NCBI GenBank assembly: GCA_030532895.1
Contig: JAUNKF010000034.1
Coordinates: forward strand, 1 to 36,443
DNA from: Lautropia sp.
Lineage (GTDB): Bacteria > Pseudomonadota > Gammaproteobacteria > Burkholderiales > Burkholderiaceae_E
Length of the DNA stretch: 36,443 nt
Reading direction: 5' to 3'
In this document: positions 1-36,443 of the stretch, in pieces
Position numbering within the stretch: position 1 is the stretch's first letter
Layout of the letters: each line of letters begins with the position of its first letter
Notes under the pieces: generated by a model
Told to the model about the DNA's origin: nothing
The model's database searches: none
What the model saw: the letters and a program-made list of their open reading frames with translations, nothing else
Position numbers and translations under genes: made by a program

Positions 1-2
1 TC

Positions 3-539
3 GCTGAACTTCGACTTCTTCATAGAACTTCTCCTTGGAAAAATTCTACTTCTGAGATCGCTGTATTTCAGGGGGGATTACCCCACCAGGACGCTGCGGC
101 CATACTTCAAGTCAGAGTGCCGCTATATTCAGGCGGGGGACTGGCTGCACAAGAGCGGGCCAGTATGGCCGTCCTGCACCAGACGGAAAGCGACCTTGAA
201 TCTGCTCGACGCACAGCCGTACAGGAAGTTCGTGAAAACTACTTCAGTTTTCTCAGCAACTCTCAACAAACGCTCGCACTTCAAGCAGCCATTCGTTCAA
301 GCGCACTTTCACTGGATTCCAATAGTACAGCTTACCAGGCGGGGCTTCGCATGAACGTCGATGTTCTGAACGCACAGCAGCAACTTTTTGACATCAGGCA
401 GAAGCTGAGTAAAGCACGATATGATGCGCTCTTGAGTCAGTTGCGCCTGAAGGCAGCTATCGGCCAACTATCCAGTGCCGATCTCGCTTTGATCGATGAA
501 GAGCTTGACCTCGCTCAAGGTGAACCCCTCGAACTCTGA
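3..539 (+). CDS. TolC-family outer membrane efflux protein, C-terminal part (5' end outside window)
   Basis: The reading frame is open from the window edge to the TGA at 537-539, so this is the C-terminal ~178 residues of a larger protein. A GTG at 117 is internal and not a credible start. The fragment contains VPLYSGGG, the family's conserved turn at the start of the second helical repeat, followed by a long amphipathic helix and the YQAGLRMNVDVLNAQQQLF segment typical of TolC proteins paired with type I secretion systems. TolC proteins form trimeric outer-membrane channels for ABC or RND exporters. The sequence is clearly more AT-rich, with looser codon choice than the genes to its right, which suggests transfer or a different genomic origin. 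It converges on the minus-strand chimeric gene ending at 610. Family assignment is good; the transported substrate cannot be told. Confidence 0.8.
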   Translation, partial: AELRLLHRTSPWKNSTSEIAVFQGGLPHQDAAAILQVRVPLYSGGGLAAQERASMAVLHQTESDLESARRTAVQEVRENYFSFLSNSQQTLALQAAIRSSALSLDSNSTAYQAGLRMNVDVLNAQQQLFDIRQKLSKARYDALLSQLRLKAAIGQLSSADLALIDEELDLAQGEPLEL

Positions 540-609
540 CTAACACGATCGAAAAAGACTCTTCGTGGGCCGGCATACCGTCAGTTAAATATCGACAAAT
601 CTCTTCCCC

Positions 610-2448
610 CTACCACCGACCACCTAGCGCCGCCAGCAGCCCCGCATGCACCGCCAACCGCTCGGCTTGCAGGTTCAGCAGTGCCTCCTGACTGTTGATG
701 GTGAGCCGTTGGGCCGTGGCCAGCTCCAGGTAATTGACCAGACCACTCCGATAACGGTTGCGCACGACACGCTCGGAGGCTTCGGCCAATGACACCAGCC
801 GCGCCTGGTCGGCCAGTTGCAGGGCCAGCGTGCGATGGGCGAGCAAATAATCCTCGATCTCCTGCACGGCTGTCAGTACCTGCTGCCGGTAGGCGGCCAC
901 CGTTTCGTCATAAGCCGCCTCCTGCCGCGACAGCTCGGCACGTCTCGTCCCGCCATCGAAAATGACGGCGGCCAACTGGCTGCCGAGTGACCAGGTACGC
1001 AAGGGCGACGCGATCAGATCCGAGAGCGTATCGGCGCCCAGTGCCAACGCGCTGTTGAAACTCAGATCCGGCAGCCATGCACCCTGCGCAATACCCAGGT
1101 TGGCATTGGCAGCCGCCACCCGCCGCTCAGCCGCGCGCACGTCAGGGCGACGGCGCAGCAGGTCGATGGAGAGTGTTTCGGGCAATTCAGGCACGGCCGG
1201 CATCGTGCCATCGGCAACCTGCGCGGGCTGATTCATGCGCGATGTAGCGCGACCAGCGTCCTCTGCTTCGCGCCCTGCCCCCGCCGCAGCGACCGTGCCG
1301 GCTCCATTGGCATTGGCATTGGCATTGGTGCCAGCCAGACAGGCTTCGTTTGCCCTGTCGATCAGCCGGACATCTTCCTGCATCACCACCGTATCGGCAC
1401 CCATCGGCATCGGCGCACCGGTCATGATGCGCTGGGCGTGCCCGGCGGCCAGGGTTGGTGCAGGTGCGTCGCCGGCCAGTGTGCGGCCGGCCACCTGCAA
1501 GCGGGTCTCGCCGGTTGGGCACAGGTCGGCATGGCGTAGGGCATAGCCGTCCATCGCCGCGTTGTCTTGCGAGGGCACGTCGAAAGGGGCGTCGATCGTG
1601 CTGGCGAGGATGCGACCCACGGCATCGGCGAGGCAAACCGTTTCGGCTTCAACGGGGGTCGGCACGTATCGGGCGATCAGCGCACGGGCCAGCGCGACGG
1701 GTACGGCTTGAGGATTGAAACCGGCTTCGGCCGCTTCCAGTGCGATCAGGCTGACCGGGGTTTGAGCGGTCTGGCCGTGTTGAGTGTTTTCAGGCTTTTC
1801 AGCGGGGTTGGAGGACGCAGCGCTCATGATGATGCGGGTTGCTTCCTGCCAGGCATCTGGCGTGTTGATGTTGAAGAAAGCGGTGTCGTCCTCGAAGGGC
1901 ACGACGAGCGCGTCGTGTTGCTGGTAAAAGGCGCGGACACGGTGCTGGCTTTGGTTGAGTGACTCGCTCAGCCCAGGCAACAGCGAGCGGTGCATGACGG
2001 CCACGAGCGGGTGTTCCTGGCCGTTGGCATCGACGGCAAAGGCGAGTGGTCGCGCTGCCTGCCGAGCTGCGGCGAGCAGGCGAGTGGCCCAGCCGGGTGG
2101 CAGAAAGGGGGTGTCACAGGCGGTGACGGCGAGCCAGTCGGTCTTGGTGGCGAGCAGGCCCGCGTGGATGCCGGCCAGTGGGCCGGGCTGATCGGGAAAA
2201 TGATCGGGGATCACGGGGTAGCCCCATCGCCGATACCAGGCCAGATGGCGATTGGCACTGATCAGCAGACGGCTGACCTGTGGGGCCAGGGTTCGGGTCT
2301 GCCACAGCACGAGTGGATGGCTGCCCAGCCGCAGCAAGCCCTTGTCGATGGCATGGCCGCCCGTTTGCATCCGGCGCGCGGCACCACCGGCCAGGACGAG
2401 GCCGGTCAGGGGGACAATGGCGGGTGGAGATTGGCTGAACGTGCTCAT
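610..2448 (-). CDS. Chimeric ORF: MobA - truncated MoeA - C-terminal half of an RND outer membrane factor
   Basis: One uninterrupted frame of 612 codons joins three unrelated parts. Residues ~1-207 are MobA, the Mo-cofactor guanylyltransferase, with the nucleotide motif LAGGAARRM near residue 20 and DKGL after it. Residues ~208-364 match the first ~120 residues of MoeA (molybdopterin molybdotransferase), including DNAAMDGYA, MTGAPMP and ADTVVMQE. The rest of MoeA, with its Mo-insertion domain, is absent. Residues ~416-612 are the C-terminal repeat of an OprM/NodT-type efflux channel (RRRPDVRAAERR, then FDGGTRRAEL) with no signal peptide. The linker (~365-415) is Ala/Asn/Gly-rich. The start chosen is the ATG at 2448; an ATG at 2517, 15 bases after the moaA stop, is also possible. 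Neither has a good ribosome site. MobA may still work; the MoeA and channel parts look non-functional. It could be a genomic deletion fusion or an assembly join. Confidence 0.8.
   Translation of the reverse strand: MSTFSQSPPAIVPLTGLVLAGGAARRMQTGGHAIDKGLLRLGSHPLVLWQTRTLAPQVSRLLISANRHLAWYRRWGYPVIPDHFPDQPGPLAGIHAGLLATKTDWLAVTACDTPFLPPGWATRLLAAARQAARPLAFAVDANGQEHPLVAVMHRSLLPGLSESLNQSQHRVRAFYQQHDALVVPFEDDTAFFNINTPDAWQEATRIIMSAASSNPAEKPENTQHGQTAQTPVSLIALEAAEAGFNPQAVPVALARALIARYVPTPVEAETVCLADAVGRILASTIDAPFDVPSQDNAAMDGYALRHADLCPTGETRLQVAGRTLAGDAPAPTLAAGHAQRIMTGAPMPMGADTVVMQEDVRLIDRANEACLAGTNANANANGAGTVAAAGAGREAEDAGRATSRMNQPAQVADGTMPAVPELPETLSIDLLRRRPDVRAAERRVAAANANLGIAQGAWLPDLSFNSALALGADTLSDLIASPLRTWSLGSQLAAVIFDGGTRRAELSRQEAAYDETVAAYRQQVLTAVQEIEDYLLAHRTLALQLADQARLVSLAEASERVVRNRYRSGLVNYLELATAQRLTINSQEALLNLQAERLAVHAGLLAALGGRW
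1305..1328. repeat. Four tandem copies of hexamer CATTGG in the chimera linker
   Basis: CATTGG is repeated four times without change. On the coding (minus) strand it encodes alternating Asn-Ala. It lies between the last recognisable MoeA residues (~1357) and the first recognisable outer-membrane-factor residues (~1203), so it marks or neighbours the join. Confidence 0.9.
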
Positions 2449-2531
2449 GCTCGTGTTGGCGACGGCCTGCCGTGCAGGCTCCGTGCCGGGACTGTTTGGG
2501 CAGGGGTACGGCGGCATTGGCGTGTCGGGGG

Positions 2532-3680
2532 TCAGCCGCCGATATAGCTCATCTCGATCCGGCGTGGTGCCGTGCCAACGGAACTGGCGCCCTCTGCACT
2601 GCGCAGCTCGGAGTAGCGATCCTGTCGTCCTTGCCAGAGGGCGCTCAGGGCAGTGGCCATCTCGGCCGTGCTTCGGCCGCCGCGCAACAAGGCTTTGAGG
2701 TCGTAGCCGCTGTGGGCGAACAGGCAGGTATAGAGCTGCCCTTCGGTGGACAGCCGCAGCCGGGTGCAATCACCGCAGAAGGGTTGGGTGACGGAGGAGA
2801 TGAGACCAATTTCACCGGCTCCATCCTTGAAGCGCCAGCGTGAGGCCACTTCACCGGGGTAGTTGGCTTCGAGCGCTTCGAGCGGGTGAACAGCCTGGAT
2901 GCGCGCGAGTACCTCACGGCTTGGCAGTACCTCGTCCATTCGCCAGCCATTGGTGGCGCCCACGTCCATGTATTCGATGAAGCGCAGGATATGGCCGCTG
3001 CCGCGGAAGTGCTCCACCATCGGCAGAATGTCGCCATCGTTGAGGCCGCGCCGCACCACCATGTTGACCTTGATGGCGCTGAATCCGGCGACTCGGGCAG
3101 CCTCGATGCCATCGAGGACGCGGGCAACCGGGTAATCGGCATCGTTCAACCGTCGGAAGAGCGCGTCGTCCAGGCTGTCGAGGCTGACCGTGATCCGGCT
3201 CAGGCCGGCCGCCTTGAGGGCCTCGGCCTTGCGAGCCAGCAATGAGCCGTTGGTGGTCAGCGTCAGCTCGACGGCTTGGCCATCGGGACGACGCAGACGG
3301 GCCAGCTGTTCGATCAGTCTTTCGATGTTGCGACGCAATAGCGGCTCGCCCCCCGTGAGGCGGATCTTTCTCACACCAAGCGCCACGAAGAGAGCGGCCA
3401 GCTCGGCGATTTCCTCGAAACTCAGCAGCGCGTCGTGGGGCAGGAAGGGATGATCCTTGCCGAACACTTCGCGTGGCATGCAGTACGAACATCGGAAATT
3501 GCAGCGGTCGGTGACGGAAATCCTCAGATCGTGAAGTGGCCGCCCCAGGGCGTCTGGCAGGGCACCGTCAGCAAGCGGCATCGAGGCCAGCACGTCGGGC
3601 AGGGGCGCAGCGACGGGCGCACCGGGCCGACGTGCGGGATGGCCACGAACATCGAGGATGGGAATCACACGTTCCGACAT
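2532..3680 (-). CDS. moaA: GTP 3',8-cyclase MoaA
   Basis: MoaA is a radical-SAM enzyme that, with MoaC, converts GTP to cyclic pyranopterin monophosphate, the first step of molybdenum cofactor synthesis. The 382-residue product has the radical-SAM cluster motif C60-x3-C64-x2-C67 (CNFRCSYC), the SAM-binding TGGEPLLR, the NGSLL strand, and the second cluster's FCGDC plus a distal Cys (QLYTC). It ends in Gly-Gly, the conserved MoaA tail that reaches into the active site. About 45 residues precede the core, including a Pro/Ala-rich stretch. The gene leads a minus-strand unit with the mobA-moeA chimera 83 bases downstream (15 if the upstream ATG is used). No Shine-Dalgarno is visible before the ATG at 3680; translation may rely on a short leader. 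Catalytic and cluster residues look intact. Confidence 0.95.
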
Positions 3681-3710
3681 GAGCGAGGAGAAAAGGCAGG
3701 CTAGGAGAAC

Positions 3711-3739
3711 ATCCTACGCCAAGATTGCGTTTCGGTGAA
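3711..3739 (-). promoter_or_regulatory. Putative sigma70 promoter of moaA with an overlapping inverted repeat
   Basis: Read on the minus strand, TTCACC (3739-3734) is followed by a 17-base spacer and TAGGAT (3716-3711); each hexamer matches 4 of 6 consensus bases. TAGGA-tgttc-TCCTA (3716-3702) is a perfect inverted repeat overlapping the -10, a possible operator. The predicted transcript would start about 25 bases before the ATG. Confidence 0.45.
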
Positions 3740-3857
3740 CGATATGCCCCTGCACGATGCGATGAAGCGTGGCAATGCCGACAGCGCGTGGTCTCGGAAG
3801 CGGCTTGGCGGGAATTGGTGGGGGTGAGTCAGTGCGCCGGGCGAGCATGACAGGCGC

Positions 3858-3902
3858 AAAAAAAAACGGCGCTGGCGCCCCCATCGGGGGCAACCAGTGC
3901 CG
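3858..3902 (-). terminator. Rho-independent terminator of rne
   Basis: On the minus strand a long stem reads CGGC-a-CTGG-tt-GCCCCC, loop GAT, then GGGGGC-g-CCAG-c-GCCG. It is followed at once by nine T (plus-strand A run 3858-3866). The stem has 14 base pairs with one mismatch and small bulges. It lies about 90 bases after the rne stop codon and insulates rne from moaA. Confidence 0.9.
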
Positions 3903-3989
3903 TGGAGCCAGGTGTCGTTTCTGGCCCCTTGTGCCGGCCTGTTGGCCGGCATTCTGTTCTCAGGGCAGGGGCCTGAAGTGCCAGCTGTT

Positions 3990-6900
3990 TCAGCCCTGCT
4001 CGTCGGCGCTGCCGGCGGCAGGCTTGGTGGCCTGCGTCTCGACCTGTTGGAGTGGTTCGGCCTCGATTCTCACCTTGGGCTTGCGTTGACGTCGTGGCCG
4101 TGGGGCCGCGGGCGGCGTGGGCGCGGCCAATGGTGTCGTGGCGGAGCTGGTAGTCTGAACCCACTCCAGGCCCGCCGACTGAACCACGTCTTCCAGTGCC
4201 TTCGTCTGAACCGGCGCGGCTGGCGTCGGCTTGACGGGCCTGGTTTCGGCGGCTTTCGTCATGACGGTTTCGTCGGCCTTGACGTTGCGCTCGGCGTGGG
4301 CTGGTGCAGGGCGCTCGGCTGGGGCTGCCGCCTGCGTCGGGGCAGGCGCCGACGACGGTTGAGGCGCCACGATGGCAGGCTCGGTGGCTGCCTTGCCCGG
4401 CGTGGCTGACTCGGTCAGCACGGGGGCGTTGGCTTCGGCACGGGGCGCAGGCCGAGGGGTCGGAGCTGCCGGTTGCTCGGCTACGGCAGCCTGTGCTGCA
4501 GCCTGCTCGGTGGTGGGGGCCGGTCGTGCTGCCGGGCGAACTTGCTCGGCGACCGGCACCGCGGCCGATGTGTCGGGCAGCGGTGTGGCTACCGGTGAGG
4601 GGGCGAGCGCTACCGCCTGATCTTTGTGCGCCGGACGGGCCGCCTCGTGACCGGCGTCGGCTGGCGATGCCTCGGCACGCTCGGCCACGGGCGCGGACGT
4701 GTTGTCCCGCCGGCTGCCCTGCGCACGGCGTGTGCGGGCAGGCGACTGGGTGGGCACGGCCTCCTGGGCATGGGGGACGGCAGGCGCAGCGCTAGCTTCG
4801 CCGGCGACCGGTTGGGCGTTGTTTGCCTCGATCGGGTCGGCCTTGGCCGTGACTGGTGCCGCATCGGCTGGCACGGCCTCGTTGCGGTCACGCCGACTGC
4901 GGCGTCGCCGGCGGCGCTCGCCATCCTCGGCCTGAGCCGTGGCGCCGTCATGCGGTTCGGTGCCGGCTTCGGCGCCTGCGACGAGCGCAGCGGCGGTTGC
5001 CGAAGCCGCACCTCGTGCCGGGCGGGCCGGACGTTCGTCAGCCATGTCTGCGGCGGGGGAAAGCGGCTGGGCGATGTTCAGCTCGGCCTGCTCGCTGCCT
5101 TCAGCCTGGCGGCGACGGCGGTTGCCCCGTTCGGCATGGCGGGTGCGGGTGGACGTGGCCTCGGGACCGGGCTGGGCGCCTGCCTCTTGGCGCTCGACTG
5201 GCTGACGGCCAGCTTCACGTCCCGAGTCGCGAGCCGATTCACGGTTCTCACGGGCGTCGCGCGTCTCCCGGTTGTCACGTCCCTCACGGCCTTCGCGCGG
5301 TGCACGCTCGGCCCGCTGACGGCCGCTTGGGCGCTCGGTCTGCTCCTGACGCTCCGCACGTTCGTTGCGATCGGGGCGTTCCTGGCGTTCACCGCGCTCG
5401 GCCCGTTCGCCACGCTCCTGGCGGCGGCCGTTTCGACCATTGCCGCTGGCTGAGCCGTCACGACGGCTGTTGCGTTCCTGGCGTCCGCCCTGCGCGGCAT
5501 CCGAGGCACGGCTGCCGCGTGAACGGCTGGCGGCTGGCACGGCAGCCGGGGCAGGCGCTTTGGCGGTGGGTTCCTGGCCATGCCCCCCCCAGCCGAAGAG
5601 GCCGAGGATCTTGTCCAGAATGCCGCCGTGCGGCGTGGCGGCCGGTGCGGCAGCCGTGGGTCGGGGGGCTGGTGCGGGTGCCGGCTGATCGGGGGTGATG
5701 CCCTTGACGACAGCTTCCTGACGGTTGCCCTGTTGCTTGAACTTGGTGGCCAGGTAGGTGTCTTCTTCTTCCTTGATTTCGGCGATCGAGTAGCTGGCGC
5801 GATAGGAGAGCAGGCGCTCGTCGTCATGCTTGAGCCGCTCCAGTTTGTAGTGCGGCGTTTCGATCGATTTGTTCGGAATCAGGAGGATTTCGACCTTCAG
5901 CCGCGCTTCGAGCGTGGCGATTTCGGTGCGCTTTTCGTTCAGCAGGTAGGTGGCGACTTCCACCGGCACTTGCGCGTGGACGGCCGCGCTGTTTTCCTTC
6001 ATCGCTTCTTCCTGCAGCACACGAAGCACGTGCAGGGCCGACGATTCGATGTCGCGGATCACGCCGGTGCCGTTGCAGCGCGGGCAGGTGATGTGTGTGC
6101 CTTCGTTGAGTGCCGGGCGCAGCCGCTGGCGCGACAGCTCCATCAGGCCGAAGCGGGAGATCTTGCCGGTTTGCACGCGGGCGCGATCCAAGCTCAGAGC
6201 CTCTTTCAGGCACTGCTCGACGTCACGCTGGTTGCGGCTGCTCTCCATGTCGATGAAGTCGATGACGATCAGCCCACCCAGGTCGCGCAGCCGCATCTGG
6301 CGGGCCACTTCCTCGGCCGCTTCCATGTTGGTGCGAAAGGCCGTCTCCTCGATGTCCGAGCCACGGGTGGCGCGGGCCGAGTTCACATCGATGGCCACCA
6401 GTGCTTCGGTGTGGTCGATGACGATGGCGCCACCCGAGGGCAGGGGCACGACGCGGGAATAGGCCGTTTCGATCTGGTGCTCGATCTGAAAGCGGGAGAA
6501 GAGCGGCGTGGCATCGCGGTAGTGCTTGACCCGCGCCACATAGTCGGGCATCACATAGCCCATGAACTGCGTGGCTTGCTGGTGGATGTCTTCGGTGTCG
6601 ATCAGCACTTCGCCGATGTCGGCGGTGAAGTAGTCGCGAATGGCGCGGATGACGAGACTCGATTCCTGATAGATCAGGAAGGCGCCAGCGGCCGATTTGG
6701 CGGCCGATTCGATGGCGCCCCACAGTTGCAGCAGGTAGTTCAAGTCCCACTGCAGCTCTTCGACCGAGCGGCCGATGCCGGCCGTGCGGGCGATCAGGCT
6801 CATGCCGGTGGGCACCTGCAGCTTCTCCATCGCCTCGCGAAGTTCCTGGCGGTCTTCGCCTTCGATACGGCGAGAGACACCTCCCCCGCGGGGGTTGTTG

Positions 6901-7292
6901 GGCATCAGCACGACATAGCGGCCGGCCAGCGAGATCATCGTGGTGAGTGCGGCGCCCTTGTTGCCACGCTCTTCCTTTTCGACCTGGACGATCAGCTCCT
7001 GGCCTTCGGAGATCACGTCCTGGATGCGCAGGGCACGGCCGCCCTCGACATCGGCCTTGAAGTAGGCGCGCGAGATCTCCTTGAACGGCAGAAAGCCGTG
7101 GCGGTCTTCACCGTAGTTGACGAAGCAGGCTTCGAGCGATGGCTCGACGCGGGTGACGACGCCTTTATAGATGTTGCTTTTGCGACTCTCGCGTCCGGCG
7201 GACTCGATGTCGATGTCGATCAGCCGCTGGCCGTCGACGATGGCAACCCGCAATTCTTCCGAGTGGGTTGCGTTGAACAGCATGCGCTTCAT
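3990..7292 (-). CDS. rne: Ribonuclease E
   Basis: RNase E is the essential endonuclease that starts mRNA decay and matures rRNA and tRNA, and it scaffolds the degradosome at the inner membrane. The ATG at 7292 ([20 protein letters not shown]) is the canonical family start; the frame is open further upstream but that part has no family match. The 1100-residue product has an S1 domain (~35-120), the 5'-sensor region, and the DNase I-like catalytic part with the metal Asp residues in AIDVNSARA (~300) and IDFIDMESS (~347). The Zn-link CPRCNGTG follows at ~401. After ~residue 510 the protein becomes a low-complexity Arg/Ala/Pro/Glu-rich arm, the expected disordered scaffold for RNA and degradosome partners. 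It ends in a basic segment. It is divergent from rluC across a long leader and ends at an intrinsic terminator. Long open frames opposite it are composition artefacts. Confidence 0.96.
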
Positions 7293-8146
7293 GCCATGAC
7301 TCCATGCACACTGGGGCGTGGTGTGTATGTCCAGCGGGCGTGGCAAGACGCGGAGGCGCCAGAGATGGGCCGGCCTCATCCAAACGGGAACGGATGTCAG
7401 ACGCAATACGGGCACAGGTGCGCAACAGGCCGGCGCGCTGGCAGCTGGACAGGGGCGTCCGGCCATCCAGGCAAATACCGGCAAGGCACTGTACGGTGGG
7501 TTGCGTGTGGGTCATCTGGGCCTGTGAATGTGTGGTGGCCTTTGCTTCCGGTTGGGTTTCCATGCCAGACGAGCCAAAGGCTGGCTCATCCGCGTCAAAT
7601 CCTGCCCGCGCGTCGAACCTTTCGACGCCGCGTTTTGAATCCAATGGTTGCCATGATCGGCCAGACACCCACGCGCCTGGATGGCGGCGGGCCTGTCGTT
7701 CAGCGGGCAGCGCGTCGTGGGCGTGGCCGTGCGATGCGTCAGACGCCTGGGCGACGATCGTCCGGGCATCTGGAGCTGACAAAGGGGGCGGCACTGAGTG
7801 TGTATCCCGACGCCTTCGGCCGTCTTGAAACCGGCTTGTGCCGGGACGGAGCTCGGGTGAAACGAGGCGGCAATCCCTTGATCAGCTCCTGAGGCTGATT
7901 GACATCCGTGTGTCTGTCTGGCAACAGTCTTGCACGGCAAACGGCTTTGTCCTTGGGTATTGCCCACCGAGTCTGCCTTGGGGAAAAACCTTGAGGTTTT
8001 TCGTACACTGGCGGCTGAGTGAGGCCCGGCGACATGCCGGTACCAGGGGGCGCTTCAGAGCCGCTGGGACAGCGTCGCGGGGCGCCTTCAAGTTCATTGA
8101 CGGTTACTCACTTGCGTGACTGACAACCGCCGTGGATTATAGCCGG
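7293..8146. other. Long divergent rne/rluC intergenic region
   Basis: About 850 bases with no credible gene; the overlapping frames on both strands have no family resemblance. RNase E mRNAs are known to carry long 5' leaders used for autoregulation, which could explain the size. The most regular element is an 18-base interrupted palindrome at 7984-8001. A TTGACA lies at 7899-7904 (plus) but has no acceptable -10 at the right distance. I found no convincing promoter for either gene. Confidence 0.5.
7984..8001. repeat. 18-base palindrome between rne and rluC
   Basis: AAAAACC-TTGA-GGTTTTT: seven perfect pairs with a four-base loop. Being symmetrical it can act on DNA or in either transcript. 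It is too AT-rich to be a strong terminator, but its place between divergent genes would suit an operator. Confidence 0.6.
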
Positions 8147-9247
8147 ATGACTGCGCTGGATACAAAAGCCCCGAGATGGCAAACAACAGGTCAAACAACA
8201 GGCCAATCGCCTGGCCGACGAACGAGCAGCAAGGGTGGTGGTGGTGCAACCGGTGCGTCAGGGGCGCAGGCGGGGGTTCAGTGGCTGTCGGTTGATGAGG
8301 CTCATGCCGGTCAGCGCCTGGACAACTACCTGCTGGCCGTTTTGCGGGGGCTACCCAAAACCCGCATCTACCGGATGATTCGCAAGGGTGAGGTGAGGGT
8401 CAACGGGGGGCGCTGCAAGGCGGAGCAGCGGGTGCTTGCCGGTGACCGGATCCGGGTGCCGCCCTTGTCGCACCTGCCTGAGACGGCTCGCCGGCCTGGC
8501 CCGGCTCGCGGTGGGCAGCGGCTCGATGCGCGTCACATCCGCATCGTGTTCGAGGATGAGCACCTGTTGGTGGTCGAGAAGTCGGCCGGTCTGGCGGTGC
8601 ATGGTGGTAGCGGCATTTCGGCCGGGCTGATCGAGCGCTTGCGTGCTTCCCGCCCGGAAGGGGCGTTTCTGGAGCTGGCTCACCGGCTCGATCGTGATAC
8701 TTCCGGCCTGTTGATCATCGCCAAGCGCCGGGCTGCGCTCGTGGCGCTGCACCGGATGTTTGCCGAGGGCGAGGTTCACAAACAGTATCTGGCCTTGGTC
8801 AAGGGCCATTGGGGGCGGCGTGAACCGAGGCTGCTGCAGTTTCCGCTCTTGCGCTATCTGACGCCAGAAGGCGAGCGTCGGGTGAAGGTGGTGGCCGAGG
8901 GGCAGCCATCGGCCACCAGGGTCAGTCGGCAGGGGCTGATCGATACGGGCGGCGTGCCAGGCATGCCGCCGCATTGCAGCTTGTTGCGTTGTGAATTGCT
9001 CACAGGCCGGACACACCAGATACGGGTGCATCTGGCGCACGCAGGCCACCCTATTCTGGGGGATGAAAAATACGGAGATTTCACTTTAAATAAACAACTT
9101 GATGTTTCTGGGCATAACCGAATGTTTCTTCACGCTTTTTATCTGGAAATGAAACACCCTGTCACCGGGGCTGAGCTGCAGTTCCAAGCGCCGATGCCTG
9201 AGGCTTTCGAGCGCTTCATCCAGGCGTTTGGTGATTCGCACCCATGA
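8147..9247 (+). CDS. rluC: 23S rRNA pseudouridine synthase, RluC type
   Basis: RluC isomerises specific uridines of 23S rRNA (955, 2504, 2580 in E. coli) to pseudouridine. From the ATG at 8147 the product has 366 residues: a ~45-residue polar tail with a duplicated TTGQ, an S4 RNA-binding domain (~48-110, QRLDNYLLAVLRGLPKTRIYRMIRKGEVRVN), and the RluA/RluC catalytic domain. The signature HRLDRDTSGLL contains the catalytic Asp (~182). Further on, ARVSR-like and LLTGRTHQIRVHLAHAGHPILGD motifs are intact. A GTG at 8132 would add five residues; neither start has a clear ribosome site. Its position divergent from rne is typical for rluC and separates it from RluD or RluA. Confidence 0.92.
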   Translation: MTALDTKAPRWQTTGQTTGQSPGRRTSSKGGGGATGASGAQAGVQWLSVDEAHAGQRLDNYLLAVLRGLPKTRIYRMIRKGEVRVNGGRCKAEQRVLAGDRIRVPPLSHLPETARRPGPARGGQRLDARHIRIVFEDEHLLVVEKSAGLAVHGGSGISAGLIERLRASRPEGAFLELAHRLDRDTSGLLIIAKRRAALVALHRMFAEGEVHKQYLALVKGHWGRREPRLLQFPLLRYLTPEGERRVKVVAEGQPSATRVSRQGLIDTGGVPGMPPHCSLLRCELLTGRTHQIRVHLAHAGHPILGDEKYGDFTLNKQLDVSGHNRMFLHAFYLEMKHPVTGAELQFQAPMPEAFERFIQAFGDSHP

Positions 9248-9339
9248 TGGGATTCATATCAGGACGGGGCGTTGAGCCGTACCTATAACGTGACAGAATG
9301 TGTTTATCGAGTTCGATGCCCAGGGAGGGGCGCCTGGTG

Positions 9340-10008
9340 ATGACTGGAAACCGGCGATTCAGCGCGTGTGAGGTGGTCGTTTTTGATTGGGATGGCACGA
9401 TTGCGGATTCGGTGGCTCTGGTCGTCAATGCTTTGCAGCAGGCTGCCAAAACGATGGGGTTGCCGCTGATGGACGAGGTGCTCGCCCGTCAGTCGGTGGG
9501 GCTGGGGCTGAACGAGCTCTTGGAGAAGTTGCTGCCCGATCTGCCGGCCACGCATTACGCCGAGTTCACCGATTTGTATCGCCGCTTCTATTTCGGGCAG
9601 CGTCACCAGACCGATGTGCCCTTTGCCGGTATTCCTGAGCTGGTGGCACGGCTGGCCGGGCAGGGGCGCCGGTTGGCGGTGGCCACCGGCAAGTCGCGCA
9701 TGGGGCTGGATCGCGCGCTCAAAAGCACGGGCCTGGGGCGCTGGTTCGAGACCTCGCGCTGCTCGGAAGAAGGGCTCTCGAAGCCTGACCCGTGGATGTT
9801 GAAAAGTCTGGCCGATGAAATGGGGGTGTCGGCCTCACAGATGGTGATGGTGGGTGACACGATCCATGACATCGACATGGCCCGTGCCTTTGGCTGCGCG
9901 AGCATCGGGGTGCACTACGAGGTGGAAGCACCGGGTGTGCTGAAACGGGCTCAGCCCGATGCGCTGGCGGCTTCGGTGGCAGAGCTGGCGGCACTGCTCG
10001 GTGTCTAG
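9340..10008 (+). CDS. HAD-superfamily hydrolase, phosphoglycolate-phosphatase-like
   Basis: This is a haloacid-dehalogenase phosphatase of subfamily IA with a helical cap. In the 222-residue product the nucleophile and acid/base pair are Asp16 and Asp18 in FDWDGT. The Thr/Ser motif is VATGKSRMGL, the Lys motif GLSKPDPWML, and the metal motif GDTIHDIDMA. The start is set by a good ribosome site, GGGAGGGG at 9323-9330, nine bases before the ATG at 9340; an ATG at 9298 lacks one and would add 14 unconserved residues. It follows rluC by 92 bases on the same strand, the usual Burkholderiales arrangement. Substrate is uncertain: phosphoglycolate phosphatases and other sugar- or nucleotide-phosphatases share these motifs. 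Confidence 0.88.
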   Translation: MTGNRRFSACEVVVFDWDGTIADSVALVVNALQQAAKTMGLPLMDEVLARQSVGLGLNELLEKLLPDLPATHYAEFTDLYRRFYFGQRHQTDVPFAGIPELVARLAGQGRRLAVATGKSRMGLDRALKSTGLGRWFETSRCSEEGLSKPDPWMLKSLADEMGVSASQMVMVGDTIHDIDMARAFGCASIGVHYEVEAPGVLKRAQPDALAASVAELAALLGV

Positions 10009-10483
10009 AGCGTGTTGCCTGCGGCTTCGTCCCTGCGACAGTCCCTACAGGCGTGCCGCACGGCGTTGCAAATCCGCACCAAGTGAGTGGTGCAGCAGAA
10101 TGTGTGGTCCATGATTTGGCGGTCTTGCGCTCGTCTGGCGCGGAGCGCGCGTCTTGCTGCGATTGTTTCTGCCGTTTTCGTCGTTTGAAGGTGACGAACG
10201 GTCGATATGCGATGCCGGGTGGTGGGTTTTGGGCCGGTGTGTAAAAGAGTGTGGGGCTTTGGCGGGGGATAATTGGCATGTGTCGTGCGTTGTTCGCTCG
10301 CGCGAAAACCCCTGGGTGCGCATGACACATTCGGTAGCCATCGTCATGTCGGGCACGGCCGGTCAGGCACAAAACGGCGCTGCTCGGTGCGCGTGCCCGG
10401 GTGCATGACGCATGGGGCAGGTGAGCCTGTTGCCGCACACATTGCCCAGGATCTCGATCGTTTCTGCAACATGGGAGTCACGC
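10009..10483. other. 475-base gap with no recognisable gene
   Basis: Short frames exist on both strands but none resembles a known family or has a ribosome site. A hairpin GCACCA-agtgag-TGGTGC lies at 10076-10093, and a -10-like GATAAT at 10268-10273 (plus) has no -35 partner. In relatives a Rieske 2Fe-2S protein gene usually sits here; I see no Cys-x-His pair that would mark a remnant. Confidence 0.5.
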
Positions 10484-11452
10484 ATGCCTGAGAACAACCC
10501 GTCGTCCTCGCTCAGCCCGGATTGGGGGAGAAACCTCATCGAAGAGCTGGCGAGGGAATCGCTGAAAGAGCGCCGGGCCAGACGCCGGTGGCGCATTTTC
10601 TTCTTGCTGCTGTTCTTCGGGCTGGTGGCCTTCTCGATCGTGCAGTGTTCGGGTGGGGCAGGTCCGTCGACGGGCAAGGGGGAGTCTTATGTGGCCTCGA
10701 TCGACATCAAGGGAGTGATTGCCGATCATCCCGAGGCGGTCAGCGCCGACAAGGTCAACACGGCGATGCGTCGCGCCTTCCGTGACCCGAAAACGCTCGC
10801 TGTGATTCTGCGGATCAACAGCCCTGGTGGCAGCCCGGTGCAGGCTGGCATCATCGTGGACGAGATGCGTCGGCTGCGGCGCAACAATCCCGAGAAGGCG
10901 CTCTATGCCGTGGTGGAAGAGATGGGGCTGTCAGGCGGTTATTACATCGCGGCGGCGGCCGACCGGATCTATGTCGACAAGGCGAGCCTCGTGGGCTCGA
11001 TTGGCGTCATCATCAGCAATTTCGGTGTGCAGGAGCTGATGAACAAGCTTGGCGTTGAAAGCCGCACGATCACCGCCGGCAAGAACAAGGCATTTCTCAG
11101 TCCTTTCGAGCCGGTGTCACCGGAGCAGAAGGCGCACACCCAGGCCATGCTCGACGAGATTCACCAGCAATTCATCGAGGTGGTGAAAGAGGGGCGTGGC
11201 CAGCGTCTGAAGGAAACGCCGGACATGTTCAGTGGCCTCTTCTGGACAGGAGAGCGCAGCATCGAACTGGGGCTGGTCGACGGGCTTGGCACGGTCGATT
11301 CGGTGGCGCGCGACATGGCCGATACCGAGGACGTGGTGGACTTCACCGAATACTCCCCCTTCGAGCTGTGGATGCGTCAGGTGGGCGCAGCCGTCAGTGC
11401 CGGCGTCTGGGGGCATCTGCAAGCCCAGGGCGATCGTCCGGCACTTCGTTGA
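10484..11452 (+). CDS. sppA: S49-family signal peptide peptidase, SppA/SohB type
   Basis: Membrane-anchored serine peptidase that degrades cleaved signal peptides and other membrane fragments. The 322-residue product starts at the ATG at 10484, preceded by GGGAGTCACGC. It has an acidic/basic cytosolic N-terminus (~1-36), one transmembrane anchor (~37-54, WRIFFLLLFFGLVAFSIV), then the periplasmic S49 domain. The catalytic Ser is Ser150 in MGLSGGYYIA and the Lys is Lys202 in TAGKNKAFLSPF, 52 residues later as in short SppA proteins. GSIGVI is conserved. Its length shows the single-domain form, not the double-length E. coli SppA. It lies between the HAD phosphatase and the convergent methylase gene. 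Confidence 0.92.
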   Translation: MPENNPSSSLSPDWGRNLIEELARESLKERRARRRWRIFFLLLFFGLVAFSIVQCSGGAGPSTGKGESYVASIDIKGVIADHPEAVSADKVNTAMRRAFRDPKTLAVILRINSPGGSPVQAGIIVDEMRRLRRNNPEKALYAVVEEMGLSGGYYIAAAADRIYVDKASLVGSIGVIISNFGVQELMNKLGVESRTITAGKNKAFLSPFEPVSPEQKAHTQAMLDEIHQQFIEVVKEGRGQRLKETPDMFSGLFWTGERSIELGLVDGLGTVDSVARDMADTEDVVDFTEYSPFELWMRQVGAAVSAGVWGHLQAQGDRPALR

Positions 11453-11548
11453 GCAAGGCTCAAGGCAAGCTCAACGCCCCGTCGTGCCCACCCGTGCAGC
11501 CAGTTTGTCTGGTGCAGCACGTGGCGGGGTTTTGATGGCGATCCGTCG

Positions 11549-11581
11549 GACAAGGCATTTGCATCCACGGGATGCCTTGTC
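11549..11581. repeat. Ten-base-pair hairpin between convergent genes
   Basis: GACAAGGCAT, a 13-base loop, then ATGCCTTGTC: a perfect ten-pair stem placed between sppA (plus, ends 11452) and the methylase gene (minus, ends 11603). There is no T run on either side, so it could end transcription only weakly, or protect 3' ends in both directions. Confidence 0.6.
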
Positions 11582-11602
11582 GGCCGCCGGGCGTTTGAGC
11601 GT

Positions 11603-12406
11603 CTAGATTTGAAAGAGAAACAGTGCTGGCTTCTTCGTCGGCATCTGGGGCGGGTTTTGGCGCCATTGCGGGATGCTGCGGGTGTCGATCCGTTGCTCGC
11701 GGCCTGTCAGATCGGTGGCGATGCAGAGCCTGGCTTTGTCGGGCAGATGCCGGATCAGCGCCTCGGCCATCGCCTGGTTGCGATAGGGCGTCTCGATCAG
11801 CAACTGCGTTTCCTGCAGGCTGGCCGAGCGTCGGGCCAGCTTGTCGATGGCGGCGGCACGTTCATCGGCGCCCGTGGGCAGATAGCCATGAAAGGCGAAT
11901 TGCTGGCCGTTGAAGCCACTCGCCATGAGGCCCAGCAGAATCGATGACGGCCCCACGAGCGGGCATGCCTCGATGCCCAGCCGATGGGCTGCTGCCACCA
12001 GCAGCGCGCCCGGATCGGCCACCCCTGGGCAGCCCGCATCCGACAGCAAACCCGCATCGTTGCCCGCCATCAGTGGGGCCAGCCACTCGGCATCGGGCTG
12101 GTGGCGTCCCTTGCCTGCCTTGGCCGGCGGTAGCGGGTACAGATTCAGTTGCTGGATCGGGTGATCCAGCCCGAGCTTGCCCAGCCAGCGGCGCGCCGTC
12201 TTGGGGGTTTCGACATAAAAGTGCGTGATCCCGGTGAGCTGAAGCCGCTCGGCCTCCAGCAGCCAGGCGCCGCTCACGTCTTCGGGCTGCATCAGTGGCG
12301 TGGGGATCAGGAAGAGGCGGCCGGGCGTTCGTCTGGCTGTGCCTGTGCCCGAGTCGTTGTTGTTGGCACGGGCTGCGGGGTGATCTGGGGGCGGTGTCGG
12401 AGGCAT
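11603..12406 (-). CDS. SAM-dependent methyltransferase, tetrapyrrole methylase family (RsmI-like)
   Basis: A 267-residue protein of the family that includes RsmI, the 16S rRNA C1402 2'-O-methyltransferase. After a ~28-residue polar tail come RLFLIPTPL (RsmI: IPTPIGNL) and GLLSDAGCPGVADPGALLV (RsmI: SDAGTPLISDPG), the SAM-binding loop, then PLVGPSSILLGLMASGF and FAFHGYLP. The ETPYRNQ segment also fits. It differs from true RsmI in lacking the NL after IPTP and in its divergent first third, so it is probably the betaproteobacterial paralogue found next to maf, whose substrate is unknown to me. It follows yceF by 126 bases. No ribosome site is visible at the ATG at 12406, so the start is uncertain. 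Confidence 0.82.
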   Translation of the reverse strand: MPPTPPPDHPAARANNNDSGTGTARRTPGRLFLIPTPLMQPEDVSGAWLLEAERLQLTGITHFYVETPKTARRWLGKLGLDHPIQQLNLYPLPPAKAGKGRHQPDAEWLAPLMAGNDAGLLSDAGCPGVADPGALLVAAAHRLGIEACPLVGPSSILLGLMASGFNGQQFAFHGYLPTGADERAAAIDKLARRSASLQETQLLIETPYRNQAMAEALIRHLPDKARLCIATDLTGREQRIDTRSIPQWRQNPPQMPTKKPALFLFQI

Positions 12407-12532
12407 CAGAGGTGGTGTGTCGGTAGGGCGTCGTCAGCACATGCCATGCGCTGCTTTTTTCTGGCGCTGTGTGGGGATGCTGCCAGATGCGGCAGGTCGG
12501 CAGGCTGTTGAACTGTGTCGGCGCAGCGCCGT

Positions 12533-13102
12533 TCATAGCAGGCCGAGCTGCCTCAGGTGCGCGCTCAGGCGGATCAGCGGCAGGCCGATCAGTGCCGTCG
12601 GATCGTCGGTTCGGATCGCGTCGAGCAGGCTGATGCCCAGCCCTTCACAGCGGGCCGAGCCGGCGCATTGGAGCGCGTCTTCGCGCTGCAGATAATCCTC
12701 GATGTCCGCATCGCTGAGTGGCCGGAACACGACGCTCAGATCCATGCAATCGTCGATGGGCGCATGGCCGGGCGCACGTAGCGCGAGCGCCGTGTGAAAG
12801 CGCAGCTCGCGGCCCGAGGCTTGCCGGAGCTGCTCGCGGGCGCGCTCGGTGGTACCGGGCTTGCCGATCGGGTGGATGTCGTCGAGCGTGCCCACCTGAT
12901 CGGAGCCGATCACGACGGCATCCGGGTGACGGGCGAACACGGTGTCGGCCTTGAGGGCGGCCAGTCGGATGGCTTGCGCGCGGGGCGCTTCGTCGGGCAG
13001 CGGGCGCTCGTCCACGTCGGCGTGCTGAATCTCGAAGGGGCGCTGCAGGCGTTCGAGCAACGCCCGCCGGTAGGGCGAGCTGGAGGCTAGGATCAATTTC
13101 AT
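12533..13102 (-). CDS. yceF: 7-methyl-GTP pyrophosphatase, Maf/YceF subfamily
   Basis: Maf proteins hydrolyse non-canonical nucleoside triphosphates to monophosphates; the YceF branch prefers m7GTP. The 189-residue product begins MKLILASSSPYRRALLERL and contains VDERPLPDEAPRAQAIRLA, the catalytic Asp in VIGSDQV, the GKPGT loop, and CAGSARCEGLGISL, closely following the E. coli YceF pattern and not the YhdE (TTP/UTP) pattern. The start at 13102 fits the family N-terminus exactly. It is divergent from yceD-rpmF-plsX, the same neighbourhood as in E. coli. Confidence 0.93.
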   Translation of the reverse strand: MKLILASSSPYRRALLERLQRPFEIQHADVDERPLPDEAPRAQAIRLAALKADTVFARHPDAVVIGSDQVGTLDDIHPIGKPGTTERAREQLRQASGRELRFHTALALRAPGHAPIDDCMDLSVVFRPLSDADIEDYLQREDALQCAGSARCEGLGISLLDAIRTDDPTALIGLPLIRLSAHLRQLGLL

Positions 13103-13105
13103 GGG

Positions 13106-13114
13106 TGCTATGAT
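13106..13114 (+). promoter_or_regulatory. Extended -10 promoter for yceD-rpmF-plsX
   Basis: TG-C-TATGAT is an extended -10 element with no recognisable -35, as extended promoters allow. It lies 80 bases before the yceD ATG and only four bases outside the yceF start codon. The same bases read TATCAT on the other strand, so transcription of the divergent genes may compete here. Confidence 0.45.
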
Positions 13115-13193
13115 AGTGCGCCGAGCTTGTCGGCCGCCGTGCACGGGCAGGCCGGTGTCGGGCCATCTACCCAATACAACGCTTCCGAACCAG

Positions 13194-13694
13194 ATGAACG
13201 CTGTTCCCCCGTCTTCCTCCGAGCACCCCCCGATCGAAGGCTTGGCGCCCGACATCGACCCCGTCCGCTTCGCCAGGCAGCATGAGCAATTGGCGGGCAG
13301 TACGTCCGTGTCGCTCATGCCGCGCCTGCTGGCCTCGGGCCTGCTCGATGACCAGGCCGTGGTGCATTGGGTGGTGCGTGGTGATATCGGTCGGGACGAG
13401 CTGGATCGGGTGCGCCAGTTTCTTGAGGTGCAGATCCGTTTTTCCCCGGTGCTGGCCTGCGGGCGCTGCCTGGGGCCGGTGCCGGTCGATGCCATCGAGA
13501 ACACGCGGCGTTTTCGGCTGGCCGCCTCCGAGCGGCAGGCCGATCTGGAAGACCCGGAAGCCGGCAGTGATGTGGATGTGATCGCGGTGCAGCCAAAGCT
13601 GTCGCTGGCCGAGCTGATCGAGGACGAGGCCATGCTGGCCTTGCCGATGGCGGTGCATCATGACGTCTGCCCCACACCGGCTACCCTGAATTGA
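13194..13694 (+). CDS. yceD: DUF177 / YceD family 23S rRNA accumulation protein
   Basis: YceD proteins sit directly before rpmF in most proteobacteria and are linked to 23S rRNA accumulation. The 166-residue product has the family features: DPVRFARQ near the start, the CGRCLGPV Cys pair (~87-90) that resembles half of a metal site, an acidic middle part, LAELIEDEAMLALPM, and a final HDVC Cys. The ATG at 13194 starts the conserved region; an in-frame ATG at 13101 would overlap the yceF start and add unconserved residues. rpmF follows after 205 bases. Confidence 0.88.
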   Translation: MNAVPPSSSEHPPIEGLAPDIDPVRFARQHEQLAGSTSVSLMPRLLASGLLDDQAVVHWVVRGDIGRDELDRVRQFLEVQIRFSPVLACGRCLGPVPVDAIENTRRFRLAASERQADLEDPEAGSDVDVIAVQPKLSLAELIEDEAMLALPMAVHHDVCPTPATLN

Positions 13695-13823
13695 GGCGGA
13701 AGTGCCTCGTTGGGCAGGGTACGCGTTGGCTGGGGCACCCTGGCTGGGGTGTTCATTGCATCGCCCCTGGCATCGCCCACCTCACGTACCGCATCAAAAA
13801 TTGAAGTGCCTCACGTCAAGCTC

Positions 13824-13853
13824 TCGACCTTTTATCCAATAACCCGCTATAAT
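13824..13853 (+). promoter_or_regulatory. Sigma70 promoter of rpmF
   Basis: TCGACC (13824-13829, four of six matches to TTGACA), an 18-base spacer, and a perfect TATAAT (13848-13853). Transcription would begin near 13860, leaving a ~40-base leader with GGGAGAAT before the rpmF ATG. An own strong promoter fits a ribosomal protein gene. Confidence 0.65.
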
Positions 13854-13899
13854 CCCGGATTGCCCGGCGAATACACATATAGGGCAGGGAGAATATTCA

Positions 13900-14082
13900 A
13901 TGGCCGTTCAGCAAAACAAAAAGACGCCGTCCAAGCGCGGCATGCATCGTTCGCACGATCACCTCAGCAACCCGCCGGTTGCCATCGAACCCACCACGGG
14001 CGAGGTGCACCTGCGTCATCACATCAGCCCCAACGGTTTTTACCGGGGCCGCAAAGTCGTCAAGACCAAGGCTGACGAGTAA
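13900..14082 (+). CDS. rpmF: 50S ribosomal protein L32
   Basis: L32 is a small protein of the large ribosomal subunit. The 60-residue product is the normal length for betaproteobacteria and shows the family pattern [20 protein letters not shown], then [15 protein letters not shown]. It lacks the four Cys of zinc-binding L32 forms. The ribosome site GGGAGAAT lies at about 13887-13894. It stands between yceD and plsX, as in E. coli, tying ribosome and lipid synthesis together. Confidence 0.97.
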
Positions 14083-14131
14083 TCTGCCGATTCGTCGGCA
14101 GCATGTTTGAGACGCACATTTTCTCCACGCC

Positions 14132-15196
14132 ATGAGCGTTCGCTTGGCCATCGATGCGATGGGGGGTGATCACGGGCTGAGCGTGACGGTGCCTGCGGCG
14201 CTGTCCTTCCTGCAGTCCCACCCTGATGCCCAGCTGTTGCTGGTGGGCTTGTCCGACGAAGTCGAGGCGGCCGTGCAGGCGCAGATTGCCCAGTTGCCCG
14301 GTGGTGCAAATGGCACGGTTGCGCAGGGCCTGATGCAGCGCTACCGTGTCGTGCCGGCCACCGAGGTGATCCGCATGGATGACAACCCGGTGCAGGCACT
14401 GCGCAACCGTCGTGGTTCGTCCATGCGCATTGCCATCGAACAGGTGAAGGCCGGCGAGGCTGATGCGTGTGTCAGCGCTGGCAACACCGGTGCGCTGATG
14501 GCCATTTCGCGTTTCGTGCTGAAGACGTTGCCCGGCATCGACCGGCCAGCCATTGCCACCCAGTTGCCCACGCGGCAGGGCGGTTATGTCACGATGCTCG
14601 ATCTGGGGGCCAACGTCGATTGTGAGCCGGCGCACCTGATGCAGTTTGCCGTCATGGGCAGTGCGCTGTCATCGGTGCTCAGTGGCAATGAGCGCCCGTC
14701 GGTGGGCTTGCTCAATATCGGCGAAGAGCTGATCAAGGGCAATGATGTCGTCAAGGAGGCCGCCCGGCTGATCCGTGAGACCCCGCTCAACTTCGTCGGC
14801 AACGTCGAAGGCAATGATGTCTACTTCGGCAAGGCCGATGTGGTCGTCTGCGACGGTTTCGTCGGTAATGTCGCGCTCAAAACTTCTGAGGGCGTGGCCC
14901 AGATGATCGGCGCGATGATGAAGCAGGAGTTTTCGCGTAACTGGTTGACGAAACTCGTGGGCCTGTGTGCGATGCCCGTGCTCAGGCGCTTCAAGGACAA
15001 GGTCGATCATCGCCGTTACAACGGCGCAGCCCTCATCGGTCTGCGTGGCATCGTGTTCAAGAGTCATGGGGCGGCCGACATCCTGGCCTATGAATCGGCC
15101 TTGCAACGTGCCTATGACGCCGCCCGCCGTGGCCTGATCGGGCGAATCGCGGCGGCCATGTCGATGGCGCCCGATTCTGCTGCAGAGGCAGCCTGA
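14132..15196 (+). CDS. plsX: Phosphate acyltransferase PlsX
   Basis: PlsX makes acyl-phosphate from acyl-ACP, the first committed donor for phosphatidic acid synthesis with PlsY. The 354-residue product starts [15 protein letters not shown], the family hallmark, followed by [25 protein letters not shown] and [15 protein letters not shown], and later [14 protein letters not shown]. It begins 49 bases after rpmF. Length and motifs are normal for the family. No clear ribosome site precedes the ATG. Confidence 0.96.
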
Positions 15197-15497
15197 ATCA
15201 CCGCGCCCATTTTGGTGGGCCTCGGCTTCTTACCGGGTGGCGCGCCTGACACGCTGGTGGCCTGCCCGCGTCTTCCCGTCCTGATGTTTCGGCAGCCGAT
15301 GTCGCCGAATGTGCAGCATTTATCTGCTGTGTGTGTCGAAAATGTTGCCGATCTATGCCGTATCATGGCGGTTTTCCGCCGTTCATGATGTTTGTCACAC
15401 AAATGTCGGCGCGGCCTGCCTGTTGCGCCCGTCCGCATGCCGTTCGCGTGCATTCGGCCCGGGGGCTTTCGACCTTTTTCGCTGAACCGGCTCAATC
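15197..15497. other. plsX-fabH intergenic region
   Basis: About 300 bases without a gene. A short hairpin GCCCA-ttttgg-TGGGC at 15205-15220 lies just after the plsX stop but lacks a T run. No convincing promoter was found; fabH may be transcribed from upstream. Confidence 0.5.
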
Positions 15498-16517
15498 ATG
15501 TCCATGACAGATCCTTCTGCCAATACCGTGGCCCCTCAGGGCGCACGTTTTTCGCGCGTCATCGGTGTGGGGGCGGCCCTGCCTGCCCGTCGGGTGACGA
15601 ATGCCGATCTTGCAGCGGATCTGGCCACCCGAGGCATCGAGACGTCGGACGAATGGATCGTGACCCGAACCGGCATCCGTCAGCGCTGGCTGGCTGGCCC
15701 GGATGAAACGACGACCACGCTGGGCGCACGTGCCGCGCGAGAAGCGATGACGATGGCAGGCGTATCTGCCGACAGCATCGATCTGGTCGTATGTGCCACG
15801 TCCACGCCGGATCAGATTTTTCCGAGCACGGCCTGTCTGATCCAGCAGGCGCTGGGTGTGCAGCGGGGTGGTGCCTTCGATGTGCAGGCCGTCTGTAGCG
15901 GTTTTGCCTATGCCGTGGCCAACGCTGATGCGCTGATCCGGGCCGGTGTGGCCAATCGTGCGCTTGTCATCGGTGCCGATGTGTTCTCGCGCATCCTCGA
16001 CTGGAACGACCGAACCACCTGCGTGCTGTTCGGTGATGGTGCCGGGGCCGTGCTGCTGTCCGCGGATGCGCAGCCCGGTGTGTTGGCCTCGCGGCTGCAT
16101 GCCGATGGCCGTCATGCCAACATCCTGTCCACGCCCGGCAGCGTGCGCTGCGGGGCCGTCACGGGCGATCCGTTCCTGCGCATGGATGGGCAGGCCGTCT
16201 TCAAGCTGGCCGTGCGGGTGCTGGCCGACACGGCGCATGAAGTGCTCGATGCCGCGGGCCTCACGCTGGATGAGCTGGACTGGCTTGTGCCGCATCAGGC
16301 CAATGTCCGCATTCTGGCCGCCACGGCCACGCGCCTGGGGCTGTCGCCGGACAAGGTCGTCTCGACCGTGGCCGATCATGCCAACACCTCGGCCGCCTCG
16401 GTGCCTCTCGCGCTGGCCACGGCCGTAGGAGATGGCCGCATCAAGCCGGGCCAACTCGTACTGCTCGAAGGCGTGGGCGGGGGCTTCACCTGGGCAGCCA
16501 ACCTGATTCGCTTCTAG
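15498..16517 (+). CDS. fabH: Beta-ketoacyl-ACP synthase III
   Basis: FabH condenses acetyl-CoA with malonyl-ACP to start fatty-acid synthesis. The 339-residue product has the catalytic triad of the family: Cys133 in AVCSGF, His266 in PHQANVRI, and Asn296 in HANTSAAS. The [11 protein letters not shown] and LFGDGAGAV motifs are intact. A ~17-residue polar tail precedes the fold ([18 protein letters not shown]). It is part of the plsX-fabH-fabD-fabG-acpP-fabF cluster. Confidence 0.96.
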
Positions 16518-16712
16518 CGCGTGTCATGCACTGATTCGTCATCGCGCTGGCCCCACACCGTGGCTGACAAGGCGCCACGCACCGCCAAGGTCGCAGCGTG
16601 GCAGGCCGTCAGCGCACGGCGTGGGGGCCAGCCGTCAGCCCGGCGGGGCTTTCACGGCGAAGATGAGTGCAGGCACACGCCAAGCCTTGAATAGCCGTTT
16701 GGAGTTTTTTTC

Positions 16713-17660
16713 ATGAGTGTTGCTTTCGTTTTTCCCGGCCAAGGCTCGCAGGCCGTCGGCATGCTGGCCAGTTATGCCGGTCAGCCTGAGGTGGCGCAGC
16801 TGCAGCAGCGGGCCGACCAGGCGCTCGGTGAACCGCTGTCGGCCGTGATCGCCAATGGCCCGGCCGACGAACTGGCGCTGACCACCTGGACGCAGCCGGC
16901 CATGCTGTTGGCCGGCATGGCGAACCTGGCAGCCTGGCGTGCAGCCGGTGGCCCCGAGCCGGACTTCGTGGCCGGCCACAGCTTGGGCGAATACACGGCG
17001 CTGGTGGCGGCCGGTTCGCTGGATCTGGAAACCGCCATTCGCCTCGTGCGGCTGCGCGCCCAGGCCATGCAGGAAGCCGTGCCGGTGGGCACTGGTGGCA
17101 TGGCTGCCATTCTGGGTCTCTCCGACGCCGATGTGATGGCTGCCTGTGAGTCGGCGCGTCCCGTACCGGGCACCGATCGGCTGGAAGAGGTGGCGCCAGT
17201 CAATTTCAACGCCCCGTCGCAGGTCGTCATCGCCGGCCATTCGGGCGCCGTGCAGCGCGCCTGCGAGGCTGCGCAGGCCAAGGGTGCCCGTCGGGCCGTC
17301 ATGCTGCCCGTGTCGGCGCCGTTTCATTCGGTGCTGCTGCAGCCGGCGGGCGAGGTGCTCAAAGGCGCGCTGGCCGACATCGAGTTGAAGTCGCCCACCA
17401 TCCCGCTCATCAACAACGTCGATGTCGCTTTCGAGACCGAGCCGGATCGTATCCGTGATGCGCTCGTGCGTCAGGCTTGGCATCCGGTTCGCTGGGTCGA
17501 GCTGATCCAGGCGCTGGCCGACAAGGGCGTCGATCATTTCGTCGAATTCGGCCCCGGCAAGGTGCTGACCGGCCTGATCAAGCGCATCGCCCCGCAGGCT
17601 CGCCTGGACAACGTGAGCGATGCCGCATCCCTTCAAACCACTTTGGCAAAATTCCAATGA
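16713..17660 (+). CDS. fabD: Malonyl-CoA:ACP transacylase
   Basis: FabD loads malonyl groups onto ACP for chain extension. The 315-residue product begins MSVAFVFPGQGSQ and has the nucleophile Ser90 in GHSLGEY and the catalytic His in SAPFHSVLL (~206), with NFNAPSQVVIAGH and FVEFGPGKVLTGL. The 195 bases before it carry two weak hairpins (GCCACGC/GCGTGGC around 16574-16602 and AGCCC-GGCG-GGGCT around 16637-16650) that could tune read-through from fabH. Its stop overlaps the fabG start (ATGA). Confidence 0.96.
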   Translation: MSVAFVFPGQGSQAVGMLASYAGQPEVAQLQQRADQALGEPLSAVIANGPADELALTTWTQPAMLLAGMANLAAWRAAGGPEPDFVAGHSLGEYTALVAAGSLDLETAIRLVRLRAQAMQEAVPVGTGGMAAILGLSDADVMAACESARPVPGTDRLEEVAPVNFNAPSQVVIAGHSGAVQRACEAAQAKGARRAVMLPVSAPFHSVLLQPAGEVLKGALADIELKSPTIPLINNVDVAFETEPDRIRDALVRQAWHPVRWVELIQALADKGVDHFVEFGPGKVLTGLIKRIAPQARLDNVSDAASLQTTLAKFQ

Positions 17661-18418
17661 CCCAAACCGAATCTCTGCCGCTGGGCAATCTGAGCGGCCA
17701 GGTAGCCCTCGTCACCGGTGCTTCACGTGGCATCGGGCAAGCCACGGCGGCCATGCTGGCCCGTGCGGGTGCGCTCGTCATCGGCACGGCCACCACCGAC
17801 AAGGGGGCCGAGGCCATCGCCGCGCACCTGGGCGGCTCGCACCAGGGGGTGGCGCTGAACGTCAATGACGCTGCCGCTTGCGAGGCGCTGGTCGACAAGA
17901 TCGTGTCCGAGCATGGCAAGCTGTCGATTCTCGTCAACAACGCCGGCATCACGCGTGACACGCTTGCCATGCGGATGAAGGACGAGGATTGGGCCGCGGT
18001 CATCGACACGAACCTGACGGCCGTCTTCCGGATGGCGCGTCTGGCCATCAAGCCGATGATGAAAGCCCGGTATGGCCGCATCATCAACATCACCTCGGTG
18101 GTGGGGCAGTCGGGCAATGCCGGGCAGGCCAATTACGCCGCGGCCAAGGCAGGTGTTGCAGGAATGTCGCGTGCGCTGGCTCGTGAAGTGGGCAGCCGTG
18201 GCATCACCGTCAATTGTGTGGCGCCCGGTTTCATTGACACGGACATGACCCGCGCCTTGTCCGAAGATCAGGTAAATTCGCTGAAACAGCAGATTCCTAG
18301 CGGTCGTCTGGGGCAGGTCGATGACATTGCCTCGGCCGTGCTGTATCTGGCCTCGCCCGGTGCAGGCTATGTGACGGGCGTGACCTTGCCCGTCAATGGC
18401 GGCATGTACATGGTTTGA
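17657..18418 (+). CDS. fabG: 3-oxoacyl-ACP reductase
   Basis: FabG reduces 3-ketoacyl-ACP with NADPH. It starts at the ATG at 17657, sharing four bases with the fabD stop (ATGA), which implies translational coupling. The 253-residue short-chain dehydrogenase has the nucleotide motif TGASRGIG, NNAG, and the catalytic Ser147, Tyr160 and Lys164 (YAAAK), plus the C-terminal GYVTGVTLPVNGGMYM tail. The frame is open upstream, but the family N-terminus and the overlap favour this start. Confidence 0.96.
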   Translation: MTQTESLPLGNLSGQVALVTGASRGIGQATAAMLARAGALVIGTATTDKGAEAIAAHLGGSHQGVALNVNDAAACEALVDKIVSEHGKLSILVNNAGITRDTLAMRMKDEDWAAVIDTNLTAVFRMARLAIKPMMKARYGRIINITSVVGQSGNAGQANYAAAKAGVAGMSRALAREVGSRGITVNCVAPGFIDTDMTRALSEDQVNSLKQQIPSGRLGQVDDIASAVLYLASPGAGYVTGVTLPVNGGMYMV

Positions 18419-18422
18419 GGAT

Positions 18423-18441
18423 ACAATCGCCGATTGTTTTT
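18423..18441 (+). terminator. Weak terminator or attenuator after fabG
   Basis: ACAATC-GCC-GATTGT followed by TTTT, only four bases after the fabG stop. The six-pair stem with two GC pairs is weak, so it more likely reduces than ends transcription into acpP. Confidence 0.35.
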
Positions 18442-18459
18442 GCTGCCGGTATCTGGTCA

Positions 18460-18557
18460 AATCAGTGCCGGCTGATTGCCAGACCGAGACAGCACGCGTG
18501 CTTTACCGGTTATCGGTAACAGATCAAACAGAAAGCCGGTAGCATTGCACCGGTGCA
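18460..18557. repeat. Cluster of three inverted repeats before acpP
   Basis: AATCAG-tgccgg-CTGATT (18460-18477), TTACCG-gttat-CGGTAA (18503-18519), and the perfect 12-base palindrome TGCACCGGTGCA (18546-18557) lie in 100 bases between fabG and acpP. I could not fit a good promoter here. They may be protein-binding sites or mRNA structures controlling acpP. Confidence 0.7.
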
Positions 18558-18584
18558 GTAGTCAGTCATCAGGAGAGTATTGAA

Positions 18585-18824
18585 ATGTCGGATATTGAGG
18601 CACGGGTCAAGAAGATTGTGGCCGAGCAGTTGGGCGTCAACGAAGCAGAAGTGAAGAACGCTTCCTCGTTCGTGGACGACCTGGGTGCCGATTCGCTGGA
18701 CAACGTCGAGCTGGTCATGGCACTGGAAGACGAGTTCGGCACCGAAATCCCCGATGAGGAAGCTGAAAAGATCACCACCGTTCAGCAAGCCATCGATTTC
18801 GTGACGGCTCACTCGAAGAGCTGA
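18585..18824 (+). CDS. acpP: Acyl carrier protein
   Basis: ACP carries growing acyl chains on a 4'-phosphopantetheine arm. The 79-residue, strongly acidic product has the attachment site Ser37 in [10 protein letters not shown] and the DDLG helix. A strong ribosome site AGGAGAG (18571-18577) precedes the ATG, as expected for one of the most abundant cell proteins. Its TGA overlaps the fabF ATG by one base (TGATG). The prosthetic group must be added by AcpS, whose gene is absent from its usual place downstream of pdxJ in this window. Confidence 0.97.
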
Positions 18825-20059
18825 TGAGCAAGCGGCGCGTCGTCATCACGGGTCTGGGCCTCGTCTCGCCGGTCGGCAACGACATCGAGACGGGGTGGGC
18901 CAATCTGGTGGCAGGGAAATCCGGCATCGGCCAGATCACCCGCTTTGATGCCTCGTCCCTGCCGGTGCGTATCGCCGGTGAGGTGCGGGACTTCAACCCC
19001 GCCGATTGGATGAACCCGAAGGAGCTGCGTCACTTCGACACCTTCATCCATTATGGTGTCGCAGCCGGCCTGCAAGCCTTCCGTGACAGTGGCCTGGAGA
19101 TCACCGAACAGAACGCCGAGCGCTTCGGTGCCTTCGTCGGCTCCGGCATTGGCGGCCTGCCGCTGATCGAGTCGACGCATGCCGAATACCTCGCACGCGG
19201 GGTACGACGCATCTCGCCGTTCTTCGTGCCGGGTTCGATCATCAACCTGCTGGCCGGGCAGCTGTCGATCATGCTGGGGCTGCAAGGCCCAAGCTATGCC
19301 GTCGTCAGCGCCTGCACCACGGGTCTGCATTGCATCGGCGATGCCGGGCGTCTGATCGCCTATGGCGATGCTGACGTGATGCTGGCCGGTGGTGCAGAGT
19401 CGAACCTGTCTCCGCTGGGCGTCGGCGGGTTTTCGTCGATGCGCGCGCTGTCCTTGCGCAACGACGACCCGCAGACAGCCAGCCGGCCCTGGGATCGGGA
19501 TCGTGACGGTTTCGTGCTGGGCGAGGGCGCTGGCGTACTGGTGCTCGAAGAGCTGGAGCATGCCAGGAAGCGGGGAGCCCGTATTTATGCCGAGCTGGTG
19601 GGCTTTGGCATGAGTTCGGATGCGCACCACATCACGGCACCCGACATGAAGGGCCCGGCCCGCGGCATGACCAATGCCTTGCGCGATGCCGGTATCGACA
19701 AGACGGCGATCAGTTACGTCAATGCGCATGGCACGTCCACGCCATTGGGGGATCTGAACGAAACCAATGCGATCAAGCTGGCCTTTGGTGATCACGCCCG
19801 GAAGCTCGTCATCAACTCCACGAAGTCGATGACAGGCCATCTGTTGGGGGCCGCGGGTGGCATCGAGGCCGTCTTCAGTGCGTTGGCCGTGCACCATCAG
19901 GTGTCGCCGCCCACCATCAACATCCAGAATCAGGATCCCGAGTGTGATCTGGATTATTGCGCCAACGAGGCCCGGCAGATGGACATCCAGTATGCGATGT
20001 CCAACTCCTTCGGCTTTGGGGGTACCAACGGCACGCTGATCTTCAGTCGTTTCAACTGA
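18824..20059 (+). CDS. fabF: Beta-ketoacyl-ACP synthase II
   Basis: FabF performs chain-elongating condensations, including the temperature-sensitive 16:1 to 18:1 step. The 411-residue product has the Cys-His-His triad: Cys164 in VSACTTG, His302 in [11 protein letters not shown] and His339 in [12 protein letters not shown], plus the C-terminal [15 protein letters not shown]. It overlaps acpP by one base, so the two are probably translationally coupled. A strong terminator follows. Confidence 0.97.
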
Positions 20060-20076
20060 AGCAGCTTGTCTACCTG

Positions 20077-20107
20077 AACCGGCCTTTTCAATGGCCGGTT
20101 TTTTTTT
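20077..20107 (+). terminator. Rho-independent terminator of the fab cluster
   Basis: AACCGGCC, loop TTTTCAAT, GGCCGGTT, followed by a T run to 20107: eight perfect pairs 18 bases after the fabF stop. The A side also gives a short U tract on the minus strand, but no minus-strand gene needs it. Confidence 0.93.
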
Positions 20108-20220
20108 CGGGCGTGGCGCGTTTTTCGGGTGTGGCGCGCCTCATGCGCCGATCCGTTTTTCCACGAAAGCCCCGTCGGGTGAGCAGAACAAGGCGCCGCC
20201 TCACTGATCCGAGCCTGCTG

Positions 20221-21066
20221 ATGTCCAATCCTTTGATCATCTCCGTCGAAGCCGTCGAGGTGGGTGTCTGGTTCGATCGCCTGCTGGTGTTGCTCGTGCT
20301 CGTGCTGATGGCCGCGGCCTGGTGGCTGGAGACACCCTACAACCTGGTGTGGGTGGGCGTGTTTGCGGCGCTGGCCTGGGGCGTGCCCCGTTGGCTTCAT
20401 GGCCCTCAGCGTGCGGCCGAGGCCGCCCGGCTCAGGCACCAGGCCATGCAGGCGGTCGATGCCGCCAGCGGCCGATCAAGGCGCCATGACCCGGCCAGTT
20501 TGTGCGCGCAGGCCAGAAGTCCGATGCTGCACAAGCCGTGGGCGTTGCGGTTTTCAACGAACGGTCAGCTTGCTTGCCGCTGGACGGCCGATGCGCCGTG
20601 GGTGGTGGCATTTGGGGTGCAATCGCTTTGGCTTGGCCCGCTCGTGCATCTGCGCTTTCAGGCACCCTTCGATGAGACGCCCGTGCCGGCATCTCCGGCG
20701 GGGCCGCGGACACCGGCTGGGGCGTGCGGCCGGCAGATGGCGCATGCTTCGCTGGCAGAGCGTGCCGGTGGCCAGGGCGAGTCCGCAACCTGTCCGGCCT
20801 CGGACATAGCCGAACCGCTGTCCGTGAGCGGGAACGTCCCCCCAGCGGGCGGGGTTGAATCCGGCCGGATCGATCCCATCCCTTATGCTGCGCCCACGTC
20901 CACCGAATCGGCAGCTGACGCGTTGATGGCCACAGCATCACCGCAGCCGGCGGGTGAGGCGTTGCGGCGTCATGCGTCCTGCCTGTTGTGGATGCCCCGC
21001 CTGCCGGCCGAAGAGGCAGCGGCGTTGCGACGCTGGCTGCTTTGGCGCCAGCGCGGTGGACACTGA
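20221..21066 (+). CDS. YgfX-like membrane protein with large low-complexity insert
   Basis: A 281-residue protein I assign tentatively to the YgfX (DUF1434/CptA) family. Two adjacent transmembrane segments occupy ~19-38 and ~42-58 (LLVLLVLVLMAAAWWLE and VWVGVFAALAWGVPRWL). They are followed by a beta-rich part WALRFSTNGQLACRW...SLWLGPLVHLRF, and the final LLWMPRLPAEEAAALRRWLLW mirrors the family's end (E. coli: WLAAD.MDEAEWRDLRRILL). Typical YgfX is about 135-150 residues. Here an Ala/Pro/Ser-rich stretch (~158-250) is inserted before the final strand, and another ~35 residues follow the membrane pair. E. coli YgfX affects FtsZ/MreB; the role here is unknown. It lies between fabF and mucD, where relatives have such a protein before rpoE. 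The start at the ATG at 20221 has no strong ribosome site. Confidence 0.6.
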   Translation: MSNPLIISVEAVEVGVWFDRLLVLLVLVLMAAAWWLETPYNLVWVGVFAALAWGVPRWLHGPQRAAEAARLRHQAMQAVDAASGRSRRHDPASLCAQARSPMLHKPWALRFSTNGQLACRWTADAPWVVAFGVQSLWLGPLVHLRFQAPFDETPVPASPAGPRTPAGACGRQMAHASLAERAGGQGESATCPASDIAEPLSVSGNVPPAGGVESGRIDPIPYAAPTSTESAADALMATASPQPAGEALRRHASCLLWMPRLPAEEAAALRRWLLWRQRGGH

Positions 21067-21088
21067 TTTCTTGTGAGGTGATTGATCG

Positions 21089-22639
21089 ATGAGGAATACC
21101 CCGGAATTTTCTGCTCGCTTCAAGCGCAGCCCGTTGGCAGCCCGTGTGCGGGGCGCCTGTCGTGCTTCGCTGGCGGGCGGCCTGCTGGCGGTGGCAGCCG
21201 TGCTGACGCCGCTTGCGTTGATGAGTGCGCCGACGGTGGTCGAGGCGCAGGTGGCAGCCCGTCAACTGCCGGACTTTACCCAACTGGTCGAGCAGACAGG
21301 GGGCGCCGTCGTCAACATCCGCACCACCGAGCGCGCCGGCAACCGCCAGCAGCCTCAGGGGCTGAACGAGCTGCTGGATCCCAATGACCCGTTCTACGAG
21401 TTCTTCCGCCGCTTCTTCCCACCGGGCGCCGTGCCAGGCGTGCCCCAGGGGCCCCAAGGCCGTCAGGCGCCACCGCAGTCGAACCAGGAAATTCCGCGGG
21501 GCCTTGGTTCGGGTTTCATCATCTCGCAGGATGGTTATCTGCTCACCAACCACCACGTGGTCGAAGGGGCTGACGAGATCTATGTGACGCTCACCGACAA
21601 GCGTGAGTTCAAGGGCAAGCTGATCGGCTCGGACAAGAATACCGACGTGGCCTTGATCAAGATCGATGCCACCAATCTGCCGGTGCTCAGCATCGGTGAT
21701 CCGAATCAGGTTCGGGTGGGTGAATGGGTGCTGGCCATTGGTTCGCCCTTCGGGCTGGACAACACCGTCACGGCCGGCATCGTCTCGGCCAAGGCGCGTG
21801 AAACAGGCGACTACCTGCCTTTCATTCAGACCGACGTGGCGGTCAACCCTGGCAACTCGGGTGGCCCGCTCATCAACATGAACGGCCAGGTCATCGGGAT
21901 CAACTCGCAGATCTACAGCCGCACCGGTGGCTTCATGGGCATTTCCTTTGCGATTCCGATCGACGAGGCGATCCGTGTTTCAGACCAGCTGAAGGCCAAG
22001 GGCCGTGTGGTCCGTGGGCGGATTGGTGTGGCGATCACCGAGGTGACGAAGGACATTGCCGAGCCGTTGGGTCTGGACAAACCGATGGGTGCCCAGGTCA
22101 GCAGCGTCGAGCAAGGTGGGCCAGCCGGCAAGGGCGGTATCGAGCCGGGTGACATCATCCTGAAGTTCGACGGCAAGCCGGTCGAGCGTTCGAGCGATCT
22201 GCCACGTCTGGTCGGCAACACGCAGCCGGGCACCAAGGTCGATATCGAGGTCTGGCGTCAGGGTCAGCCCCAACGGCTGAGTGTGGTCGTGGGTGAAATT
22301 CCCTCGGAGCAGGCGCGTCACGACCAGGGCAAGCAACAGGAGAAGGGCGCAACATCGCCTGCCAACTGGCTGGGTATCGTGGCCGCCGACCTGACGGCCG
22401 CCCAGCGCAAGGAGCAGGGCGTGCAGAAAGGCGGGGTGTTGATCACCGCACTGGAGCCGGGGGGCATCGCAGCCCAGGCCGGTTTGCGTGAAGGGGACGT
22501 GCTCCTGCAGCTCAACAGCCGCCACATCACTTCGGCCAGTCAGTTCGAGGCGCTGGTGGCCAAGCTCGATCGCAAGCGCACGATGGTGTTGCTGGTCAAG
22601 CGCGGGGCTGACGCCTCTTACGTGCCGATCCGGCCTTGA
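21089..22639 (+). CDS. mucD: Periplasmic serine protease, DegP/MucD type
   Basis: HtrA-family protease and chaperone for misfolded envelope proteins. The ATG at 21089 has a good ribosome site (GAGGTGAT at about 21074). In the 516-residue product a signal segment (~26-54, ending SAPTVVEAQ) leads to the periplasm. The trypsin-like domain holds His156 (TNHHVV), Asp186 (KNTDVALI) and Ser257 (GNSGGP). Two PDZ domains follow (~300-385 and ~425-512, with GLREGDVLLQLN). A Pro/Gln-rich linker at ~112-134 precedes the protease core. In relatives mucD ends the rpoE-rseA-rseB operon, but those three genes are missing here and mucD follows the YgfX-like gene by 22 bases. Confidence 0.94.
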   Translation: MRNTPEFSARFKRSPLAARVRGACRASLAGGLLAVAAVLTPLALMSAPTVVEAQVAARQLPDFTQLVEQTGGAVVNIRTTERAGNRQQPQGLNELLDPNDPFYEFFRRFFPPGAVPGVPQGPQGRQAPPQSNQEIPRGLGSGFIISQDGYLLTNHHVVEGADEIYVTLTDKREFKGKLIGSDKNTDVALIKIDATNLPVLSIGDPNQVRVGEWVLAIGSPFGLDNTVTAGIVSAKARETGDYLPFIQTDVAVNPGNSGGPLINMNGQVIGINSQIYSRTGGFMGISFAIPIDEAIRVSDQLKAKGRVVRGRIGVAITEVTKDIAEPLGLDKPMGAQVSSVEQGGPAGKGGIEPGDIILKFDGKPVERSSDLPRLVGNTQPGTKVDIEVWRQGQPQRLSVVVGEIPSEQARHDQGKQQEKGATSPANWLGIVAADLTAAQRKEQGVQKGGVLITALEPGGIAAQAGLREGDVLLQLNSRHITSASQFEALVAKLDRKRTMVLLVKRGADASYVPIRP

Positions 22640-22755
22640 GGCGGCAAACCTGGCGCGTCTGACCCGGCGCGCCAGCCAGGTGTCCGTTCGCGCCAGCGGC
22701 CTGCTGCTCAAGCGACATGGTTTGAGTGGTGGGCCGCTGGCGTGTTCGTTGGGGA

Positions 22756-22775
22756 CGGGCGGTAGCGTCCGCCCG
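22756..22775. repeat. GC hairpin after mucD
   Basis: CGGGCGG-tagcgt-CCGCCCG, seven perfect pairs, 116 bases after mucD. No T run follows, so it is a possible Rho-type 3' end or processing structure, not a clear intrinsic terminator. Confidence 0.5.
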
Positions 22776-22840
22776 ACTTGCCCTGTGCGAGGGGGCAAGA
22801 AGGGGTTGGCGCAGCAGGGCAAACAAAATTGAGACGTGCC

Positions 22841-22869
22841 CTGTCACGACAGGCAGACCCTACTACAAT
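22841..22869 (+). promoter_or_regulatory. Sigma70 promoter of lepA
   Basis: CTGTCA (22841-22846, four of six), a 17-base spacer, TACAAT (22864-22869, five of six). It is 45 bases before the lepA ATG and gives the lepA-lepB run its own start. Confidence 0.55.
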
Positions 22870-22914
22870 AGACCGTTTTGGGTGGTGAGCACCCGGCGCC
22901 TCTTCATCCTCGAC

Positions 22915-24708
22915 ATGCAGCATATCCGAAATTTCTCCATCATCGCCCACATCGACCACGGCAAATCGACCTTGGCCGACCGTCTGATCCAGAAGCTGGG
23001 TGGCCTGTCCGATCGTGAGATGGACAGTCAGGTGCTCGACTCGATGGATCTGGAGCGTGAGCGTGGCATCACCATCAAGGCCCAGACGGCCTCGCTGCGT
23101 TACAAGGCGGCCGATGGCATCGAATACCAGTTCAACCTGATCGACACGCCGGGGCACGTCGATTTTTCGTATGAGGTGAGCCGTTCGCTGTCCGCCTGCG
23201 AGGGGGCGTTGCTCGTGGTGGACGCCTCGCAGGGGGTTGAGGCGCAGACGGTGGCCAACTGCTACACGGCCATCGATCTGGGCGTGGAAGTGGTGCCGGT
23301 GCTGAACAAGATGGATCTGCCCTCGGCCGATCCGGACAATGCCCGTTCGGAGATCGAGGATGTGATCGGCATCGATGCGACGGATGCCATTCCGGCCAGC
23401 GCGAAGACGGGGCTGGGCATCGAGGAGATTCTCGATGCGATCGTCACCCGCATTCCGCCGCCCAAGGGCGACCCGGATGCGCCACTGCAGGCGCTGATCA
23501 TCGATTCGTGGTTCGACAACTACGTGGGCGTGGTCATGCTGGTTCGGGTGGTCAACGGCACGTTGAAAGTTCGCGATCGTATCAAGTTGATGGCGGTCGA
23601 TGCCAACCAGATCTGCGATCAGCTCGGTGTCTTCACGCCGCGTTCCTCGCCGCGCGAGACGCTGTCGGCCGGTCAGGTCGGTTTCATCATCACCGGCATG
23701 AAGGATCTGAAGCAGGCGAAGGTCGGCGACACGATCACCCATGTTTCGCCGGCGGCCAAGGAGCCGTTGCCCGGCTTCAAGGAAATCAAGCCATCGGTCT
23801 TCGCCGGCCTCTACCCGGTGGAAGCCAGCGAATACGATGCCTTGCGCGAGGCGCTCGAAAAGCTCAAGCTCAACGATGCCTCCTTGCAGTTCGAGCCGGA
23901 GGTGTCGCAGGCATTGGGCTTCGGTTTTCGCTGCGGCTTTCTCGGCATGCTGCACATGGACATCGTGCAGGAGCGGCTTGAGCGCGAATACGACATGGAT
24001 CTGATCACCACCGCGCCCACGGTGATCTACGAAGTGCTGATGACCGATGGCACGATCGAGCGGGTCGAGAATCCGGCACGGATGCCCGAGCAGGCCCGCA
24101 TCGCCGAGATCCGTGAGCCGATCGTCAAGGTCGTCGTTTTCGTGCCACAGGAATACGTCGGCCCGGTCATCACGCTGTGCACGAGCAAGCGTGGCGTGCA
24201 GCGTGATCTGTCTTACCACGGTCGCCATGTGCATCTGACCTACGAGCTGCCCATGAGCGAGATCGTGCTCGATTTCTTCGACCGACTGAAGTCCGTCTCC
24301 CGCGGTTATGCCTCGATGGACTATGAGTTTCTCGAATATCGCGCCTCCGATGTCGTCAAGATGGATCTGCTGATCAATGGCGACAAGGTGGATGCATTGT
24401 CGGTCATCGTGCACCGCTCGAATGCGCAGTCCCGTGGCCGCGAGGTGGCCAGTCGGATGCGTGAACTGATCCCTCGGCAGATGTTCGACGTGGCGGTTCA
24501 GGCGGCCATCGGCAGCAACATCATCGCCCGCGAGACGATCAAGGCCATGCGCAAGAACGTGCTGGCCAAGTGTTATGGTGGCGACATCACGCGAAAGCGC
24601 AAACTGCTGGAGAAACAGAAGGCCGGCAAGAAGCGGATGAAGCAGGTCGGCTCGGTCGAGATTCCGCAGGAGGCATTCCTCGCCGTGCTGCAGGCCGAGG
24701 ATCGTTGA
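22915..24708 (+). CDS. lepA: Elongation factor 4 (LepA)
   Basis: LepA is a ribosome-binding GTPase of the EF-G type that affects translation initiation and back-translocation. The 597-residue product starts [19 protein letters not shown] (G1), with DTPGHVDF (G3) and NKMDLP (G4), then EF-G-like domains II, III and V, and the LepA-specific C-terminal domain with [33 protein letters not shown]. The frame is open for 63 more codons upstream, but the family start and the promoter favour 22915. lepB follows after 222 bases, the usual pair. Confidence 0.97.
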
Positions 24709-24930
24709 TCCTGCTGGCCAAGCGGCTGGCACGTGTCAGGCAGCGACACGTCCTGGCGGTGCCGTCGGGCGCAAATGGCATGACAGGTGCCAGTGGCACG
24801 AACCGTCCTTCGGGCACTGTCTGCCGTTGGTCGGTTGCTGGCCTGACTGCCGATAGTATTGCCCCCAAGAAGAGCAGGGGCGTGTTTCTGGCCACGTTCC
24901 CCTGATCCCCTTGATCCCTGGTGAGCCATC

Positions 24931-25815
24931 ATGAATTTTCCGCTGATCCTTTTTCTTCTGACCGCCTTCACGCTGTGCATCTGGCTGCTCGACCTGCTCG
25001 TGCTGGCGCCCGGACGGCGGCGGGCGGCCGAGGAGCGCCTGCAAGCCTGGGATCGGGAGCAGCAGTCCCGAGGAGGGCGCCTCAATGCGCAGGCGCGTCA
25101 GCAGCTTGAAAACAGCTTGAAGCGTCGCCCGGCCTGGCTGGATTACACGGCGGGTCTTTTCCCGGTGCTCTTCGTGGTCTTCGTGCTGCGCTCCTTCCTG
25201 TTCGAACCGTTCAAGATTCCATCCGGCTCGATGCTGCCCACGTTGCAGGTGGGGGATCTGATTCTCGTCAACAAGTACAGTTATGGCGTGCGGTTGCCGG
25301 TGCTGAACACGAAGATCATCGACGTGGGCGAGCCGCAGCGAGGCGACACGGTCGTTTTCCGCTACCCGCTCGACACCTCGGTCGATTACATCAAACGGGT
25401 GATCGGCTTGCCGGGTGATACCGTCACCATCCGCCACGGCCGTGTCTTCATCAATGGCGAAGAATCGCTGCTGCGCGAGGCCGGCGAATACTACGATGCC
25501 GAGCGTGGTCGTTACCTGCCCCGTTATGCCGAGACGCTCCTGGGCGAGGCCACCCACCGGATGCTGATCGACCTCGACAACCCGGCCAACATCAAGCCGA
25601 TGCCGGGCACCTCGATGGAGCAGCATTGCCGTTACACGCCGATGGAGCTGACGTGCAAGGTGCCCGACAAAAGCTACTTCGTGATGGGGGACAATCGCGA
25701 CAACAGTCTTGACAGTCGTAGCTGGGGCTTCGTTCCCGAGAACAACCTGGTTGGACGGGCGTTTTTCATCTGGATGAATTTCAACGATCTGAAGAGAATT
25801 GGCAGTTTCCGCTGA
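24931..25815 (+). CDS. lepB: Signal peptidase I
   Basis: LepB cleaves signal peptides from exported proteins at the outer face of the inner membrane. The 294-residue product has two membrane segments (~4-24 and ~73-90) and a cytosolic charged loop between them. The periplasmic catalytic part has Ser100 in PSGSMLPTL and Lys155 in DYIKRVIGLPGD, plus the box E motif MGDNRDNSLDSR. This is the two-anchor proteobacterial form at normal length. In the lepA-lepB-DUF4845-rnc-era order it probably belongs to one transcription unit. Confidence 0.96.
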   Translation: MNFPLILFLLTAFTLCIWLLDLLVLAPGRRRAAEERLQAWDREQQSRGGRLNAQARQQLENSLKRRPAWLDYTAGLFPVLFVVFVLRSFLFEPFKIPSGSMLPTLQVGDLILVNKYSYGVRLPVLNTKIIDVGEPQRGDTVVFRYPLDTSVDYIKRVIGLPGDTVTIRHGRVFINGEESLLREAGEYYDAERGRYLPRYAETLLGEATHRMLIDLDNPANIKPMPGTSMEQHCRYTPMELTCKVPDKSYFVMGDNRDNSLDSRSWGFVPENNLVGRAFFIWMNFNDLKRIGSFR

Positions 25816-25840
25816 CATTCATTCCTGTACCGACACCATC

Positions 25841-26224
25841 ATGATCTCTTTCGTTTCTTCCTCGCGGTTCAAGTCCCAGCGCGGCGTGAGTCTCACGGGG
25901 CTGCTCGCCGCCTCCGTGGTGGTGGGCGCGCTGGCCCTGGTCGGCATGCGCGTCGTGCCCACCATCGTCGAGTACCAGAACATCAGGAAAGCGCTGGTGC
26001 GGGCGGTCAGTTCCACGGCCAACGGCAATCCGGATGCCATTCGCAATGCTTTCGATCGTTCCCAGGCCATCGACGACTTTTCGGCCATCAGCGGCAAGGA
26101 TCTGCTGATCGAGAAACGCCCGAACGACCAGACTCATGTATCCTTTGCGTATGAGAAACGCATCCCCTTGCTTGGCCCGGTCAGTCTGGTGATCGATTAC
26201 CAGGGTGATGCGGGGGCCAGGTAA
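25841..26224 (+). CDS. DUF4845 family single-pass membrane protein
   Basis: A 127-residue protein of unknown function found between lepB and rnc in most betaproteobacteria. A basic start (FKSQRGVSL) leads into one hydrophobic segment (~20-40, [21 protein letters not shown]), pilin-like in look but without the pilin Glu5. A soluble part follows with [15 protein letters not shown], a [14 protein letters not shown] segment and [15 protein letters not shown]. The frame is open 14 codons upstream, overlapping lepB; the ATG at 25841, 25 bases after the lepB stop, fits the family. Its role is not known to me. Confidence 0.82.
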
Positions 26225-26244
26225 GCCGTCTAGACAGGAGAGAG

Positions 26245-26940
26245 ATGACAGGCGCAGCACACACGGCCATACGTGAACGCCTGCAAACGCGGCTCGGTTA
26301 CCGGTTCAAATCGGAAGCACTGCTCATTCAGGCGCTCACCCATCGCAGCCACGGCCGGGCACACAACGAGCGGCTCGAATTTCTCGGCGACAGCGTGCTG
26401 AACTGTGCCGTCGCCTCGCTGCTCTATGCGCGTTATGCCGATTCGAGCGAGGGGGATCTCTCCCGTCTGCGGGCCAATCTCGTCAAGCAGCAGCCGCTCC
26501 ACGACATCAGCCAGATGCTCTCGCTTTCCGATGCGCTGATTCTCGGTGAAGGCGAGCGGCGCAGCGGCGGCACTACCCGTCCCTCCATTCTGGCCGATAC
26601 CGTCGAAGCGATCCTGGGGGCGATTTACCTCGAAGCGGGTTTTGAACAGGCGGCCGCCATCATCGAGCGCCTTTATCAGCCGCTCCTTCAAAACATCAAC
26701 CCGACCGAGTTGGGCAAGGACGCCAAAACCCGTTTGCAGGAATATCTGCAGGGGCGTCGGCTACCATTGCCGGTCTACCAGGTCATCAACACACACGGGC
26801 AGGCTCATCACCAGCGCTTCGATGTGGAATGCGTGCTGGACAAGCCCCGTCAGCGCTTTCGTGGCAGCGGCGAGAGCCGTCGCAAGGCCGAGCAGGAAGC
26901 CGCCCGGCTGGCGCTGGAGACGCTGTTGTCGCCTGCTTGA
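26245..26940 (+). CDS. rnc: Ribonuclease III
   Basis: RNase III cuts double-stranded RNA, including the 30S rRNA precursor. The 231-residue product has the signature NERLEFLGD (Glu42, Asp49) and the second acidic pair Asp118/Glu121 in [16 protein letters not shown], then a double-stranded RNA-binding domain (~158-228, [11 protein letters not shown] ... [19 protein letters not shown]). A strong ribosome site AGGAGAGAG lies just before the ATG at 26245. It is followed 31 bases later by era. Confidence 0.97.
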
Positions 26941-26971
26941 GGCTGCGCGTGTGATGTATCGATAAGCACTC

Positions 26972-27871
26972 ATGTCTTCTGATTCTTCCGTTTTCCGTTG
27001 CGGTCACGTCGCACTCGTCGGCCGTCCGAACACCGGCAAGTCCACGCTGCTCAACCGTCTGGTGGGACAGTCCCTGTCGATCACGGCAGACCGGGCGCAG
27101 ACCACGCGCCACCAGATTCTGGGCGTGCTGAGTCGACCCGATGCCCAGCTCGTGCTGATCGACTCGCCCGGCTACCAGACGCAGCGGATGAACCCGCTCA
27201 ACAAGATCCTGAACCGCACCGCACAGTCGGTGGCGCAACAGGCCGAGGTGGTCGTGATGGTGACCGAGGCCGGGCGCTGGAAACAGGCCGACGAGCAGGT
27301 GCTGTCGCTGATCCCGAAGGGCACGCCCGTCATCGTGGTGCTGAACAAGATCGACCGCCTTGGCTCCGTCAACGAGGCGCTGCCGCTCATTGCCGAGTTG
27401 CACCAGAAGCATCCTGAGCTGGCCGCCATCGTGCCGCTGTCCGCCAAAAACGGACAGGGCGTCGAGACGCTGATCGATGCCATCGTCGGGACATTGCCCG
27501 AAGGGGAGGCCATCTATGACGAGGACACGCTCACCGATCGTTCCGAGCGCTTCTTTGCGGCCGAGATCATCCGGGAGAAGATCTTCCGGCTGCTGGGCGA
27601 GGAGCTGCCCTACGAAAGTACGGTCGTCATCGACCGCTTCGAGATGAAGGAAGCGGTTCGACACATCGCGGCCACCATCATCGTCGAGCGCCGTGCCCAC
27701 AAGCCGATCATCCTCGGACAGGGCGGTGAGCGCATCAAGCGGATCGCCTCCGAGGCTCGCCAGGACATGGAGAAGATGTTCGACGGCAAGGTCTTCCTGA
27801 CGCTCTGGGTACAGGTTCGTAGCGGCTGGGCCAAGGACAGCGCCCACCTGCGTACCTATGGCTATGAATGA
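26972..27871 (+). CDS. era: GTPase Era
   Basis: Era is an essential GTPase that binds 16S rRNA in 30S assembly. The 299-residue product has the P-loop GRPNTGKST (~17-25), DSPGY (G3), NKID (G4) and SAKNGQGV (G5), then a C-terminal KH domain with VERRAHKPIILGQGGERIKRI and the final WAKDSAHLRTYGYE. All motifs are intact. Its last bases overlap the recO start. Confidence 0.97.
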   Translation: MSSDSSVFRCGHVALVGRPNTGKSTLLNRLVGQSLSITADRAQTTRHQILGVLSRPDAQLVLIDSPGYQTQRMNPLNKILNRTAQSVAQQAEVVVMVTEAGRWKQADEQVLSLIPKGTPVIVVLNKIDRLGSVNEALPLIAELHQKHPELAAIVPLSAKNGQGVETLIDAIVGTLPEGEAIYDEDTLTDRSERFFAAEIIREKIFRLLGEELPYESTVVIDRFEMKEAVRHIAATIIVERRAHKPIILGQGGERIKRIASEARQDMEKMFDGKVFLTLWVQVRSGWAKDSAHLRTYGYE

Positions 27872-28559
27872 TGAGCTGGGCTTCGTCCTGCACAGCCATC
27901 CGTACAAGGAAACCAGCCTGATCGTCGAGCTGTTCCTGCGCGAACGGGGGCGGGTGTCGGTCGTGGCCAAGGGCGCAAGGCGCCCGCACTCGGCGCTCAG
28001 GCCGGTGCTGCTGCAGTTTCAGCCGGTGGCTTTCCGCCTGAGCGGCAAACGCGAGCTGCGCACGCTGACCCATGCCGAGTGGCAAGGGGGGTTGGCCATG
28101 CCGGCCGGCCGCGCACTGCTTTGCGGGTTTTACCTGAATGAGTTGCTGATGCGCCTCTTGGCCCGTGAAGACCCTCACCCCGGCCTTTTCGATGCCTATG
28201 TGGCGGCGCTCGATGCCTTCGGGCGGGAGGGCGCGCAGGAAGCGGTCTTGCGCCGCTTTGAATGGCAGTTGCTGCAGGAAATCGGCTATGCGCCTGACCT
28301 GCTGGCCGATCACCAGGGCCTGCCGCTCGTCGAGACACGCTTTTACCGGCTGAACGAGGGCCAGTGGCACCCGACCGATGAGCGAACCGATCACCGCTGC
28401 TTCAGTGGCCGAACGCTGAAGCACATCGCGGCAGGGCATTATGATCAGCCCGGCGTGCTGCTGCAGGCCAAGCGGCTGTCTCGCCAGATGCTCGGCACGC
28501 CGCTTGAAGGTGCATCCCTGAACACCCGACGGATCCTGATGGATCTGCAGCGGCTGTGA
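27858..28559 (+). CDS. recO: DNA repair protein RecO
   Basis: RecO anneals single strands and, with RecR, loads RecA at gaps. The 233-residue product shows the OB-fold start GFVLHSHPYKETSLIVELFLRERGRVSVVAKGARRPHS and the helical C-terminal part with LCGFYLNELLMRLL and FEWQLLQEIGYAPDL. It starts inside era (14-base overlap at the ATG at 27858; a second ATG at 27864 is equally possible), so it is coupled to era. No zinc-finger Cys cluster is seen, as usual in betaproteobacteria. Confidence 0.92.
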   Translation: MAMNDELGFVLHSHPYKETSLIVELFLRERGRVSVVAKGARRPHSALRPVLLQFQPVAFRLSGKRELRTLTHAEWQGGLAMPAGRALLCGFYLNELLMRLLAREDPHPGLFDAYVAALDAFGREGAQEAVLRRFEWQLLQEIGYAPDLLADHQGLPLVETRFYRLNEGQWHPTDERTDHRCFSGRTLKHIAAGHYDQPGVLLQAKRLSRQMLGTPLEGASLNTRRILMDLQRL

Positions 28560-28596
28560 CCAGCAAGTCGTATCGTGCCATCCCGGTCATTGGAGC

Positions 28597-28995
28597 ATGA
28601 GCTTGAGATCACCCATCATCGGCTTTCACCACATTGCCGTCATCGCCTCGGATTACGCGCGTTCACGCGATTTTTACACCCGTATCCTGGGCGCCGAGAT
28701 CATCGCCGAAACCTATCGGGCCGCACGCGACAGCCACAAGCTCGACCTGCGCTTTGACGATGGCTCGCAGATCGAGCTGTTTTCCTTTCCGAACCCGCCG
28801 GCGCGGCCCACCTCACCCGAGGCATGCGGGTTGCGGCATCTGGCTTTCAAGGTGGATGATTTGCCAGCCGCACTGCAGTTTCTTGAGCAGCATGGTATCG
28901 AGCACGAGGGCATCCGCGTGGACGAGCTGACAGGCAAGCGGTTCACCTTTTTCAAAGACCCGGACGGGTTGCCGCTGGAGTTCTACGAGCGTTAA
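28597..28995 (+). CDS. yaeR: VOC (glyoxalase/bleomycin-resistance) family protein, YaeR type
   Basis: A 132-residue vicinal-oxygen-chelate protein. The order of motifs follows E. coli YaeR closely: GFHHIAVIASDYARSRDFY, AETYRAARDSHKLDLRF, IELFSFPNPPARP, PEACGLRHLAFKVDD, and KRFTFFKDPDGLPLEFYE. The His near residue 11-12, the Glu in IELF, the His in RHLAF and the Glu in LEFYE are the expected metal ligands. The true substrate of YaeR is unsettled; glyoxalase I-like or fosfomycin-resistance-like activity is possible by family only. It sits between recO and pdxJ, which I do not recall as a fixed place for it. Confidence 0.85.
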   Translation: MSLRSPIIGFHHIAVIASDYARSRDFYTRILGAEIIAETYRAARDSHKLDLRFDDGSQIELFSFPNPPARPTSPEACGLRHLAFKVDDLPAALQFLEQHGIEHEGIRVDELTGKRFTFFKDPDGLPLEFYER

Positions 28996-29120
28996 CGATA
29001 CGCTGAGCAAGTCCATGCGACAGCCCCTCTGGGCGTGCATGACACGCGCCAGCCCAGGTGTCCGCTTGTCGCCCGGCTTTGGGTTGCTTGATGCTGCCAG
29101 GGGCGGGAATGGCTGGGCGC

Positions 29121-29129
29121 TGTTAATAT
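29121..29129 (+). promoter_or_regulatory. Possible extended -10 promoter of pdxJ
   Basis: TG-T-TAATAT, an extended -10 without a -35 match, 37 bases before the pdxJ ATG. Confidence 0.35.
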
Positions 29130-29166
29130 CCTCGCCTTGTCTCCGACCTTTTTCGTCTTTCCGCCC

Positions 29167-29940
29167 ATGATAGAACTCGGCGTCAACATCGATCATGTCG
29201 CCACCATCCGGCAGGCACGTCGTACCTATGAGCCAGACCCGGTCTGGGCGGCGGTGGAGGCCCACCTGGGCGGTGCCGATGGCATCACCGTGCATCTGCG
29301 TGAAGACCGTCGCCACATCCAGGACGAGGATGTGCGCCGGCTGCGTGATCAGACCCAGATCAAGCTGAACCTCGAAATGGCGGCCACCCCCGACATGATC
29401 GAGCTGGCCGTGTCGCTCAAGCCCGAGATGGCGATGCTGGTGCCTGAGGGGCGGCATGAGATCACGACCGAAGGTGGCCTCGACATCGTGTCGCAGCAGG
29501 CGATGATCACGGACGCCATCCGGCAACTGGCCGACAGCGGCATCACGAGCAGCGTCTTCATCGATGCCGACCCGCGTCAGGTGGAGGCGGCGGCCAAGGC
29601 AGGGGCTGCCGTCTGCGAAATCCATACCGGGCCTTATGCCGAAGTCTTTCACGGTGATGGTCGAGATGCCGAGGCACCGGCCGTTCGAGCCGAACTGGCC
29701 CGCATCGCCGAGGCCGGGGCGCTGATCCAGCAGGCTGGCATGCGCTTCAACGCCGGCCATGGTCTCAACTATTTCAACGTGCAGCCTATCGCCGCCCTGG
29801 CAGGCATCCGGGAGCTGCACATCGGCCACGCCATCGTCTCGCGTGCCGTTTTCGTCGGCATGCGCGAGGCCGTGGCCAACATGAAGGCCCTGATTCGCGA
29901 GGCCGCCGCCTTTGCTGCCAACCGCCGGCAGGCATCCTGA
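29167..29940 (+). CDS. pdxJ: Pyridoxine 5'-phosphate synthase
   Basis: PdxJ condenses 1-deoxyxylulose 5-phosphate with 3-amino-2-oxopropyl phosphate to form vitamin B6 phosphate. The 257-residue TIM barrel starts MIELGVNIDHVATIRQARRT and contains GADGITVHLREDRRHIQDEDV, NLEMAAT, LVPEGRHEITTEGGLD, IDADPRQVEAA, EIHTGPYAE and GHGLNYFNV, then ELHIGHAIVSRAVFVG. All phosphate- and substrate-binding motifs are present. In relatives acpS follows; here nagZ follows after 23 bases. Confidence 0.96.
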   Translation: MIELGVNIDHVATIRQARRTYEPDPVWAAVEAHLGGADGITVHLREDRRHIQDEDVRRLRDQTQIKLNLEMAATPDMIELAVSLKPEMAMLVPEGRHEITTEGGLDIVSQQAMITDAIRQLADSGITSSVFIDADPRQVEAAAKAGAAVCEIHTGPYAEVFHGDGRDAEAPAVRAELARIAEAGALIQQAGMRFNAGHGLNYFNVQPIAALAGIRELHIGHAIVSRAVFVGMREAVANMKALIREAAAFAANRRQAS

Positions 29941-29963
29941 GGCGCAAGAGGAGGGGCAAGCAG

Positions 29964-31091
29964 ATGGCAGGCAGAAAACGCAGCCAGATTTCTTCTTCTG
30001 ATCGGTCGTCGCTGGATGGTGCAGACCAGACGGCTTATCGACGGGCGCTTGCCAGGAGCCGTGTGGGGCAGCGTGCTGCGCAACCGGCTGCTGTCAGCCC
30101 CCATCCAAACCCAACCCGCACTCGCCGGCATGCATCCTTTTCTCCTTTTGGCCCCGTCATCGTCGATGTGGAAGGCCATTCGCTCACCGAGCGCGAGCGT
30201 GAGCGCCTGCAGCACCCGCTCGTGGGTGGGGTGATCCTCTTTGCCCGCAATTACGCGTCGCCCAGGCAACTGAGGGCACTGACCGACGAGATCCATGCCT
30301 GCCGCAGCCCCTCGCTCCTGATCACGGCCGACCAGGAAGGGGGGCGGGTGCAGCGTTTTCGACAGGGCTTCACGCCGATTCCTGCCATGCGCACGCTGGG
30401 TGAGCTGTGGGATCAGGATGTGCTGGCCGCCTGTCGTGAAGCCACGCGCGTGGGCGAGATGATCGGCCGGGAGCTTCGCGAGGCCGGTGTCGATCTGAGT
30501 TTCACCCCCGTGCTGGACATCGATCATGGGCATTCGAGCGTGATCGGCAACCGGGCCTTTCATGCCGATCCTCGGGTGGTGGCGATGCTTGCGCGTTGCC
30601 TCACGCATGGCTTGCTGTTGGCCGGCATGGCCAATTGCGCCAAGCATTTTCCGGGGCATGGCTTTGCCGATGCCGATTCGCACGTGGCCATGCCGGTGGA
30701 TGAGCGCAGCCTGAAGGCCATCCTGGCCGATGACGCCGCGCCTTATGCCTGGCTTGGCCAGACGATCACGGCCGTGATGCCGGCGCACGTGATCTATCCG
30801 AAAGTCGATGCGAAGCCGGCCGGTTTCTCGCGCCGTTGGCTCAAAACCGTGTTGCGCAAGCAGCTGGGCTTCGATGGGCTGATTTTCTCCGATGACCTGA
30901 CGATGGAGGCTGCCTCGGTGGCCGGCGACATCACGGCGCGCGCCACCGCGGCGCTGAAGGCCGGTTGTGACATGGTGCTGGTGTGCAATCGCCCCGACCT
31001 GGCCGACCACTTGCTTGCCACGCTGAAACCGCCTGCCAACCCGGATCTTGCGCGTCGTCTGGCTGCCTTGCGGCCACGGCAGGTGGTTTAG
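29964..31091 (+). CDS. nagZ: Beta-N-acetylhexosaminidase NagZ with N-terminal extension
   Basis: NagZ removes N-acetylglucosamine from anhydromuropeptides in cell-wall recycling and so affects AmpC signalling. The 375-residue glycoside hydrolase family 3 protein has [23 protein letters not shown], the KHFPGHG loop (~226-232) with the general acid/base His/Asp pair, and the nucleophile Asp in [10 protein letters not shown] (~310). A ~57-residue basic, polar extension precedes the conserved [10 protein letters not shown]. The start is fixed by an excellent ribosome site, AGAGGAGGGG, about eight bases before the ATG at 29964. The extension is unlike known NagZ and does not look like AcpS remains. 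Confidence 0.93.
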
Positions 31092-31110
31092 CGCGTTGGA
31101 ACCGATCGCT

Positions 31111-32985
31111 GTGACATCCCATCAGATCCCGGAAGAAGCGTTGCCGCTCAAGCAGCGGCCCGATGCACTGAAGCAGTTCCTGAAGACCCTGCCCGCCTTG
31201 CCGGGGGTTTACCGGATGGTGGATGCCAGCGATACCGTCATGTACGTGGGCAAGGCGCGCGATCTCAGCAAGCGGGTGCGCTCCTACTTCAACAAGAACC
31301 TGCCCAGCCCGCGTATCGAGCAGATGGTCTCACGCATCGTGCGCATCGACACGACCACGACCGCCTCCGAGGCTGAAGCGCTGCTCCTCGAAAACAACCT
31401 GATCAAGTCGCTGAAACCGCGTTTCAACATCGTCTTTCGTGACGACGCGACCTATCCCTATCTGAAGATCAGCGCGCATGCATTTCCGCAGATTGCCTAT
31501 TACCGGGGGGGCCTCGATCGGCGTGCCCAGTATTTTGGCCCTTATCCCAATTCGTGGGCGGTGCGTGAAGGCATCCAGATCCTTCAGAAAATCTTTCATC
31601 TGCGCAGCTGCGAGGACACGGTGTTTGCCAACCGTTCCCGGCCCTGCCTGTTGCACCAGATTCGTCGTTGCAGCGCGCCTTGTGTGGGTTTGATCGACGA
31701 GGCGCAGTATCGACGGGATGTCCGCTCGGCCATCACCTTCCTGAGGGGGGGGCACAAGCAGATCCTGCGCGAGCTGGAGGCTGGCATGCACGAGGCGGCT
31801 GATGCGTTGCGCTTTGAAGAGGCGGCCGTGCTGCGTGACCGGATCAGTGCGCTTTCAGGCGTGCTGCACCAGCAGTCGATGATCACCACGAACGACACCG
31901 ATGCCGACATCATCGCCATCGAGGTGGCTGAGGGGCAGATCTGCCTGAACCTCGCGATGGTACGGGGGGGGCGCCATCTGGGGGACAAAGCCTATTTCCC
32001 GACCCATGTGGGGGCGCTGGACGAGGACACGCCGGGCCGTGTGCTGGATGCCTTTCTGGCCCAGCATTATGCGGGCAGCATGGTGCCGGCCCTCATCATC
32101 TGTGCGCTGGCACCGGCCAATCCCGAGAGTCTGGCCATGCTGCGCGCGCAAGCCGGACACCCCGTGGCCTGGGTTCGGAACCCGAACCAGATTCGGCGTC
32201 GCTGGCTGGAACAGGCGCAGGCCAATGCCCGCATCTCGCTCACCCGGCATCTGGCCATCGACGGCGCCCAGCAGAAACGCACCGATGCGTTGATCGAAAC
32301 GCTGGGCCTCGCCGTGGACGATCCGGCCCAATTGCGCATCGAGTGTTTCGACATCAGTCACACGATGGGGGAGGCGACGCAGGCATCCTGCGTCGTCTAC
32401 CAGAATCACCGGATGCAATCCTCGGACTACCGGCGCTTCAACATCAGTGGCATCGAGGCGGGCGACGATTATGCCGCCATGCGTCAGGTGCTGACCCGTC
32501 GTTACAGCAGGTGGGCCGAGCGACAGGAGGGCACGCCGCTGCCGGATGTGGTGCTCGTCGACGGTGGCAAAGGCCAGATCAGTGTGGCGCGCGAGGTCTT
32601 CGAATCGCTCGGCCTGGACATCGGCCTGCTGGTGGGTGTGGCCAAGGGGGAAGGGCGCAAGGTCGGGCTGGAGACGCTGGTCTTTGCCGATGGGCGCGAA
32701 CCCCTGGTGCTGGGGGCGGAGTCTGCCGCACTGATGCTGATCGCCCAGATTCGTGATGAGGCACACCGCTTCGCGATCACCGGCATGCGCGCGCGTCGTG
32801 CCAAGACCCGGAAAGTGTCGGCGCTGGAAGAGATCAGTGGCGTCGGCGCGAAGCGCCGTCAGCGTCTGCTGGCGCGATTCGGCGGCTTGCGCGGCATCAT
32901 GGCGGCCAGCATCGAGGATCTGGCCAGCGTCGAGGGCATCTCGATGGCGTTGGCCGAGAGCATCTACCAGCAGCTTCATCAATAG
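31111..32985 (+). CDS. uvrC: Excinuclease ABC subunit C
   Basis: UvrC makes both incisions in nucleotide excision repair. The 624-residue product (from the GTG at 31111) begins with the GIY-YIG nuclease domain (LPGVYRMVD ... [18 protein letters not shown]), then the Cys-rich CSAPCVG, and the UVR motif [14 protein letters not shown] that binds UvrB. The RNase H-like domain ([15 protein letters not shown]) follows, and two helix-hairpin-helix motifs end it. A TTG at 31096 with AGGTGG ten bases upstream is an alternative start. The gene begins 19 bases after nagZ. Confidence 0.95.
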
Positions 32986-33220
32986 CAGCGTCGAGAGGGC
33001 TGGCAGTCCCGTTCAGGCAAGCCGTCGTCTGGGCCGCCCTCGCCACGGGGCTTGATCGCGTCACCGCGCCTCCCCATGTCAAAACCAGGCCGAAGCAGGC
33101 CCGTCAGCGTGGCAACAGCGCTTTCAAGGTTTTTGCAACAATTCGCAGCGATTCATCCCTGAACAGAGTTCACGCTGGCTGATAGCATTGCAGGTGTAGC
33201 AAGCTTTTGAACACGATGCC

Positions 33221-33250
33221 TTGACACTGGCGTCACCCACGTGGTTATTG
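33221..33250 (+). promoter_or_regulatory. Possible promoter of pgsA
   Basis: A perfect -35 TTGACA (33221-33226), an 18-base spacer and a weak -10 TTATTG (33245-33250) that is preceded by TG-n, i.e. extended. It would give an ~75-base leader before the pgsA ATG. Confidence 0.4.
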
Positions 33251-33330
33251 GGCCTGACCATCACCTGCCTCATTGCTTGGTGTCCGTCAGGCAACCTGTG
33301 TTGCTTCAACGCCCGCCTTTGCCCGAACAC

Positions 33331-33909
33331 ATGGCCCTCAATCTGCCCAACCTGCTCACCTGGCAGCGTATCATCGTCCTTCCGCTGATGGTTCTTGTCT
33401 TCGCGTTGCCGGCGGAGGGGTGGAGCGAGGCCAGTCGCAACCTCACGGCCACCGCGCTGTTCATCCTGGCGGCCGTCACCGACTGGCTCGATGGCTGGCT
33501 CGCGCGACGCCTCGGCCAGCAGACACAGCTCGGCGCCTTCCTCGACCCCGTGGCCGACAAGCTGCTGGTTTGCGTCACGCTCGTCATGCTGCTCGACATG
33601 CATCGTATCCATGCAGGCATTGCCATCATCATCATTGGCCGCGAGATCACGATCTCGGCGCTGCGCGAGTGGATGGCCAGCATCGGTGCACGTGCCAGTG
33701 TCGCCGTCAATTCGATGGGCAAGATCAAGACCGCCACCCAGATGACGGCCATCCCGCTACTGCTCTACAACGGGCCGCTTTTCGATGGCAAGGTGGACGC
33801 CCACCAGCTGGGTACCTGGCTGATCTTCATCGCGGCCGTGCTCACCTTCGTCTCGATGATGTACTACCTGAAGCAGGCATGGCCGCAGCTCGTGTCGAAG
33901 CGAGCCTGA
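33331..33909 (+). CDS. pgsA: CDP-diacylglycerol-glycerol-3-phosphate 3-phosphatidyltransferase
   Basis: PgsA makes phosphatidylglycerol phosphate at the inner membrane, the branch to phosphatidylglycerol and cardiolipin. The 192-residue product has the CDP-alcohol phosphotransferase motif with Asp51, Asp54, Gly55, Ala58, Arg59, Gly68, Asp72 and Asp76 (DWLDGWLARR ... GAFLDPVADK), and four to six hydrophobic segments. The ATG at 33331 matches the family N-terminus MALNLPNLLTWQR; the frame is open 30 codons further up without similarity. uvrC-pgsA-tRNA is a common order in proteobacteria. Confidence 0.95.
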   Translation: MALNLPNLLTWQRIIVLPLMVLVFALPAEGWSEASRNLTATALFILAAVTDWLDGWLARRLGQQTQLGAFLDPVADKLLVCVTLVMLLDMHRIHAGIAIIIIGREITISALREWMASIGARASVAVNSMGKIKTATQMTAIPLLLYNGPLFDGKVDAHQLGTWLIFIAAVLTFVSMMYYLKQAWPQLVSKRA

Positions 33910-33975
33910 CAGCTTTCTCGTCGCATCTTGATCTTTGCCCTTGAACTTTGCCGTTTCAACGCTGATCCATCGCGT

Positions 33976-34005
33976 TGAAGCTCGGTGAAGCTCGGTGAAG
34001 CTCGG
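33976..34005. repeat. Three tandem copies of TGAAGCTCGG
   Basis: Three exact ten-base units between pgsA and tRNA-Cys. They lie outside any gene, and ten bases is close to one helical turn. Confidence 0.9.
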
Positions 34006-34156
34006 GTGATCGGCCAACAGGATCTCATTCGTCAGCACCGCCCGGCAGCGCACTGCGCGAGGGAGGGCTTGTCGCCAACGGGACGCAAGCTGGAAGGAAT
34101 GACGCAGGCCGGACGCCGATACCGAGGGTCGACTATCGTTTGGTCTGGGAAAAAGA

Positions 34157-34230
34157 TGGAGGCGGGGGTCGGAATCGAACCGGCGTCCACGGCTTTGCAG
34201 GCCGCTGCATAACCACTCTGCCACCCCGCC
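34157..34230 (-). tRNA. tRNA-Cys (GCA)
   Basis: Read on the minus strand the 74-base gene starts GGCGGGG, pairs with CCCCGCC, and ends T-CCA, with the CCA encoded. The anticodon loop CCTGCAAAG carries GCA for Cys, and the TTCGATT T-loop and GTGGTTATG D-arm are typical. The T-stem GCCGG/CCGAC holds one C-A mismatch. A run of five T starts two bases after the CCA and could end transcription. It is alone here, without the Gly and Leu tRNAs found beside it in E. coli. Confidence 0.95.
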
Positions 34231-34344
34231 ATCTTGACAGGCCGTCTGCTGAAACCAACTGCAAACCGCCAGGATGCCGTGATCAGCCTGAAACGACCTG
34301 ATCAGGTGAAGTCTTCTGAAAAAACTGCTTCCGAAGAAGACGAG

Positions 34345-34373
34345 ATTTTGGATAATGGCCAGCCTTTTGTCAA
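34345..34373 (-). promoter_or_regulatory. Sigma70 promoter of tRNA-Cys
   Basis: On the minus strand, a perfect TTGACA (34373-34368), a 17-base spacer, and CAAAAT (34350-34345, four of six). It lies just after the dinB stop and about 115 bases before the tRNA, giving a ~105-base leader to be trimmed. Confidence 0.6.
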
Positions 34374-34403
34374 GTATTGATCAAGAGGCTCCTGTCACAC
34401 CGA

Positions 34404-35705
34404 TCAAAACAGGCTCAGTTGAGCGGGAAGGCCCGGTGTGTCGAATGAGGGACTGGCGGCGTCCACCTTCGCCACGGACGCAGGGCTTGCCAGATCCTGT
34501 CCGGATGCGTTGCTGGCATGGGCCTCGATCGCCCGGCTCAAATGCGCCACCCGAATCCCCAACAGCCGCAGCCGCTGCTTCAGCTCCACGCGCTTCAGGC
34601 ATTGTCCGGCCACGGCCCGGATGCGGTGGGCATCCTGCGTGGGGATGTCGATCGTCTGATCCCGCGTCACGATCCGGAAATCGGCATGCCGCAACTTGAT
34701 GCCGATCGTGCGCCCAGCATAGCCCTTGCGTTGAAGATCAGCGGCCACCCGTTCGGCCAGACGGGTGAAGATTCGCCCCAGTTCTGCCCGGTCATGCACC
34801 GGGTGCAGATCGCGCTCGAAGGTGGTTTCCCGGCTCAGGCTGACCGGTTCGCTGTGTGTCGTGACTGGCCGTTCGTCACGCCCCCAGGCGCTGTCGTGCA
34901 GCCAACGGGCCTGACGTGGCCCAAAATGCCCGGTCAGCCAGTCGAGGCTGCAGGCGGCCAGTTCTCCGATGTGCCGGATACCCAGCCCTTCCAGTTTTTG
35001 GCGCGTTTTGGGGCCGATGCCATTGATCTTGTGGCAAGGCAGCGGCCAGATCAGGCCAGCCAGATCGGCCTCGTGCAGGATGCTGATGCCGGCCGGTTTC
35101 TGAAACTCGCTCGCCATCTTGGCCAGCAGCTTGTTGGGCGCCACGCCGATCGAGCAGCTGAGGCCCGTGCCTGCCAGGATGGCCGACTGCAGTCGGGCCG
35201 CCAGCACCCGACCGCCCTCCAGTTGCCCGTCGGGTTCATGGCTCAGGTCGATGTAAACCTCGTCGATGCCCCGGTCTTCCATCGTGGGGGAGATGTCGGT
35301 GATGATCCGTTTGAAGGTGCGCGATACCTGCCGGTAGGTGTCGAAATCAGCCGGCAACAGGATCGCATCCGGGCACAGCGGTGCCGCTCTGGCCATCCCC
35401 ATGGCCGAATGCAGGCCAAATTGGCGGGCTTCATAGGTGGCTGTCGTGATCACGCCGCGCCCCCGGTATTGCCCCAGGCGAGGGAAGAAGCGGGCAGGCA
35501 CGGCGTGCAGCTGATCCACCGTGAAGGAGGGGTCGGCCCCGGCGGCTTTCAACCGGGCCAGCAGTGCCTCGGGCGACAGCCTTGGGCCACCGATCACCAG
35601 TGGCAAGCCTTTCAGCTGCGGAAACTGCAGCAGGCTCACGGACGCAAAGAAGGCATCCATGTCCAGATGGGCGATGCGGCGCGAGGGCGTGGAAAGGATC
35701 CTCAT
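34404..35705 (-). CDS. dinB: DNA polymerase IV
   Basis: DinB is the error-prone Y-family polymerase for lesion bypass. The 433-residue product has the metal sites HLDMDAFFAS (Asp15, Asp17) and DEVYIDLS (Asp148, Glu149), the YEARQFGLHSAMG finger segment, the helix-hairpin-helix NGIGPKTRQKLEGLGI, the little-finger domain, and a C-terminal QLSLF that binds the beta clamp. Residues ~41-82 form an extra segment before RGVITTATYEAR, which I recall from other betaproteobacterial DinB proteins. The ATG at 35705 fits the family start. No LexA box is visible. Confidence 0.95.
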   Translation of the reverse strand: MRILSTPSRRIAHLDMDAFFASVSLLQFPQLKGLPLVIGGPRLSPEALLARLKAAGADPSFTVDQLHAVPARFFPRLGQYRGRGVITTATYEARQFGLHSAMGMARAAPLCPDAILLPADFDTYRQVSRTFKRIITDISPTMEDRGIDEVYIDLSHEPDGQLEGGRVLAARLQSAILAGTGLSCSIGVAPNKLLAKMASEFQKPAGISILHEADLAGLIWPLPCHKINGIGPKTRQKLEGLGIRHIGELAACSLDWLTGHFGPRQARWLHDSAWGRDERPVTTHSEPVSLSRETTFERDLHPVHDRAELGRIFTRLAERVAADLQRKGYAGRTIGIKLRHADFRIVTRDQTIDIPTQDAHRIRAVAGQCLKRVELKQRLRLLGIRVAHLSRAIEAHASNASGQDLASPASVAKVDAASPSFDTPGLPAQLSLF

Positions 35706-35713
35706 GGGGCGAT

Positions 35714-35719
35714 TGTAGG
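35714..35719 (-). promoter_or_regulatory. -10-like TACAAT directly before dinB
   Basis: On the minus strand TACAAT lies about eight bases before the dinB ATG, with no Shine-Dalgarno between. If used, the transcript would begin at or next to the start codon (leaderless). No matching -35 is seen. Position is accurate to a few bases. Confidence 0.3.
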
Positions 35720-35847
35720 CAGTCAAGGCGGTGCTCGATACCCGATACAAGTCCTGATCCTGATCAGCCGGCGACGACCACTGGTCGATGGGATGTCGTC
35801 CATGTTGACGCCATGCAATCAGGCGTTTCTGAAGGTAACCGGTCTTG

Positions 35848-35856
35848 TGCTAGTAT
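35848..35856 (+). promoter_or_regulatory. Extended -10 promoter of ydcH
   Basis: TG-C-TAGTAT, an extended -10 about 58 bases before the ydcH ATG. A small hairpin GCCTG-taggg-CAGGC follows at 35865-35879 in the leader. Confidence 0.5.
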
Positions 35857-35913
35857 CAAAGCAAGCCTGTAGGGCAGGCACCGAATTTCATCCCCACCCG
35901 AGGTGTGCACCGC

Positions 35914-36135
35914 ATGTTTCCAGAATTTCGTGGATTGATCACCAAGCTGAAGACGGAAGATGCTCATTTTTCCCGCCTGTTCGACAAGCACAATGAGCTG
36001 GATCAGAAGATCAAGAATATGGAGTCCCACATCGAGCCAGGCACGTCGATGGAAATCGAGGTGCTGAAGAAGGAGAAGCTGAAGATCAAGGACGACCTGT
36101 ATGCCATTCTGAAGAAGGTCGACGGCGAGGGTTGA
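35914..36135 (+). CDS. ydcH: YdcH family (DUF465) small coiled-coil protein
   Basis: A 73-residue, highly charged helical protein of unknown function. The pattern MFPEFRGLITKLKTED, then FSRLFDKHNELDQKI and LKKEKLKIKDDLYAIL follows E. coli YdcH closely, with two helices suited to a coiled coil. The ATG at 35914 fits the family; GAGGTG lies about nine bases before it. It is a single-gene unit, divergent from dinB and closed by a strong terminator. Confidence 0.9.
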   Translation: MFPEFRGLITKLKTEDAHFSRLFDKHNELDQKIKNMESHIEPGTSMEIEVLKKEKLKIKDDLYAILKKVDGEG

Positions 36136-36284
36136 TCGGCCCTGAGCCTTCGCGCTTTTCTCCGGTTCATCCGGGTTGTCTGGTGTGAACCAGGGGCATT
36201 TGCAGCATGGCGCGTGCTGCATGATCTTCTCTGGCACTGATGCCATGACAGGACAGCATAGCGCGGGGCATCCCAAGGGGTGCC

Positions 36285-36323
36285 CCCACAAAAAAGCCCG
36301 GCGATTGCCGGGCTTTTTTGTGG
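36285..36323. terminator. Bidirectional Rho-independent terminator
   Basis: GCCCGGC-gatt-GCCGGGC is flanked by six A (36290-36295) and six T (36314-36319), and extended by CCCAC/GTGGG. It can end ydcH on the plus strand and the partial membrane gene on the minus strand. Confidence 0.95.
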
Positions 36324-36372
36324 GAGGCGCCACCGGGATGTTTCCCGGCGCACGCCGCCGAACCGAACGTGC

Positions 36373-36441
36373 TCAGAACGAACCGAACATCGTGCCGAGC
36401 GTGATGATGATGGCCAGCGAGATCATCGGCACACCCATCGT
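36373..36441 (-). CDS. C-terminus of an unidentified membrane protein (partial)
   Basis: The last 22 codons and TGA of a minus-strand gene that continues past the window. The residues MGVPMISLAIIITLGTMFGSF form one hydrophobic segment ending right at the C-terminus, as in many transporters. It is followed by the bidirectional terminator at the expected distance, which supports it being real. The family cannot be told. Confidence 0.6.
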   Translation of the reverse strand, partial: TMGVPMISLAIIITLGTMFGSF

Positions 36442-36443
36442 CA

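Follow-up and report, generated by a model that had tools for sequence, protein, structure and literature searches.

The three-part reading frame in the window

The window analysed here, a stretch of 36,443 nucleotides from Lautropia sp., corresponds to contig C66 over its full length; the draft genome to which it belongs comprises 3,642,343 bases in 74 contigs and is 98.27% complete. A stop-free frame extends over positions 610–2769 on the minus strand and comprises 719 codons from a TTG, or 612 aa if counted from an ATG at position 2448. Pfam analysis placed NTP_transf_3 (MobA) on frame residues 16–179 (E 2.3e-37), MoeA_N on residues 250–382 (profile positions 2–130 of 160; E 1e-28), and OEP on residues 431–609 (E 8.3e-17). 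Among NCBIfam models, molyb_mobA matched the frame above its cut-off. The model outer_NodT (TIGR01845) matched over its positions 249–459 of 460, with a score below the whole-protein cut-off, as expected because only half a channel is present. The features, in the reading direction of the frame, are:

1804..2448, minus strand: MobA part (215 aa as cut) of a natural mobA-moeA gene; NTP_transf_3, molyb_mobA
1329..1803, minus strand: linker between MobA and MoeA, then the N-terminal part of MoeA (domains I/II, incomplete) as far as the hexamer array; MoeA_N 2–130 of 160
1305..1328: exact hexamer array, 4.0 copies (CATTGG on the plus strand, GCCAAT on the minus strand), very probably the site of a chimeric join; Tandem Repeats Finder
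613..1304, minus strand: linker and C-terminal half of a NodT/OprM-type outer membrane channel; OEP, outer_NodT 249–459 of 460
610..612, minus strand: stop codon of the channel frame

A first-pass annotation of this DNA had described a single frame passing from MobA into MoeA and then into an OprM/NodT channel without a stop, and frame translation, Pfam and NCBIfam all confirmed it. Its finer placement of the parts was revised. The annotation ended MoeA at ADTVVMQE; likeness to the corresponding frame of the relative G006 continues to about QEDVRLI, and the join is now placed in the hexamer array (Tandem Repeats Finder). The losses that it listed were seen again: the MoeA part is without the remaining domains within the window frame, Pfam showing MoeA_N 2–130 of 160 only, and the channel part is without its first repeat, the N-terminal half with the first OEP repeat being absent from the frame. 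Identity to G006 was 67% for the MobA part, 77% over 115 aa for the MoeA N-terminal part, and 87% over 181 aa for the C-terminal half of the channel.

The annotation had also allowed that a fusion of MobA to MoeA could be natural, and in this it was right. MobA and both MoeA parts lie in one frame in four of the seven genus genomes examined (G004, G005, G006 and G008) and are separate genes in the others (G001, G002 and G007). Outside the genus, one of 16 loci had a single MobA-MoeA frame (G016, same family). Judged from these sequences, the first two parts of the window frame belong together and the channel part does not. A literature search with the phrase MobA-MoeA found no paper. In the literature on MobA, MoeA, fusion and the molybdenum cofactor, no such fusion was apparent from the title or the start of the abstract among the matches listed. 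The passages of PMC6147048 that were available name NuoG and contain no MobA-MoeA fusion.

The missing halves and the genes of relatives

A search of the genome with MoeA_N gave three places: C46, where the gene is complete, the window, and the end of contig C12 (profile 119–160). The C12 end carries a frame of 315 aa with an open 5′ side, in which Pfam finds MoeA_N 119–160, MoCF_biosynth and MoeA_C; this moeA remainder reaches C12:18540, the final base of the contig. The corresponding OEP search yielded 11 matches, among them one on C61 that belongs to a 321-aa N-terminal half of a channel running off the contig start. The C61 half ends LLGKTPASFKLPVA; the corresponding residues of the G006 frame are LLGKAPALFRLPEA, followed by the G006 linker and then by VPELPETL, which is common to the window channel half and the G006 channel frame. 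The parts of moeA and of the channel gene that the window frame lacks are thus both found elsewhere in this assembly, each at a contig terminus: the C12 end for moeA, the C61 start for the channel. Assignment of the C12 part to the second moeA was considered and rejected: the C46 copy is whole, and is 35% identical to the C12 part. The terminal 55-mers of C12 and C61 were not found within the window, and sensitive blastn revealed no convincing DNA common to window 1–2800 and C12 10000–18540 (best E 0.24).

Both genes were then compared within a genus set of nine genomes, the window's own included. The C12 moeA part had a match in all eight other genomes. In seven of them the best match (44–78% identity) lay at the mobA-moeA place; G003, a genome 80% complete, gave only a 42% match, at another place. 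The N-terminal channel part was matched in seven of the eight (not in G005), and in all seven it adjoins the C-terminal part in one open frame, with equal length. Both loci were compared in six relatives (G001, G002, G004, G006, G007 and G008). All six have the gene order moaA, mobA, moeA-N, moeA-C, PpiC, GspE; in G001, G002 and G007 an intervening stretch of 1.3–3 kb separates PpiC from GspE. In all six the two channel parts are together, and the mobA-moeA and channel genes are not neighbours. The symporter 5′ of the C61 channel half also precedes the channel in four of the six; it does not in G008, and G006 was compared over ~1.5 kb before the gene.

These results bear on a possible deletion running from within moeA to midway through the channel gene. 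The annotation had proposed such an event, with a loss of about 0.9 kb of moeA plus the intervening DNA, and a frame that crosses the join without a stop would agree with it. The moeA remainder and the channel half at contig termini contradict it: the assembly contains both supposedly lost halves, flanked as in relatives, and the two genes are not adjacent in the six relatives compared. We regard a deletion as extremely improbable.

A search with the whole frame gave matches in 60 of 60 relatives. Comparison with relatives, which the annotation had proposed, brought up no three-part fusion in these 60: among the matches listed, none spanned the join (start below residue 369 and end within 431–609), and alignments starting in MobA or MoeA ended at or before residue 422. 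In the window's own genome, C14 gave a loose 33% match to residues 332–612; its frame has two OEP repeats and is thus a whole channel. A functional three-part fusion protein evolved in this lineage would account for the open frame of 612 aa. Such a protein would consist of a channel lacking its N-terminal half and first OEP repeat and a MoeA lacking its remaining domains, and the join would happen to fall in a hexamer array with the missing halves at contig ends. Since these points and the absence of a spanning match among those listed all argue against it, we find this explanation scarcely credible.

Tandem arrays and the origin of the join

The join consists of an exact 24-base GCCAAT array (100% match; Tandem Repeats Finder), over which the coding strand reads GGC ACC AAT GCC AAT GCC AAT GCC AAT GGA GCC. 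A scan showed it to be the sole exact array in the window with a period of 5–9 and at least three copies; a further exact array, of period 10 and three copies, was found at 33976–34005 (Tandem Repeats Finder). Read in gene direction, C12 starts GCCAGTGCCAGTGCC (GCC AGT GCC AGT GCC GAT) and C61 ends GTTGCCAA (CCC GTT GCC AA), each in the phase of the window array. The C12 break falls inside GCCAGT, a one-base variant of the array unit GCCAAT, and GCCARTGCCARTGCC has two occurrences in the whole assembly, one at the window join and the other at the C12 end. The C61 break is at the first five or six bases of a GCCAAT unit; because no more of the unit is kept there, the array of the channel gene itself is one that we infer. 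What is seen of a repeat shared by the two genes is the 24-nt window array, the GCCAGT variant at C12 and the unit start at C61; neither gene shows its array whole. The moeA and channel linkers of the six relatives contain no such array, so that the GCCAAT array is visible whole nowhere. In G006, a 27-nt hexamer array built of a different unit lies in the N-terminal part of the channel gene.

We surveyed contig ends across the assembly as a control, using 400 bases from each end of the 74 contigs; eight ends with N were left out, which gave 140 ends. An end was scored as paired if it had an exact terminal overlap of at least 15 bases, and a tract was defined as an exact terminal tandem of period 4–12 and at least 14 nt. 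Exact overlaps paired 74 of the 140 ends, and the overlap was 55 bases in 68 of the 74 entries, a pattern suggestive of a de Bruijn assembler run at k=55. The other 66 ends were unpaired; a few of them share a 55-mer slightly inside (C66 start with C20 start, C27 end with C32 end). Terminal tandem tracts were found at 14 of the 66 unpaired ends vs none of the 74 paired ends, and at 0.09% of 14000 random positions 100–310 bases inside the same contig ends. Ten of the 14 tracts had period 6, three had period 7, and one had period 4. The C12 end is among the 14; the C61 start is unpaired and holds too little of the unit to count. Because 52 of the 66 unpaired ends are without such a tract, arrays account for part of the breaks only. 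Certain units recur at separate ends (GGGTTC at C26 and C43, and its complement, 12 nt, at C51), and this is the condition under which arrays of different genes can be confused. The many stops at short tandem arrays indicate that arrays impassable to short-read assembly are probably numerous in this genome.

We conclude that the three-part frame is, with high probability, an assembly artefact, a chimeric contig join and not a real fusion gene. The annotation had given an assembly join as its second option; with the missing halves at the C12 and C61 ends and an array at the join, this is the best-supported one. The mobA-moeA gene and the unrelated channel gene, both presumably whole in the cell, would each carry an in-frame GCCAAT array within a linker of low conservation. 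With short reads, a de Bruijn assembler would be unable to distinguish the two arrays and would have joined moeA-N to channel-C across the array, leaving moeA-C (C12 end) and channel-N (C61 start) as dangling contig ends. Such a false join would stay in frame because the unit is six bases long and has the same phase in both genes. Since the 24-nt array falls short of the k of 55 suggested by the overlaps, a graph using only k=55 would depend on reads that span it; we assume that the join was inherited from a smaller k or from a gap-closing step.

The same four fragments would be produced by a real inversion or reciprocal exchange between GCCAAT arrays, possibly in part of the population, giving moeA-N::channel-C and channel-N::moeA-C. 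Mutual orientation was scored in the three of three genus genomes with both genes found on one contig (G001, G002 and G007). The genes there face each other ~215–268 kb apart, so that one inversion would yield exactly these two fusions, in frame, and the dangling C61 and C12 ends could be the unassembled reciprocal join. Against this, channel-N::moeA-C was not assembled and both of its ends dangle; both genes are whole in the genus relatives examined; and contigs also break off at other short tandem arrays, for which no rearrangement need be invoked. We therefore consider a real inversion unlikely. Slightly less likely again is that the arrays are the ends of an invertible segment of ~215–270 kb (spacing as in relatives) that may switch in the population. 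If this were true, inversion would exchange the C-terminal part of a cofactor enzyme for that of an outer membrane channel, and vice versa, with the frame kept.

Several further observations were made on arrays and contig ends. Contig ends that terminate in a tract include those of C7, C26, C33, C37, C42, C43, C53 and C54. Many end arrays are stop-free within the 400 bases examined, which is weak evidence in G+C-rich DNA; long arrays may lie inside genes, and heptamers may act in on/off switching. Both termini of C12 fall in hexamer arrays (GGGGTT at the start; GGCACT, the complement of GCCAGT, at the end), and the contig carries an exact 8-base array of three copies at 897–920. A heptamer array, AACAGCC in three exact copies, was present in one of the nine genus genomes (G006). 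Repeats of 6–9 nt are described as rarely reported in prokaryotes in the part of PMC4692102 that was available.

The start of the window presents a separate case. Positions 28–82 are identical to the terminal 55 bases of C20, a repeat edge, and the C-terminal part of a TolC-type channel lies next to this edge (window 1–539). This part is 58–61% identical to frames of 471–479 aa in G001, G002 and G007; none of the 11 genomic OEP matches corresponds to its N-terminal half. The outermost window bases read like the start of a putative IS transposase, and an insertion in this channel gene is possible.

Molybdenum cofactor genes and comparison with known systems

The annotation had forecast that the strain probably could not finish the molybdenum cofactor unless another moeA existed, and had proposed a genome search for a complete moeA, moaC, moaE and molybdoenzymes. 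The second moeA, on C46, is complete with all three Pfam domains; moaE lies ~1 kb from it, and moaC is on C33. Matches to the molybdopterin oxidoreductase family were found above cut-off at six places in the genome. This family also includes molybdenum-independent NuoG-type proteins, so not all six matches need be molybdoenzymes. A defect in the molybdenum cofactor is not supported by this predicted gene content. One match, at C22:1671–3119, lies in a 1028-aa frame with a single TGA; selenocysteine formate dehydrogenases carry such an in-frame TGA.

An in-frame chimera produced by an assembler, as we very probably have here, is ordinary as a finding. It serves as a warning that six-base arrays in coding linkers can let false joins pass an open-frame check as a fusion protein. 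Short-read assembly errors at tandem repeats (PMC6868369) are similar in that breaks and a false join occur at short tandem arrays; the main text of that paper does not contain the word chimeric. Unlike the cases described there, the join in the window keeps the frame, the unit being a multiple of three, and mimics a fusion gene. The NCBIfam families PRK14491 (MobB-MoeA) and PRK14489 (MobA-MobB) likewise have two late-step molybdenum cofactor proteins fused; in contrast to these, the natural pair here is MobA-MoeA, and the third part is unrelated to either. In comparison with the NodT-type outer membrane factor TIGR01845, the window has positions 249–459 of 460, and the N-terminal half is on another contig (C61).
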